Source: Helicobacter pylori (GTDB taxonomy: Bacteria; Campylobacterota; Campylobacteria; Campylobacterales; Helicobacteraceae). Taken from it: a DNA stretch of 64,000 nucleotides. The notes under the pieces were generated by a model. It worked only from the letters and a program-made list of their open reading frames with translations. It did no database searches and was not told where the DNA came from. Shown in pieces: positions 1 through 64,000 of this stretch (its first letter is position 1; each line of letters starts with the position of its first letter). The DNA is taken from contig NZ_LT635477.1 in the NCBI RefSeq assembly GCF_900120335.1, positions 1,054,001-1,118,000 on the forward strand, given 5' to 3'. The position numbers and the translations under genes are program-made.

Positions 1-22
1 TTACTTCGTTGTGCCTAAAATC

Positions 23-133
23 ATTGAATAGGTTTGATTGAATAGGTTTGATTGAATAGGTTTGATTGAATAGGTTTGATTGAATAGGTTTGATTGAATA
101 GGTTTGATTGAATAGGTTTGATTGAATAGGTTT
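23..133. repeat. 14-bp tandem repeat downstream of bioA
   Basis: Seven full copies and one 13-base partial copy of the unit attgaataggtttg stand head to tail and nearly identical. They lie in the non-coding stretch beyond the bioA stop codon. The array ends where the last copy changes to tttcat. It has no spacers, so it is a simple tandem repeat and not a CRISPR. Copy number is likely to vary between strains. Confidence 0.95.
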
Positions 134-214
134 CATATCAGGTTAAAAGCTTGATTTTTGAAATCAAACAGACAAAAAAGCTATCGCTTGACTAAAATTA
201 AGCTTTATTATATT

Positions 215-1543
215 TTATTTTTTAAAAGCACTTTCAGCCTTTTTTAACTCATCAAGAATTTCCACTAACCTTGCAATCGCCTTTTTGATTTCTTCATGCG
301 TGATAATATAAGGGGGCATGAGATAGATCGTGTTGTTTAAAGGGCGTAATAACAGACCTTTTTTTAGAGCTTTTTTAAAAACCGCTAAACTCAAACGCTC
401 TTTGGTTTGAAGAAAAACTTCAAAGGCAAAGACCATGCCCAAATGCCTTAGATTAGACACCACTTGTTGCTCTATCAAGTCTTTTAACGCGTTTTGGAGC
501 GCGCTAAAAATAAACTCGCTCAAAGCCTTGTTTTTTTCAATAACATTTTCTTTTTCAAAAATATCCAGCGTGGCGTTCGCGCATGCGCATGCTAGAGCGT
601 TTCCTGTGTAGCTGTGCGAATGCAAAAACGCTTTATTTTCTTCATAGGGGGCGTAAAATTGGTTATAGATTTCATTATGCGTTAATAGTGCGCTTAAAGG
701 CAAATACCCCCCACTAATCCCTTTAGACAAGCATAAAAAATCAGGCTTAATTCCGCATTGCTCATAAGCAAACATGCTCCCTGTGCGCCCAAACCCGGTA
801 GCGATTTCATCAAAAATAATGTGGATGTTTTTTTGCTTGCACCATAAAACGGCTTGTTTTAAATATTTCGCGCTATAAATATGCATATTCCCTGCGCATT
901 GCAAAAGCGGCTCTGCAATGAAGGCGCAAATTTCTTCACCATGCTTATCCAACAAACGCTTTAAAGCGTTCAAGCTATTTTCTATCTCGCTGTCGTTTTT
1001 AGGCACGGGCGTGATGAGATTTTTGAGCAATAAGGGGGTATAAGTGTCTTTATAAAGTTTCACATCGCCCACGCTTAACGCTCCCAAAGTCTCGCCATGA
1101 TAGGAATTAGAAAGCGATAAAAAAAGCTTTTTAGGGCGCGTTTGGTTTTTTAAAAAATGGGCGTGATAGCTCATTTTCAAAGCGATTTCAATACAAGATG
1201 AGCCGTTATCCGCATAAAAGCATTTATCCATACCGGTGAGCTGGCAAAGCCTTTGAGAGAGCGTGATGATGGGTTTATGGCTAAAAGAAGCCAAAAGGAC
1301 ATGCTCTAAATCATCAATTTGATTTTTAAGCTGCTGGCTGATGTAGGCGTTATTATGCCCAAAAAGATTCACCCACCATGAGCTGATTAAATCCATGTAG
1401 GCGTTATCGTTAAAATCATAGAGGTAAATCCCTTGAGCCTTTTTAATGGGGATAACGGGGAAATTTTGATGCTCTTGCATTTGCGAACAAGGGTGCCAAA
1501 GGTATTCTAAATCCAAAGCGGCCAGATTTTCTTGAAAATTCAT
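215..1543 (-). CDS. bioA: Adenosylmethionine-8-amino-7-oxononanoate aminotransferase
   Basis: This PLP enzyme converts 7-keto-8-aminopelargonate to 7,8-diaminopelargonate in biotin synthesis, using S-adenosylmethionine as amino donor. The 442-residue product has the class III aminotransferase fold: an [12 protein letters not shown] motif whose Asp245 would bind the PLP ring nitrogen, and SKGISGG carrying the Schiff-base Lys274. Length matches the family. The gene diverges from the PpiD-like gene at 1673, with only about 130 bp between the two starts. It corresponds to HP0976 in strain 26695. The reading frame is intact. Confidence 0.95.
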
Positions 1544-1556
1544 GTTAAAAACTCTC

Positions 1557-1562
1557 TATAAT
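1557..1562 (+). promoter_or_regulatory. Putative -10 box for the ppiD-like/ftsA transcript
   Basis: A perfect TATAAT sits between the divergent bioA and ppiD-like starts. Transcription starting near 1569 would give a leader of about 100 nt before the ATG at 1673. H. pylori sigma-80 promoters rely mainly on the -10 box, so the missing -35 is not a strong objection. No experimental support is available. Confidence 0.45.
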
Positions 1563-1672
1563 AAGGATAATTTTAATAACCTTTGGTTAAAATAAGGTTA
1601 TTTGATTTTACTATAAGGTTGTTTAAACCTGAATTTCACATTTTTGATTTTTTAAAAGGGATTAGAGTTCTT

Positions 1673-3136
1673 ATGATTGAATGGATGCAAAATCATAGAA
1701 AGTATTTAGTGGTTACAATATGGATAAGCACGATCGCTTTTATTGCTGCTGGGATGATAGGCTGGGGGCAATACAGCTTCTCTTTAGATAGCGATAGTGC
1801 TGCCAAAGTTGGACAGATTAAGATTTCTCAAGAAGAATTAGCCCAAGAATACCGCCGCCTTAAAGACGCTTATGCTGAGTCTATCCCTGATTTTAAAGAA
1901 CTCACCGAAGATCAAATCAAAGCCATGCATTTGGAAAAAAGCGCTCTAGATTCGCTCATCAATCAAGCTTTATTGAGGAATTTCGCTTTAGATTTAGGGC
2001 TTGGTGCTACCAAGCAAGAAGTGGCCAAAGAGATCAGAAAAACGAGCGTTTTTCAAAAAGATGGCGTTTTTGATGAAGAATTGTATAAAAATATCTTAAA
2101 ACAAAGCCATTACCGCCCCAAACACTTTGAAGAAAGCGTTGAAAGGCTTTTAATCCTTCAAAAAATCAGCGCTCTATTCCCCAAAACCACCACCCCTTTG
2201 GAGCAATCCAGCCTATCGCTTTGGGCAAAATTGCAAGACAAATTAGACATTCTTATCCTAAACCCTGATGATGTTAAAATCTCTCTCAATGAAGAAGAGA
2301 TGAAAAAATATTATGAAAACCATAGAAAGGATTTTAAAAAGCCCACAAGCTTTAAAACACGCTCTTTATATTTTGACGCTAGTTTAGAAAAAACTGATTT
2401 GAAAGAGTTGGAGGAATACTACCATAAAAACAAGGTGTCTTATTTGGACAAAGAGGGGAAATTACAGGATTTTAAAAGCGTTCAAGAGCAAGTCAAGCAT
2501 GATTTAAGCATGCAAAAAGCGAATGAAAAAGCCTTAAGGAGTTATATCGCTCTAAAAAAAGCGAACGCACAAAACTACACCACGCAAGATTTTGAAGAAA
2601 ACAACTCCCCCTATACTGCTGAAATCACGCAAAAACTCACCGCTCTCAAGCCCCTTGAAGTCCTAAAACCAGAGCCTTTCAAAGATGGTTTTATCGTGGT
2701 GCAGCTTGTCTCTCAAGTTAAAGACGAATTGCAAAATTTTGATGAAGCCAAAAGCGCTCTTAAAACCCGTTTAATTCAAGAAAAAACCCTTATGGCGTTG
2801 CAAACTTTAGCTAAAGAAAAACTTAAGGATTTTAAAGGGAAAAGCGTGGGCTATGTAAGCCCTAATTTTGGAGGCACTATCAATGAGCTGAATCAAGAAG
2901 AGAGTGCGAAGTTTATCAGCACCCTTTTTAACCGCCAGGAAAAAAAGGGGTTTGTAACCATAGGTAATAAAGTGGTGCTTTATCAAATCACAGAGCAAAA
3001 TTTCAACCACCCCTTTAGCGCAGAAGAAAGCCAATACATGCAGCGTTTAGTCAATAACACTAAAACGGATTTTTTTGATAAAGCGTTGATAGAAGAATTG
3101 AAAAAACGCTATAAGATAGTCAAATACATTCAATAA
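1673..3136 (+). CDS. PpiD/SurA-like periplasmic folding chaperone (SurA_N domain)
   Basis: This is an inner-membrane-anchored periplasmic chaperone of the PpiD/SurA type, equivalent to HP0977. I chose the ATG at 1673, giving about 487 aa. From there the protein starts with a short basic segment and one transmembrane helix (about residues 14-35), followed by VGQIKISQEELAQEYRRL, typical of SurA_N domains. An open frame extends back to 1583, but that would put 30 unusual residues before the membrane anchor. The rest is helical with a weak parvulin-like region. The stop codon overlaps an in-frame upstream ATG of ftsA, so the two genes are probably co-transcribed. Confidence 0.8.
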   Translation: MIEWMQNHRKYLVVTIWISTIAFIAAGMIGWGQYSFSLDSDSAAKVGQIKISQEELAQEYRRLKDAYAESIPDFKELTEDQIKAMHLEKSALDSLINQALLRNFALDLGLGATKQEVAKEIRKTSVFQKDGVFDEELYKNILKQSHYRPKHFEESVERLLILQKISALFPKTTTPLEQSSLSLWAKLQDKLDILILNPDDVKISLNEEEMKKYYENHRKDFKKPTSFKTRSLYFDASLEKTDLKELEEYYHKNKVSYLDKEGKLQDFKSVQEQVKHDLSMQKANEKALRSYIALKKANAQNYTTQDFEENNSPYTAEITQKLTALKPLEVLKPEPFKDGFIVVQLVSQVKDELQNFDEAKSALKTRLIQEKTLMALQTLAKEKLKDFKGKSVGYVSPNFGGTINELNQEESAKFISTLFNRQEKKGFVTIGNKVVLYQITEQNFNHPFSAEESQYMQRLVNNTKTDFFDKALIEELKKRYKIVKYIQ

Positions 3137-3150
3137 TGCAAGGGGAAATC

Positions 3151-4632
3151 ATGGAACATAAAGAAATCGTTATAGGGGTTGATATAGGCTCTAGAAAGAT
3201 TTGCGCCATAGTGGCTGAATTTAAAGACGGGATTTTACGCATCATTGGCACGGCTCATCAAGACTCTAAAGAAATCAATTCAAAAGCCATTAAAAGAGGG
3301 CGTATCAATAGCCTTGCTCACGCTTCTAACGCCATTAAGGAAGTGATTAATAGCGCTAAAAAAATGGCAGGTTTGAACGCTGATGAAGACAGGAATAACC
3401 CCATTTCCTCCTTTAGAGAATCGTATCACCCTAAAACTAAGGCGATCGTTTCTTTTTCTGGGGCTTATACCGAAAGCATTAGAGATGTTACCGGTGTAGC
3501 CAGCACTAAAGACAATGTGGTTACTATAGATGAAATCAATCGCGCTATCAATAACGCATGCGCTAAAGCAGGCTTGGATAACGACAAACACATTTTGCAT
3601 GCCCTCCCTTATCGCTTCACTTTAGACAAACAGGAAGTGAATGACCCCTTAGGGATGAGCGGGACTCGCTTAGAAGTCTTTATCCACATTGTCTATACAG
3701 AAAAAAACAACATTGAAAATTTAGAAAAAATCATGATCCAATCTGGGGTAGAGATTGAAAACATCGTGATCAATTCTTATGCAGCCTCGATTGCCACCTT
3801 GTCTAATGACGAAAGGGAATTGGGCGTGGCTTGCGTGGATATGGGCGGAGAGACATGCAACCTTACGATTTATAGCGGCAATTCCATACGCTATAACAAA
3901 TATTTACCCGTAGGCTCTCACCATTTAACCACGGATTTATCGCACATGCTCAATACCCCATTCCCTTACGCTGAAGAAGTTAAGATCAAATACGGGGATC
4001 TTTCTTTTGAAAGCGGCACAGAAACGCCCTCTCAAAGTGTCCAAATCCCTACCACCGGCTCAGATGGCAATGAAAGCCATATTGTGCCGCTTAGTGAAAT
4101 CCAAACTATCATGAGGGAAAGGGCTTTAGAAACCTTTAAAATCATCCACAGGAGCATTCAAGATAGCGGTTTAGAAGAGCATTTGGGTGGGGGCGTTGTG
4201 TTAACCGGTGGCATGGCTTTAATGAAAGGGATCAAGGAATTAGCCAGAACCCATTTCACTAATTACCCTGTTCGTTTGGCAACCCCTGTGGAAAAATACA
4301 ATATCATGGGCATGTTTGAAGACTTGAAAGATCCTCGCTTTTCAGTCGTGGTCGGCTTGATTTTATACAAAGCAGGGGGGCATACCAATTATGAAAGGGA
4401 TTCTAAAGGGGTTATCCGCTATCATGAAAGCGATGATTATATAAGAAAAGCCCACCAATCAAACCCTACCCCCCACATCCATTCATCGCCCACAGAGAGG
4501 AATTTAAGCGATTTAAAAACCCCTAGTGCTCCTTTAAACACCGCTAAAAATGACGACTTCTTGCCCATAAAACCCACTGAACAAAAAGGTTTTTTTCAAA
4601 ACCTCTTGGATAAGATTTCTAAAATCTTTTAA
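3151..4632 (+). CDS. ftsA: Cell division protein FtsA
   Basis: FtsA is the actin-like ATPase that tethers FtsZ rings to the membrane and recruits the divisome. The 493-residue protein starts EHKEIVIGVDIGSRKICAIVAEF, the phosphate-1 motif of the actin/Hsp70 fold, has CVDMGGETCNLTIY (phosphate-2) near the middle and GGGVVLTGGMALMKGI (adenosine motif) further on. The C-terminal GFFQNLLDKISKIF is the expected amphipathic membrane-targeting helix. I prefer the ATG at 3151 because AAGGGGA lies just upstream of it; an in-frame ATG at 3136 overlaps the previous stop. ftsZ follows, as in most bacteria. Confidence 0.96.
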   Translation: MEHKEIVIGVDIGSRKICAIVAEFKDGILRIIGTAHQDSKEINSKAIKRGRINSLAHASNAIKEVINSAKKMAGLNADEDRNNPISSFRESYHPKTKAIVSFSGAYTESIRDVTGVASTKDNVVTIDEINRAINNACAKAGLDNDKHILHALPYRFTLDKQEVNDPLGMSGTRLEVFIHIVYTEKNNIENLEKIMIQSGVEIENIVINSYAASIATLSNDERELGVACVDMGGETCNLTIYSGNSIRYNKYLPVGSHHLTTDLSHMLNTPFPYAEEVKIKYGDLSFESGTETPSQSVQIPTTGSDGNESHIVPLSEIQTIMRERALETFKIIHRSIQDSGLEEHLGGGVVLTGGMALMKGIKELARTHFTNYPVRLATPVEKYNIMGMFEDLKDPRFSVVVGLILYKAGGHTNYERDSKGVIRYHESDDYIRKAHQSNPTPHIHSSPTERNLSDLKTPSAPLNTAKNDDFLPIKPTEQKGFFQNLLDKISKIF

Positions 4633-4694
4633 GATATAGCGATTTCTTTATGCGATAAAACGGCTTGATAGTTATCAAAAGCTAGAAAACATGG

Positions 4695-4700
4695 TATAAT
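4695..4700 (+). promoter_or_regulatory. Extended -10 promoter upstream of ftsZ
   Basis: TGGTATAAT lies in the 127-bp gap between ftsA and ftsZ, about 60 bp before the ftsZ ATG. The extended TGn form is typical of H. pylori housekeeping promoters, so ftsZ probably has its own promoter as well as read-through from ftsA. Confidence 0.6.
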
Positions 4701-4759
4701 CCCTAACTATCTATACAAAGTTTAAGATTTGCAAAAATCGTCACAAGGGGAAAGTGGCT

Positions 4760-5917
4760 ATGGTTCATCAATCAGAGATGGAAAATTATAATATCGGTCA
4801 AGCGAGCATTGAAGAAGTAAGCGATCCAGCTTACAAAGGGGCTAAGATTGTCGTTGTTGGTGTTGGAGGTGGAGGGTCTAATATGATTAAACACCTGGTT
4901 GAATACGGCGTGCATCAAGATGTGACCCCCATTGCAACAAACACTGATGGCCAACACCTCAAAAACAATCCCGCCCCAGTTAAAATCCTTTTAGGCAAAG
5001 AATCTACCGGAGGTTTAGGCGCTGGAGGGGTTCCTGATATTGGTAAAAAAGCCGCTGAAGAAAGCGCTGATGAAATTAGGGAAGCGATTAAAGACGCGAA
5101 ATTAGTCATTGTCTCTACAGGACTTGGAGGAGGGACTGGGACTGGAGCCACCCCTACTATTGTCAAAATCGCAAAAGAAGTGGGAGCGCTCACGATCGCT
5201 ATCGTTACTAAGCCTTTCAAATATGAGGGGAATCAAAAAAGGAAGAGGGCTGAAGAGGGATTGAAAGAATTGGAACAATCTAGCGATTCTATTTTGGTTA
5301 TCCCTAACGATAAAATCCTTCTCACCATGAAAAAAAACGCTAGCACCACGGAATGCTATAGGGAAGTTGATGATGTCTTGGTTAGGGCTGTGAGCGGCAT
5401 TTCTACGATTATCACCAAACCCGGTAATATCAACGTTGATTTTGCCGATTTAAAGAGCGCTCTTGGTTTTAAAGGCTTTGCATTAATGGGTATTGGTGAA
5501 GCCACTGGCGAAGATTCCGCTAAATTAGCGGTGCAAAACGCGATCCAATCGCCTCTTCTTGATGACGCTTCCATTGAAGGGGCTAAGAGCATTATCGTCT
5601 TTTTTGAGCACCACCCTGACTATCCCATGATGGCTTATTCTCAAGCTTGCGATTTCATTCAAGATCAAGCCCACCAAGATGTTGATGTTAAGTTTGGACA
5701 GCACACGAGCGAGAATATCCCCATTGATCATGTGCGCGTTACTATCATTGCGACCGGTTCTGAAAGAAACAGCAATGGAGCGGGTTTGGAATCTATCGCT
5801 ACGCCTTCTCAACCTGTGGTGAAGCCAACAAGGAAAGTGGGCAATGGCGAGTATTTAAGAATCCCTACTGAAGAAGAGCTGTCCATACCCACAACCATAA
5901 GGATCCAACAAGATTGA
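4760..5917 (+). CDS. ftsZ: Cell division GTPase FtsZ
   Basis: FtsZ is the tubulin-like GTPase that polymerises into the cytokinetic ring. The 385-residue protein carries GVGGGGSNM (about residues 35-42) and the GGGTGTG signature loop (about residue 120). The C-terminal EELSIPTTIRIQQD is a conserved tail peptide for binding FtsA. The start at ATG 4760 has AAGGGGA eight bases upstream; an in-frame GTG at 4754 is less likely. The accessory region of the window begins right after this gene. Confidence 0.98.
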   Translation: MVHQSEMENYNIGQASIEEVSDPAYKGAKIVVVGVGGGGSNMIKHLVEYGVHQDVTPIATNTDGQHLKNNPAPVKILLGKESTGGLGAGGVPDIGKKAAEESADEIREAIKDAKLVIVSTGLGGGTGTGATPTIVKIAKEVGALTIAIVTKPFKYEGNQKRKRAEEGLKELEQSSDSILVIPNDKILLTMKKNASTTECYREVDDVLVRAVSGISTIITKPGNINVDFADLKSALGFKGFALMGIGEATGEDSAKLAVQNAIQSPLLDDASIEGAKSIIVFFEHHPDYPMMAYSQACDFIQDQAHQDVDVKFGQHTSENIPIDHVRVTIIATGSERNSNGAGLESIATPSQPVVKPTRKVGNGEYLRIPTEEELSIPTTIRIQQD

Positions 5918-6185
5918 TTGCAGATCTTGCTTTCCTCCCCTATTTTTATAGGGCTATATAGGGCTATGATGAAGCGGTTTGTTGGGTTTGCTCTCATTGA
6001 TCATTAATAATAAAAATTTAGGATAAAATCAAAAAGCTTTGGGTGTGCTGACCTTTAAGCGTTTGGGGGATTTTAAAGCGCTTTAAAGGGAAATCATCGC
6101 AAATACCCCCTATTGTTAATGAAACGCTAGAAAGCCGTTATAGGTTATATCTTTATCCAACGCATAGATAAGAGATGGGTTTTCT

Positions 6186-7470
6186 CTACTTGTTGTTAGG
6201 CTTGTTGGTATTGTTTAACACGCTCGCAATAAAGCCAACGCTCACGCTCTTACCTTGTGCCAGAGCGTTAGAGATTTTAATGATTTCAAGGTTTTGTTTC
6301 GCGCTCAATCTATAAGTCTTACTCAAATTCCGCCTCTCATAGTCTCGGCTTTCAATGGTTTCTTTTTCCCATTCATTCACCTCATCAATGGTAAAAACTT
6401 TAGGGTATCCATACGCACGAGCCATATTCTGTCTCCCTTTGATAGAGCCTACAATATAGCTCTCAAAAGGTTCACTAAGCCTATCAATAGGTAAGATAGC
6501 TGCTTTGATTTGCGTTTTAGCGATTCCACCAAAATCTATGCCATAACCGCTATCAGGTTGTTTTTTGAAAAAGGTATAAACCTTGTCTTTTAATCGTGTG
6601 AGAGATTGAGGTAATTGTGCAGGCACTGAAAAAGCAATACCATTGAATGTATCCCACACTTCACCATAACTACCAGGTTCAGCGCTGATTAAATCCACTT
6701 CATTAGCGCTTGTGTTTTGACAATAGCAAATAGCCGCTTGACTAAACGCTCTAGCTAACACCAATAAAGCTCGTTTCTTTATCAGTTAAAAGGCCATCTT
6801 TTAGGCTCTCTTTCCGATACCCTACCATTTCAATATAACCCAGAAAATCCCGCTTAAAGTTTAAAAATGATTTCGGCTGTCGTGTCCTTTCCATATTATC
6901 CTTGCTTGTGTAGCGGTATCTTTTGACAAATTCCTTACTGGACATAAAGCCTTTCATTGGGGTTTCACTTTTAGGATTTAAGAATTTATTAACAAAAGGT
7001 TTCCCTAACCCCTTACAGAGTTTGGCGTAGATGGTTCCATTACCTCTCAAAAAGGCGTCAGCATCATAATAGGCGTCTATGGAATTAGGGTCGTCATTCC
7101 AATTTTTGGCTACTCGGTCTGCTTTAGAATGTTTATAACCGCTCTTATACGCTTCAATCAGTTTTTCTCGTTCCTCTTCAGTAAAATCAGTAATAAATTC
7201 AGGTTTAAAAGGTCTAAACGCCGAGATAGTCCCAAAGGGTAGTCCGCTTTTAATCTTACTCACCACCCTAGAAAGATTGGCGCTCTCAATAGTAGAGCCT
7301 TTAATGGGGTTCATCTTATAACTTAAAATCAACCTGTCAATGCTGTTCGAACAATGCAGAAATTTCATTTTCTCATCAATGGCTCTGACTTTAGAGCCTT
7401 CCATTCTTTCTAAAAAATCATAGTTCAATAGCATAACTCGCTCCTTTTTGTTATTGTTTAATGATACCAC
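6186..7470 (-). pseudogene. Broken gene of unknown function (family A, paralogue of 30740-32588)
   Basis: I do not recognise a known domain. Two reading frames, 6751-7470 (239 aa) and 6186-6764 (192 aa), align end to end with the gene at 30740-32588. Shared stretches include SGLPFGTISAFRPFKPEF versus SGLLFGIISAFKPFKDAF, SSKEFVKRYRYT versus SSKEFVNKYRYT, QAAICYC, and KTQIKA. The first frame stops after KETSFIGVS; the second resumes at LVLARAFSQAAICYC. Relative to the paralogue about 50 bp are missing at this join, which explains the frameshift. The C-terminal 150 or so residues of the paralogue are also absent. The gene is therefore a remnant. The original ATG is at about 7434 (LLNYDFLERMEGS), with a good upstream GGAG-type site. 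Confidence 0.75.
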
Positions 7471-7783
7471 TCTATTACTTGCGCCGTTCTTTAACGCTGA
7501 CTTTTCTTATCATACTCGTTTAGTTGAGCCAATAAAGATTGGTTAGGATTTTGACAGAAATTTTGAGAGAGGTAGCTGTTTTTTAGCTTCCTTAATATTC
7601 CTTGAGATTTTAGCATCAATGACAGATGACAACGAATGGGAATTGATAGGGGCTTTTTTTGCTATCCAATAAGTCAAACTTGGTGCGTTTAGAATTATTC
7701 GCACCGATGAAAATGTTTTTGAAATCGCTTGACATGGGTTATCCTTTAAAATCAACCATCATAATCAACGCGTCTCACGCCAA
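7471..7783. other. Non-coding or degenerate stretch before the mscS-like gene
   Basis: This 313-bp segment separates the family A remnant from the channel gene. A 70-codon minus-strand frame (7543-7755) has no recognisable motif and no convincing ribosome binding site. I see no RNA gene or strong terminator. It is probably decayed coding DNA. Confidence 0.5.
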
Positions 7784-8608
7784 TCACTTAGAAGAGTCTT
7801 GTTTGTTGATAGAAATATCTAGCTTGTTGAAAGGGATTTCAATACGATTAGCGTCCAGGGCGTTTTTGATGCGTTCAATGAGTTCGCTCCTCACATTAAA
7901 GATCCCGTCTTCAATCTTTGCCCAAACCCTAATAGTGAAATTCAGCGAACTTTGTCCAAAATCCGTGATTCCAATGAAAGTGGGCATGTTTTTATCAATT
8001 TTTTCCATCCCGTCAATAACATCTTTTATAGTCTTATGCACCAGTTCAATATCGCTCCCATACCCTACCCCACAGACCCATTCAATGCGCCGACACGCAG
8101 TGTTATTGCTATTGATAATATTAGAATTAGCGACACTTCTATTGGGTAAAACCGCCAAGCGCCCGTCATGCAAGCGTAAAGAAGTGTTAAAAAAATTAAG
8201 CGCTTCTACTTTGCCCTCTAGGCCAGAGATTTCAATGATGTCTCCTTTTTTGAAAGGGTGTAAAATAATAAGGATTATCCCTCCAGCAATGCTTGAAAGG
8301 TAATCTTTTAAAGCCAACGCCACCGCGATCCCCACCGTTCCTAAAACAGTGATAATAGAAGTGGTTTGGACGCCTAGCGTGCTGAGCGCGATGATTGTAG
8401 TGATGATAAGGATTAAGATAAAAGTAACCTGCGCGACAAAATTCGCCAAAATCTCATCCTTTTTGGATAAGAGTTTCATGGCTTTGTTCCGTAAGAAAAA
8501 CGAAAAATAAAAACCTATACAAAAGACAACAATAGCCTTGATTAAGATTATCCCAAAATGCTTTGCCTGCGGGAAAAAATCCACTAACAGCGTTTTAATT
8601 TCATCCAT
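7784..8608 (-). CDS. Small-conductance mechanosensitive channel, MscS family
   Basis: This inner-membrane protein of about 274 aa probably opens under hypo-osmotic stress. Three hydrophobic helices occupy the N-terminal third. The pore helix region TVGIAVALALKDYLSSIAGG contains the Gly/Ala-rich pattern of MscS TM3. It is followed by the beta domain (HPFKKGDIIEISGLEGKVE, then LHDGRLAVLPNRSVANSNI), both MscS hallmarks. The ATG at 8608 has AAGGAAAG upstream; a longer frame back to 8713 is unlikely to be translated. It corresponds to HP0983 by position. The frame is intact. Confidence 0.9.
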   Translation of the reverse strand: MDEIKTLLVDFFPQAKHFGIILIKAIVVFCIGFYFSFFLRNKAMKLLSKKDEILANFVAQVTFILILIITTIIALSTLGVQTTSIITVLGTVGIAVALALKDYLSSIAGGIILIILHPFKKGDIIEISGLEGKVEALNFFNTSLRLHDGRLAVLPNRSVANSNIINSNNTACRRIEWVCGVGYGSDIELVHKTIKDVIDGMEKIDKNMPTFIGITDFGQSSLNFTIRVWAKIEDGIFNVRSELIERIKNALDANRIEIPFNKLDISINKQDSSK

Positions 8609-8713
8609 AAATCTTTCCTTGCAAATCACAAAATCGCTAACAGAGACAAGATAACTTATCCTTATATAGCTAATTTGACATGTTAGCATGTTTAGGACTA
8701 ACCTTATTACCAC

Positions 8714-9087
8714 AACTCAAACGCTCAATCCAGCGTTAGCGATAAATTCAGTGGCTTTTAAGATGCTGTCTAATGAAAAAGGGTTTTTGAGTGTTGAAAC
8801 TAGAGATTACTTTACGCACACCCCCAACTTGATGGCTACCACTCACTTTATGGTAATGGTTATCCCTTAGCTTGGCTTTAATGGATTTTATCGTTACGCT
8901 ATCAACAGATACCGCTCTATAAGATTTTCGCATAAAAGCTATGGTGTGTTTAAAAATCTCTGAGTAATTCTTTAGGAATTTAGGGGAGTTGGGGATTTCT
9001 CAATTTTGGTCAATATTGGTGTGGTTAGCTACTTTAATCCTTTGATCTCTTTTATAAGGCTTATAACCCGCTCCTTCCTTTTTCTCA
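8714..9087. other. Gene remnant or intergenic DNA at the left edge of the conjugative element
   Basis: About 370 bp with no intact gene. On the minus strand a 61-codon frame (8748-8933) and a shorter frame upstream look like consecutive pieces of one decayed protein, interrupted by stops. I cannot assign them to a family. The stretch lies between the MscS gene and the first TFS-type gene, so it may be the left border of the integrated element. Confidence 0.4.
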
Positions 9088-9094
9088 AAGAATG
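9088..9094 (+). other. Candidate attachment heptamer AAGAATG at the left edge of the TFS-type element
   Basis: XerT-dependent H. pylori conjugative elements are known to be flanked by AAGAATG. One copy lies 18 bp upstream of the first reading frame of the truncated virB4. A seven-base word occurs often by chance, so position is the main argument. Another copy lies at 23367-23373 in the 23S-5S spacer, but nothing proves it is the partner. Confidence 0.35.
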
Positions 9095-9111
9095 GGGTAG
9101 AAAATAAAGAA

Positions 9112-11032
9112 TTGCAAGATAAAGCGACTCTTTTAGCTGAGATTTTAAATAAGATGAGTTCTGTATTAACAGACTTTGAGTCTAAATTTTTAAGTTCAGA
9201 CGATCTATTGAATTTATACGCTGAATATTGTAATGGTCATTATTGTGATTTCAAATACAAACAAGGACGATTGAGCGATGGGAATATCCAATCTCATTTA
9301 TATTTTAAAAAAGACCACTTTATACATGACTATAACGGAATAGAGACTTTTAAGCGTTTTATTGCTGTGAAAGCTTATGATGTGGATAATATCACTTCTT
9401 TGGCTTTATCTAATCTTTTGTGTGAAAAGTTTAATTTAGACATTTTGCTTACCATAGAAGCTATGGATAAAGAAAGAGCTTTGTTTTTCATTAGAGAGCG
9501 TAAAAAACGCTCTAAAGATATTAGCTATCAAAATATAGAATATTTAGAGCAAATGGTTTCTACCGACAGAGCGCAAATACAAAAAGTTAGTTTATCAATT
9601 ATGGTTTTTGCTAATTCTAAAAAAGAATTAGATAAAAAATCAATTATTGTATATAACACTTTGAAAAAAGAAGGCTTTTCAGCGGTTTTAGAAAGCATCA
9701 ACATGCGTCCTATATTTTTCTCATTTTTTCCTGAAAGAAATTTTTTAAATTCACGCCTAAGACCTCAAACTAGTCAAAATATTGCTAGTTTGATCATGTT
9801 TGAAAAATACCAAGAAGGCTTTAAAGAAAATAGTTGGGGAGATTGTCCTGTCAGCGTGTTTAAAAATCAAAATGGATCAGCCCACTTTTTCAATTTTCAA
9901 GCTAAACAGGGTAAAGATAAAAATGATAATGTTGTAGGGCATACCATGATAATTGGTAGCACAGGAAGTGGTAAATCTACTTTTATTAGTTTTTTAATCG
10001 CCAATTTACTGACTAAATACGATATGAGCGTGGTAGCTCTTGACAGAATGAATGGTTTAGAGATTATGACTGACTTTTTTGAAGGTCAATACAATACCGC
10101 TAATACAGATGGTGGTTTTTACATCAATCCTTTTAGTTTAAAAAATACAGAAGAAAATAGGCAATTTCTGGCAAACTGGATTAAATTCATGCTCAATATT
10201 GATAGCGATAACCAACAAGATAATAAGGCTTCTCAGTCTATAGATAAGGTTATTAGAGATACTTATAATTACATGGGCGGCCAGAAAAATCAAATCAACT
10301 TATTAGAAATTGCCAAAAATTTAGGATCTAGCGAACAAGATTTTAATGAGATTTTAAAATCACAAGGGGAAAAAGTCTATTTTAAAAAATTTCAAGATTG
10401 TTTGGATTTTTCTAAAAGCCCTTTAAGCGTGATCAATATGGATGCTTTTGCTAATGATAAAAAACTTATGGGGCTAATTGCTATGTATTTGTTCCACAAA
10501 TTGTTTTTTGAAGCAAAGGAACACAACAAACCTTTTTTTCTATTCATTGATGAAACTAAAGACTACATTATGCATCCTAATAATGTTTGCCTATATCACT
10601 AACGCGCTCGCTCAAGCTAGAAAGATCAACGGAACACTTTGCATGGCGTTTCAAAAAATATCTCAAGTCAAAGAATTAGGCATTAATAAAGCAAAGAGTT
10701 TGATAGGCAACCTTTCTCAAGTGATTATCTACCCCACAAAAGATACTGATGAATTAATAGAATGTGGCGTCCCATTAAGCGATAGCGAAATCAATTTCTT
10801 ACACAACACGGACATGAGAGCCAGACAAGTGCTAGTGAAAAATATCGTTACAAACGCTTCAGCTTTTATTGAAATTGATTTAAAAAAAGATTTGCAAGAA
10901 CTACTTTATATCCTTGATAGCAATGCTGGTAATAGAAAAATCCTCAATGACCTTAAAAAAACAAACCAAGAAACTTATAAGGAAGAGTATTTAAAAATTA
11001 AAAAAGAAAGCGAGAAAGTTCAATATGTATAA
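9112..11032 (+). pseudogene. virB4: virB4-type secretion ATPase, N-terminally truncated and frameshifted
   Basis: VirB4 ATPases power DNA and protein transport in type IV secretion. Here the Walker A motif GSTGSGKST falls near residue 280, whereas it is near residue 430 in full-length VirB4 proteins, so roughly 150 N-terminal residues are absent. The first frame (TTG at 9112) carries Walker A and the Walker B region FFLFIDETKDY, then ends with CLYH at 10602. The C-terminal third, beginning at MFAYITNALAQARK, continues in another frame to 11032. The lesion is a one-base change near 10580. The stop overlaps the start of topA. Without an intact ATPase the element cannot drive secretion by itself. 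Confidence 0.85.
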
Positions 11033-12957
11033 AAACTGCGTATTTATCATAGAAAGTCCTAATAAAATCGCTAAAATCAAAGAATTAACAGGAAGTTCAT
11101 TTGTTTTTGCGACTGGTGGGCATTTTGTTGAGCTAATCAATATTGAAGTGAGTAAAGAATTTAACCCTATTTTTGAAATCAAAAAAAGCACAGATAAGAA
11201 AAAAGATAGATCCACTCATATCAACCACATGATCAATCAATGTAAAGACAAAGTAGTCTATATTGCTACTGACCCTGATAGAGAAGGTTATGGCATAGGC
11301 TATAAATTTTATGAAAAAATCAAAAATCTGGCTAAAACAATTTATCGCACGGAGTTTCATGAAATCACAAAAAGCGGTGTGGAAAAAGGCTTGAATAATG
11401 CTATGCTATTTTCTCAAAGCAATCTCAATCTCTATTATAGCTGGCTAGGTAGGATTGTAAGCGATCAATTTATAGGTTTTACTTTAACGCCTTATTTGCG
11501 CAAAAATATTAAGAATTTTGAAGTGAGTGCTGGTAGGGTTCAAACCCCTACTCTTTCCATTTTAGTAGAATTAGACAAAAAAATCCAAGCCTTTGAGCAA
11601 AAAAATAATGATGAGAAATTAAGTTATAGCATAGAAGCTATTATTGATGCGCTAGGTTCTCAAATCTCTATTGCTTTAGTAGAAGAGGATAAAAGGAAAG
11701 TGTTTGAGACCAAAGAATTAGCCCAAAACTTTTTAAATGACTTAAAAAACAATCTTAACCCATTAGCTTTTTTAGACGCAATAGAGCAAAAAGATAAAGA
11801 AAAAGCTCCACCTAAACCTTTCACCACTTCCAATCTTTTAAAAGATGGGGTTAGAATTTTAGAAATGGGCGTTAAGCAAATCCAAGAACACGCCCAAAAA
11901 CTTTTTGAAGCTGGATTGATTACTTATATTTGCACCGATAGCGAAGCGTTAAGTAAAGAATACTTGCAAGAACATAAAGCGTTTTTGAAGGTATTTATCC
12001 TAGCGTGTATGAATACAGAGAATATAGGGCTGGTAAAAATTCGCAAGCTGAAGTGCATGAGGCTATAAGAATTACACACCCTCACTGCTATGAAGATCTT
12101 AAAAAAGTGTGTGAGGAACACAATATTACAGATATTGATGATTTAAAAGTTTATACGCTTATCTTTTTTAACACCATTTGTTCTCAAAGTAAAAACGCTA
12201 TTTATGAAAACACAACTTTACACTTTAAGGTAAAAACGCGCAGCTTTAAATGCAGTTTTAGCCAACTCAAATCTAAAGGTTTTAAAGCGATTAAAGACTT
12301 AGAAGAAGAAAAGAAAGATGAAGAATGGGTTGAAAGCGATATTGATTTTTCAAGCTTGCAATTAAAAACTCAAATGCCTATTTTAGATTTCAATATCAAA
12401 GAAATAAAAGCTAAATCCCCTAGCCCTTATACTGAAAGCACTTTTATTGCAATGATGGAGACCTATGGCATAGGAAGACCTAGCACTTATACAAGTGTAT
12501 TTGAGATCCTAAAAAACAAAAATTACATCACATTAGAGGGCAAAAATAGAAAAATCACGCCCACAGCTTTGGGTAAAAGCATCGTTGATTTCTTCTTAAA
12601 TGATAGCCAAACACAATGGATTGCTATTTCTAAAGTGGATGATAGTTTTACCAAAAAATTAGAAGAAATGCTAGATGTGATTATAAAAGATGGTAAAAGC
12701 GCTTATCTTGATTTAATGCAAAATATCCAAAAGAAATTAGGCACAGAAATTTCTAACTTATATAGAAATAATAGCAATGACAACGCTTCTGCTACAAAAA
12801 AGAAACGATACCTCCCACTGAAAAACAGCTTAATTTTGTAGAAACTATAGAAAAAACTCTTCAAATAAAAGCTTCTGATATGACAAAAAAAGACAAGTTT
12901 GCGTGCATGAAGTTTATAGAAGAACATAGTAAAAAAATGCCCAAAAAGGATAAGTGA
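11025..12957 (+). pseudogene. topA: Element-borne type IA topoisomerase, two frameshifts
   Basis: TFS elements carry their own topoisomerase I between virB4 and virB7. The N-terminal TOPRIM part is clear (VFIIESPNKIAKIK, ATDPDREGYGIG). The catalytic Tyr lies in LITYICTDSEALS, but the family consensus has Arg two residues after Tyr (TYxRTDS) and here it is Cys. A frameshift near 11985 can be explained by five T instead of six: restoring one T gives AFFEGIYPSVYEY, joining the 11025 and 12005 frames. A second near 12800 (A6 instead of A7) joins KKETIPPTEKQ to a tail ending at TGA 12955-12957. The last base of that stop overlaps the virB7 ATG. Confidence 0.85.
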
Positions 12958-13085
12958 TGGTATTAAAACTTGTATCTATTTGTTATGCAGTCATTATTCT
13001 TATGGGTTGTTCCAATAAACAATATGAAATGTATAAAAGCCCTTGTGCGAACTTAGAAAATCTTCAAAAAGGCTTTAAGGCATAA
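12957..13085 (+). CDS. virB7: VirB7-like lipoprotein of the TFS element
   Basis: This 42-residue protein has a basic, hydrophobic signal sequence ending in the lipobox ILMGC, so Cys18 should be lipidated. VirB7 proteins are tiny outer-membrane lipoproteins that stabilise VirB9 in the core complex. Position fits: topA is directly upstream (ATG overlaps the topA TGA) and virB8 starts two bases after the stop. The frame is intact. Identification rests on the lipobox, size and order rather than on strong sequence similarity. Confidence 0.75.
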   Translation: MVLKLVSICYAVIILMGCSNKQYEMYKSPCANLENLQKGFKA

Positions 13086-13086
13086 A

Positions 13087-14073
13087 ATGGAAAAAGTTTG
13101 CGTGAGCGCATGGGAGTTGCCTAAGGTTTTAGAAGAAAGATTAAAAGAAAAATATGGCGATGATTGGGAAAAACATGTTAAGGCTAAAGCAATAAACGAA
13201 GAAGATCTTGAAGAACAAGTCAAATCTAAAGCCAAAGAGCAACAAAAGACACAAAGAGAAAAAACACTCAATGGATTTTTAAAAAAAGTTGGTTTAAAAA
13301 AGCGTGATATGTTACAAAGCACTATGTTATTTGATGGAGTCAAAGAAGCTGATGTGCTTTTTCAAGCAGAGCGTAAAATTGGCGATTGGATTTTTAGCAG
13401 TGCGGTGTTCTTTTTTGCTCTAGCCCTTATAGAAGCCATTATTATTGTATGCTTATTGCCCTTAAAAGAAAAAGTGCCTTATTTGGTAACCTTTTCAAAC
13501 GCTACACAAAATTTTGCCATAGTCCAAAGAGCAGACAAGAGCATTCGCGCCAATCAAGCGCTTGTGAGACAATTGGTGGCGTCTTATGTTAATAATAGAG
13601 AAAATATTTCAAGTATAAAAGAGCAAAACGAAATAGCTCACAAAACCATTAGGTTGCAAAGCGCATTTGAAGTATGGGATTTTTTTGAAAAACTTGTTTC
13701 TTATGAACATAGCATTTACACTAATGTGAATCTAACACGAAAAATTAGCATTATCAATATCGCTTTAATCAGTAAAACCCAAGCCAATATTGAAATATCC
13801 GCACAACTTTTTCATAAAGAAAGGTTAGAAAGCGAAAAGCGTTATAGAATAATTATGACCTTTGAATTTGAACCTATTGAAATTGATACAAAATCTGTTC
13901 CCTTAAACCCTACAGGCTTTATTGTTACAGGTTATGATGTAACTGAAATTGCGATTTTAAAAGATTTAGATGAGAAAAATAAAGTCAAAGACGATGGTGT
14001 GAAATCTAGGATTATCCATACCGAGAAAAAAGACCCTCACATGAGCCAGTATAAAGATGTTAAGGAACAATAA
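13087..14073 (+). CDS. virB8: VirB8-like inner-membrane assembly protein
   Basis: VirB8 is the bitopic inner-membrane protein that nucleates type IV secretion assembly. The 328-residue protein has an unusually long charged cytoplasmic N-terminus (about residues 1-95, rich in Lys and Glu). One transmembrane helix follows (FSSAVFFFALALIEAIIIVCLL, about 98-120), then a periplasmic NTF2-like domain including SYVNNRENIS, FEVWDFFEKLVSYE and a TGFIVTGYDVTEI end. The long N-terminal extension is unlike the chromosomal ComB8. The stop codon overlaps the ATG of the next gene. The frame is intact. Confidence 0.85.
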   Translation: MEKVCVSAWELPKVLEERLKEKYGDDWEKHVKAKAINEEDLEEQVKSKAKEQQKTQREKTLNGFLKKVGLKKRDMLQSTMLFDGVKEADVLFQAERKIGDWIFSSAVFFFALALIEAIIIVCLLPLKEKVPYLVTFSNATQNFAIVQRADKSIRANQALVRQLVASYVNNRENISSIKEQNEIAHKTIRLQSAFEVWDFFEKLVSYEHSIYTNVNLTRKISIINIALISKTQANIEISAQLFHKERLESEKRYRIIMTFEFEPIEIDTKSVPLNPTGFIVTGYDVTEIAILKDLDEKNKVKDDGVKSRIIHTEKKDPHMSQYKDVKEQ

Positions 14074-14270
14074 TGAAAAAATTTACTCTATCGCTATTTT
14101 TGTGCTGCGCTTTACTTCGCGCTGAAGAGGATATTTTTAGGAACAACACAAATGAAACTGATCTTACAAATTCTTTTGAACATGGCAAAGAAAACAACAA
14201 TCTTATCCCAGCAAAATCTGATAGTTTAGAAAGTTTCAAAGAGCAAGAAAACAAAGAAAAAGCCAAATAG
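14073..14270 (+). pseudogene. Signal-peptide fragment in the virB9 position
   Basis: Sixty-five codons encode a typical signal peptide (MKKFTLSLFLCCALLRAEE) and an Asn/Glu/Lys-rich segment, then stop at TAG. The start overlaps the virB8 stop, the expected place of virB9. In another frame immediately after the stop the sequence reads AYGFKPPKQKSQSSLAFG, so the original protein may have been longer and was broken by a frameshift. Nothing resembling the VirB9 C-terminal beta domain follows. It could be the true N-terminus of the Cys-rich protein at 14538-15707 or a virB9 remnant joined by deletion. Confidence 0.5.
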
Positions 14271-14344
14271 CTTATGGATTTAAACCACCCAAGCAGAAAT
14301 CCCAATCGTCTTTAGCGTTTGGGATGAATGCTACCAATTCGTGG

Positions 14345-14350
14345 TATAAT
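14345..14350 (+). promoter_or_regulatory. Putative -10 box inside the 191-bp insert
   Basis: The extended -10 element TGGTATAAT lies within the repeat-bracketed insert. It could give the downstream exported-protein, VirB5-like and virB6 genes a promoter of their own now that upstream genes are broken. Confidence 0.4.
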
Positions 14351-14444
14351 ATCCCCATACATTCGTATCTAGCGCAGGAAGTGCGCAAAGTTACGCCTTT
14401 GGAGATATGATGTGTGAGACCTGTAGGGATGCGTTGGAGCTCAA

Positions 14445-14478
14445 ACTCTGTAAAATCCCTACTATAGGGACACAGAGT
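14445..14478 (+). other. Long imperfect hairpin in the insert
   Basis: ACTCTGT pairs with ACAGAGT, and inside it TCCCTA pairs with TAGGGA around a three-base loop, leaving AAAA and C unpaired. No T-run follows, so it is not a classical terminator. It may be a structured RNA element or part of a small mobile repeat. Confidence 0.6.
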
Positions 14479-14537
14479 GAGAACCAAACTCTCCCTACGG
14501 GCAACATCAGCCTAGAAATCCCAATCGTCTTTAGCGT

Positions 14538-15707
14538 TTGGGTACTTCACGAGATGACACTAAATGCGCTTATAGATACGATTTTGAAGCCGGTAAAGCT
14601 ATCAAGCAAACGCAATACTACTATGTAGATAGGGAAAATAAAACGCAAAATATCGGTGGTTGTGTGGATTTACAAGGCGCTCAATACGCCATGCAACTTT
14701 ACAAAGATGACAGCAAATGCGCTTTACAAACCACAAGCGCTAAAGGTTATGGCATGGGGAAAACGCAAACCTTTCAAACTGAAATCGTGTTTCGTGGGAT
14801 GGATAATTTAATCCATGTCGCTGTGCCTTGCAGCGATTATGCAAGGGTGCAAGACAGGATTGTTAGGTATGAAAAAAACGATAAAACCCAAACCTTAACG
14901 CCTATAGTGGATCAGTATTACAATGATCCTAGCAACCCTAACAAACAACAGATCTTAAATCGTGGGATTGCCACCCAACTAAGCTCACAATATCAAGAAT
15001 TTGCATGCGGTCAATGGGAATACAATGACGCTAAATTAGAAGCCAAAAGACCTACAATGCTAAAAAGCTATAACAAGCTTAATGGCGAATGGGTAGAAGT
15101 TACGCCCTGTAATTTTGAAGCAGGGATTAAAAGCGGTGCGGTTGTTAGCCCTTATGTGGTGGGCGTGTCTAGCTCTAAAGTCTTGAGCGATATTACTACA
15201 AGCCATTATTTTAGGATAGAAAGGAAAAATTATGGTGAGAGAGAACAATGCCAAAAACCTTATGGGGTTAATCGTTGCCAACCGCAATATTTCCATACTA
15301 ATCCTAGTATCACCGATTGGAGCGCCACTTACAAAACCACTACCACTCAAACCACTCAACCTTATTTACGCCCAGCCCAAGATAATGAAAGCCCCACAAC
15401 CTATAATCTTATCACCACTCAAACCACCATCAACAGGACTCAAAGCGTTTTGAAAAACGAATTGCATTTGAGTAATGATTATTTGAAGTATGTAGAAATC
15501 CATCAAGGTTATTACAAGGATAATGATCTTAAACAATCGCAAGGCTATATTGATTGGTCTAATTACTACCTCAATCAAAGTGAAGGCTTTTGCTCTCAAT
15601 ACAGCATTTGTAGTGAAAACACAAAGATTGGTAAAAATTGGTATCGTTGGCATGACAATAAAATTTCTTGCGCTCAAAGACTGATTTACAGGCCTTTTCA
15701 AGGATAA
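14538..15707 (+). CDS. Cys-rich exported protein of the TFS element, N-terminally disrupted
   Basis: I recognise this as a plasticity-zone protein by position but know no function. The 389-residue frame has scattered cysteines (GGCVDLQG, CALQ, AVPCSDYARV, FACGQWEY, VTPCNFEAG, EREQCQKPYGVNRCQPQ, FCSQYSICSEN, ISCAQRL), which suggests a disulphide-bonded periplasmic or surface protein. A Thr/Gln-rich segment lies in the middle. It begins at a TTG inside the 28-bp repeat and lacks a signal peptide, so the natural N-terminus lies upstream and was cut by the insert. It ends four bases before the next ATG. Confidence 0.6.
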   Translation: MGTSRDDTKCAYRYDFEAGKAIKQTQYYYVDRENKTQNIGGCVDLQGAQYAMQLYKDDSKCALQTTSAKGYGMGKTQTFQTEIVFRGMDNLIHVAVPCSDYARVQDRIVRYEKNDKTQTLTPIVDQYYNDPSNPNKQQILNRGIATQLSSQYQEFACGQWEYNDAKLEAKRPTMLKSYNKLNGEWVEVTPCNFEAGIKSGAVVSPYVVGVSSSKVLSDITTSHYFRIERKNYGEREQCQKPYGVNRCQPQYFHTNPSITDWSATYKTTTTQTTQPYLRPAQDNESPTTYNLITTQTTINRTQSVLKNELHLSNDYLKYVEIHQGYYKDNDLKQSQGYIDWSNYYLNQSEGFCSQYSICSENTKIGKNWYRWHDNKISCAQRLIYRPFQG

Positions 15708-15710
15708 GGC

Positions 15711-17110
15711 ATGAAAGCGTTGAAGACTTTTTTAAAAAAATCCCTTATTCTGTTACTAGTAATTGCTTTAACCACTTAAACGCTGTGGCTATGGTTGTGG
15801 ATAATCCTACGCAGAACGCTTGGAATGGTGCTAAAAGAGCATGGGATGAAAGCAAGTGGGCTAAACATTTAGCCACTATCACTGAAAGGATCAAGCTCGC
15901 TCAAGACACATTAGACAGGGCTAATCAGACGCTTAATTCCATCAACAAAGTGAATGATGTTTTGAACAAAACCAATCAATTTCTAACAGGCAGTATTTTA
16001 AGTATCCCCAATCCCATGCAGTATGTAGAAAAAATCCAAAGTTTTGCCAAACAAGTTCAAGCTAATGCTGAAAAGATCAAAGAAAATGCACAAAACTATG
16101 ATATACGCAATCAAATTGCAGCCAAACGCATCTCTGAAAAATGCCATGAACTCAATTGGGATGTCAGTCAAGACGCAAGCCCTACAGAGAAAAATTTACA
16201 CCAATTTTTCACGAGCAAGGGGAAAGAAAGCGCTAACACAAAGGCTCTAAAGGATTTTGCTAACGCCATAGGTAACACTCAAATCAGCACGGCGAACGAT
16301 TTAGGAGCTGGACTTAGAGGCAGAGCCTTATTAGAATACATTTGCATTCAAAAAGGCAATTTAGAAGTGGCTAAAAAAATCCAATTATCAGACAGCCAAA
16401 TGACTTTAGCTCTACTCAATAACGACTATACGGCTTATGAAAAACTTAGAGCTGAAAAAGAAGAATTACAAAGACAAATCGCTCTAAATGTGTATGCGAA
16501 AATCAAACAGCTTGTTGTAGCTTCCCAAGATAGAGCGTTTAGTCAAATGGATAATGAGTTGGGCGTTAAAACTTTTGGGTTCAACGATGAGAATGTTAAA
16601 AAAGGTTATTGCAAGAAAGAAAACAGAAATGGCAAAAGCGAGTGCATCCCTAACATGCTCAATGTTAATCGCTTAAAAGCGCAATTTGATGAGCTTAATT
16701 TAGATTATAGTAGGGATATTGCTGGTAAAAAAGGTGAAGCAGCCGCTAAAGTGTTCAATGACTACAAACACCGATTTCAGCAATTAAGCGTAGAAACTGC
16801 TTTAGAAATCGCTCAAAATTTAAGTTTTATGAATAAGACGCTAGGTTTAATGGCGCAAATGCAAAGCTATACATTCAAGCAACAAATGGGATATTTTGAA
16901 GATATTATTCCTGCTGACGCCCTAAAAGATGACAAAGAGCATCAAGAAAATCTTAAACAAAAACAACAAGAAATAGAGAAAGTCTATAGGGCTAAATTAG
17001 ACGCTTATGGTTTCCCTAATGGTAGTGTAGGAAAGGCAAGTGGCGTGAATTTAAATAGTAATAATGAAGCTCCAAGCTCTGATAATATCCAGTCGTTCAA
17101 TCCGTATTGA
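15711..17110 (+). pseudogene. VirB5-like exported helical protein, frameshifted within the signal peptide
   Basis: The ATG at 15711 starts a clear signal peptide, MKALKTFLKKSLILLLVIAL, which runs into TAA after TT. The mature protein continues one frame over from LNAVAMVVDNPTQNAWNG to 17110. Adding one T (cactta to cacttta) restores a single protein of about 466 aa. The mature part is helical and Gln/Asn/Lys-rich (KWAKHLATITERIKLAQDTL, LNSINKVNDVLNKTNQFL), resembling VirB5/TrbJ minor pilus proteins. Its place just before virB6 also fits. The VirB5 label is an inference from pattern and context. As written, the protein would be made without an export signal. Confidence 0.6.
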
Positions 17111-17161
17111 AATAAGGGTTATTATGTTGAAATTAGTCAAATATTTTGAAAAGGATTTTGC

Positions 17162-17440
17162 ATGTTTAAAAGCAGATTAAATTCATGGATTTTGTTAGGG
17201 ATTTTAGGGGTTTTAGTGGTGGTTTTTTGGGATGTCATAAAATACAAAATAGAAGATTTGCAACATGATCATTATCTATCACAAGTGAAAGAAAGGGAAG
17301 AATATTATAAAAACCATGTAGAAGAAGCCTTGAAAAAGGATAGCGAATGCTTTGAAAAAGGAGGCGATAAAGTGGATTGCTCGGCTGCTATGAGAATAGC
17401 TGCTGGTGAAAGAAATAGAAGGATGTTAGAGATTAAATAA
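17162..17440 (+). CDS. Small single-pass membrane protein of the TFS element
   Basis: This is a 92-residue protein of unknown function. It has a short basic N-terminus and one transmembrane helix (WILLGILGVLVVVFWDVI, about residues 9-26), followed by a charged domain with two cysteines (DSECFEKGGDKVDCSAA) that could form a disulphide. It lies between the VirB5-like gene and virB6, a place where conjugation systems often carry entry-exclusion or small pilus-associated proteins. That role is not shown here. AAAAGGA upstream of the ATG is a good ribosome binding site. Confidence 0.6.
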   Translation: MFKSRLNSWILLGILGVLVVVFWDVIKYKIEDLQHDHYLSQVKEREEYYKNHVEEALKKDSECFEKGGDKVDCSAAMRIAAGERNRRMLEIK

Positions 17441-17441
17441 C

Positions 17442-18704
17442 ATGGCCGCTCCACTACTTGCTCTGCCCTTTCTTTCTAACCCTTTAGTGCTTGGTGCTTT
17501 AGCTGTCATAGGAGTGGGTGCTTACTTGTATTCCAATAAGCAAGATTCTTTAGTTGCGCAAGCAGATGGGCTTTACGGCGAGATTCTTGGGTTTTTTATT
17601 TCGTTTTCTAACAAGATCTTGAAGGGAATTGGCGAGCCTTTAGCCAATGTTGTCCAACCTTTTGGTATGGTCTTAGGAGTGCTTTTGATCCTTTTGTATT
17701 CCTTTAAACGCTATCAAAACAATGATTTATTTGAAATCAAAACCTTTTTAATGCTTTTTGTATTTGTGGGATACCTTTCTTTGTATCATTACGCCTTCAA
17801 ATCTGATGGTTCTAGTAGCGGTAATGGTCGCTCTAGTTTTGCCTTTCAAAATCATGTAACAGAAATTTTTGACACGCCTGCTAACTTGCTAAATGCTGGG
17901 ATTTCTAATGTGGTTAAGGAATATCAAACAAATAGTGCAAGAGAACACAAGAATATAGACGCACACCACAGTATCACTAACGCTAATATTTCATTCCATG
18001 TCAGACAAATTTTAATGAAATTGAATAAACTATATGAAGAGTTCAAAATTAATAATGGACTATCGCTAAAAACCCTTATTGCAGCTGTTTTGTTATTAGT
18101 TATTTTAGGATTAGAATTGTTTTTATTGTTCAAAGTTTTCTGTTATGTTTTTATGACTTATTTAGAAAAAATTATTTACTTGTCTTTAGTTATTTTTATG
18201 TTACCGCTAGGTTTTTTTCAGCAGACTAGAGGTTTTTTAGTGTCTTATGTGAAAAAGATTATTTCATTGACTTTTTACATGCCTTTATTGTTGCTATTAG
18301 TGTTATTCAACTCTTTTGCATTACAATACGCAATCAAAGTGGGAGGAAGCAATGAAATAGTGTCTAAATTTGGCATTATTGTAGTAATAGGAATTTCACT
18401 GACATTCATTCAAAAAGTCCCCGAAATGATTAACGCTATCTTTGGCACACAAGGTGGTCTAACGGATGCTAAAAGTTTTGTATATCAGGGCGTGCAAATA
18501 GCTAGTGCTGGAGCTGGAGCCATAGCTGGAAGTCTTAAGAGTGCGGGTCGTTCAGCGTTTGGCAGAACGCTAGAAGCTTATAAAGACGCAAAATCTACGA
18601 CAAACAGCACCACGGCTAACATGAGAGACATGCCAGGACATCCTGGTGTTAGAGTGGGCGTGGAGACGATTGAACTTCCCAAGTCTCATAGAGTTAGCAA
18701 ATGA
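17442..18704 (+). CDS. virB6: VirB6/TrbL-like polytopic membrane protein
   Basis: VirB6 proteins form part of the inner-membrane channel of type IV secretion. The 420-residue product has an N-terminal hydrophobic segment, a pair of helices around residues 70-115, and a cluster of four or five helices between about 205 and 335 (LIAAVLLLVILGLELFLLF, IYLSLVIFMLPLGFF, FYMPLLLLLVLFNSF, FGIIVVIGISLTFI). A Gly/Ala/Ser-rich cytoplasmic tail follows. The frame is intact although most neighbours are broken. It starts one base after the stop of the small membrane protein gene, so the two are co-transcribed. Confidence 0.75.
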   Translation: MAAPLLALPFLSNPLVLGALAVIGVGAYLYSNKQDSLVAQADGLYGEILGFFISFSNKILKGIGEPLANVVQPFGMVLGVLLILLYSFKRYQNNDLFEIKTFLMLFVFVGYLSLYHYAFKSDGSSSGNGRSSFAFQNHVTEIFDTPANLLNAGISNVVKEYQTNSAREHKNIDAHHSITNANISFHVRQILMKLNKLYEEFKINNGLSLKTLIAAVLLLVILGLELFLLFKVFCYVFMTYLEKIIYLSLVIFMLPLGFFQQTRGFLVSYVKKIISLTFYMPLLLLLVLFNSFALQYAIKVGGSNEIVSKFGIIVVIGISLTFIQKVPEMINAIFGTQGGLTDAKSFVYQGVQIASAGAGAIAGSLKSAGRSAFGRTLEAYKDAKSTTNSTTANMRDMPGHPGVRVGVETIELPKSHRVSK

Positions 18705-18776
18705 TAAAGGCCATTTTAGGGCAATTTTTGAAAATTATTTTTAGTGATAATTTTTCAAAAAACCTTAAGAGAAATT

Positions 18777-19460
18777 ATGCAAGATTTACAACATTTCAAG
18801 AATGATATTACGCTCATTCTATCCAAAGACAGATTAGATACTTATGACAGCCTAGAGCAATATAAAGAAAATTTAAAACTCATTGCTTTTATCACGCCTA
18901 AAATCTCTAACTTAGAAATTTATTTACGCAACGCTTTAGATTATTGTTTAACCCAAATCAAAGGGAGTGATTGGGTATTTAGTGAAGATTCTTTAACAAA
19001 TTTAATTAACGAGCAAAACGAAAAGAAAAAAGAAATCACGCATTCTTTGATTTTATCTAAAATGTCTTTAGGGGCAGTGATTAAGCTTATTTTTTGCTAT
19101 AAATTAGAGGGGGTAATATTAGATTTAAAGCGCATCAATTTCAAATCCTATTACCCCAATAATAAAAATGCATTATTTATCAACAATAAAAAAAATCCAT
19201 TATCTAGTGCCTCAAAGGTTCATATTGCTTTAAACTTGCTATGGACGATTAGAAATCGCGCGTATCATTGGGAAAACTTACTCAAAATCCAACCAAACAA
19301 TCGCCCACGCATTACGACTTATTTCATTGGGTTAAAAGACAATGATAGGGCAAAAATGCCTATGAATATCAGTGTAGAACCAAGTAAAATCGTCTTGTTT
19401 TTAGATGATTTAATTAAAAGCATTGGGAATAAAGACTTGGAAAATTTAAGCAGTTTGTGA
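18777..19460 (+). CDS. HEPN-domain Abi-like protein (putative abortive-infection ribonuclease)
   Basis: The 227-residue protein starts at ATG 18777 with AAGAGA upstream. It contains ISNLEIYLRNALDYCL near residue 40-55 and LLWTIRNRAYHWENLL near residue 160. RNRAYH matches the RX4-6H active-site motif of HEPN ribonucleases, and the overall layout resembles Abi_2/AbiD-AbiF-like proteins. Such proteins degrade RNA during phage infection and abort growth. The gene sits at the xerT end of the element, the usual cargo position, and converges on xerT. Family membership is inferred from the motif; the function is untested. Confidence 0.65.
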   Translation: MQDLQHFKNDITLILSKDRLDTYDSLEQYKENLKLIAFITPKISNLEIYLRNALDYCLTQIKGSDWVFSEDSLTNLINEQNEKKKEITHSLILSKMSLGAVIKLIFCYKLEGVILDLKRINFKSYYPNNKNALFINNKKNPLSSASKVHIALNLLWTIRNRAYHWENLLKIQPNNRPRITTYFIGLKDNDRAKMPMNISVEPSKIVLFLDDLIKSIGNKDLENLSSL

Positions 19461-19540
19461 AAAAGGTGGGCTTCGGTTAGCCCATTGAATGTAAGCACAT
19501 TATAACTCAAAAATCAAAATAAATCAAATTTTTTAAAAAC

Positions 19541-20533
19541 CTACTCGCTTTTTTCATTTCTTAATAACCCCCCTAACACAAGAGCCACTTTTTTATTGTG
19601 TTCTTGAGTGGTATGGATATAGATTTTAGTAGAAAGCAAAGAACTATGCCCTAACGCTCTTGAAGTTAAAACCAAATCCTGTGTTTCATCATAAATAAAA
19701 GTGGCAAAACTATGCCTAAAAAGATGCAAACCTAATCCATAAGATTTTACATCAATATTAGAGAGCTTAAAAATTTTAGCGATAAAACCCTTTAAAGAGC
19801 AAGTTTTTTGTGTGGTGTTATTTTTTGCTTTCTTAAACACAAAACGCCCCTTAAAGCTCCTTAATCGTTTAGTATCGCTTAGCCATGCATTCAAAGGAAT
19901 TTGCAAAAACTCTTTTTCAATATAAGCGTATCTCTCTTTGTTGTTTTTTCCTTTGATTAAAAGGCGGTAGTGGTTATTTTCTAAAGCAATGTTTTTTAGC
20001 TCCAAATCTAAGGCTTCAAACTTCCTTAACCCCCCTAATGCAATAAGCAGTAAAATACACTGATTGCGTTTTTCAAAACTGGTTTTGGGATGGTATTTTA
20101 GAAGAGCTTGGACAAAAGCCTTAAAATCATTTTTATTCAAATGTTTAGGCAAATGCGTTTCTTTCTTGGCAAACGATAGATTTTTAAGTTCAAATTCAAA
20201 GCTATAGTTTCTTTTTCTGTCTAAATAATCAAAGAATTGTCTTAAAACCATCACATATTTAGCCATAGAGCTTGGCTTCCTGTTTTTGGCTAATCCAAAT
20301 AAGAAGTCTATAACTTGTTCTTCTGCTAGATTGTGCAAGGACTTGAGCTTAATCCTATTATCAAAATATTCAAAGAACAAAAACAAGCCTTGCATCATAA
20401 TCGTATGCCTAACGCCTTGATTATAAAGTTTGTGATTGAGCTCTTTCAATGCGATAAAACTTTGGCACTCTAAAACTCTATCTTGCCATTTTAAGATCAA
20501 TTCCAAATCATTCACGCTTTGAATACGTATCAT
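19541..20533 (-). CDS. xerT: XerT-type tyrosine recombinase of the TFS element
   Basis: XerT is the integrase that excises and inserts H. pylori TFS conjugative elements at AAGAATG sites. The protein is about 330 aa from ATG 20533 (337 from an upstream TTG at 20554). All catalytic elements are visible: Arg in LGGLRKFEALDLE, Lys in IKGKNNKERY, HLFRHSFATF, GHSSLLSTKIY with the nucleophilic Tyr. The SAM-like core-binding domain occupies residues 1-140. The frame is intact, so the enzyme could still act on remaining att sites. Position matches HP0995 in strain 26695. Confidence 0.88.
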   Translation of the reverse strand: MIRIQSVNDLELILKWQDRVLECQSFIALKELNHKLYNQGVRHTIMMQGLFLFFEYFDNRIKLKSLHNLAEEQVIDFLFGLAKNRKPSSMAKYVMVLRQFFDYLDRKRNYSFEFELKNLSFAKKETHLPKHLNKNDFKAFVQALLKYHPKTSFEKRNQCILLLIALGGLRKFEALDLELKNIALENNHYRLLIKGKNNKERYAYIEKEFLQIPLNAWLSDTKRLRSFKGRFVFKKAKNNTTQKTCSLKGFIAKIFKLSNIDVKSYGLGLHLFRHSFATFIYDETQDLVLTSRALGHSSLLSTKIYIHTTQEHNKKVALVLGGLLRNEKSE

Positions 20534-20635
20534 TGTTTTAAGCTTATAGTGCAAAAATGACTTAATGTCTAAAAAACTCTTTAATCTTATTAAAAGTATT
20601 TAAAAAGTTATTTTTTGTAAATTTTCCCATCGTGT

Positions 20636-21877
20636 TTAAAACGCCAACGAGATTTTTACTGGAGTAAACACTACTCCGCTATCCCTTAGAGTTTTCACTG
20701 CATCAGGGAATACTTTTCTTAAAATGCCAATTGCACCGTTAATATCGGCGTTTAGGGATTTGCCTATGCTAGATTTAAATAGCCCTCGTTTAACTCTTTT
20801 ACCTAAATATTGCTCGTGGTGCTGCATGGGTTCGTTAGCCAAGTGGTCGCACTTGCTCGTAAATCTCTCTTCTGTTGTATGCAAAGTTATCCCAACCAAA
20901 GCACACTTGTAGGCTAGTTTTTCAATAAAGGATTCATAAGGGATATTAGTAAAGTTCTGATTGGTTCTCTTACCTAGCTTTAGCTCTTGTTTCCAGCCAT
21001 CATTTTTACCGATGACAATTGTAGAAATGCCCTTTTTTAAGCAATGCCCCACCACATAGGCGCTCGCCTTGTGCATAAAATCATTGACTTTACACTCCCT
21101 CCATAGAGCTAATTTGCCTAAGCGTTTTGTCCAAAAGCGCTTATTTGAAGTCTTGGCTTTGGCTTGATAATGGGCTTTGAGTTTGTTAAACCACTGATTG
21201 ACAGACTTCACCCCTCCGCCTTTGATAATAAAAGGACTACTTTGATTATCTATTGCAGTTACGAAGTTGTTCAAGCCTAGATCAATACCCATAATGCCAA
21301 TGCCATGAGTTTGTGGGAGTTTGTGCGTGGTTTGCTCATAGACAACTTCCACGATAAAACAAGTGGTTTTAGGGATTAAGCGCACTTGCTTTAGCCTAGA
21401 AGTTTGAGGGTTTATTTTAGTGATAAGTCTTTTTAAATTAGCTTTTTTTGGGAATTTAATTTTTGTCATGCGTCCTTTCGTAAAGCTAGTTTGCTGGTTT
21501 GTTAAAACCCCTATAGATACGCCATCTTTTGGTTTGAATTTAGGGATTTTTGGACGCGCTAGAAAGCTAGAAGGCTTGAGTTTGTAAGCTTTAAGGGCTT
21601 TTAAATAGCTTTTCCAATTTTGAGATAAAAGCATTAATACCTGTTGCGCGCTTTGGGCAGGCAAAGCTTTGTAATCTCTTTGGCTTTCTTTGACAAAGCG
21701 ATTGATTAAATCGTAGGCTGTAGGCAACTTAAAACCTGCAAAGTAATGCTCTCTTAAAATAAAATTAGCGTAGTTGTAAAGGTTTTTAGACAGATGGCAA
21801 AAGTCCTTAATGCGTTTAAAAATGGGGTGCGTGGGTCTAATAATATGGCGTTCAGTCAAGGTCATCTGTTTCCCCAT
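20636..21877 (-). CDS. tnpB: IS607/IS605-type TnpB RNA-guided nuclease
   Basis: TnpB proteins are ancestors of Cas12 that cut DNA guided by an RNA made from the element end, helping the element persist. The 413-residue protein has the N-terminal HTH/OrfB region, a RuvC-I motif MGIDLGLNNFVTAID (about residue 195) and RuvC-III LNADINGAIGILRK near the end. The usual RuvC-II Glu position reads IVIGKNDGWKQE, with Gly where Glu is expected. A nearby EERFTSK could supply the acid. The zinc-ribbon region is degenerate, with one Cys and several His. The start overlaps tnpA by 26 bp. A guide RNA would be expected downstream of the stop, below 20636. Confidence 0.85.
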   Translation of the reverse strand: MGKQMTLTERHIIRPTHPIFKRIKDFCHLSKNLYNYANFILREHYFAGFKLPTAYDLINRFVKESQRDYKALPAQSAQQVLMLLSQNWKSYLKALKAYKLKPSSFLARPKIPKFKPKDGVSIGVLTNQQTSFTKGRMTKIKFPKKANLKRLITKINPQTSRLKQVRLIPKTTCFIVEVVYEQTTHKLPQTHGIGIMGIDLGLNNFVTAIDNQSSPFIIKGGGVKSVNQWFNKLKAHYQAKAKTSNKRFWTKRLGKLALWRECKVNDFMHKASAYVVGHCLKKGISTIVIGKNDGWKQELKLGKRTNQNFTNIPYESFIEKLAYKCALVGITLHTTEERFTSKCDHLANEPMQHHEQYLGKRVKRGLFKSSIGKSLNADINGAIGILRKVFPDAVKTLRDSGVVFTPVKISLAF

Positions 21878-22484
21878 TAAGAGATTTTAGCAAGGCTGGA
21901 TTAACCTTACTCTCTAAAAGCAACTTTTTAGCAATGCGGCGCTTAGAATACATCTTCATAGAAAAAGAATGGATTGTTTGCATGATGTCCTCAAACAGTT
22001 CTTGCTCTAAACTGATTGATTCACACTGATTGATAATAACGATTTTAGTGCCATAATCGCTAAATAGCTTTTCTACTAACTCATAGCTCAATCTAGCTAA
22101 TCGGTCTTTATAGGAAATATAAACCGCCTTAATTTTAAACGCCATTACCGCATTAAGAAGATCCATAAAACCCTTTCTGTCCAAAGACATGCCGCTTTTA
22201 ATATCAGAATAGATACTATCTACAGATATTCCTTTAGCATTTATAAAAGAGATACAGTTTTCTATTTGATTTTGCAAGTCTTGTTTCTGCTTTTGAGTGC
22301 TTACCCTAGCATAAACTACATTCAGCCTACCATCTTCAATTCCTGCTAAAGAATAGACATCAGAATCGTTGTATATATAGTAACCATTGGGTTCTTGTTT
22401 AACTCGTATCTTCCCACTTTTAACATACTTCCAAAGAGTAACACGGGATATTTTTAAGATCTTTAAGACTTCTTTAGATTTCAT
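21852..22484 (-). CDS. tnpA: IS607-type serine recombinase TnpA
   Basis: This transposase acts through a serine nucleophile and a circular intermediate. The 210-residue protein begins with a MerR-like helix-turn-helix (VLKILKISRVTLWKYVKSGK) and continues with the resolvase core: VVYARVSTQKQKQDLQNQIE contains the catalytic Ser, and ISYKDRLARLSYEL matches the conserved DRLAR segment. The ATG overlaps the TGA of hicA (ATGA), and the end overlaps tnpB. The frame appears complete. Confidence 0.9.
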   Translation of the reverse strand: MKSKEVLKILKISRVTLWKYVKSGKIRVKQEPNGYYIYNDSDVYSLAGIEDGRLNVVYARVSTQKQKQDLQNQIENCISFINAKGISVDSIYSDIKSGMSLDRKGFMDLLNAVMAFKIKAVYISYKDRLARLSYELVEKLFSDYGTKIVIINQCESISLEQELFEDIMQTIHSFSMKMYSKRRIAKKLLLESKVNPALLKSLNGETDDLD

Positions 22485-22675
22485 TTAAGGATATTTTCCA
22501 TGATTTCTTTCACTATTTTAGGGTGCAAGATTTCGCCAGAATGAAAAGGCAAAACCTGCCTGATTTTATCTTTCACATAAATTCTATGGCTGCCTTTTTG
22601 CCTAGAGAAAACAAATCCATTCTGCAATAATAGCTTCTCTGCTTCTTTAGCTGTGAGTCGTGGCAATTCAGGCAA
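22481..22675 (-). CDS. hicA: HicA-family mRNA interferase toxin
   Basis: HicA toxins have a double-stranded-RNA-binding fold and cleave mRNA. The 64-residue protein shows the family pattern: LTAKEAEKLLLQNGFVF, then QKGSHRIYV with the catalytic His, and VLPFHSGEILHPKIVKEIM, equivalent to the PxHxxxxLxxGTLRSIL tail. The start overlaps the hicB end by 8 bp and the stop overlaps the tnpA start by 4 bp. All four genes could be translated from one transcript. Antitoxin-first order is less common than hicA-first but is known. Confidence 0.85.
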   Translation of the reverse strand: MPELPRLTAKEAEKLLLQNGFVFSRQKGSHRIYVKDKIRQVLPFHSGEILHPKIVKEIMENILK

Positions 22676-22886
22676 AAGCTATCTCAATGGGTGCTATTAC
22701 AGAATTTTTCTTAGAAAGAAAAGCTAACTCATCGGCTTCTAAATCTCCCAAATAAAGCTCTATGGCTTCTTTAATGTTTCTTAGGGCTTCTTCATAACTT
22801 TTCCCTTGTGATACACAGCCTTTTAGAAAGGGGACAAAAGCAAAATACCCATTCTCATCTTTTTCTATGACAGCGTTTATAAGCAT
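22668..22886 (-). CDS. hicB: HicB-family antitoxin
   Basis: This is the short HicB/UPF0150 form with a partial RNase H fold that neutralises HicA. The start at ATG 22886 (72 aa) has AAGG seven bases upstream; an in-frame start at 22925 lacks support. The protein reads INAVIEKDENGYFAFVPFLKGCVSQGKSYEEALRNIKEAIELYL, the family signature. No separate DNA-binding domain is present after it. It is the first gene of hicB-hicA-tnpA-tnpB. Confidence 0.85.
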   Translation of the reverse strand: MLINAVIEKDENGYFAFVPFLKGCVSQGKSYEEALRNIKEAIELYLGDLEADELAFLSKKNSVIAPIEIAFA

Positions 22887-22914
22887 GGCACTACCTTTGA
22901 GTGAATTTCTTATG

Positions 22915-22920
22915 ATTATA
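22915..22920 (-). promoter_or_regulatory. Extended -10 promoter for hicBA (and tnpA/tnpB)
   Basis: On the minus strand TGTATAAT lies about 30 bp before the hicB ATG, giving a leader near 22 nt. No other promoter-like box is evident before tnpA, so tnpA and tnpB may depend on this one. Confidence 0.55.
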
Positions 22921-23140
22921 CACATAATATATTTTAAACAAAATTAAATTGAAAGTTTAATAATATTATCAAACAATTCCCTACTAACCCTACTCATTTT
23001 ACAACCACTCATCTTTCTCCCTTAGTTATTTTTAATCAATAAAAATCATCTTGTAGGGTTAAGAATAAAGAATAAACCCCTAAACAAAAACAAGCAATCA
23101 ATAATGAAATCAGATAAAAAGCAAGATTGAAAAAACATTT

Positions 23141-23262
23141 CCCTATCCCTGCACCGACCTACATTCCCACTCTTGAAAAGAGCAGTATTATCAGCGATGA
23201 AGAGCTTGACTTCCAGGTTCGGAATGGTTAACTGGGTAGTTCCTCTTCTCTAAAGGCACAAG
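23141..23262 (-). rRNA. rrf: 5S ribosomal RNA
   Basis: The minus strand reads GCCTTTAGAGAAGAGGAAC at the 5' side, CCATTCCGAACCTGGAAGTC in the loop B/C region, and GTAGGTCGGTGCAGGGATAG at the 3' end, which is 5S rRNA. It lies about 240 bp downstream of 23S on the same strand, as in other H. pylori genomes. The ends are estimated to within a few bases. Confidence 0.93.
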
Positions 23263-23499
23263 GAAAAGGGAGCTAAAGATAAAATGCATTTACCCTTAAC
23301 TCCCCTTTCTCTTTATAGGGAGCTGTTTTTTAACAAAGAAGATAGTTAATAGCCTTTCACTTTAAAAAGAATGGATGGTATCTCATTCCTCATTAAAGTT
23401 CAATCCTATAAAAGTCTTCATAAAACTCCAACTCTCTTACACTCAGTAAGGCAGTGGTAACTCATTCGCGCTCTATTGTCGTTATCTTATACAAAAAGC

Positions 23500-26388
<2,889 letters not shown>

Positions 26389-26761
26389 TTAAATTTTAAA
26401 ATATCCTTTAAAACCCGCCCTTTTATAATGAATAACGACAATTGCACGAATATTCTTCAGCGCTACCACTGCCTTAATGAATATAAGACAGAGTTATTGT
26501 AGTTTTACTTTACTTTTACATAGGCTATTAACAATATTAAATCAAATAACTTCGTTTTTCTTCAAAAACCCGCTATAATCGCTCTTGAGCATTAAACCCT
26601 TAAAGAAGACTAACAATGCTTGATCCCTAATCTTTTTTAACGCTCAAGTTTTATCAGCTGGTGGGCTTTTATATTTTTATATTTAAAGCTTTTAGCTTTT
26701 ACAACTTGCTTGAGTTTGAATTAAAGAACTTTTTAAAGCTTGTCTTTAAAAACGAAATGTA

Positions 26762-26767
26762 ATTATA
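26762..26767 (-). promoter_or_regulatory. Putative -10 box of the 23S-5S operon
   Basis: The minus strand reads TGTCTATAATTAC about 370 bp upstream of mature 23S, a leader length usual for rRNA precursors. Below it, the leader contains the 12-bp inverted repeat at 26584-26648. The assignment is by sequence only. Confidence 0.45.
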
Positions 26768-26976
26768 GACATGCAATGCTTAAAGTTTGCTTAAAGTTTT
26801 GAGAGTTTGGAAGAAAATTTAGAGTTTGAAAGGAATGGATAAGAGTTATTGGAAACAATTGGGGAACTAATTGGAATGGGGGGCTAAAAAATAGAGCTAA
26901 AATAAAGCTTTAAGATTAAACGCATCATTAAATTTAAACAAGAACGCATTTTTATTAAAAAATCAAAATTAAAAAA

Positions 26977-27044
26977 ATCAAACACATCATTAAATCAAAC
27001 ACATCATTAAATCAAACACATCATTAAATCAGACGCACCATTAA
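26977..27044. repeat. 17-bp tandem repeat
   Basis: Three exact copies of atcaaacacatcattaa (26977-27027) are followed by one diverged copy to 27044. It lies in non-coding DNA between 23S and the 8-bp arrays. There are no spacers. Confidence 0.9.
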
Positions 27045-27110
27045 CCATTGATTAAATACCGCTAGAACACCCCCAAGTCATCTTTTTTTCAAAAAAGGGG
27101 CAGGAATGGC

Positions 27111-27418
27111 ATTCTATCATTCTATCATTCTATCATTCTATCATTCTATCATTCTATCATTCTATCATTCTATCATTCTATCATTCTATCATTCTATCAT
27201 TCTATCATTCTATCATTCTATCATTCTATCATTCTATCATTCTATCATTCTATCATTCTATCATTCTATCATTCTATCATTCTATCATTCTATCATTCTA
27301 TCATTCTATCATTCTATCATTCTATCATTCTATCATTCTATCATTCTATCATTCTATCATTCTATCATTCTATCATTCTATCATTCTATCATTCTATCAT
27401 TCTATCATTCTATCATTC
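27111..27418. repeat. Large 8-bp microsatellite, 38.5 perfect copies
   Basis: The unit attctatc repeats 38.5 times without a mismatch, 308 bp in all. Because 8 is not a multiple of 3, the array is open in all frames that avoid stops and produces a spurious repetitive reading frame (SFYHSIIL repeats) to 27720. It ends about 245 bp before the GmrSD-like gene. Copy number is almost certainly variable. Phase-variable control of the next gene is possible but unproven. Confidence 0.97.
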
Positions 27419-27426
27419 AATCATTC

Positions 27427-27472
27427 AAGCAATCAAGCAATCAAGCAATCAAGCAATCAAGCAATCAAGCAA
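27427..27472. repeat. Second 8-bp tandem repeat, 5.75 copies
   Basis: The unit aagcaatc occurs five times exactly and then partly. It starts eight bases after the larger array and looks like a diverged continuation of the same slippage-prone tract. Confidence 0.9.
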
Positions 27473-27664
27473 CGCTACCATACTTTTATAACTTTTTATC
27501 CTTTTACAAAAACCTATTTAAAAATCCCCTACTTTTTATTATTCCCTCTTTTATTCCCCCTTGCATTCCCCTACGCAACATTTTTCAACCATTTGATTTC
27601 ATAAGCCCCATTTTTCAATCATCAGTGGGGCTTACAGAGTTAAATTCAATACAAGGAGAAGATG

Positions 27665-29397
27665 ATGGCAAAAGTAGACGTGGAGTTAAAAAAACTCTAT
27701 CAAATTTTAGTGGATGCTGAATATTTTTACCAAGTTCCCGATTACCAACGCCCTTATGTGTGGGATAAGGATCATTTAGGGGCTTTGATTGATGATTTAG
27801 TGGGCAGCTATACCAACAACAGAGAAGATGATTATTTTTGCGGCTCTATTGTGATCGCTGAAAATCCAAAAGATAAAAGATGGGATGTTGTGGACGGCCA
27901 ACAGAGGCTAACAAGTTTTATTATCTTGGCTTGCACGATTTTAAGGCTTTATAAACACAGGTTAGGGCAAAAATCTAAAGATTTTATTGAAGGGAGTATT
28001 TATGATAAATACGATAAAGAAAAAGAGCGTCTGAAGTTTTTAACCGCTCAAAATTACAATAGCATTTTTGAAAACACGGTGTTAAACGATTTAGAGTTTG
28101 AAGACAACATTAAAAAGAGCGAGTGGAATAAGAAGTTTGATGAAAACACTTATTTGCGTAACGCTTATTATTTTAGAGAGCTATTGAATGAGAGCATGGA
28201 AAATGGTTCAATAAGCGATATGGATGATTTTGTCGAGTGGTTTTATGAACACATTGCTTTGACTAGGATCATTTGTTTTGAGCAAGACAGCGCGATGCAA
28301 ATCTTTCAAGTGTTAAACGACAGAGGCCAACCCTTAAGCCCTATTGATATTTTAAAATCCAGTTTGATGCAAGAAATCAAGCAAGATAGTGAAAAGCGTA
28401 AGGATTTTATAACCACTTGGGACAAATTGGTTGAAGCTTGCAAGAGCATTGAAGGCATAGATATTGTTTTGGAAGACTTTTTTAACATGTATTTAGAATA
28501 CGCTGATCCTAGTTCTTCTAAAAAGAGAGCCGATAAGGGATTAAAAAAGGTGTTCAAAGACAGCAAAAAAGACGCTTGCGAGTTCATTTATGATGTGAGC
28601 GCTTTTATGAAATCTTATACCGATTTGTTAAAAAAACCAGATCGATACATTTACTTATTAAGATACCTTCCCTCCAGATTTTGGGCCAGTATCTTAACGA
28701 CAGCCCTTTATGTCAAATACCCTGATTTTGAGCTTTGAAAAAGCTTTTGGTGTCTTATTATTATCAAACTTGGATTGCAGGAGGCACGATCATGCGCATC
28801 AAGCAAACGAGTGTCAACATTATCAAAAATGTTAAAAGCAATAAAGGCATTGAAACCATTCAAGAGCTTATACTGGACAACATAGAATCTTATAACACCT
28901 TTAACCAATACCACTATAACTTATGGGAGAGTTCTTCTGTTTATCCTAGCAAATGGTTACGCCCTGTCTTAGCCCTAGCTAATTATTTTATGACAGACGA
29001 AGAGAAACCCCATTTTATCGCTATGGATGCCGAAACCCAAGTGGAGCATATTTTACCCCAAACGCCCAAAAGAGGCAGTCAATGGAACGCGGATTTTGAT
29101 AAAGAAAAAAGAGAAAAATGGGTGAATCATATCGCAAATTTAACCCTTTTAAAGCGTAAAAAGAACGCAAAAGCTTTAAATGGGGATTTTGATGAAAAAA
29201 GAAAAATTTATGGTGGCAAAGACCCAAGCAAAGTGATTAGCTGCTATGACATCACTAAAGAATTGTATAGCGACTATAGGAAGTGGGACGAGAAGTCTCT
29301 CCAAAAGCGATACGACTTTTTGTATGAAATTATCACGCCTATTTTACACATAGAAGGGCAAGAAGAGAAATATGAAGATGATTTTGATCTAGAATGA
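27665..29397 (+). pseudogene. GmrSD-like DUF262/DUF1524 nuclease gene, frameshifted
   Basis: GmrSD-type proteins are modification-dependent (type IV) restriction enzymes, and related DUF262 proteins act in phage defence. The N-terminal DUF262 half (27665-28738) has YQRPYVWDKDHLGALIDDL and the signature VVDGQQRLTSF near residue 80. The C-terminal half (28735-29397), in another frame, has VEHILPQTPKR and NLTLLKRKKNAKAL, the His-containing HNH motif of DUF1524. The frames join near 28735 where YPDFEL-stop would otherwise continue as FKKLLVSYYYQTW. The full protein would have been about 577 aa. AAGGAGA precedes the ATG. As written, the DUF262 domain would be made without its nuclease half. Confidence 0.8.
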
Positions 29398-29442
29398 TTG
29401 AAAATTACCCATAAGGGCTAGAAAACAACAAAGGGATAATCA

Positions 29443-30695
29443 ATGCCTAAAAAAGAAGCATTAAAGATAGCAAAGAAAAGGATTTTTAAAAACTTCTTAG
29501 AAGAAGCCAAACAACACCACCCCATTATTTTCTATACAGATAATGATTGTGATGGCATGTTGGCTGGCAGCGTTTTAATGTCTATGTGTTACAGATTGGG
29601 TATTAAAGATTTCTTTTTCTTTAGCCCTTTAAGGAATGCGCATGGTTATGGTTTCACTGATTTAGCCCTAAACGATTTATTGTCTCAACCTTGTATCTTT
29701 AACCCTAAAACCAATCAATTAGTCCGCCTAGATTACATTAAAAACCAATTTCAAAAAAACCCCCTATTGTTTAGCACTGACTTGGGGCGGATTTGGCCGC
29801 TAACACCAAATTGCAAGAAATCTTATTAGAGCGTTTTGAACAATGCATCATCACAGACCACCATAAGAGTTTTGAAGTTGATTGGATTGATAAAAATAAA
29901 ATCGCCTACATTAACCTGAATGATGAAAAAGACGCTAACTATTATAGCGGGGCTTTCACAAGCGCTTTAGTGTTTAGTCAAATCTTTCAAACGCAAACCA
30001 CTCCTTTAGAAGAAGAATTGATCGCTATCACGCTTTTAAGCGATCGCATTGATTTGGATAATGGGGATAATTTGGATATGGTTTTGAATTTAGCACAACC
30101 TAAACATGACCGCATTGAATGCTTTTTCAAAGATAAAGACCTTTCTTTAGCCCAAGACGATTTAGATGAAATTTCTAACTTATACGGCTTTAATTGCATC
30201 AATTGCATCAACGCTTTAAGCCGTTTGAGTGGGGCTAGAGAGTTTAAGGGTTGTTATGATAGCTATTTGCACTATCTGGTTTTAAAGCATTTCAACCCCA
30301 TAAGCGATCCGCGCTTAAGCGTCTTTAACGTTAAGGAATTCAAAAGATACAACGACATTAAAAAGAAAATGGTGAAAGAAAGCGAAGAAAACGCTCAAAT
30401 TTTTTCTTGTAACAAAATATTAGTGGCTATTTTAGATGAAAGCTGTTCTATTAAAGTGGGTGTCAGCGGTTTAGTGGCTAATAACTTTTTAAAAAAATAC
30501 CCTTTCAATCATTCCCTTTGTATCTATAAAGATAATAAAGATGGGTATAGCGGTAGCGCTAGGGGTGGTGGGACTTTTTTAAGCCAGATTAAAACCATTC
30601 CCTTAATACAAGCTGGCGGGCATGAGGAAGCTTTTGGGTTGAGCTTTGTAAAAGAGGATTTTAAAAAAGTAATCAAAAGCTTACAAGCCTTATAA
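29443..30695 (+). pseudogene. DHH-family phosphoesterase (RecJ/NrnA-like), frameshifted
   Basis: DHH phosphoesterases hydrolyse single-stranded DNA, short oligonucleotides or cyclic dinucleotides. Motif I is FYTDNDCDGMLAGSVL (about residue 31-45), the DHH motif is IITDHHKSFEV, and the DHHA1 end has GSARGGGTFL and IQAGGHEEAFGLSF. The first frame ends at 29829 after STDLGRIWPLTPNCKKSY. One additional G at about 29786 (GGGGG instead of GGGG) gives STDLGADLAANTKLQEI and joins the two halves into one protein of about 417 aa. The lesion is therefore a single base in a short G tract. It lies 45 bp after the GmrSD-like gene on the same strand. Confidence 0.8.
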
Positions 30696-30739
30696 AGTCA
30701 AATAACGCTAAGGCTGAATGTTAAAAAAGAGGACTTGAC

Positions 30740-32588
30740 ATGTTGTTGGATTATGATTTTTTATTGTTATTGAATGATGAGAGTGGGAAGCCAACCAGAT
30801 ACTACTATTTGTTACAAGATTTTGAAAAGGATTTTGTGGCTAGTGAAGTGGCTCAAAATAGAGCGAGGCAATTCGTTAAGGAAATCATTGGGAGAGAGAA
30901 AGTCTCTAAAACTAAAAACAGCGCCATTAAAGTTTCTAACACAAAAGCTTCTGCTATTGGGAGCGAAACGATTGGAAGTTGTGATCTTAAAAAGGTGTGT
31001 GAGAAAATCAAAAGCGGACTACTTTTTGGGATCATCTCAGCCTTTAAACCCTTTAAAGACGCTTTTTACAGAGATTTCAATCATAATGAGCAAAAATTAC
31101 TGATAGGGGCAGCTAAAAGCGGTTGCATTCAATCTGACGCTGATAAATTGGCTCAGTTAAAAACGCGCTTACTCTATTGGCAGGACAAATCTGTTAAAGT
31201 GGATTGGGATAAACCCATTTGGATTAAGGACTTCTTTAAAGGCAATAATTACCTTTATAGGAGGTTGTGTTTTTTATTGGGGAAGCATTTTATGGACAGA
31301 TTTTTAAAGAATAACGCTAAGGCGAGCGTGAAAGACTTTATATCCAGTAAGGAATTTGTCAATAAATACCGATACACCCCCAAGCAAAATACAGAAAGAG
31401 CGAAAAAGCTGCAATCGTATTTAGAGAGTAAGCGTGATTTTATAGGGTTTGTTCAAACGCTTAACTCTTTAAAAGACAGCCCGCAAGATCCTTTTTTACC
31501 CAATGAAGAAACGAGCTTTTTGGTGTTCGCTAATGAGCCTACTATCATATTTAATTTAAGGGACTATTTATTGGTGTTAGCGCAAATATTTAACCAACAA
31601 GCGATCTGTTATTGTGAGAGCAAATACCCTATAGATAGAATTGATCAACGCTTCACCGGGTAAGGACTTTAACAAAACACAAGACAGATTCTCAGACATC
31701 AAATTTTCAACACCCAATCAATTAGAACAATCTCTCAACGCTCTTAAAAACAAGCTAGCCGCATTCTTTTCAAAACACCCTGATAAAAACAATGGTATAG
31801 AGTTTAATGAAATCGTTAAAACTCAAATAAAAGCGTTTTATCTGCCACAATCTAGCGATGGTTTTGATGATTTTCGCAAGCATCTTGAAGATAGCGTTAA
31901 AAGTTTTATCAGAGCGAAAAAAAATCGTTATGGTTTTCCTAGAATCTTTGATGTTGCAGACATAGAACAAGAAGAGAGGGAAGTCATTGAATGGCGAGAA
32001 AAAGAGAGAGCGTCAAAACAAAGCTATAAACAAAACCTTCAAATCAACAAAATCGCTAACGATTTAAAGCGTGATAAGATAGTGGATAAAAGAACGATTT
32101 TAAGCGTGATAGACGCTGATGCAGAGCGTGGTTTTATCCCGCCTAAAGATTTGTTAAAACAATTAGAAACGATTAGCGCTTCTCTTTCTAAAGACATCGT
32201 AATAGCGATAAAGCAAGTAGAAAAATTAGAGCTTAACTATGCGTTAATAGACAATATCCAGCATAACACGCTTGATGACACGCTTGATTTTACCTTTATT
32301 GTTGGGGATTCTTTGAGCGTTCAGTCGCTTTATGTTACCTTTAATCTTGTGATTGACATGGATAGACCCATGAGCGAGCAGTTTCTCAACCATATTGGGG
32401 AATTGGAGAGTTTTAAATCTAGAGAGCAAGCGTTAGAGTGGGTGCGATTATCGCAAGCTAAACTGATCATTGAAACGCCTAGAGAAGCACTAAAAAATGC
32501 GGAATTATCGCAAATTGAAGAAATATTGACCGATGCCATTTTTAATGGCGCTTACCGCCTTCAAAACGATCTTAAGAAAGGGCGATAG
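30740..32588 (+). pseudogene. Gene of unknown function (family B, paralogue of 6186-7470), frameshifted
   Basis: I recognise no named domain. Reading frames 30740-31663 and 31641-32588 together make a protein of about 615 aa, and both align to the remnant near ftsZ. The first frame ends with KYPIDRIDQRFTG; the second continues LINASPGKDFN. Removing one copy of a duplicated ATAG (near 31629-31636) gives KYPIELINASPGKDF. That parallels NEVDLISAEPG in the paralogue, so the break is a 4-bp tandem duplication. The C-terminal 150 residues (from IPPKDLLKQLE) are present only in this copy. It is the third broken gene in the cluster after 23S. Confidence 0.7.
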
Positions 32589-32723
32589 ACATGAAAATTT
32601 TAAGCAAAATTCACCCCACAACAAGGAGGAACAAGCCATGCCAAAAAGATAAAAAACATTGAAAAACATTGGACAGACAATTATAGCGGAATTTAAAACA
32701 AATTTTTTATCAAGAAGTATTTT

Positions 32724-33629
32724 ATGGGTTTTCAAAACGAAAATAAATTAAAAGTAAGGGCGTCAGTCAAAGCCACAATCAATAACAAAGTGGTGGAGGC
32801 TAAAGTCATTAGCGTTGGGTTCAATCGTGTAACCTTAAGGAGCGAAAAAGGCAACGAAGCCTCTTATGTTTTCAATAGCGACAAGTTCTTAAAGTGGTTC
32901 AATAAAGTTCCATTGACCGAGCATATGAGACTTCACGCTGAAAATGAAAAAAGCGGAGAGGATTTGCTAAAAGACGTTAAAGTGGTAACTAGCGGACCGA
33001 GTGTTAAGGACAGGACTACTACTCCTAAAGAGCCTAAAGAAAAAGAGGACAGGTTTAAGTTGATGTTTGATTTCGGTGATGTTAAGACTAACTTTATGGC
33101 AATTGCGGAGGGCTCTGTATTGTCAGAGCGTAAAGGTAGGTTAGGACAACTTATGACACCTTTAGTGTATCGTGGTAATGGTTTTCACGCTTCTTTAGTG
33201 ATTATGTGGGCGTTATCGTTTGCTTCTCAATTAAAGCACCATAACGACCACGAGTGGGCTAAAATGCTTGAAAATCGCAATGTTGATGAGTGTTGGCTTG
33301 AAACTTTTGACCATATGGACAATACCGATTTAAGGTTATTCTGTGATATTCTAGGGGCTTACGCTCAAGGACAAGAGGAAATTTTAAATCTTACTAAACT
33401 ATGGGCGGTAATGTTACCTAAAAATCAAAAAGAGGCGTATTTTGTAGCACAACTCTTATGCGATGGCGGTATCAATAAGTATGGCTTAAGCTGTGCGGGT
33501 CTTACCGAAAATTTGCTAAAAGACATTGAATTAAATCTCGGTTTAGCGACTAGAGATGAGATTGATGAGATTTTAGCTGATGAAAACGAGAGCGAGGCTG
33601 AAAACACCACCTTTAAAGAGGGGGAATAA
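32724..33629 (+). CDS. Protein of unknown function, end of the accessory cluster
   Basis: The 301-residue frame is intact but I cannot place it in a family. The N-terminus (about 1-60: LKVRASVKATINNKVVEAKVISVGFNRVTL) looks like a small beta-barrel. A charged linker rich in Lys, Pro, Glu and Thr follows (about 90-110). The rest is mostly helical, with repeated Trp, Leu and Met residues and an acidic tail (DEIDEILADENESEAE). It lies 135 bp after the family B gene on the same strand and may belong to the same operon. It is not a housekeeping gene I know. Confidence 0.6.
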   Translation: MGFQNENKLKVRASVKATINNKVVEAKVISVGFNRVTLRSEKGNEASYVFNSDKFLKWFNKVPLTEHMRLHAENEKSGEDLLKDVKVVTSGPSVKDRTTTPKEPKEKEDRFKLMFDFGDVKTNFMAIAEGSVLSERKGRLGQLMTPLVYRGNGFHASLVIMWALSFASQLKHHNDHEWAKMLENRNVDECWLETFDHMDNTDLRLFCDILGAYAQGQEEILNLTKLWAVMLPKNQKEAYFVAQLLCDGGINKYGLSCAGLTENLLKDIELNLGLATRDEIDEILADENESEAENTTFKEGE

Positions 33630-33759
33630 ACTCCCCCCCTGTGGGGTGGCTCTCCTTTTTTAATCTCTCTTTTATTCTTTTATTTTTCTTTTTTCATTCT
33701 CTCTCTAACCTGTCCATTTAACTTGGAACGGCTTTGATCTTAAAACCCTCTCTTGCGCG

Positions 33760-34206
33760 TTATTTCGCATCCAAAAGGCGTTTTTCTTTAAAGTCCTGGT
33801 ATTCTTTGATCGCATAATTCACAAAGGGCTTGATCGCAATCCCCCCTCTAGAAACAAAATCCCCATACACTTCCAAATACTTTGGCTCTAGCAATTGGAC
33901 TAAATCTAATAAAATCGTATTGATACAGCTCTCATGAAAACTCCCATGGTTTCTGTAACTGAACAAGTAGAGTTTTAGAGACTTGCTTTCTACCATTTTA
34001 TCTTTAGGGATGTAGCGGATAAAAATCACGCCAAAATCCGGCTGGGAAGTGATCGGACAAAGGCTTGTAAATTCCTTGCATTCTAGGGTGATTAGGGGGT
34101 CTAAATTGGGGTTTGGGTTAGGGAAAGCCTCTAGTAAATCGCTGTTGTATTCAAAAATATAGGGCGTTTTAGCGCCTAAGGATTTGAGGTTTGATTCAGG
34201 GGTCAT
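33760..34206 (-). CDS. queF: NADPH-dependent 7-cyano-7-deazaguanine reductase
   Basis: QueF reduces preQ0 to preQ1 in queuosine synthesis. The 148-residue unimodular enzyme has the catalytic Cys in EFTSLCPITSQPDFG, where the Asp is the general acid, and the QueF motif ESKSLKLYLFSYRNHGSFHE binding NADPH. Position matches HP1413. It is divergently arranged with rsfS, 58 bp apart. Confidence 0.95.
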   Translation of the reverse strand: MTPESNLKSLGAKTPYIFEYNSDLLEAFPNPNPNLDPLITLECKEFTSLCPITSQPDFGVIFIRYIPKDKMVESKSLKLYLFSYRNHGSFHESCINTILLDLVQLLEPKYLEVYGDFVSRGGIAIKPFVNYAIKEYQDFKEKRLLDAK

Positions 34207-34226
34207 TAATCTTCCTTGATTTGAGT

Positions 34227-34232
34227 TATAAT
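34227..34232 (+). promoter_or_regulatory. Putative -10 box for rsfS-miaA
   Basis: TATAAT lies in the queF-rsfS gap, about 33 bp before the rsfS ATG. It would drive rsfS and the genes that follow it without an intervening terminator. Confidence 0.5.
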
Positions 34233-34264
34233 AAGGTTATTTTAACCCATTTTTTAGGAAACTC

Positions 34265-34606
34265 ATGAACCAACGCATAGAAATGATTACGGCTTTATTA
34301 GATGAAAAAAAGGCTTTTGATATTACGCACATTGATTTATCCAAAACCCCCTATTTGGTAGAAGATGTCATTATCGCCACCACGCTAGCGAATAAGCATG
34401 CCCTTTCTTTATTAGATGTGCTTAAAAACACCCTTAAGCCGTTAGGCGAAGTCTTTTACCAAATAGATGAGTCTAATGAAGAGTGGATCATTTTGGATTT
34501 AGGGGATTTGATGATCCATCTTTTCACCGAAGAATGCCGTAAAAAATTTGATTTAGAAGGGTTTTTGAACGCTTATAAAAGAGGGCTTCCTTATCAAAAC
34601 GCCTAA
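34265..34606 (+). CDS. rsfS: Ribosomal silencing factor RsfS
   Basis: RsfS (YbeB/Iojap) binds ribosomal protein L14 and blocks subunit joining when nutrients are scarce. The 113-residue protein shows DLSKTPYLVEDVIIATTLANKHALSLLDVL and EEWIILDLGDLMIHLFTEECRKKFDLEGF, the characteristic Iojap core. The 3' end overlaps the region that must encode the MiaA P-loop in another frame, so the two are probably translationally coupled. Confidence 0.93.
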   Translation: MNQRIEMITALLDEKKAFDITHIDLSKTPYLVEDVIIATTLANKHALSLLDVLKNTLKPLGEVFYQIDESNEEWIILDLGDLMIHLFTEECRKKFDLEGFLNAYKRGLPYQNA

Positions 34607-35510
34607 GAAACTCATCGCGCTTTTAGGGCCTAGCGGGAGCGGCAAAAGCTCTCTTTCCATTGAATTAGCCCAAGAATTAGATGCTGAAATCTTTTCTTTG
34701 GATTCTTTGAGTATTTATAAAGACATTAATATCGCTTCGGCTAAACCGAGTTTAAAAGAGCGAAAAAATATCAAACATTACGCCCTAGACTACCTTAACA
34801 TTGATGAAAAAAATAACGCCCCCCTTTTTAAAACCCTTTTAGAGGACGCCATTAAAGTATCCCAAAAAGAAATTTTACTCATTGTGGGAGGGAGCAGTTT
34901 TTACCTCAAATCCATTTTAGAAGGTTTGAGTAGCATGCCAAAACTGAGCGATGAAGAGGTTGTAAAAATAGAGCGAGAAATCAGCGCCCTAGCTGACCCT
35001 TATATATTTTTAAAATCCATTGACCCTAACATGGCTTTTAAAATCCATCCAAACGACACTTACCGCATCCATAAGGCTTTAGAAATCTTTTATGCCACCC
35101 ACACGCCCCCAAGCGAGTATTTCAAGGCTAACCCTAAAAAACCCTTTGAGCATGCCATCTCCTTATTCGCTCTGTCTATTGAAAAAACCGCACTCCATAA
35201 CAACATCAAACAGCGCACCAAGAACATGCTTGATTGCGGCCTTATTGAAGAAATCAAAGCCCTCTATACCCAATACCCTAAAGATTCGCAGCCTTTTAAA
35301 GCCATAGGCGTTAAAGAGAGCGTTCTTTATTTAGAAAAACGACTCACTTTAAAGGAGCTAGAAGAAGCGATTGTTTCTAACACCATGAAATTAGCCAAGC
35401 GCCAAAACACTTTCAATAAAACCCAATTCAATAACCTTTATATGGGGGGCGTTGAAGAAGTTAGGCATGCGATTTTAAAACACTCAAAAAGCGATACAAG
35501 GGAGCGATAA
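34593..35510 (+). CDS. miaA: tRNA dimethylallyltransferase, start codon unclear
   Basis: MiaA adds dimethylallyl to A37 of tRNAs that read UNN codons. The P-loop LLGPSGSGKSSLSIELAQEL lies upstream of the first canonical start in frame (TTG 34698) and must be translated for activity. Reading back from it there is no ATG, GTG or TTG before the in-frame TGA at 34566. The best candidates are ATC 34593, eight bases after a GAGGG site, or ATA 34575. I placed the start at 34593 provisionally. The rest is typical: DSLSIYKDINIASAKPS, GGSSFYLKSIL and KRQNTFNKTQF. It ends just before the glycosyltransferase gene. Confidence 0.85.
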   Translation: MKTPKKLIALLGPSGSGKSSLSIELAQELDAEIFSLDSLSIYKDINIASAKPSLKERKNIKHYALDYLNIDEKNNAPLFKTLLEDAIKVSQKEILLIVGGSSFYLKSILEGLSSMPKLSDEEVVKIEREISALADPYIFLKSIDPNMAFKIHPNDTYRIHKALEIFYATHTPPSEYFKANPKKPFEHAISLFALSIEKTALHNNIKQRTKNMLDCGLIEEIKALYTQYPKDSQPFKAIGVKESVLYLEKRLTLKELEEAIVSNTMKLAKRQNTFNKTQFNNLYMGGVEEVRHAILKHSKSDTRER

Positions 35511-36617
35511 ATGGATACGCAAAACTTACCCGATCAAATTATCCCTATTTTTATGAGTTTTGATAAAAATTACGTGCTAGGGGCAGGCGTGAGCCTTTAT
35601 TCGTTACTCTCCCATGCGAGCAGGCACACGAGCACGATAGATTTTAGCCCTCTCAATCAAAACAACAAACTTTTAGGCGCTAACATCGTGTATAAAATCC
35701 ATTGTTTGGTTAAAGGGGTAACTTTAGAGCAGCAAAACAAGCTTTTAAAAACCATTGAGCCTTTTAAAAAATTCGCTTCATTAGAGTTTATCAATATCAA
35801 TTCGCTCGATCATTCCATAGAAAGCTATCTCAATGAGTCTTGCTCCAAGCGTTATGGCGGGCTTCTTGTTTTGTGCCGGCTCTTGCTCGCTTCATTATTC
35901 CCTAATTATTCTAAAATCATTTCCATAGATGTGGATACGGTGTTTTTAGGCGATGTTGCAAGCGCTTATTTTGCGCTGGATAACGAACCCACTAAATTGC
36001 TTGGCATGGTGAGAGACACTTTTTCCCACCTTCCTTTTGAAGCTTTTTGTCGTTTTATTGAGCGAACATGCAAGAATTTTAAAATTGATCTTTCGCGCTT
36101 TAGCCAAAACGAATTAAAACGCATCCATCAAGGCTTTAACATGGGCTTTTTGGTGGCGAATTTGGATTTGTGGCGCGAAAATGGGTTTGAAAAAATCGCT
36201 TTGGAGTTTTTGAAAAATAGAGGGAAAGACCTTTTTTACCCTGAGCAGTGTTTAATCAATATGGTGTTTTGGAAACGCGTTTTAGAATTGCCTATTTATT
36301 ATAATTGCTATTCTGATTCTTTCAAAGAGCACTACCCTAAAAACATCGTCATGCTCCATTTCATCAAATACAAGCCCTGGCGTTCTGTGAGTTCTTTAAA
36401 CGGGCGTTTGATTTGCTATGAAGCTGAAGCGAGTTTTTGGCTCGCCAACCTTTTTTGCACCCCTTTTAAAAACGATTTTTTTAAAGAACGCCTTGAAATG
36501 GCTAAAGACCAACAAATGCAATCTTTTAAAACCCACATAAGATCAAAAACGATTAGGGATTATTTTTATTTTAGGATAAAAAATATTTTGAAGTCCTTTT
36601 GTAAGACTAAACATTAA
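35511..36617 (+). CDS. Glycosyltransferase family 8 (LPS-type)
   Basis: GT8 enzymes transfer glucose or galactose to lipopolysaccharide. The 368-residue protein has the N-terminal IPIFMSFDKNYVLGAGVSLYSLL pattern, the metal-binding DVDTVFLGDV motif (about residue 140), GFNMGFLVANLDLW, and the HFIKYKPW tail motif. Position matches HP1416, annotated as an LPS 1,2-glucosyltransferase-like protein. Its start directly abuts the miaA stop, so they are co-transcribed. It converges on the EcoRI-type methyltransferase with about 10 bp between stops. Confidence 0.88.
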   Translation: MDTQNLPDQIIPIFMSFDKNYVLGAGVSLYSLLSHASRHTSTIDFSPLNQNNKLLGANIVYKIHCLVKGVTLEQQNKLLKTIEPFKKFASLEFININSLDHSIESYLNESCSKRYGGLLVLCRLLLASLFPNYSKIISIDVDTVFLGDVASAYFALDNEPTKLLGMVRDTFSHLPFEAFCRFIERTCKNFKIDLSRFSQNELKRIHQGFNMGFLVANLDLWRENGFEKIALEFLKNRGKDLFYPEQCLINMVFWKRVLELPIYYNCYSDSFKEHYPKNIVMLHFIKYKPWRSVSSLNGRLICYEAEASFWLANLFCTPFKNDFFKERLEMAKDQQMQSFKTHIRSKTIRDYFYFRIKNILKSFCKTKH

Positions 36618-36627
36618 GAATACACCT

Positions 36628-37587
36628 TTAGTAATCTTTTTTATGTCTAATTAAAACTCTAAAATAGGGGCATTTACCATTCACGGACAAATCCTTGCCA
36701 TCATTTCCTTTCCTAAAACCAATAATCTCAAACTGCTCAGGATTAAACTTGTGTAAAAAAGTTATAGGTACTCCCATAGAACCCCTATAGTCCAAAGGTA
36801 TATCTGTGGTTCTATTCACATTAATTCCATCAAAATTATCATACAACTCATACTTATTTTTATTGTATTTTTTTGTGAGTGGCAATATCTCATGCCTTTT
36901 TTTATAATCCAAATTTGTGAGCCATAAGCAATTATTAGGAGAGATTAAGCGATTACCTAAGCTATCAATTTTAGTTTCTGTGCCATAAAGTTCATAATGT
37001 CTTGGAACAATAAAACTTGAAATTCCTCGACCAAGATGCATGCCTAACCATACTTTATTATTTTTAATTAGATTAAAAATATTTTTGTATGTAATTGCAT
37101 TGATGTTTCCAATAATCAAAAACTTCTTGCTGTGTTCGATCAATTGCGTTACAAACTCTCTAAAAAGCGAAAAAGGTGGATTAGTTACTACAATATCTGC
37201 TTCTTTTAGCAATTGAATGCTCTCCTTACTGCGAAAATCACCATCTCCTTTGAAAAAATTCAACTCATTAATGGTTGTTTGCCAATCCTTTTTCCCTTCA
37301 TATTCGCAATAAAATCCTTTTGAGTTTTGGTTGCTAGTGCTAAATATTTTTGATTCCACATAACAAGCAGAAATCAATTTTTTAAGCCCTAGTTCTTGAA
37401 AATGAACAAAAAAGTATTTAAAAAAATTACTTACCCTTGCGTCATCACAATTGCAAAAAACAACCTTATTCTTAAAATGTTGTTTATAGTATTGTAACTC
37501 GTTTTCTATATCTACCAATTGTGTATAAAATTCATCGCTTTTTAGTTTCTTAGCTTTTTGCAATATTTGATTAGTCGCTTTTCTTGA
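36628..37587 (-). CDS. EcoRI-type adenine-N6 methyltransferase (GAATTC, inferred)
   Basis: The protein aligns along its length with M.EcoRI. Identical or near-identical stretches include KSDEFYTQ, DIENELQYY, VSNFFKYF, GDGDFRS, DIVVTNPPFSLF (the NPPF catalytic motif), HYELYGTE, SPNNCLWLTNLD, VPITFLHKFNPEQFE and NGKCPYFR. M.EcoRI methylates the second A of GAATTC, so the same target is likely. I chose the ATG at 37587 (about 319 aa), which gives the M.EcoRI-like start SRKATNQILQKAKK; a frame back to 37602 adds five residues. The gene overlaps the 3' end of the endonuclease gene. The frame is intact. Confidence 0.92.
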   Translation of the reverse strand, partial: SRKATNQILQKAKKLKSDEFYTQLVDIENELQYYKQHFKNKVVFCNCDDARVSNFFKYFFVHFQELGLKKLISACYVESKIFSTSNQNSKGFYCEYEGKKDWQTTINELNFFKGDGDFRSKESIQLLKEADIVVTNPPFSLFREFVTQLIEHSKKFLIIGNINAITYKNIFNLIKNNKVWLGMHLGRGISSFIVPRHYELYGTETKIDSLGNRLISPNNCLWLTNLDYKKRHEILPLTKKYNKNKYELYDNFDGINVNRTTDIPLDYRGSMGVPITFLHKFNPEQFEIIGFRKGNDGKDLSVNGKCPYFRVLIRHKKDY

Positions 37588-38425
37588 CATTGTTTTTACC
37601 AATAATTTGATTAAAAAGTGAACTACCTAAGACTTTAAGAGAAGTTCTAGCTACTTCAAGCATGATTTCAAACATTTTATTTAAATTCCATTTTTGTCCA
37701 TCTCCTTGTGTATAAATAGAAATAGCCTGCAACATAATGATTCTATCTCTATATTGAACGAACTTGTTTTGACATAAATTTTGATTGATGGGCATTCCGT
37801 AATTAGCTGCCGTTAATTTATCCAATCTATTAAGAACTCCAGAATTATACTCAAGAGTTACTACCCTCCCATCAGGTCTTTTTACTGATATGGTTTGAGT
37901 TAAAAAATTAGAACCTTCTAAAAATAAAATGTAAGGGAAATGTAATTCTTTGAGCATAAAATTAGCCATTTCAGCAATATTTTTATACGCTCTTTCTATG
38001 GCATTCCCAGCTTGCATTAAATCTTGATTGCTATATTTACCCACTAATATTCCTTTTTGAATATTTTCTATATCTTTTCCCTGATATTTAGCTTCTGTTA
38101 TTAATATAACTCTCCAATTCCCATCATCATCTTTAACCTCAATGATACCTCCATCAGGTTTTATTTTAGAACTTTAAATAAACAAGGTTCTTCCAAGTTC
38201 ATCATCAAGTCCTTGCAGTACAGAATTAATTTCTTCCTTGGTTATGCTTGCTCTGTGTCTAAATGACAAGCTCTTAAATTCATCTTCAAGTTTTTGCATA
38301 ACAAGTTTAGAGATACTGCTCACACCCATATCGTGCAATCTAGCCTCGTCAGTAAAAATATTCGCAACACCTAAAGACTCTTTATGTTGTTTACTCAATC
38401 TTTGAGATTGATTGTTCTTAGCCAT
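37571..38425 (-). pseudogene. EcoRI endonuclease homologue with one nonsense codon
   Basis: The two parts are in the same frame: 38174-38425 (83 codons) and 37571-38173, separated only by a TAA at 38174-38176. Together they form about 284 residues versus 277 in EcoRI. Matches include SKLVMQKLEDE, LSFRHRASITKEEIN, IKPDGGIIEVKDD, ITEAKYQGKDI, AGNAIERAYKNIAEMANFML, FPYILFLEGSNFLT, RPDGRVVTLEYNSGVLNRLD, LTAANYGMPIN and SIYTQGDG. The EcoRI catalytic residues Asp91, Glu111 and Lys113 correspond to PDGG and TEAK, all after the stop. The enzyme is therefore inactive unless the stop is read through. It looks recent because the downstream frame is otherwise preserved. Confidence 0.92.
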
Positions 38426-38428
38426 TTT

Positions 38429-39208
38429 CTACCTTAAAATCTTCACTTCTTCTTCTAAATGGATGCCGTATTCTTGTAACACTCTGGTTTTGGCGAGTTC
38501 TATCAAATCCAGGGCTTCTTCAAATCCTGCGCCCCCCAAATTCACCAAAAAATTCGCATGCTCTTTAGCAAATCCCACTCTTTTTAGACAATAACCCCTT
38601 AAGCCCACGCCCTCTAAAAGCCTGCCCGCATGATCGTTAGGCGGGTTTTTGAAACAGCTCCCAAAATTAGGCAATTTGGGGTGGCTTTTGCGCATGCTTT
38701 GACACGCTTTTAAAACTTCTTGTCTAAAGCCATGCGTTTTTTTAAACCTCGCCCTTAAGACAACGCCATTGAATTTGCTATTGCGATAACTCAACCCCAA
38801 AGCTTCACTCCCTAGCCATTCATCATTAATACAAGCGCTTTCTAAAACATTTTTGATTTCAAATTCTTTCATGCCGGCATTCATTTTAACTAACGCCCCT
38901 AAAGTGCCAGGCAATTGCCCTAAAAACTCCAAACCCCCTAAATCATGTGCCCTAAAATAATTAAAAATTTTAGACGAGTTGGCCGCCCCCCCTATTTCAA
39001 CGCATCCGCCATGATCGCAAATATAATCGTAGTTTTTGCCTAAAAGGGCGAGATTTTTCGCGCTAGGAGCGATTAAAAGGTTGTTCGCTAAACCGATGAT
39101 CTGGTGTTCTTGAGAAATTTCATCATCGTTTTCTAAAACGCTCACTTTTAAAGGCGCACCGATTTTCACGCTGCTATAACGAGAAAAATCAATGATAGTT
39201 TCTAGCAT
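38429..39208 (-). CDS. murB: UDP-N-acetylenolpyruvoylglucosamine reductase
   Basis: MurB is the FAD-dependent enzyme completing UDP-MurNAc synthesis for peptidoglycan. The 259-residue type II-like protein has the FAD motif LGKNYDYI in place of LGxGSN, LPGTLGALVKMNAGM, LSYRNSKF, and PNFGSCFKNP with the catalytic Ser. Position matches HP1418. It follows fliQ with 2 bp between genes, so a cell-wall gene is in a flagellar operon. Confidence 0.92.
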   Translation of the reverse strand: MLETIIDFSRYSSVKIGAPLKVSVLENDDEISQEHQIIGLANNLLIAPSAKNLALLGKNYDYICDHGGCVEIGGAANSSKIFNYFRAHDLGGLEFLGQLPGTLGALVKMNAGMKEFEIKNVLESACINDEWLGSEALGLSYRNSKFNGVVLRARFKKTHGFRQEVLKACQSMRKSHPKLPNFGSCFKNPPNDHAGRLLEGVGLRGYCLKRVGFAKEHANFLVNLGGAGFEEALDLIELAKTRVLQEYGIHLEEEVKILR

Positions 39209-39210
39209 TT

Positions 39211-39477
39211 TTAGCCTATGATTTTAGGAATGAGCTTGATTAAGGTTTTAGTGTAATCTAAAAGCATGTTAGTCATCCACGGCATGGTTAAAATCAGCAC
39301 CCCAATCACGGCTAAAATCTTAGGCACAAAAGACAAGGTCATTTCATTGATTTGAGTGGTCGCTTGAAAAATACTGACTAATAGCCCCACCACTAAGCCC
39401 GCTAGCAATACCGGTAAAGAAATCATCAAAGTGATTTTATAAGTCTCAATGGCGAGTTTCATGAGTTGTGATTCCAT
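39211..39477 (-). CDS. fliQ: Flagellar export apparatus protein FliQ
   Basis: FliQ is a small membrane component of the flagellar type III export gate. The 88-residue protein has two transmembrane helices (ITLMISLPVLLAGLVVGLLVSIFQATTQI; ILAVIGVLILTMPWMTNMLL), with the conserved QATTQINEMTLSFVPKI loop. It lies 10 bp after fliI. Confidence 0.95.
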   Translation of the reverse strand: MESQLMKLAIETYKITLMISLPVLLAGLVVGLLVSIFQATTQINEMTLSFVPKILAVIGVLILTMPWMTNMLLDYTKTLIKLIPKIIG

Positions 39478-39487
39478 AACATTCCTT

Positions 39488-40792
39488 TTATCTTAAGATT
39501 TCTTCTAATTGCTGAAAGCTTTGTTCAAAAGGCTGCAAAGCGTTTTCATCTTGCGCTAAAAATTGCTCCATTAAAGCCTTTTTCTTAATCGCTTCATCAA
39601 GCTCTTTATCATTCCCCATTTGATAAGAGCCGATGCGAATGAGCATTTCGTTTTCTTTCAATAACGCATACAAACGGCGGAATTTTCTCGCGCAAAGGTT
39701 TTGAGACTCGCTGATGATGTCTTTAGCCACCCTTGATGCGGAGTTTAAAATATTAATAGGCGGGTAGATCCCATAATCGGTCAATTCCCTACTCAAAACA
39801 ATATGCCCGTCTAAAATACTCCTGGCCTGATCGGCTATGGGATCGCTCAAATCATCGCCCTCTACTAGCACGCTAAAAAAAGCCGTGATGCTCCCCTTAT
39901 TTTCTTCCTTGCCCGCTCTCTCCATTAATTGAGGCAATAAAGAAAGCGCGGATGGGGGGTAGCCTTTGGAAGTGGGCGGTTCGCCTAAGGCCAAACCGAT
40001 TTCTCTTTGAGCCATAGCGAAACGAGTCACTGAATCCATGATAAACAACACATCTAGCCCTTGGTTTTTAAAATACTCCGCCACGCTCATCGCGCAAAAG
40101 GCCCCGTATTTCCGCATCAAAGGGCTATCATCGCTCGTGGCGACCACCAACACGCAAGAGCTTAAATCCCCTTTTAAGTTTTTCTCTATAAATTCAGGGA
40201 TTTCTCTGCCCCTTTCCCCAATCAAAGCGATCACTTTAATGGACGCTAAGCAACCCCTAGTGATCATGCCCATTAGCGTGGATTTACCCACCCCAGAGCC
40301 GGCAAAAATGCCCAGTTTTTGCCCCTTACCGCAAGTCAAAAGCCCATCAATGCTCTTCACCCCCACGCTAAAAACCTCATCAATCAAACCTCTTTTTAAA
40401 GGGGCTATAGGCGTTGTGATCACAGGCGCTAATCGTTCATAATCTAGCGCCCCCTTATTGTCAATGACTTGCCCTAAAGGGTTAAGCACCCTCCCTAAAA
40501 GATTACGGCCCACAGGGAAATTCAACCCCTCTTTTAAAAACAGCACCTTATCGCCAGCCCTAGCCCCCTCTATAAAGTTAAAGGGCGTGAAACCAAACTG
40601 CTCTTTTTCTGCCACCACCACCATCCCCACGCATTCGCTGCCATCGCTTTTTTCAATCTTCACCACATCGCCCACAGACGGGTTAAAACCATCCGCATAA
40701 ACGATATTGGGCATGATTTTTTTCACGCTCCCATAGCGAGGCGATAGATCAAAATGCTGATTCAAGCGGTTTTTTAAGGATTTTAGGGGCAT
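39488..40792 (-). CDS. fliI: Flagellum-specific ATPase FliI
   Basis: FliI is the F1-beta-like ATPase that energises export of flagellar proteins. The 434-residue protein carries Walker A GSGVGKST at about residues 166-173, LIGERGREIPEF, and Walker B LFIMDSVTRFAMAQREIGLA, then GEPPTSKGYPPS. The start abuts the stop of the upstream VirB11-type ATPase gene, which suggests translational coupling. It corresponds to HP1420. Confidence 0.97.
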   Translation of the reverse strand: MPLKSLKNRLNQHFDLSPRYGSVKKIMPNIVYADGFNPSVGDVVKIEKSDGSECVGMVVVAEKEQFGFTPFNFIEGARAGDKVLFLKEGLNFPVGRNLLGRVLNPLGQVIDNKGALDYERLAPVITTPIAPLKRGLIDEVFSVGVKSIDGLLTCGKGQKLGIFAGSGVGKSTLMGMITRGCLASIKVIALIGERGREIPEFIEKNLKGDLSSCVLVVATSDDSPLMRKYGAFCAMSVAEYFKNQGLDVLFIMDSVTRFAMAQREIGLALGEPPTSKGYPPSALSLLPQLMERAGKEENKGSITAFFSVLVEGDDLSDPIADQARSILDGHIVLSRELTDYGIYPPINILNSASRVAKDIISESQNLCARKFRRLYALLKENEMLIRIGSYQMGNDKELDEAIKKKALMEQFLAQDENALQPFEQSFQQLEEILR

Positions 40793-41707
40793 TTAAAGCT
40801 CTTTAGTCCATAAGACTTCAGCGATCTGGCGCTCATCATTGATTCTATTCACATGCACGATCACATCAATCGCGCTCTTAAAATATGCGCGCATCAAATC
40901 CTTATCCAAAGAATGCGTATAACGCATGCTCAAATTCAATGAAAGGGCTTCTAAAGTGTTTTGAGCACTATTAGCATGAATGGTTGAGAGCATGCCCTTA
41001 TGCCCGGTGTTTCCTAAACGCAAAAAGAGCGCCGCATTCCTGGTGTCAATCTCGCCCACAATGAGCCTGTCCGGGTTTAAGCGCATGGCCATATTGAGAG
41101 CGTCTTCATAATTAAAGCGCGTGTTCTCTTGCTTGCCCACTAAAAGCCCCACGCAATTGCTGAACGCCTTTAAATCCAGTTCTTGGCTGTCTTCAACGCT
41201 CACCACCCTTTCATCTTTATTGACGCAATCTAAAAGAGCGTTTAATAAGCTTGTTTTACCGCTTGAAGTCTCCCCACTAATGAGAATGTTATGCCCTTTT
41301 AGGGCTAAATTTTTCAAACTTTCTGGATTGCTTGCTTTGAAAGTGAAATCGTCTAAACTTAAGGGCTTAAGCCTAGGCACACGGATATTGAGCGTGATTT
41401 GATTGTTCGCAGTGATGCTAAAATGATTCGCGCTCACCCTATAGCGCGTGAAAGGGATAGAGCAATTTAAAGTGGGGTGCTCTTCATCAAAAAACAACCC
41501 CCTAAAACTGGCCAATTGCTCGCAAAATCTGAGTAAAAACGCCTTATTAAAAAGCGCATGCCCTCTTTTTTCTCGTGTGTTATTGACTTTATAAAGCCAA
41601 AGCTCTTGCTCGGTATTGATGATAAGCTCTGTGATCCCGCTTTCTAAAAATGGGGTGAAATGGCCGATTAGGGCTTGTAAAACTCTATGAGTTTGTAAAG
41701 TTTCCAA
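40793..41707 (-). CDS. VirB11/TrbB-type secretion ATPase
   Basis: This cytoplasmic hexameric ATPase family drives type II/IV secretion and DNA uptake. The 304-residue protein shows Walker A ISGETSSGKTSLL, an Asp box VVSVEDSQEL, Walker B-like RLNPDRLIVGEI, and the His box HKGMLSTIHANSA. It corresponds to HP1421, which stands outside the cag and TFS clusters and has been proposed as the ATPase of the ComB competence system; I cannot test that here. It sits between ileS and fliI on the same strand. Confidence 0.9.
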   Translation of the reverse strand: METLQTHRVLQALIGHFTPFLESGITELIINTEQELWLYKVNNTREKRGHALFNKAFLLRFCEQLASFRGLFFDEEHPTLNCSIPFTRYRVSANHFSITANNQITLNIRVPRLKPLSLDDFTFKASNPESLKNLALKGHNILISGETSSGKTSLLNALLDCVNKDERVVSVEDSQELDLKAFSNCVGLLVGKQENTRFNYEDALNMAMRLNPDRLIVGEIDTRNAALFLRLGNTGHKGMLSTIHANSAQNTLEALSLNLSMRYTHSLDKDLMRAYFKSAIDVIVHVNRINDERQIAEVLWTKEL

Positions 41708-41723
41708 AAGCCCTATCCTTTTA

Positions 41724-44760
<3,037 letters not shown>

Positions 44761-44861
44761 GCGTTTATTTTACCCTATTCTTTAAGTTTTTATCCATAAC
44801 TTATTAAGGTTTTAGTTTTAGCATGTTAGCATTCAGCCACCACTCTTTTTAAGGAATTTGT

Positions 44862-45482
44862 TTGAAGTTTCAAATTGTGAGTTTGTTAGCCGCTCTTTTA
44901 TTAGCCTCTTGCTTGCCCCCTAAAGGCCATCATTCTGGTTTGGTGAATATGTATATCGCGCATCAAGGCCAAAGCGTGCGCACTTATTGGCGCAAAGTGG
45001 ATAGAGGAGTTGTCGCCAAACACAATGAAACGCTTAAGAAAAACCCTAAAGCAAAGCTCAAAGACCCTAGGGGGCCTTTGTTCATGCTTGGGAGCAATCG
45101 TTTCATGCTTTTATGGAAAAACCGCTACGCTTTAGCCAAAGTCCAATCGTTCAAGCTAGAGCCCGGGTTTTATTACTTGGATTCTTTTAGCGTGGAAACT
45201 CAAAAAGGCATCTTGCAAAGCGCCCCCGGCTATTCATACACCAAAAATGGCTACGATTTTAAGAACAACCGCCCCTTTTTCCTAGCCTTTGAAGTCAAAC
45301 CTGACAGCAAGATCGTTCTCCCTAGCGTGGAATTGAGCCTGATTAAAACCCCTAGAGGCTTTTTAGGGGTGTTTTTATTTGACAATAACGAAAAGGGGGC
45401 TAATACCCAATGGATTGAAGGGAGCTTGAATTTAAAGCTTAAAAACGCTTCTTTTAAAGACGCGTGGGAATTAAAGCAATAA
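44862..45482 (+). CDS. Predicted lipoprotein of unknown function
   Basis: The 206-residue protein starts at a TTG (44862) with AAGGAA a few bases upstream. Its signal sequence ends in LLLASC, a lipobox, so the mature protein would be lipid-anchored at Cys17. The rest is basic, with NMYIAHQGQSVRTYWRKVDR and several aromatic-rich beta-type segments. It shares no recognised domain. Its position between ileS and hpn is conserved in H. pylori. Confidence 0.8.
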   Translation: MKFQIVSLLAALLLASCLPPKGHHSGLVNMYIAHQGQSVRTYWRKVDRGVVAKHNETLKKNPKAKLKDPRGPLFMLGSNRFMLLWKNRYALAKVQSFKLEPGFYYLDSFSVETQKGILQSAPGYSYTKNGYDFKNNRPFFLAFEVKPDSKIVLPSVELSLIKTPRGFLGVFLFDNNEKGANTQWIEGSLNLKLKNASFKDAWELKQ

Positions 45483-45736
45483 AGCGCAAGGCCTTGTTTT
45501 ATGGAGCGTTGGTATTAAAATATTAAAAAGTTTTAACGATACTATATAAATAAAAATTTACTTTTTATGGGCATTGATGAGTATTAATGAGCGTTTGTAA
45601 AAATAAAAATCAAGCGTGTTGCGGTGGTTTGATTGGATTTAATGGGTTTGATCAGAATGGGTTAGAATGGAATGATTATATCTTAAAGTCAAAGCCAGAG
45701 ACAACCCTAGTCAAGTTGCCCCTAGCCACACCGATA

Positions 45737-45919
45737 TTACTCGTGATGCCCGTGGCAGCAACCTTCTTCTTGATGATGACTATCGCTAGTGCTACAACAA
45801 CCTTCTTCATGATGAGAGCTGTGGTGGTGATGGTGGTGTTCGCCGCCATGATAATGGTGGTGGTGTGTGTGGTGGTGATGGTGGTGGTGCCCGCCGTGTT
45901 GTTCTTCATGGTGTGCCAT
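45737..45919 (-). CDS. hpn: Hpn histidine-rich nickel-binding protein
   Basis: Hpn is an abundant cytoplasmic nickel store and detoxifier in gastric Helicobacter and supplies nickel for urease and hydrogenase. The 60-residue protein begins MAHHEEQHGG, has runs of six or seven histidines, and two GCC motifs (EEGCCSTSDS, EEGCCHGHHE). Length is the same as the classical protein. AAGGAGT precedes the ATG by a few bases. The 5' leader is duplicated upstream of the neighbouring hpn-like gene. The opposite strand carries an open frame that is only an antisense shadow. Confidence 0.97.
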   Translation of the reverse strand: MAHHEEQHGGHHHHHHHTHHHHYHGGEHHHHHHSSHHEEGCCSTSDSHHQEEGCCHGHHE

Positions 45920-45947
45920 GATGACTCCTTTGATTAAAAATTAAATT

Positions 45948-45963
45948 CTAGCTCACTGGCTAG
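45948..45963 (-). promoter_or_regulatory. Hairpin in the hpn leader
   Basis: CTAGC and GCTAG, separated by six bases, form an inverted repeat about 30 bp before the hpn ATG. The same element occurs before the hpn-like gene at 46296-46311. It may affect mRNA stability or translation. A -10-like TATACT lies further upstream (about 45978-45983). Confidence 0.5.
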
Positions 45964-46190
45964 GATTTCATTTTACAGTATAAAATCTAATCAATTGTTA
46001 ATGGAAGAAATTTTGACGCTAATTTTTAAATTTTTGCTACTTGAAAAAAGAGGGCTAAAGCAAACAACACTTGGTAGTGAATACTAGATCCAATACCATT
46101 AAAATTTTTGGTCTTGAAAGGAAATTCGCACTTAAAAGAAAGAATTAAAAGCTAGAAAGCAGCCCTAAGGCCGCCCCATAAACGCCCCAA

Positions 46191-46268
46191 TCAATATTGT
46201 TGGTTTTGTTGTTGTGCTTTTTGTTGTTGCTGTTGTTGCGCTTGGTGTTGTTGTTCATGGTGTGCCAT
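46191..46268 (-). CDS. hpn2: Hpn-like protein with internal deletion (25 aa)
   Basis: The reading frame from ATG 46268 encodes 25 residues: MAHHEQQHQAQQQQQQ followed by KAQQQNQQY. The usual Hpn-like protein (HP1432) is 72 residues, starts MAHHEQQ, has a large His-rich nickel-binding middle and ends KAQQQNQQY. Here both ends are retained but the His-rich middle, about 47 codons, is missing in frame. The leader, ribosome site (AAGGAGT) and hairpin are intact, so a Gln-rich peptide with three His is probably made. Nickel binding should be largely lost. Confidence 0.85.
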   Translation of the reverse strand: MAHHEQQHQAQQQQQQKAQQQNQQY

Positions 46269-46295
46269 GATGACTCCTTTAATTGAAATTTAATT

Positions 46296-46311
46296 CTAGC
46301 TCACTGGCTAG
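46296..46311 (-). promoter_or_regulatory. Hairpin in the hpn-like leader
   Basis: This has the same CTAGC/GCTAG inverted repeat as the hpn leader. The surrounding 80 bp are near-identical, which shows that hpn and hpn-like arose by duplication including the promoter region. Confidence 0.5.
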
Positions 46312-46489
46312 GATTTCATTCTATAATGCAAAATCTAACCAATTATTAACGAAAAAGATTTTAATACTAATTTTTAACACGAGCGCCAATTCAAGCGCTT
46401 CTGTTGTCAAAACTACCAACATCTTTGAATGAAAAAAGCTATAATAAAGAAGTTGCATTAAAAAGGAAAGACAAATCCCCTTTTTAAGG

Positions 46490-46495
46490 TATAAT
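46490..46495 (+). promoter_or_regulatory. -10 box of the ksgA operon
   Basis: GGTATAAT lies about 25 bp before the ksgA ATG, giving a leader of roughly 20 nt. It lies between the divergent hpn-like gene and ksgA. Confidence 0.55.
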
Positions 46496-46520
46496 ATGAG
46501 GAATTTTAGAAGCGCTTCTT

Positions 46521-47336
46521 ATGGTAGTAGCTAAAAAGTCTTTAGGACAGCATTTTTTAACGGACGAGTCGTTTTTAGACAGAATTGTTGGTGCTTTGCC
46601 CCCTTTAAACCCGTTAAAATTGATTGAAATCGGCGTGGGGCTAGGGGATTTGACTCTCAAGTTGTTGGATCGCTATCCTTTAAAGACTTATGAGATAGAT
46701 AGCCATTTGTGCGAGAAAATGCGAGCGAGGTTAAAGGCAGAAAAAAAGCCTTTTCAGTTAGAATTGGTAGAAAAAGACGCTCTTTTTTTAAAAGAAGAAG
46801 AGCCTTATTTTTTGATTTCTAATTTGCCTTATTATATCGCTACTAGGCTTGTTTTAAATGCGCTCAAAGACCCTAAATGCAGGGGCTTATTGGTGATGAC
46901 GCAAAAGGAAGTGGCGCTCAAATTTTGTGCTAAAGATTCACAGAATGCGTTGAGCGTTTTAGCTCACACAATAGGGAATGCTACCCTTTTGTTTGATGTG
47001 CCGCCTAGCGCGTTTAGTCCGCCTCCAAAGGTGTTTTCTAGCGTGTTTGAAGTGATCAAAGAGCCGCTGAAAGAAAAGGCGTTGGCTTCATTAGCCCCAG
47101 CGCCATTTTTTGAAGAAGCCCTACAAAAAGGGTTTGAAACATTAGAAGATTTTTTGAAAGCTTGTTTCTCATCTCCTAGGAAGACGCTTTCAAACAATCT
47201 TAAAAAAAGCGTTTCTTATAAAGAAAAGCTTGATAAGGTGTTAGATTTTCTAGCGTTAGAAAACCAACCAACAAGCGTGAGGGCGTCTGAGGTAAAAGAT
47301 TATCTCAAGCTCTTAAAATCCGTTTTAAAAGGCTAA
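46521..47336 (+). CDS. ksgA: 16S rRNA (adenine1518/1519-N6,N6) dimethyltransferase
   Basis: KsgA dimethylates two adenines in the 3' hairpin of 16S rRNA late in 30S assembly. The 271-residue protein opens with AKKSLGQHFLTDESFLDRIV, has the SAM motif LIEIGVGLGDLTLKLL, and NLPYYIAT (motif IV). It is the first gene of ksgA-rnj-kpsF-rlmN, where rlmN is another rRNA modification enzyme. Loss of KsgA gives kasugamycin resistance in other bacteria. It corresponds to HP1431. Confidence 0.96.
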   Translation: MVVAKKSLGQHFLTDESFLDRIVGALPPLNPLKLIEIGVGLGDLTLKLLDRYPLKTYEIDSHLCEKMRARLKAEKKPFQLELVEKDALFLKEEEPYFLISNLPYYIATRLVLNALKDPKCRGLLVMTQKEVALKFCAKDSQNALSVLAHTIGNATLLFDVPPSAFSPPPKVFSSVFEVIKEPLKEKALASLAPAPFFEEALQKGFETLEDFLKACFSSPRKTLSNNLKKSVSYKEKLDKVLDFLALENQPTSVRASEVKDYLKLLKSVLKG

Positions 47337-47386
47337 TGCTTTTTTAAAAATTGAAAGATAAAAATTGAAATAAAGGAATAATCGTT

Positions 47387-49465
47387 ATGACTGATAACAA
47401 CCAAAATAATGAAAACCATGAAGACAGCAGTGAAAACTCAAAAGATCACCATGGGGTGCGAGCCGGGGCGTTTGAGCGATTCACCAACCGCAAAAAGCGT
47501 TTCAGAGAAAACGCGCAAAAAAACGCAGAGTCTTCAAACCATGAAGCGCCTTCGTACCATAAAAAAGAGCATCGCCCCAACAAAAAGCCAAACAACCACC
47601 ACAAACCTAAACATGCCCCCCAAAAAACACGAAATTACGCCAAAGAAGAATTGGATAACAACAAAGTAGAGGGCGTTACGGAAATTTTGCATGTGAATGA
47701 GAGAGGGACTTTAGGTTTTCATAAGGAACTCAAAAAGGGCGTTGAAGCGAATAACAAGATCCAAGTGGAGCATTTAAACCCGCATTATAAGATGAATCTC
47801 AACTCTAAAGCGAGCGTTAAGATCACGCCTTTAGGGGGCTTGGGCGAGATTGGGGGGAACATGATGGTCATTGAAACCCCAAAAAGCGCGATCGTGATTG
47901 ATGCGGGCATGAGCTTCCCTAAAGAGGGGCTTTTTGGCGTGGATATTTTAATCCCGGATTTTTCCTATTTGCACCAAATCAAGGACAAAATCGCCGGCAT
48001 TATCATCACCCATGCCCATGAAGATCACATAGGGGCCACGCCTTATTTGTTTAAAGAGTTGCAATTCCCCCTTTATGGCACACCTTTGAGTTTGGGGCTG
48101 ATTGGGAGCAAGTTTGACGAACATGGTTTGAAAAAATACCGCTCGTATTTTAAAATCGTAGAAAAGCGTTGCCCCATTAGCGTGGGCGAATTTATCATTG
48201 AATGGATCCATATCACGCATTCTATCATTGACAGCAGCGCTTTAGCGATCCAAACTAAAGCTGGAACGATCATCCACACCGGCGATTTTAAGATCGATCA
48301 CACTCCAGTGGATAATTTGCCCACGGATTTGTATCGTTTAGCGCACTATGGCGAAAAGGGGGTGATGCTTCTTTTAAGCGATTCCACGAACTCCCATAAA
48401 TCCGGGACCACGCCGAGTGAAAGCACCATAGCGCCGGCTTTTGATACCCTTTTTAAAGAAGCGCAAGGGAGGGTGATTATGAGCACTTTCTCTAGCAATA
48501 TCCACCGGGTCTATCAAGCCATACAATACGGTATCAAATACAACCGCAAGATCGCTGTGATCGGGCGCTCTATGGAAAAAAACCTAGACATCGCTAGAGA
48601 ATTGGGCTATATCCATTTGCCTTATCAATCTTTTATTGAAGCCAATGAAGTCGCTAAATACCCAGACAATGAAGTCTTAATCGTAACGACCGGCTCACAA
48701 GGCGAAACCATGAGCGCGCTTTATCGCATGGCGACTGATGAACACCGCCACATTTCTATCAAACCCAACGATTTAGTCATCATTTCCGCCAAAGCCATTC
48801 CTGGCAATGAAGCGAGTGTTTCAGCGGTGTTGAATTTCTTGATCAAAAAAGAAGCCAAAGTGGCTTATCAAGAATTTGACAATATCCATGTGAGCGGGCA
48901 TGCCGCCCAAGAAGAGCAAAAGCTCATGCTAAGACTCATTAAGCCCAAGTTTTTCTTACCCGTGCATGGGGAATATAACCATGTCGCGCGCCACAAACAA
49001 ACCGCTATTGCTTGCGGGGTGCCTGAAAAAAATATCTATTTAATGGAAGATGGTGATCAGGTGGAAGTTGGCCCTGCGTTCATCAAAAAAGTCGGCACGA
49101 TTAAAAGCGGTAAAAGCTATGTGGATAACCAAAGCAATTTGAGTATTGACACAAGCATCGTGCAACAAAGAGAAGAAGTCGCTAGTGCTGGGGTGTTTGC
49201 GGCTACGATTTTTGTGAATAAAAACAAACAAGCGCTTTTAGAAAGCTCTCAATTTTCTAGTTTAGGGCTTGTGGGCTTTAAAGATGAAAAGCATTTGATT
49301 AAAGAAATTCAAGGGGGCTTAGAGGTGTTATTGAAATCCAGCAACGCCGAAATTTTGAATAACCCTAAAAAATTAGAAGATCACACTCGTAATTTCATCA
49401 GAAAAGCGCTCTTTAAAAAGTTTAGAAAATACCCGGCTATCATTTGTCATGCCCATTCTTTTTGA
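47387..49465 (+). CDS. rnj: Ribonuclease J
   Basis: RNase J is the essential 5'-3' exo- and endoribonuclease that degrades most H. pylori mRNA, in complex with the helicase RhpA. The 692-residue protein has a long disordered N-terminus (about 1-130, rich in Asn, Lys, His), characteristic of the epsilonproteobacterial form. The metallo-beta-lactamase core follows with HAHEDHIGATPYL, HTGDFKID and STFSSNIHRV, then the VSGHAAQEEQKLML beta-CASP region. AAGGA precedes the ATG. Its 3' end overlaps kpsF by 17 bp. It corresponds to HP1430. Confidence 0.95.
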   Translation: MTDNNQNNENHEDSSENSKDHHGVRAGAFERFTNRKKRFRENAQKNAESSNHEAPSYHKKEHRPNKKPNNHHKPKHAPQKTRNYAKEELDNNKVEGVTEILHVNERGTLGFHKELKKGVEANNKIQVEHLNPHYKMNLNSKASVKITPLGGLGEIGGNMMVIETPKSAIVIDAGMSFPKEGLFGVDILIPDFSYLHQIKDKIAGIIITHAHEDHIGATPYLFKELQFPLYGTPLSLGLIGSKFDEHGLKKYRSYFKIVEKRCPISVGEFIIEWIHITHSIIDSSALAIQTKAGTIIHTGDFKIDHTPVDNLPTDLYRLAHYGEKGVMLLLSDSTNSHKSGTTPSESTIAPAFDTLFKEAQGRVIMSTFSSNIHRVYQAIQYGIKYNRKIAVIGRSMEKNLDIARELGYIHLPYQSFIEANEVAKYPDNEVLIVTTGSQGETMSALYRMATDEHRHISIKPNDLVIISAKAIPGNEASVSAVLNFLIKKEAKVAYQEFDNIHVSGHAAQEEQKLMLRLIKPKFFLPVHGEYNHVARHKQTAIACGVPEKNIYLMEDGDQVEVGPAFIKKVGTIKSGKSYVDNQSNLSIDTSIVQQREEVASAGVFAATIFVNKNKQALLESSQFSSLGLVGFKDEKHLIKEIQGGLEVLLKSSNAEILNNPKKLEDHTRNFIRKALFKKFRKYPAIICHAHSF

Positions 49466-50438
49466 TTGTAACGCTACCGCTATACAAGTCTTAAGAGATG
49501 AAGCGAGCGCGCTTTTAGAAAGCGTTAAGCAATTCCAAGAACCTAACGATTTAGAAGCCATTGTCAAGCTCATTTTAAAGAGCCAAGAAAAGGGGGGCAA
49601 GCTTGTGATTGTGGGCGTGGGTAAGAGCGCTTTAGTGGCGCAAAAAATCGTTGCTTCCATGCTAAGCACCGGTAACAGGAGCGCGTTTTTACACCCCACA
49701 GAAGCCATGCATGGGGATTTGGGCATGGTAGAAAAAAACGATGTGATTTTAATGATTAGCTATGGGGGCGAGTCTTTAGAATTATTGAATCTGGTGAGCC
49801 ATTTAAAACGCTTAAGCCATAAAATCATCACTTTCACTAAAAGCCCTAATAGTTCGATCTCTAAACTTGGCGATTATTATTTAAGCTTGAAAATCAAAAA
49901 AGAAGCTTGCCCGATCAACACCGCTCCAACGACTTCCACCACCCTAACCTTAGCGTTAGGCGATGTTTTAATGGCATGCTTGATGCGAGCGAAAAATTTT
50001 AGCCAAGAAGATTTTGCCTCCTTTCATCCGGGCGGGCTTTTAGGCAAAAAACTTTTTGTCAAGGTTAAAGACTTATTGCAAACCACGAACCTCCCCCTAA
50101 TCGCTCCTAGCACAAGTTTTAAAGATGCGCTCATAGAAATGAGTGAAAAACGCCTAGGCAGCGCGATTTTAGTCAATGATAACAACGAACTTGTGGGGAT
50201 TTTGAGTGATGGCGATGTCCGTAGGGCGCTATTAAAAGGGCTTAGTTTGGAGAGTGAGGTGAAGCATTTTGCCACTTTAAAACCTAAAAGCTTTAAGAAT
50301 TTGGACGCCCTTCTTTTAGAAGCGTTAGAATTTTTAGAGCGCCATAAGATCCAGCTTTTAGTGTGCGTGGATAATTGCAATAAGGTTTTAGGGGTCTTGC
50401 ACTTGCACCAACTTTTAGAATTAGGGCTTAAAGCATGA
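49449..50438 (+). CDS. kpsF: Arabinose-5-phosphate isomerase (KdsD/KpsF type)
   Basis: This enzyme makes D-arabinose 5-phosphate, the Kdo precursor for lipopolysaccharide. The 329-residue protein has an SIS domain ([54 protein letters not shown]...[12 protein letters not shown]) and two C-terminal CBS domains ([22 protein letters not shown]). It is translationally coupled on both sides, overlapping rnj and rlmN. It corresponds to HP1429. Confidence 0.95.
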
Positions 50439-51508
50439 AAGCTAGTATTTATGATTTCACTTTAGATGAATTGAGCCAACTTTTAAAACCAAGTTTTAGG
50501 GCTAAACAGCTTTATTTGTGGCTCTATGCGAAGTATAAAACAAGCTTTAAAGACATGCAAAATAATTTTTCAAAAGACTTTATCGCTTATTTGGAGCAAG
50601 AATTTACTTTGCGCACGATAGAAATCGCGCATGTGAGGGAGAGCGTTGATGGCTCTAAAAAATACCTTTTTAAATCTTTAAGGGACAACCACACTTTTGA
50701 AGCGGTGTTGTTGAAAATGAAAGACAAAAAGATTGATGAAGAAACGAACGCCGTTTTAGAGGGGGAAAAATACACCGTGTGCGTGTCTTGTCAAATCGGC
50801 TGTCAAGTGGGTTGCGCGTTTTGTTTCACTCAAAAAGGCGGTTTTGTAAGGGATCTCAAAGCGAGCGAGATTATCCAGCAAGCCCTGCTCATTAAAGAGG
50901 ACAATAACCTCCCCATTGAAAAAGCGCTCAACATTGTTTTTATGGGAATGGGCGAGCCTTTGAACAATTTAGATGAGGTGTGTAAGGCGATTGAAATTTT
51001 TAATACCGGCATGCAAATTTCACCCAAAAGGATCACCATTTCCACGAGCGGCGTAGCCGATAAAATCCCCATTTTAGCGGGCAAAAATTTAGGCGTGCAA
51101 TTAGCTATATCCTTACACGCCGTAGATGATAAAACGCGCTCGTCTTTAATGCCCTTGAATAAAAAATACAACATTGAATGCGTTTTGAATGAAGTGAGGA
51201 AATGGCCTTTAGAGCAACGAAAAAGAGTGATGTTTGAATACCTTTTAATTAAAGATCTAAACGATAGCCTGGATTGCGCTAAAAAACTTTTAAAACTTTT
51301 AAACGGCATTAAATCCAAAGTGAATTTGATCTTATTCAACCCGCATGAAGGCTCTAAGTTTGAACGCCCTAGCTTAGAGAGCGCCAGAATGTTTGCGGAT
51401 TTTTTAAACGCCAAAGGCTTATTATGCACCATTAGAGAGTCTAAAGCTTTGGATATTGAAGCGGCTTGCGGGCAATTGAGGGAGAAAAAGCTCCAGCAGA
51501 AAATTTAA
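50435..51508 (+). CDS. rlmN: 23S rRNA/tRNA adenine-C2 methyltransferase RlmN
   Basis: RlmN is a radical SAM enzyme that methylates A2503 of 23S rRNA and A37 of some tRNAs. The 357-residue protein carries the cluster motif CQVGCAFC (Cys123, Cys127, Cys130), [12 protein letters not shown] and [22 protein letters not shown]. The C-terminal ACGQLR carries the methyl-accepting Cys. The ATG overlaps the kpsF stop (ATGA). It corresponds to HP1428. Confidence 0.96.
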
Positions 51509-51615
51509 AAACCACTCCCTTAAAAACCCGTATTTATAGACTTTAGGCCATTTGCCATGCGTGTTTGGTGCCATTCAAGGGGTGTTTTTAAGGGGGTTTG
51601 TTGTAGGATTTCATC

Positions 51616-51693
51616 ACGCCCCATAGTTACGATATGGGGCAAATCACGGTTAAAAGGGTTTATCATGAAAAGAAAGCATGATAAAAACTCTTG
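51616..51693 (-). ncRNA. Predicted IsoA antisense RNA, copy 1
   Basis: A minus-strand TATAAT at 51700-51705, inside the toxin frame, should start an RNA near 51693. That RNA would run antisense through the ribosome site and leader hairpin. The layout matches the known IsoA RNAs of about 80 nt that block AapA translation. Ends are inferred. Confidence 0.6.
51618..51640 (+). promoter_or_regulatory. Leader hairpin of aapA copy 1
   Basis: GCCCCATA pairs with TATGGGGC over a seven-base loop in the toxin mRNA leader. The second module has an equivalent hairpin, with compensating changes in the loop only. Confidence 0.65.
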
Positions 51694-51757
51694 GTTAGTA
51701 TTATACATTAAAATCTCTTTTAAGGGGTTTAAAGTGGTCTTTTCTATAGAAAAGTAA
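51665..51757 (+). CDS. aapA: AapA-family type I toxin peptide, copy 1
   Basis: This 30-residue peptide (MKRKHDKNSWLVLYIKISFK then GFKVVFSIEK) matches the AapA pattern: a basic start, NSW, LYxKxSF, G, KVV, and a charged end. AapA peptides target the inner membrane and kill or convert cells to coccoid form. Copy 1 has Lys after SF where other members have Leu. The upstream region lacks the TAAAAT box seen before copy 2, so expression may be weak. Confidence 0.85.
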   Translation: MKRKHDKNSWLVLYIKISFKGFKVVFSIEK

Positions 51758-51888
51758 TGTATTAGCCAAAGTTCCCCTGAGTTGAAAAACTTAGGGGTTT
51801 CCTTTAAAAAGCGGGTTTGCCCTTGACTTTTGGGGCGTTTCATTTTTCTATCTTTTCATTCAATTTTTTAATCTTGTTTTAGCGTTTG

Positions 51889-51894
51889 TAAAAT
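51889..51894 (+). promoter_or_regulatory. Putative -10 box of aapA copy 2
   Basis: TAAAAT preceded by TTG lies about 12 bp before the conserved TTTTAAGGGGG block of copy 2. The corresponding position in copy 1 reads CATTCAAGG and has no such box. Confidence 0.4.
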
Positions 51895-51931
51895 GAGAAG
51901 TTTTAAGGGGGTTTGTTGTAGGATTTCATCA

Positions 51932-52011
51932 CGCCCCATAAGTTCGCATTATGGGGCAGACCAACCTTGTAAGGAGCATGCCATGAAACACAAAAATGGC
52001 AAACGCTCTTG
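51932..52011 (-). ncRNA. Predicted IsoA antisense RNA, copy 2
   Basis: A minus-strand TATAAT at 52018-52023 inside the second toxin frame should start an antisense RNA near 52011 that covers the start codon, ribosome site and leader hairpin. Its length is estimated from known IsoA RNAs. Confidence 0.6.
51933..51957 (+). promoter_or_regulatory. Leader hairpin of aapA copy 2
   Basis: GCCCCATAA pairs with TTATGGGGC around a seven-base loop. In AapA mRNAs, leader folding keeps the full-length transcript untranslated until 3' processing. Conservation in both copies supports the same mechanism. Confidence 0.65.
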
Positions 52012-52075
52012 GAGATCATTATACTTTGAGTTTGCTTTTTTGGGGCTTAAAGTGATCGTTTCTGTGAAACGCTGA
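51983..52075 (+). CDS. aapA: AapA-family type I toxin peptide, copy 2
   Basis: This 30-residue peptide ([20 protein letters not shown] then [10 protein letters not shown]) is closer to the published AapA1 consensus than copy 1, with a continuous hydrophobic stretch after Phe and a basic C-terminus. AAGGAG lies eight bases before the ATG. Both leader and 3' block are identical to copy 1. Confidence 0.87.
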
Positions 52076-52300
52076 TTTTTCTAAGAGCGTTCCCCTAAGT
52101 TTAAAAGCTTAGGGGTTTCCTTTAAAAAGCGGGTTTGCCCTTGACTTTTGGGGCGTTTCATTTTATTGTAAAACGCATTTTCTTAAGAGAGCAGCAATAA
52201 TTCTCCTCCCTACAAAACTAAATCCCCTTATAGAGTGCTTTTAAAAAATACCGCTTGCTTTAGCTCTTTAATTATTTGTCTTAAATATTTGTCTTAAAAA

Positions 52301-54763
52301 CTACTCCCTTAAAAACCCGTATTCATAGACTTTAGGCTGTATTTCTTTGGCGAGATCCTTTAGGGCGTCTTTCAAATTAGCGTAAAGTTGTTTGTAATAT
52401 TCATCTTTAGCTTTAGCGGGTGAGTTTAATCTGCCTTGCTTGTTACGGCCTTGAAAAAATTCCTTGATGTCATAAAGGCTTGCGTTAGCGTTATAGGGGG
52501 TGTGGGTGAAATCTTGTTTGTGGTAATAGCGATAAATCTCTTTGCCAGCGTCAAAAACCTTTGAAGCGCTCGGGCTGAACTTTAGGGGCTTGTTTTCTTT
52601 TTTGGCGTTTAAAAAGAGGCTATCGCTCTTTTTAGGTTCTTTGATTTCGCCTTTTAAAAAGTCTAATAAGGCGTGGCTAGAATACCTTTCTTTAGGATCG
52701 ACTTCATTCTCGCTAAAGGGGATAAAATGATTGATCCCTTGAGCGGTAGTGATGCGGTTTTGGGTGTGAAAAAGCATGAACGCCAAACAATTGTTCTTAA
52801 ACTCGCTGTCGTCTTGCCATGTATCATCATAAGGGGCGTAGAATTGATCCCTATCGTTTTGCCATGTTGCTTTGATGCAATGGCGGATGGAGAAATAGAT
52901 CGCACTGATTAGAAGGTTTGTGAGAGTTAAACCAAGATAATTGTTGTGCCTTGTTCCTTGTCGGTTTAAAACACACAAAAACTTATTATTTTGGAAATCA
53001 GGCGTAGGATTTTCCATAAAACCCATAATCTCTTGAGCTTTTTTATTATCGTAATTTTTTATCCAAGCGTTTATATTTTTAACTTTATCCACTATCGGCT
53101 TAAAAGTTTTATACCCCAAAAATCCGCCAGAGGAGTCAAACACTTCTAAATTGAACGCGTTGGTTGGTTTTAAGGGGGGGGTAGCAGTATCCCAGACTAA
53201 AAAGCCAATGGGGAATTGCCCTGTCACGTTATCAAAGCTATCCGCTGGCACCATAAACCCCTCTAAAAATTTAGCCTTAAAGATTTCTCTGAATTTTTTA
53301 AAATGGCTAGAATTAAGGTATTTGAGCGTTGAAAAACTCGCCATGATGCAGCCATCCAATTCCTTATAAATGCGCATGAAAAATTGAGCGAAAAGTTCGT
53401 TATTGGCTTTATGCAATTCATCTTTATACTTCTTGCAAATAAGATTGCCCCTAGCCACTAAATCTTTATTTTTCCCCGTGCCGCTAGGCGTTTTAGCCGA
53501 AGTCGCTTCCGCATAAGGCGGGTTGATGTAAATAATGAGCTTTTTTCGTTTCTCTTCATCTTTTAAGATTTCTTGCAAGCTTTTTGGCAACTTATCGCTG
53601 AAAAAATCATCGTTTAAAAAGTCAAATTGGAAAACCTGATTTTCCAGCAGCTTTAAGTGGTTTTTACTAGCCAGATCTTTAATAATCGCCACATCGTTAT
53701 GATCCAAAGTGGACAGATACAAATTCGCTTTATTCCATAAACCCCTAAGCAAATTCCCAGTCCCCCCAGCGCAATCCCAAATGATATAATCGTCTTGATA
53801 ATCTTGCCCCAAAGCTTTAGCTAAATATTCTTGGCTTTTTTCTACCCAAATTTTAGGGGTAAAATACGCCCCCTTCCTTTCCCTCACATCGCTTGGCACT
53901 AATAAATCGCGCCGCTCTAAAATAAAAGTTTGAAACTCTAATTGAGGAGGCCTTTCATAAACGCTCCAAAATTCTTTATGGGCTTGTTGATCGTCTTTGA
54001 AACCAACTTCCATAAAATCTATTTTACCCAACTCATTCACACCCCTTTTCAATTTATAATAGCTAGAGCTTAAAATCGTTTGTAATTTCTCAATAATGGT
54101 TTTATCGCCATCGCTAAGCAAATCCGCTAAATAATAATCCGCATCTAAAATGCCTTTAGCTTTAGCCACCTCCCAATTGATGTCAATGGTGGGTTTGACA
54201 GCTTCAAACCACTTTTGATAGATTGTAAAGAAATTGTTTTTATCAATTTGGATTTTGTTGAGCAAATGGCTAGAGTTTAAATAGTTTTTGATAAATTCTT
54301 TGCATTCTTCGCTTTGGGTTTTAAAGTCAAAAACCAATTTATGGGGTTTGCACATGGCTTTAAACGCGTCTAAAGCGTGTTTAAAACCCTCTGTGTTGTG
54401 GTTGCTTGGGGGGATAGAAAAATTTATATCGCTTTTATAAAAAAAGCTTGTGATCGTGTCATTAAAGGCGATAAATTCCATTTTAAAAGCGTTAAAAGCG
54501 CACAAATAGGGTGGCGTGTGGTGGGTATAGAGCTTGTGCCTGCCTATGGTTAAAAGCAGTTGCGTGAAGGCTTTGTCCAAATCGTCAAAATCGCCCCTTT
54601 TAGCTTCGCCCCATAAAATGGGTAAGGTGGCATTAGGGTGCTGATAGCTTAGCATGAAATCTATCTTATCCCCGCTATAACGGAATTTTTTATCCTTAAA
54701 AAACTCGGCTCTGATTTGGTTTTTTAAGGGTTCTTCATTAAGGTTGCTGAAATCTAAAGGCAT
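52301..54763 (-). CDS. Type IIG restriction-modification enzyme
   Basis: One polypeptide of about 820 aa combines nuclease, adenine methyltransferase and target recognition. The N-terminus has a PD-ExK-like site (KIDFMLSY...LPILWGEAKRGDFDD). The methyltransferase has IIWDCAGGTGNLLRG (SAM-binding motif I) and LIIYINPPYAEATSA (NPPY catalytic motif). The C-terminal third would read the DNA target, which I cannot predict. I chose the ATG at 54763, which overlaps the purU stop region; a frame back to 54796 would run into purU. The frame is intact. It corresponds by position to HP1433. Confidence 0.85.
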   Translation of the reverse strand: MPLDFSNLNEEPLKNQIRAEFFKDKKFRYSGDKIDFMLSYQHPNATLPILWGEAKRGDFDDLDKAFTQLLLTIGRHKLYTHHTPPYLCAFNAFKMEFIAFNDTITSFFYKSDINFSIPPSNHNTEGFKHALDAFKAMCKPHKLVFDFKTQSEECKEFIKNYLNSSHLLNKIQIDKNNFFTIYQKWFEAVKPTIDINWEVAKAKGILDADYYLADLLSDGDKTIIEKLQTILSSSYYKLKRGVNELGKIDFMEVGFKDDQQAHKEFWSVYERPPQLEFQTFILERRDLLVPSDVRERKGAYFTPKIWVEKSQEYLAKALGQDYQDDYIIWDCAGGTGNLLRGLWNKANLYLSTLDHNDVAIIKDLASKNHLKLLENQVFQFDFLNDDFFSDKLPKSLQEILKDEEKRKKLIIYINPPYAEATSAKTPSGTGKNKDLVARGNLICKKYKDELHKANNELFAQFFMRIYKELDGCIMASFSTLKYLNSSHFKKFREIFKAKFLEGFMVPADSFDNVTGQFPIGFLVWDTATPPLKPTNAFNLEVFDSSGGFLGYKTFKPIVDKVKNINAWIKNYDNKKAQEIMGFMENPTPDFQNNKFLCVLNRQGTRHNNYLGLTLTNLLISAIYFSIRHCIKATWQNDRDQFYAPYDDTWQDDSEFKNNCLAFMLFHTQNRITTAQGINHFIPFSENEVDPKERYSSHALLDFLKGEIKEPKKSDSLFLNAKKENKPLKFSPSASKVFDAGKEIYRYYHKQDFTHTPYNANASLYDIKEFFQGRNKQGRLNSPAKAKDEYYKQLYANLKDALKDLAKEIQPKVYEYGFLRE

Positions 54764-54764
54764 T

Positions 54765-55652
54765 TCAAAACACCACCGTTTTATTTTCATGCACAAACAC
54801 CCTGTCTTCTAAAACGAGTTTTAAAGCCCTAGCCAAAACCAGTTTTTCTATATCCTTACCCGCTAGGCGCATTTTTTCCACGCTGTAATTGTGGTTAATG
54901 GGCAGAGTGTCTTGTAAGATAATTGGCCCGGCATCAAGGCTTTCATTCACAAAATGCGCCGTGGCTCCGATGACTTTCACGCCCCTTTCAAACGCTTGCT
55001 GGTAAGGGTTAGCCCCAATGAATGCGGGCAAGAAACTATGATGGATATTGAGAATCTGATTTTCATAGCGCTTCGTAAAATCATGGCTTAAAATGCGCAT
55101 GTATTTGGCTAAAACGAGCAGATCCGCACTGACTTTGTGCTGTAATTCCAAGTCTTTAATGGTTGCTAAAATCTCTTTTTCATGCAAAATTTGATCAACA
55201 CAAGGCGCGTAAAAATAAGGGATGTCAAATTTTTCCACTAAAGGGCGTAAAACCTCGTGATTAGAAATAACGCCTAAAATTTGAGCGTTCAATTCCCCCC
55301 CATACACCCTTAAAAGCAAATCCCCCAAGCAATGGCTCTCTTTAGTGGCGAGTAAAATGATGTTTTTTTTATGCGTTAAAATGACTTCAATCAATAGCTC
55401 GTTAAAGTTTTCTAAGGCTTTAAAAAGAGCGGTTTTTAAGGATCGTTCTTCTTGCTCTTTAATTTCAGTATTCAAGGGCTTCATTTCTTTTTGGATTTTT
55501 AGCCGCATGAAAAAGCGCTGCTTTAAGGGATCAACAAATTCATCGTTTTTAACGATGTTATAGCCCTTGTTAGCGATCGTGGTGCTAATGGCACTCACCA
55601 GGCCTTTAGCGTCTCTAGCTTGAATTTTTAAAATAAATTCTAACATCTTCAT
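54765..55652 (-). CDS. purU: Formyltetrahydrofolate deformylase
   Basis: PurU hydrolyses 10-formyl-THF to formate and THF, balancing one-carbon pools. The 295-residue protein has an N-terminal ACT domain (ILKIQARDAKGLVSAISTTIANKGYNI) and a formyltransferase-like C-terminus with NIHHSFLPAFIGANPYQQAFERGVKVIGATAHFV and DAGPIILQD. The start overlaps the sppA stop; an internal ATG at 55646 gives 293 aa. It corresponds to HP1434. Confidence 0.94.
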   Translation of the reverse strand: MKMLEFILKIQARDAKGLVSAISTTIANKGYNIVKNDEFVDPLKQRFFMRLKIQKEMKPLNTEIKEQEERSLKTALFKALENFNELLIEVILTHKKNIILLATKESHCLGDLLLRVYGGELNAQILGVISNHEVLRPLVEKFDIPYFYAPCVDQILHEKEILATIKDLELQHKVSADLLVLAKYMRILSHDFTKRYENQILNIHHSFLPAFIGANPYQQAFERGVKVIGATAHFVNESLDAGPIILQDTLPINHNYSVEKMRLAGKDIEKLVLARALKLVLEDRVFVHENKTVVF

Positions 55653-56527
55653 CTCATCAATAATTGATAACCAAATGCTTGCGTGATGATGCTTGTAACC
55701 GATTGCGTGGCTTTTTCAATGAAGCGCTCCATAGGGCTTTTTTCTAGCCAATAGGCTTTTTTAACCTTACTCAATTCCATTAAGCGATCTTGGGCTTGCT
55801 TAATCGTGCTGATTTTATCAATGAGTTTTAATTTTAGAGCCTTTTGAGCGCTAAAAACCTTCCCTTCAGCAAAATCCTTATAATCCTTAGCGTTTAATTT
55901 TCTGGCTTTAGCGACATCATTTACAAACATTTGGTATTGCTCATTGACTAAATTTTGCAAAAATTGTTTTTCGTTAGGCTTCCATGCTCTGGTGAAAGTG
56001 CCTATTTCTTTGTATTCGCCCGCATGCACGCCTTGAGTGGCTACGCCGACTTTATTGAGCAAATTTTCCACATTCGCGCTAGAAAAAATCACCCCAATCG
56101 ATCCGATCAAACTCGCTTTAGAGGCATAAACTTCGCTCGCTTGCATGCCCGCATAATAGCTCCCGCTCGCCATAACCCCCCTAGCATACGCTAAAACGGG
56201 CATTTTTTGCTTCAAATCAGCGATTTTTTCGCTCAATTCCACGCTCGCTGACACAGCCCCACCAGGAGAATCAATCAAAAGCAAAACGCCCTTAATGCTA
56301 GGGGTTTTTAGGATTTTATCCACTTCTTTGTCAAAATCCTCGGCGCTAAAAATCGCCCCATTTAAATAGAGTTTAGCGAGATTGGGCGGTTCGCTTGGCG
56401 CGCTTTCTTTAGCGCTAAAAAAGACTAACACAATCAACAACAGCACAAACGACTTGAAATACTTCGTGATAAAATCTAAAGGCGCGATCACTAAAGCCTT
56501 AAAGATTTTTTGAATGAAACTCCACAT
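55649..56527 (-). CDS. sppA: Signal peptide peptidase SppA (protease IV type)
   Basis: This S49 serine protease digests leftover signal peptides in the inner membrane. From ATG 56527 the protein is 292 aa, with an N-terminal transmembrane helix (FVLLLIVLVFFSA, about residue 27-40). It shows GVLLLIDSPGGAVSAS, YARGVMASGSYYAGMQA with the catalytic Ser, and a Lys in the GEYKEIGTFTRAWKP region. The short form is typical of Gram-positive and epsilonproteobacterial SppA. A minus-strand TATAAT lies at 56567-56572. It corresponds to HP1435. Confidence 0.93.
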   Translation of the reverse strand: MWSFIQKIFKALVIAPLDFITKYFKSFVLLLIVLVFFSAKESAPSEPPNLAKLYLNGAIFSAEDFDKEVDKILKTPSIKGVLLLIDSPGGAVSASVELSEKIADLKQKMPVLAYARGVMASGSYYAGMQASEVYASKASLIGSIGVIFSSANVENLLNKVGVATQGVHAGEYKEIGTFTRAWKPNEKQFLQNLVNEQYQMFVNDVAKARKLNAKDYKDFAEGKVFSAQKALKLKLIDKISTIKQAQDRLMELSKVKKAYWLEKSPMERFIEKATQSVTSIITQAFGYQLLMR

Positions 56528-56566
56528 GCAGCTTTTCCTAAACTTAATATTTGACCATAAGAGTGT

Positions 56567-56572
56567 ATTATA
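56567..56572 (-). promoter_or_regulatory. -10 box of the sppA-purU-RM transcript
   Basis: On the minus strand GTATAATAC lies about 40 bp before the sppA ATG, between sppA and the divergent small gene at 56598. sppA, purU and the type IIG gene overlap or abut, so all three probably depend on it. Confidence 0.5.
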
Positions 56573-56597
56573 CTTCAAATGTTTTAAGGATTAAATC

Positions 56598-56858
56598 ATG
56601 GCGTGTAAATTTTGCCCTAAGATCAGAAAAACAGACTGGATTTTTATTTTAATCGCCGCTTTAGGCTTTTATTCAGTCAATAAGCTAGGGTATGTGCCCA
56701 AATTCAACGCCCCTATTTCAAAATCTTCACGCCCTCTTTCACGCCCTATTGAAAAGCCTAACAATATGACCGAAGAAGAAAGGAAAAAGCGTTTTATGGA
56801 GTTGCAAAAAGCATGCTTACTCCATAAAGACAAAAAGGCATGCGAAGAGGTTTTTTAG
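56598..56858 (+). CDS. Small membrane-anchored protein of unknown function
   Basis: The 86-residue protein has CKFC at the start, one transmembrane helix (WIFILIAALGFYSVNKLGY, about residues 15-33), a Ser/Pro/Arg linker, and a charged C-terminus with two Cys (QKACLLHKDKKACEEVF) that could form a disulphide in the periplasm. It corresponds to HP1436 by position. No function can be given. Confidence 0.75.
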   Translation: MACKFCPKIRKTDWIFILIAALGFYSVNKLGYVPKFNAPISKSSRPLSRPIEKPNNMTEEERKKRFMELQKACLLHKDKKACEEVF

Positions 56859-57099
56859 ATTGTTTTTGTTGGTTTTTTGCACTTTTAATATCATTTGGCT
56901 TGCAAGTTTTTACGCTCTTTTTGTTTGCAAAAAGGCTTTTTTTAGCGGTGGTTTTTAGCTATTCTAACAACCCCCAACACCCCAAAATTCAAGTGCTCTT
57001 AAGCTAAGTCTAAGTCTACTATAATCAAAAGATTTTAAAGAAAACTTAAATTGTATTTATATTTGAGAATTTGATAAAAATATTAAAGAAAAATATATC

Positions 57100-57780
57100 A
57101 TGGAAGCCTTTGTGGTTGATTTAGATAGTAGTGAAAATCAAATTATGTTAAAACCCAGCACACCCCCTTTTAGCAACCAAGCCCATCAAGTTAGTGAAGT
57201 GGCTAAAAAGATTCACGAACTCATTAAAAACGCCCCATATTCTAACGATGACATCGTTTTAAATCGCAATGAAATTAAGGAAGCCTTTTTTAATCCCTTC
57301 AAACCGCAGTTAAAAAACGCTCAAGTGTTCCTCTCGCATTCGCATGCAGACAGAAATAAGGCTTTAGAGGTTAAAGACTATTTGGAAAGCAAGACAAAAC
57401 GCAAAGTGTTTATCGATTCGCTTTTTTGGGATTATAAAGACGATGTCTTAAACAAATTAGCAAAATACGATGATATAAGCAAGATTGAAGACGCTTTCAC
57501 GCTCATTCTCAGAGAATCTTTACAAGATATGATTGAAAAATGCCCTTATTTTGTGTTTTTACAAAGCAAGAACAGCGTTTCCAATCAAGGGCTATCACGC
57601 ATCACTTATTCCGCATGGATTTATGAAGAGTTGAAAATCGCTCATTCTATTAGCGCTATTAGCGAGAGTCGCCTAATTCCAATGATGGAAAGCATGCAAG
57701 TCTTTCACGACATATCGCCATTTTTAAAAAGTTTTGAGACCATAACCCTTAAAAAACTATCACAACAAATCAATTCGTAG
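57100..57780 (+). CDS. TIR-domain protein (putative defence NADase or signalling protein)
   Basis: The 226-residue protein has a TIR-like domain from about residue 70: AQVFLSHSHADRNKALEVKDYLES, then KRKVFIDSLFWDY, and PYFVFLQSKNSV. TIR domains in bacteria often cleave NAD+ in anti-phage systems or act as signalling scaffolds. The N-terminal 65 residues contain no known domain. It is followed after 8 bp by a lipoprotein gene and then a membrane-protein gene. Function is inferred from the fold only; the catalytic Glu cannot be fixed by eye. Confidence 0.7.
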   Translation: MEAFVVDLDSSENQIMLKPSTPPFSNQAHQVSEVAKKIHELIKNAPYSNDDIVLNRNEIKEAFFNPFKPQLKNAQVFLSHSHADRNKALEVKDYLESKTKRKVFIDSLFWDYKDDVLNKLAKYDDISKIEDAFTLILRESLQDMIEKCPYFVFLQSKNSVSNQGLSRITYSAWIYEELKIAHSISAISESRLIPMMESMQVFHDISPFLKSFETITLKKLSQQINS

Positions 57781-57788
57781 GAACAAGC

Positions 57789-58283
57789 ATGTTTTTTAAA
57801 ACTTATCAAAAATTACTAAGTGCAAGCTGTTTGGCGTTGTATTTAGTGGGCTGTGGGAATGGTGGTGGCGGTGAATCGCCGGTTGAGATGATTGCAAATA
57901 GCGAGGGTACATTTCAAATCGACTCCAAAGCAGATAGAGTTACTATTCAAGGCGTGAAGCTTAATAGATGTAATTGTGCTGTCAATTTTGTTTCAATAGG
58001 AGAGGGTGATTTATTTATAGCTGCTTTAATTTTAGGTCAAGTTACTCCAATCTCTATACAGGATTTTAAAGATATGGCAAGCTTTTATAAAGGACTTAAC
58101 AACAAAGAAAGGTTGGCAAACATGGAGAATAAAATTTCTCAATTAGAGCAAAAGGGTGTGATGATGGAGCCTCAAGCCCTTAAATTTGGGGAAAAAATAA
58201 AGGGATTTTCTCAAGGGTGCGATATTATAGAAGCAGAAATACAAACCGACAAAGGTGCTTGGACTTTTAATTTTAACAGATAA
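57789..58283 (+). CDS. Predicted lipoprotein next to the TIR gene
   Basis: The 164-residue protein has a signal sequence ending in LYLVGC, a lipobox, followed by a Gly-rich linker. The mature part contains NRCNCAVNF, GEGDLFIAALILGQVTPI, a short helical or coiled segment (ERLANMENKISQLEQKG) and a late Cys. Its place between a TIR protein and a membrane protein is conserved in the HP1437-HP1439 area, as I recall. Its role is unknown. Confidence 0.72.
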   Translation: MFFKTYQKLLSASCLALYLVGCGNGGGGESPVEMIANSEGTFQIDSKADRVTIQGVKLNRCNCAVNFVSIGEGDLFIAALILGQVTPISIQDFKDMASFYKGLNNKERLANMENKISQLEQKGVMMEPQALKFGEKIKGFSQGCDIIEAEIQTDKGAWTFNFNR

Positions 58284-58292
58284 ATATCAAAC

Positions 58293-58718
58293 ATGGAAAA
58301 TACCCCGAAAGACAGAGCAAAAATCCTTATAGAAGAGCTTAAAATCTTGCAAGGCGTTATCAACAGGATGGCGCAAAATTCTTTAGAGTGCAAAAAATGG
58401 ACACTCGCTCTTGTTGTTGGGGTTTTATCCCTCAAAATAGAAGCGACTTCTAATCTTTATGGGCTATGCGTTTTGGGGGTGTTGTTAGCATGTTTTTATC
58501 TTTTAGACGCTTATTATCTCATGCAAGAAAGGCTGTTTAGGGAGCAATACCAATGGCTAATAAAAAACCGACTTAAAACCGATGAAAGGCTGTTTGAAGT
58601 CCTTCCTGCTCATCAAACTTGCCGGTGCGTGCTATACTTATGCGCCATGTTTTCGTTTAGCCTTTTCCCTTATTGGGTGTTAGGTTTGTGTTTGGTGGGC
58701 TATGGTTTTTATTGTTAA
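58293..58718 (+). CDS. Small polytopic membrane protein
   Basis: The 141-residue protein has a helical N-terminus (RAKILIEELKILQGVINRM) and two hydrophobic hairpins: WTLALVVGVLSLKIEA with LYGLCVLGVLLACFYLLDAYYL, and YLCAMFSFSLFPYWVLGLCLVGYGF. It starts 9 bp after the lipoprotein gene and is the last gene before the A-rich tract. The layout recalls small membrane effectors of defence cassettes, but no family is recognised. Confidence 0.68.
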   Translation: MENTPKDRAKILIEELKILQGVINRMAQNSLECKKWTLALVVGVLSLKIEATSNLYGLCVLGVLLACFYLLDAYYLMQERLFREQYQWLIKNRLKTDERLFEVLPAHQTCRCVLYLCAMFSFSLFPYWVLGLCLVGYGFYC

Positions 58719-58766
58719 TTCTTGTTTCAATGAAGCGTTGGTTATCAAGAGCTTGATTTTAATCAA

Positions 58767-59640
58767 ATGATGAGACTAAATGCATTCAATCATGATCAGA
58801 TTAAACCCACCCACCCCAACCACCAGCAAGAAATCAAAAACAAGCAAATCAAAAGCAAGAAACAAAACAAGCAAGAAATGAAGGATAAGATAAAGATAAG
58901 GCTTAAGAAAATAAAACCCAACGACCAAACCCCACTAAACCCTCTTAAAAATAACGAACCCACTAAATGTTAAGAAGCAAGAAAAACTAAAAACATGAAA
59001 CCAAACATTAAAACATAAGAATTAAAACGCAATAAGTAAGGAATAAGAAATTAAAACCCAAGAAGTAACAAGTAAAACTCCAACACAACAACCACAAACC
59101 ATAAGCAGTAAAAACCTTAAGAACACAAAGGAACAAGAAGCAAAAAGTCCAAACATAAGAATTAAGAAAGTCCAACACTAAAACCAACACTCAAACAAAA
59201 GAAATGAGATTTAAGAAAAATAAAACACAAACACGAAACACAATCAAATCAAAATCAAACTAAATAAAAAGTAAGAAGCAAAAACCATAAGCAGTAAGAA
59301 ACCAAAATCAAGCAAGCAAAAGACAAGGTGAAACAACAAACTAAGATTATAAGCAGTAAAAAACCTTAAGAACACAAAGGAACAAGAAGCAAAACACCAA
59401 AACTAAAACTTTAATATTAAAGCGTAAAAAACAAAAAGTTAAACATAAGAATTAAAACACAACAAGTAAAAAATAAGAATGGAAAAAAACAAGAAGTAAG
59501 ATTTAAGAAATCCAATACAAATAAGCAAGAAATATTAAAAACAAACAAGAATTAAAAAGTTTAAGCAAAAATCAAATAAAAAACAAGATTTAAAAAAGAA
59601 AGAATAAGCTCAATCTTTCAAAACTAAGCAACAAGAAGTC
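58767..59640 (+). other. A-rich, T-poor low-complexity tract downstream of 16S
   Basis: About 870 bp made almost wholly of A, with C and G and few T, so the 16S-sense strand is T-rich. It contains degenerate repeats: ccttaagaacacaaaggaac within blocks at about 59099-59150 and 59350-59400, and several copies of cataagcagtaa and aacaagaag. An open frame at 58767-58973 is Lys/Gln-rich and likely accidental. I see no gene. The tract may be a long 3' extension of the 16S precursor or decayed repeat DNA. Confidence 0.6.
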
Positions 59641-59663
59641 CTTTTGTCAGGTAATACTCTTTG

Positions 59664-59689
59664 GCTTTTAACAAGCGAATGTTAAAAGC
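59664..59689 (-). promoter_or_regulatory. Perfect 10-bp hairpin just after 16S
   Basis: GCTTTTAACA and TGTTAAAAGC pair exactly around a six-base loop, 11 bp past the mature 16S 3' end. It is probably part of the precursor processing stem. There is no clear T-run, so it is not a typical terminator. Confidence 0.6.
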
Positions 59690-59700
59690 TTTTCTCTAGA

Positions 59701-61201
<1,501 letters not shown>

Positions 61202-61937
61202 AAGTGTTTGTCCTAAAGCTCTTTTTGTTTTTTGATAGGCTGTTGCTATTCCTAACAACAGCTTTAGCGTATCACAAGAACTCGTTTTATACTTTATTGA
61301 ATAAAACGGGTTGTGTTCTTAAGTATTACAACAACAAAACAGAAAGAAACTTTTTAAAAAGGTTTAGCCAAACGCTAACCTTAAAATACTCTCATGCCAT
61401 TCAATCATCAATCATAATCATATAATCATCATAATCAATGAAATCAATTGGCAGGTTGGATAAGCATTCCTTATCAAAGAATGGGAGTTATAAAAACCCT
61501 CACTCTATTTGACAAGTCATTACTTATTGCTTTAGAATATCCCTTTAAAAAGAACTTCTATCAATTTGCTTAGTTTTCAAAGATCGTTTGCTTTAAACAG
61601 CTATCCTTGTAAGATATCAAGCGGCTTTTTAAAAGCCCTTGCTGAAACAAGGAAATGAAAGTATAGTCATATAAAGCTTAAGGTTTGCTTAAATTATAAA
61701 AATTTTTGACAGAGTAAGTTAAAATTTTAAAATAATTGGGTTTTGAGAAATCTAAATACCGCCAAAAAACACGCGCGCATTCCCCATAAAACCACTATTA
61801 AGCACTAATGGATCTCCGTTTTCAAAAATCACTCCGTAGTAGAGAGCAAAAAATGAAATCATGGATTTAGAAAAAATCCGCTTAAGCTAACCCTTTTAAA
61901 TTGGGTGCTTTTTTGTCCCCTTAGTGGGGGAAGCGCG
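61202..61937. other. 16S leader region without protein genes
   Basis: About 735 bp between 16S and the NYN pseudogene. The lower two thirds should be the transcribed 16S leader, reaching back to a promoter near 61693. I see no tRNA or intact protein gene. The stretch has several short inverted repeats, for example in aagcggctttttaaaagccc. Confidence 0.55.
61693..61698 (-). promoter_or_regulatory. Putative -10 box of the 16S gene
   Basis: On the minus strand TTTATAATTTAAGC lies about 490 bp before mature 16S. The start would be near 61686. The -35 region is weak, as is usual in H. pylori. Confidence 0.45.
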
Positions 61938-62730
61938 TTAGTTCTTCTTAAAGAGTTGGTTTTTAAGTGAGCTGTTAAAAGGCTCGTTGGAGGAAAAGTT
62001 CTTTTTCTTGGGAGCGTGCTGATTTTTTGGCAAGTTATCTACAATTTCAGCGACACTGCGTTCTCTCACATTGCAAGACTTCTTCAAGTCTGAAGGGACA
62101 GAATTGGGGCTTTCTTGAATGTTAGCAATGAAGACTTCAAAGCCTTTCTCCCAAGCGGCTTCTAACACAGGCACAAAATCGGTATCCTTGCTGAACAGCA
62201 AAATACACCCTCCTTGTTTGGTGCAATACAGCTTGGTAATATCGTGCGCCAACAGCACATCAATTTGTTTTTGACGCAATTCTAAGTGCGGTATGAGAAT
62301 TTCGGCTTCTAGGCCATTATAAACTTCTTTGTCTTCGAACTTATATACGAATTTGAACTTTACCCGTCCGACTCGTAATTTCACTTGATTTTGTTGGGCG
62401 ATCGCATGGTTGAAAGATTGCATAATCCCTGATTTATTCACTCTTTCCTCATATTCTTTAGGATTCTTCTCTTTATACTTCTCAAGTTCTTCGTTTTTAT
62501 TGCCCCTAATTCTAGGCTCGGCTTCTGTGAAAGGCTCAGATACATAAAAATAGATCCGCTTCAATTCCTCTTCAGGCTCTAGGAACGAACGGATTAGCGC
62601 TAAGAGTTGCTCGGGGTTGTTGAAATTAAAATTAGACTCTTTTAAACGCTCATCCGTTTCTTAGATTGCCTTCAAATCGGCGAGGAGATTTTCCCAATCC
62701 ACAAAAATCGTGGTTTCAGTTTTTTTCCAT
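61938..62730 (-). pseudogene. NYN-domain (DUF88/LabA-like) ribonuclease gene, doubly interrupted
   Basis: NYN proteins are PIN-like metal-dependent RNases. Read from the ATG at 62730, the frame is lost in an A7 tract (62720-62726). Removing one A gives a start that reads ETTIFVDWENLLADLKAI, where VDWEN is the first catalytic Asp motif. A TAA at 62661-62663 then interrupts the same frame. After it the sequence continues ERLKESNFNFNNPEQLLALI to IYFYVSEPF and the acidic motifs RQKQIDVLLAHDIT and LLFSKDTDFVPVLEAA. The tail is Lys/Asn-rich. Only the C-terminal 208 codons remain open, so function is doubtful. Confidence 0.8.
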
Positions 62731-63359
62731 GCTTTCTCCCAAAATATGAATTTTGCCATAAGGGTTGAGTATAGCATGGGGATTTAAACATGCCTTGTTT
62801 CTTAAAAAAATAAAAGTTCTGTTAAAGTTCTGTTCTCATCAAACAGACACTCAAAGCCTTATTTAACTTTCTTTAATTTTTTAAAAACTTTATAGTAAAA
62901 CTTTCTTGAGAACATAGGGGGATATTTCGCATTTAATATTCTCATCAATCCTTTAATCCCCCTAACCTCCCAAGGATCGATTTTTCAAGGAGTTATCGCC
63001 CAACTTGCGTCAGGCTTTTTGTATTTTGATGGTAAAAAACGCTTTTAACCTTTTTTAAAATTTGACAACCAACGCCCCATTAAAGACAGAGCTAAAAATT
63101 CAGTTTAACAGATAGCAAGCCAGAAAAGAAGTTATTAAAACTTTGCCTTAAAAAAACGAACGCCAACGCCAAAAAGAGTTTAGAGTTTTAAAAAAGTCGG
63201 TGGTAAAACTAAAAAGGGATTAAAAAACTCTTTTTCAAGCCAATCCAATCCACTGAAAAAGTTTTACGCTAATTTTAAGAGAAGCGGTTAGAAAACGGAT
63301 TCCAACCCCTAAAGAGCGTTTCACCCACCAGCATGATGGACAAAAAAGCCTTAAAAAAA
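62731..63359. other. Intergenic stretch between rplS and the NYN pseudogene
   Basis: About 630 bp without a convincing gene. It has short open frames but none with a motif or ribosome site. The first part may hold the promoter of the NYN gene. I see no tRNA or terminator that stands out. Confidence 0.5.
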
Positions 63360-63716
63360 TTAATGGCGGACTTCTTTAATCCTTGCTGCCTTACCTCTCC
63401 TATCGCGCAAATAGTAGAGCTTCGCACGGCGTACCCTACCCAAGCGCAACACCTCAACGCTCGCCAAACTTTCGCTATAAAAAGGGAAAATTTTCTCCAC
63501 GCCGATATTGTTAGCCCCTATTTTACGCACGCAAAAAGTCTTATCCACGCCATTGCCTCTAATCGCAATGCACACGCCTTCAAAATACTGGGTTCGTGTT
63601 TTTTCGCCTTCTTTAATGGTAATACCCAATCTCAAAGTATCGCCAGCTTTAAATGTTGGCATGCTCTTGTCTTTTAATTGAGCGTCTTCAAACTGCTGAA
63701 TGTAGCGGTTTTTCAT
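63360..63716 (-). CDS. rplS: 50S ribosomal protein L19
   Basis: L19 lies at the 30S-50S interface. The 118-residue protein starts [20 protein letters not shown] and contains [26 protein letters not shown], then [24 protein letters not shown], the standard L19 pattern. It follows trmD by 21 bp, the usual rpsP-rimM-trmD-rplS order. It corresponds to HP1147. Confidence 0.97.
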
Positions 63717-63737
63717 GTGTTTTCCTTAATGTCAATT

Positions 63738-64000
63738 TCATGATTTGTGCTGTTTGAATAAATCAAGGCGGTAAAATTTTGTCCTTAATTTTGACAAATC
63801 AAGTTTTAGTTGCCTGATTTTAGCATGATTTCCTTTAGAATATTCTAAAGGTGCAGGGATTTTATTGATTTCTTTGGATTTAAAAACAGCGTTAGCGAAA
63901 TTAGGGGCTTCCAAATAATGGTTTTCAAAGCTCTCATTTTCTAAAGATTGGGCGTTACCCAAGACCCCTTGAATGTGGCGAGCGATACTATCTATCAAGC
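63738..64000 (-). CDS. trmD: tRNA (guanine37-N1)-methyltransferase, C-terminal part
   Basis: Only the 3' end lies in the window; the gene continues past 64000. The visible residues, DSIARHIQGVLGNAQSLENESFENHYLEAPNFA, match the TrmD motif PGVLGNxxSxxxDSF...LLEYPxYT, although the usual PxYTRP is shifted. TrmD methylates G37 in tRNAs reading CNN and prevents +1 frameshifting. The position upstream of rplS supports the call. Confidence 0.85.
   Translation of the reverse strand, partial: LIDSIARHIQGVLGNAQSLENESFENHYLEAPNFANAVFKSKEINKIPAPLEYSKGNHAKIRQLKLDLSKLRTKFYRLDLFKQHKS

Follow-up and report, generated by a model that had tools for sequence, protein, structure and literature searches.

An EcoRI-type restriction-modification allele of Helicobacter pylori with an interrupted endonuclease gene and an intact methylase gene

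The EcoRI restriction-modification (R-M) system of the E. coli plasmid consists of an endonuclease (R; PF02963) followed by a methylase (M; PF13651), the two genes being separated by a short gap. In the RsrI-type arrangement, an EcoRI-like endonuclease is paired with a beta-class methylase. A chromosomal GAATTC methylase has also been described within the H. pylori species complex. The GAATTC sites were 95% methylated in strain P12 (HPP12_1389) and 91% methylated in strain F30, where the counterpart is HPF30_1285 (PMC3983042). A second study reported ~98% methylation of these sites in P12 and named the enzyme M.HpyPII (PMC5700931), which is also listed as HpyPORF1389P. Our literature search, which covered few subscription papers, found nothing on HP1417 or on the P12 endonuclease gene.

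The window analysed here is a stretch of 64,000 nucleotides (C1:1054001-1118000) from the complete H. pylori genome G000, which has 1,667,712 bases in one complete contig and is 99.99% complete. An earlier note, made from the letters of this stretch, had placed an EcoRI-type gene pair with a broken endonuclease between a GT8 glycosyltransferase gene and murB. The gene borders confirmed this placement, and the positions of the pair and of its stop codon were correct. The features are listed below in window coordinates:

35511..36617, + strand: GT8 glycosyltransferase, left border of the slot; the last ~10 codons vary with the slot allele
36628..37590, - strand: EcoRI-type adenine methyltransferase gene (M.HpyPII-like), intact; PF13651, PADLOC MTase_II, 69% identity to M.EcoRI
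37571..38173, - strand: remaining endonuclease frame, open to the natural stop, with D91, E111, K113 and the recognition region (AGNAIER); PF02963 E=7.5e-78, gapless alignment to the PDB EcoRI
38174..38176, - strand: premature TAA, endonuclease codon 84; sense codon in four other Helicobacter alleles
38174..38425, - strand: EcoRI-type endonuclease, N-terminal 83 codons through the in-frame TAA; PF02963 E=3.1e-19
38429..39208, - strand: murB, right border of the slot; 3 nt separate its stop from the endonuclease ATG

The pair shares the R-then-M order of the E. coli plasmid EcoRI system, and both proteins are homologous to their plasmid counterparts over their full lengths (64% identity for the endonuclease and 69% for the methylase). 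This relationship, which had been proposed in the earlier note, is borne out by the matches to PF02963 and PF13651, and the E-values of these sequence matches exclude chance as its source. Unlike the plasmid system, the G000 system lies in a chromosomal slot behind murB, its endonuclease gene is interrupted, and its two frames overlap. With M.HpyPII and its F30 counterpart the G000 methylase has in common the species complex and the chromosomal location, and a common specificity is expected from homology; the difference is that the partner endonuclease in G000 is broken at codon 84.

The endonuclease gene is a full-length EcoRI-family gene, forming one frame of 284 codons (37571-38425, - strand) in which the TAA at codon 84 is the single internal stop. 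No further damage was seen in the frame, as had been claimed, and PF02963 matched both halves. When read through, the protein aligned without gaps to the PDB EcoRI structure (E=3.6e-118), with identical numbering of the catalytic and recognition residues. The stop precedes the first catalytic residue, Asp91, by seven codons, and D91, E111 and K113 are all encoded after it. The claim that the nuclease is cut short ahead of its catalytic residues therefore holds and, because these residues lie after the stop, the locus is by its sequence an inactivated relative rather than a working EcoRI-type R-M system.

The methylase frame (36628-37602, - strand) is uninterrupted, and the profile search matched it to EcoRI_methylase (PF13651) with an E-value of 1.5e-126, which agrees with the intact methylase described earlier. 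The TTG at 37602 is merely a mechanical ORF start; the start equivalent to that of EcoRI is the ATG at 37590, which overlaps the end of the endonuclease frame by 20 nt. PADLOC called the gene as MTase_II, and the NPPF motif was found, so that an EcoRI-family adenine methylase does adjoin the endonuclease gene. A search for a convincing promoter in the region found none; it gave eight promoter-like sites, compared with a chance expectation of 12.1. As the only EcoRI-type endonuclease frame in G000 is the broken one, the methylase has no functional partner in the genome. Its activity in this strain is likely, and a solitary GAATTC methylase is plausible here because chromosomal GAATTC methylation is already documented in H. 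pylori.

We scanned 34 Helicobacter genomes for EcoRI-type methylases and endonucleases. A high-identity methylase was present in G000, G018 (96%), G026 (93%), G005 (87%) and G027, where it is split; the endonuclease was found in the same five genomes, with an additional 59% copy in G013. The comparison of the stop codon across strains, which had been proposed as a check, showed that the TAA is private to G000 and that a sense codon occupies this position in each of the other four alleles. Two of the five carriers (G018 and G005) have an undamaged endonuclease gene, while G026 and G027 have in common a 1-bp insertion near codon 165, and the G026 gene has a second lesion, a 1-bp deletion at codon 3. 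The methylase is intact in four of the five, and in G027 both genes are destroyed. Since other lesions break the endonuclease in two more carriers, its loss is recurrent on the sequence record, with at least two losses by different lesions within five alleles. The earlier suggestion was that a single reversion could reactivate the nuclease; an equally conceivable route to repair is recombination with the intact alleles that relatives carry.

Two of these genomes have loci with arrangements of their own. In G027 the EcoRI-type locus (L066:4135-4410 and L067:3846-5001) has its methylase cut near codon 26, and the two halves lie 1.38 Mb apart in contig coordinates with their relative orientation flipped, the pattern that an inversion would leave. 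Next to one breakpoint lies a 3' fragment of a gene for an N6/N4 methylase (PF01555), and two R-M loci may have been joined by the inversion. In G013 (L068:4077-5868) the intact nuclease is of the EcoRI family, as in G000, but it is paired with a PF01555 methylase, which is unrelated to the EcoRI_methylase family of the window, and the locus is RsrI-like.

The age of the lesion and that of the system were assessed from codon divergence. The endonuclease gave dN/dS values of 0.035-0.17 in every pair, broken copies included, and the methylase gave 0.07-0.11 against its relatives. The G000 endonuclease departs from the state common to all four relatives at ten silent codons and three replacements, plus the stop. 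Because dN/dS is low in both genes, even for the broken endonuclease copies, the data fit a recent inactivation in G000. Synonymous divergence between G000 and G005 was 0.60 for the endonuclease and 0.50 for the methylase, against 0.72-0.97 for murB, fliI and GT8; judged by these values, the system has long been present in the genus and is not a new arrival, and has perhaps been exchanged between lineages. The view that the pair was probably acquired can therefore be kept in part. The R-M DNA is AT-rich (30.7% G+C against 38.2%) and replaces other alleles, but a recent lone insertion does not agree with the presence of the system at the same junctions in five Helicobacter genomes. A search for a donor among genome and viral contigs found none, only distant methylase homologues of at most 71% identity from many phyla.

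We consider it highly probable that the locus is an H. pylori chromosomal EcoRI-type (GAATTC) R-M allele in which a recent nonsense mutation has removed the nuclease, the methylase being kept as a functionally solitary enzyme and the pair being exchanged through its slot. The anatomy, the stop, the integrity of the methylase, the other slot alleles and the endonuclease lesions in relatives are observations, and from them we infer the enzyme activities in this strain, the exchange route and the recency. The endonuclease may be translated from murB mRNA, as the end of murB supplies an AAGG shortly before its start (the junction reads AAGG TAG AAA ATG). The mutation would end the protein at 83 residues, and with no nuclease made there would be neither restriction nor post-segregational killing. 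The downstream methylase would be kept and most likely methylates the ~176 genomic GAATTC sites. The pair belongs to a group of at least three gene sets that can take one another's place in the slot, and strains probably exchange it through natural transformation followed by homologous recombination in the flanks. The enzyme pair, its specificity and the loss of an endonuclease with retention of its methylase are all of known kinds, and the locus is most likely ordinary for H. pylori, being a recently inactivated allele of a known R-M system. It adds a clean case of such loss and retention, in a species that takes up DNA naturally and has a methylome that differs from strain to strain.

The methylase gene lies behind murB and the endonuclease gene and overlaps the latter, so the stop may lower its expression at the level of transcription or translation. 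Another reading is that the cassette is dying, with the methylase silent through polarity or for want of its own promoter and both genes due to be replaced by another slot allele. The 20-nt overlap, the lack of a methylase promoter that stands out and the destruction of both genes in G027 all agree with it; we nevertheless regard it as unlikely, given that four of the five carriers retain an intact methylase under low dN/dS and that the same motif is nearly completely methylated in P12 and F30.

It could also be argued that the TAA is an artefact of sequencing or assembly and that the strain has a fully active system, given that a single base decides the matter in a gene that is otherwise undamaged and under purifying selection, and that two relatives have an intact endonuclease. 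Substitution errors are rare in such assemblies, and the single-contig, nearly complete genome, together with the different lesions that break the gene in relatives, makes an error very improbable. A further possibility is that a non-cutting function, such as regulation or DNA binding, survives in the N-terminal 83 residues or in a protein that restarts at the GTG of codon 128, both pieces being long open frames. As neither piece joins the catalytic residues with the recognition region, and no such split is conserved among relatives, we give this explanation almost no credence. The nonsense-inactivated allele with a retained methylase is thus preferred.

The frequency of the target site was examined as possible evidence on the G000 copy. 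The window has two GAATTC sites against 19.5 expected under a maximal-order Markov model, and the whole genome has 176, whereas the reversed control CTTAAG occurs 518 times, an approximately 3-fold depletion; whole genomes of H. pylori have a published observed/expected ratio of 0.32 (PMC3849833). The mean density was 99.6 sites per Mb in carriers and 106.2 in non-carriers (12 genomes; Mann-Whitney p=0.68). As the two groups are alike, the depletion reflects clade-wide history and is uninformative on the G000 allele; site avoidance was accordingly rejected as evidence. Separately, GAATTC was ~13- to 18-fold depleted relative to CTTAAG in G002, G005, G006, G007, G011, G012 and G013, as compared with ~3-fold in the H. 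pylori cluster, and these strongly depleted genomes are mostly among those where our search found no EcoRI-type nuclease.

The interval between GT8 and murB was compared across the H. pylori cluster, defined as the 14 genomes whose GT8 and murB genes are close to those of the window (G000 and G016-G028). All 14 contain murB. The EcoRI-type system occupies the interval in four (G000, G018, G026 and G027, where the inversion divides it) and is found at the same junctions in one more distant Helicobacter. Seven genomes (G016, G017, G019, G021, G023, G025 and G028) carry a two-frame CptA/EptA-like phosphoethanolamine transferase there, and the other three (G020, G022 and G024) a C5 (m5C) methylase with a ThaI-type nuclease. 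By its sequence the interval is therefore a multi-allelic slot in the H. pylori complex. The EcoRI allele swaps out the last ~10 GT8 codons at one end and is separated from the murB stop by 3 nt at the other. No close copy of the transferase was found elsewhere in G000, the best match being 35% identical. Our literature search, which covered few subscription papers, found no description of this three-way slot.

A broader proposal, which we put forward tentatively and hold to be possible rather than probable, is that GT8-murB is a dedicated exchange slot whose occupants, entire R-M systems or a phase-variable phosphoethanolamine transferase, displace each other. A strain that acquires a DNA-methylation system would then lose an envelope-modifying enzyme, and EcoRI alleles with a dead nuclease would be maintained there for the sake of their methylase. 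If this is a true swap site, a strain would have either GAATTC methylation or the envelope phosphoethanolamine transferase, but not both. We regard the exchange in the slot as more informative than the endonuclease inactivation itself.

A dinucleotide tract at a frame break is the usual mark of phase variation. The transferase alleles (e.g. L150:4239-5904) have a GA tract of 7-13 units at this position, and the CptA-like transferase is therefore likely to be phase-variable. In the ThaI-type allele (L155:3190-4720, also in G020 and G024) the nuclease (PF15514) overlaps the C5 methylase by 20 nt, and both genes are co-directional with murB.
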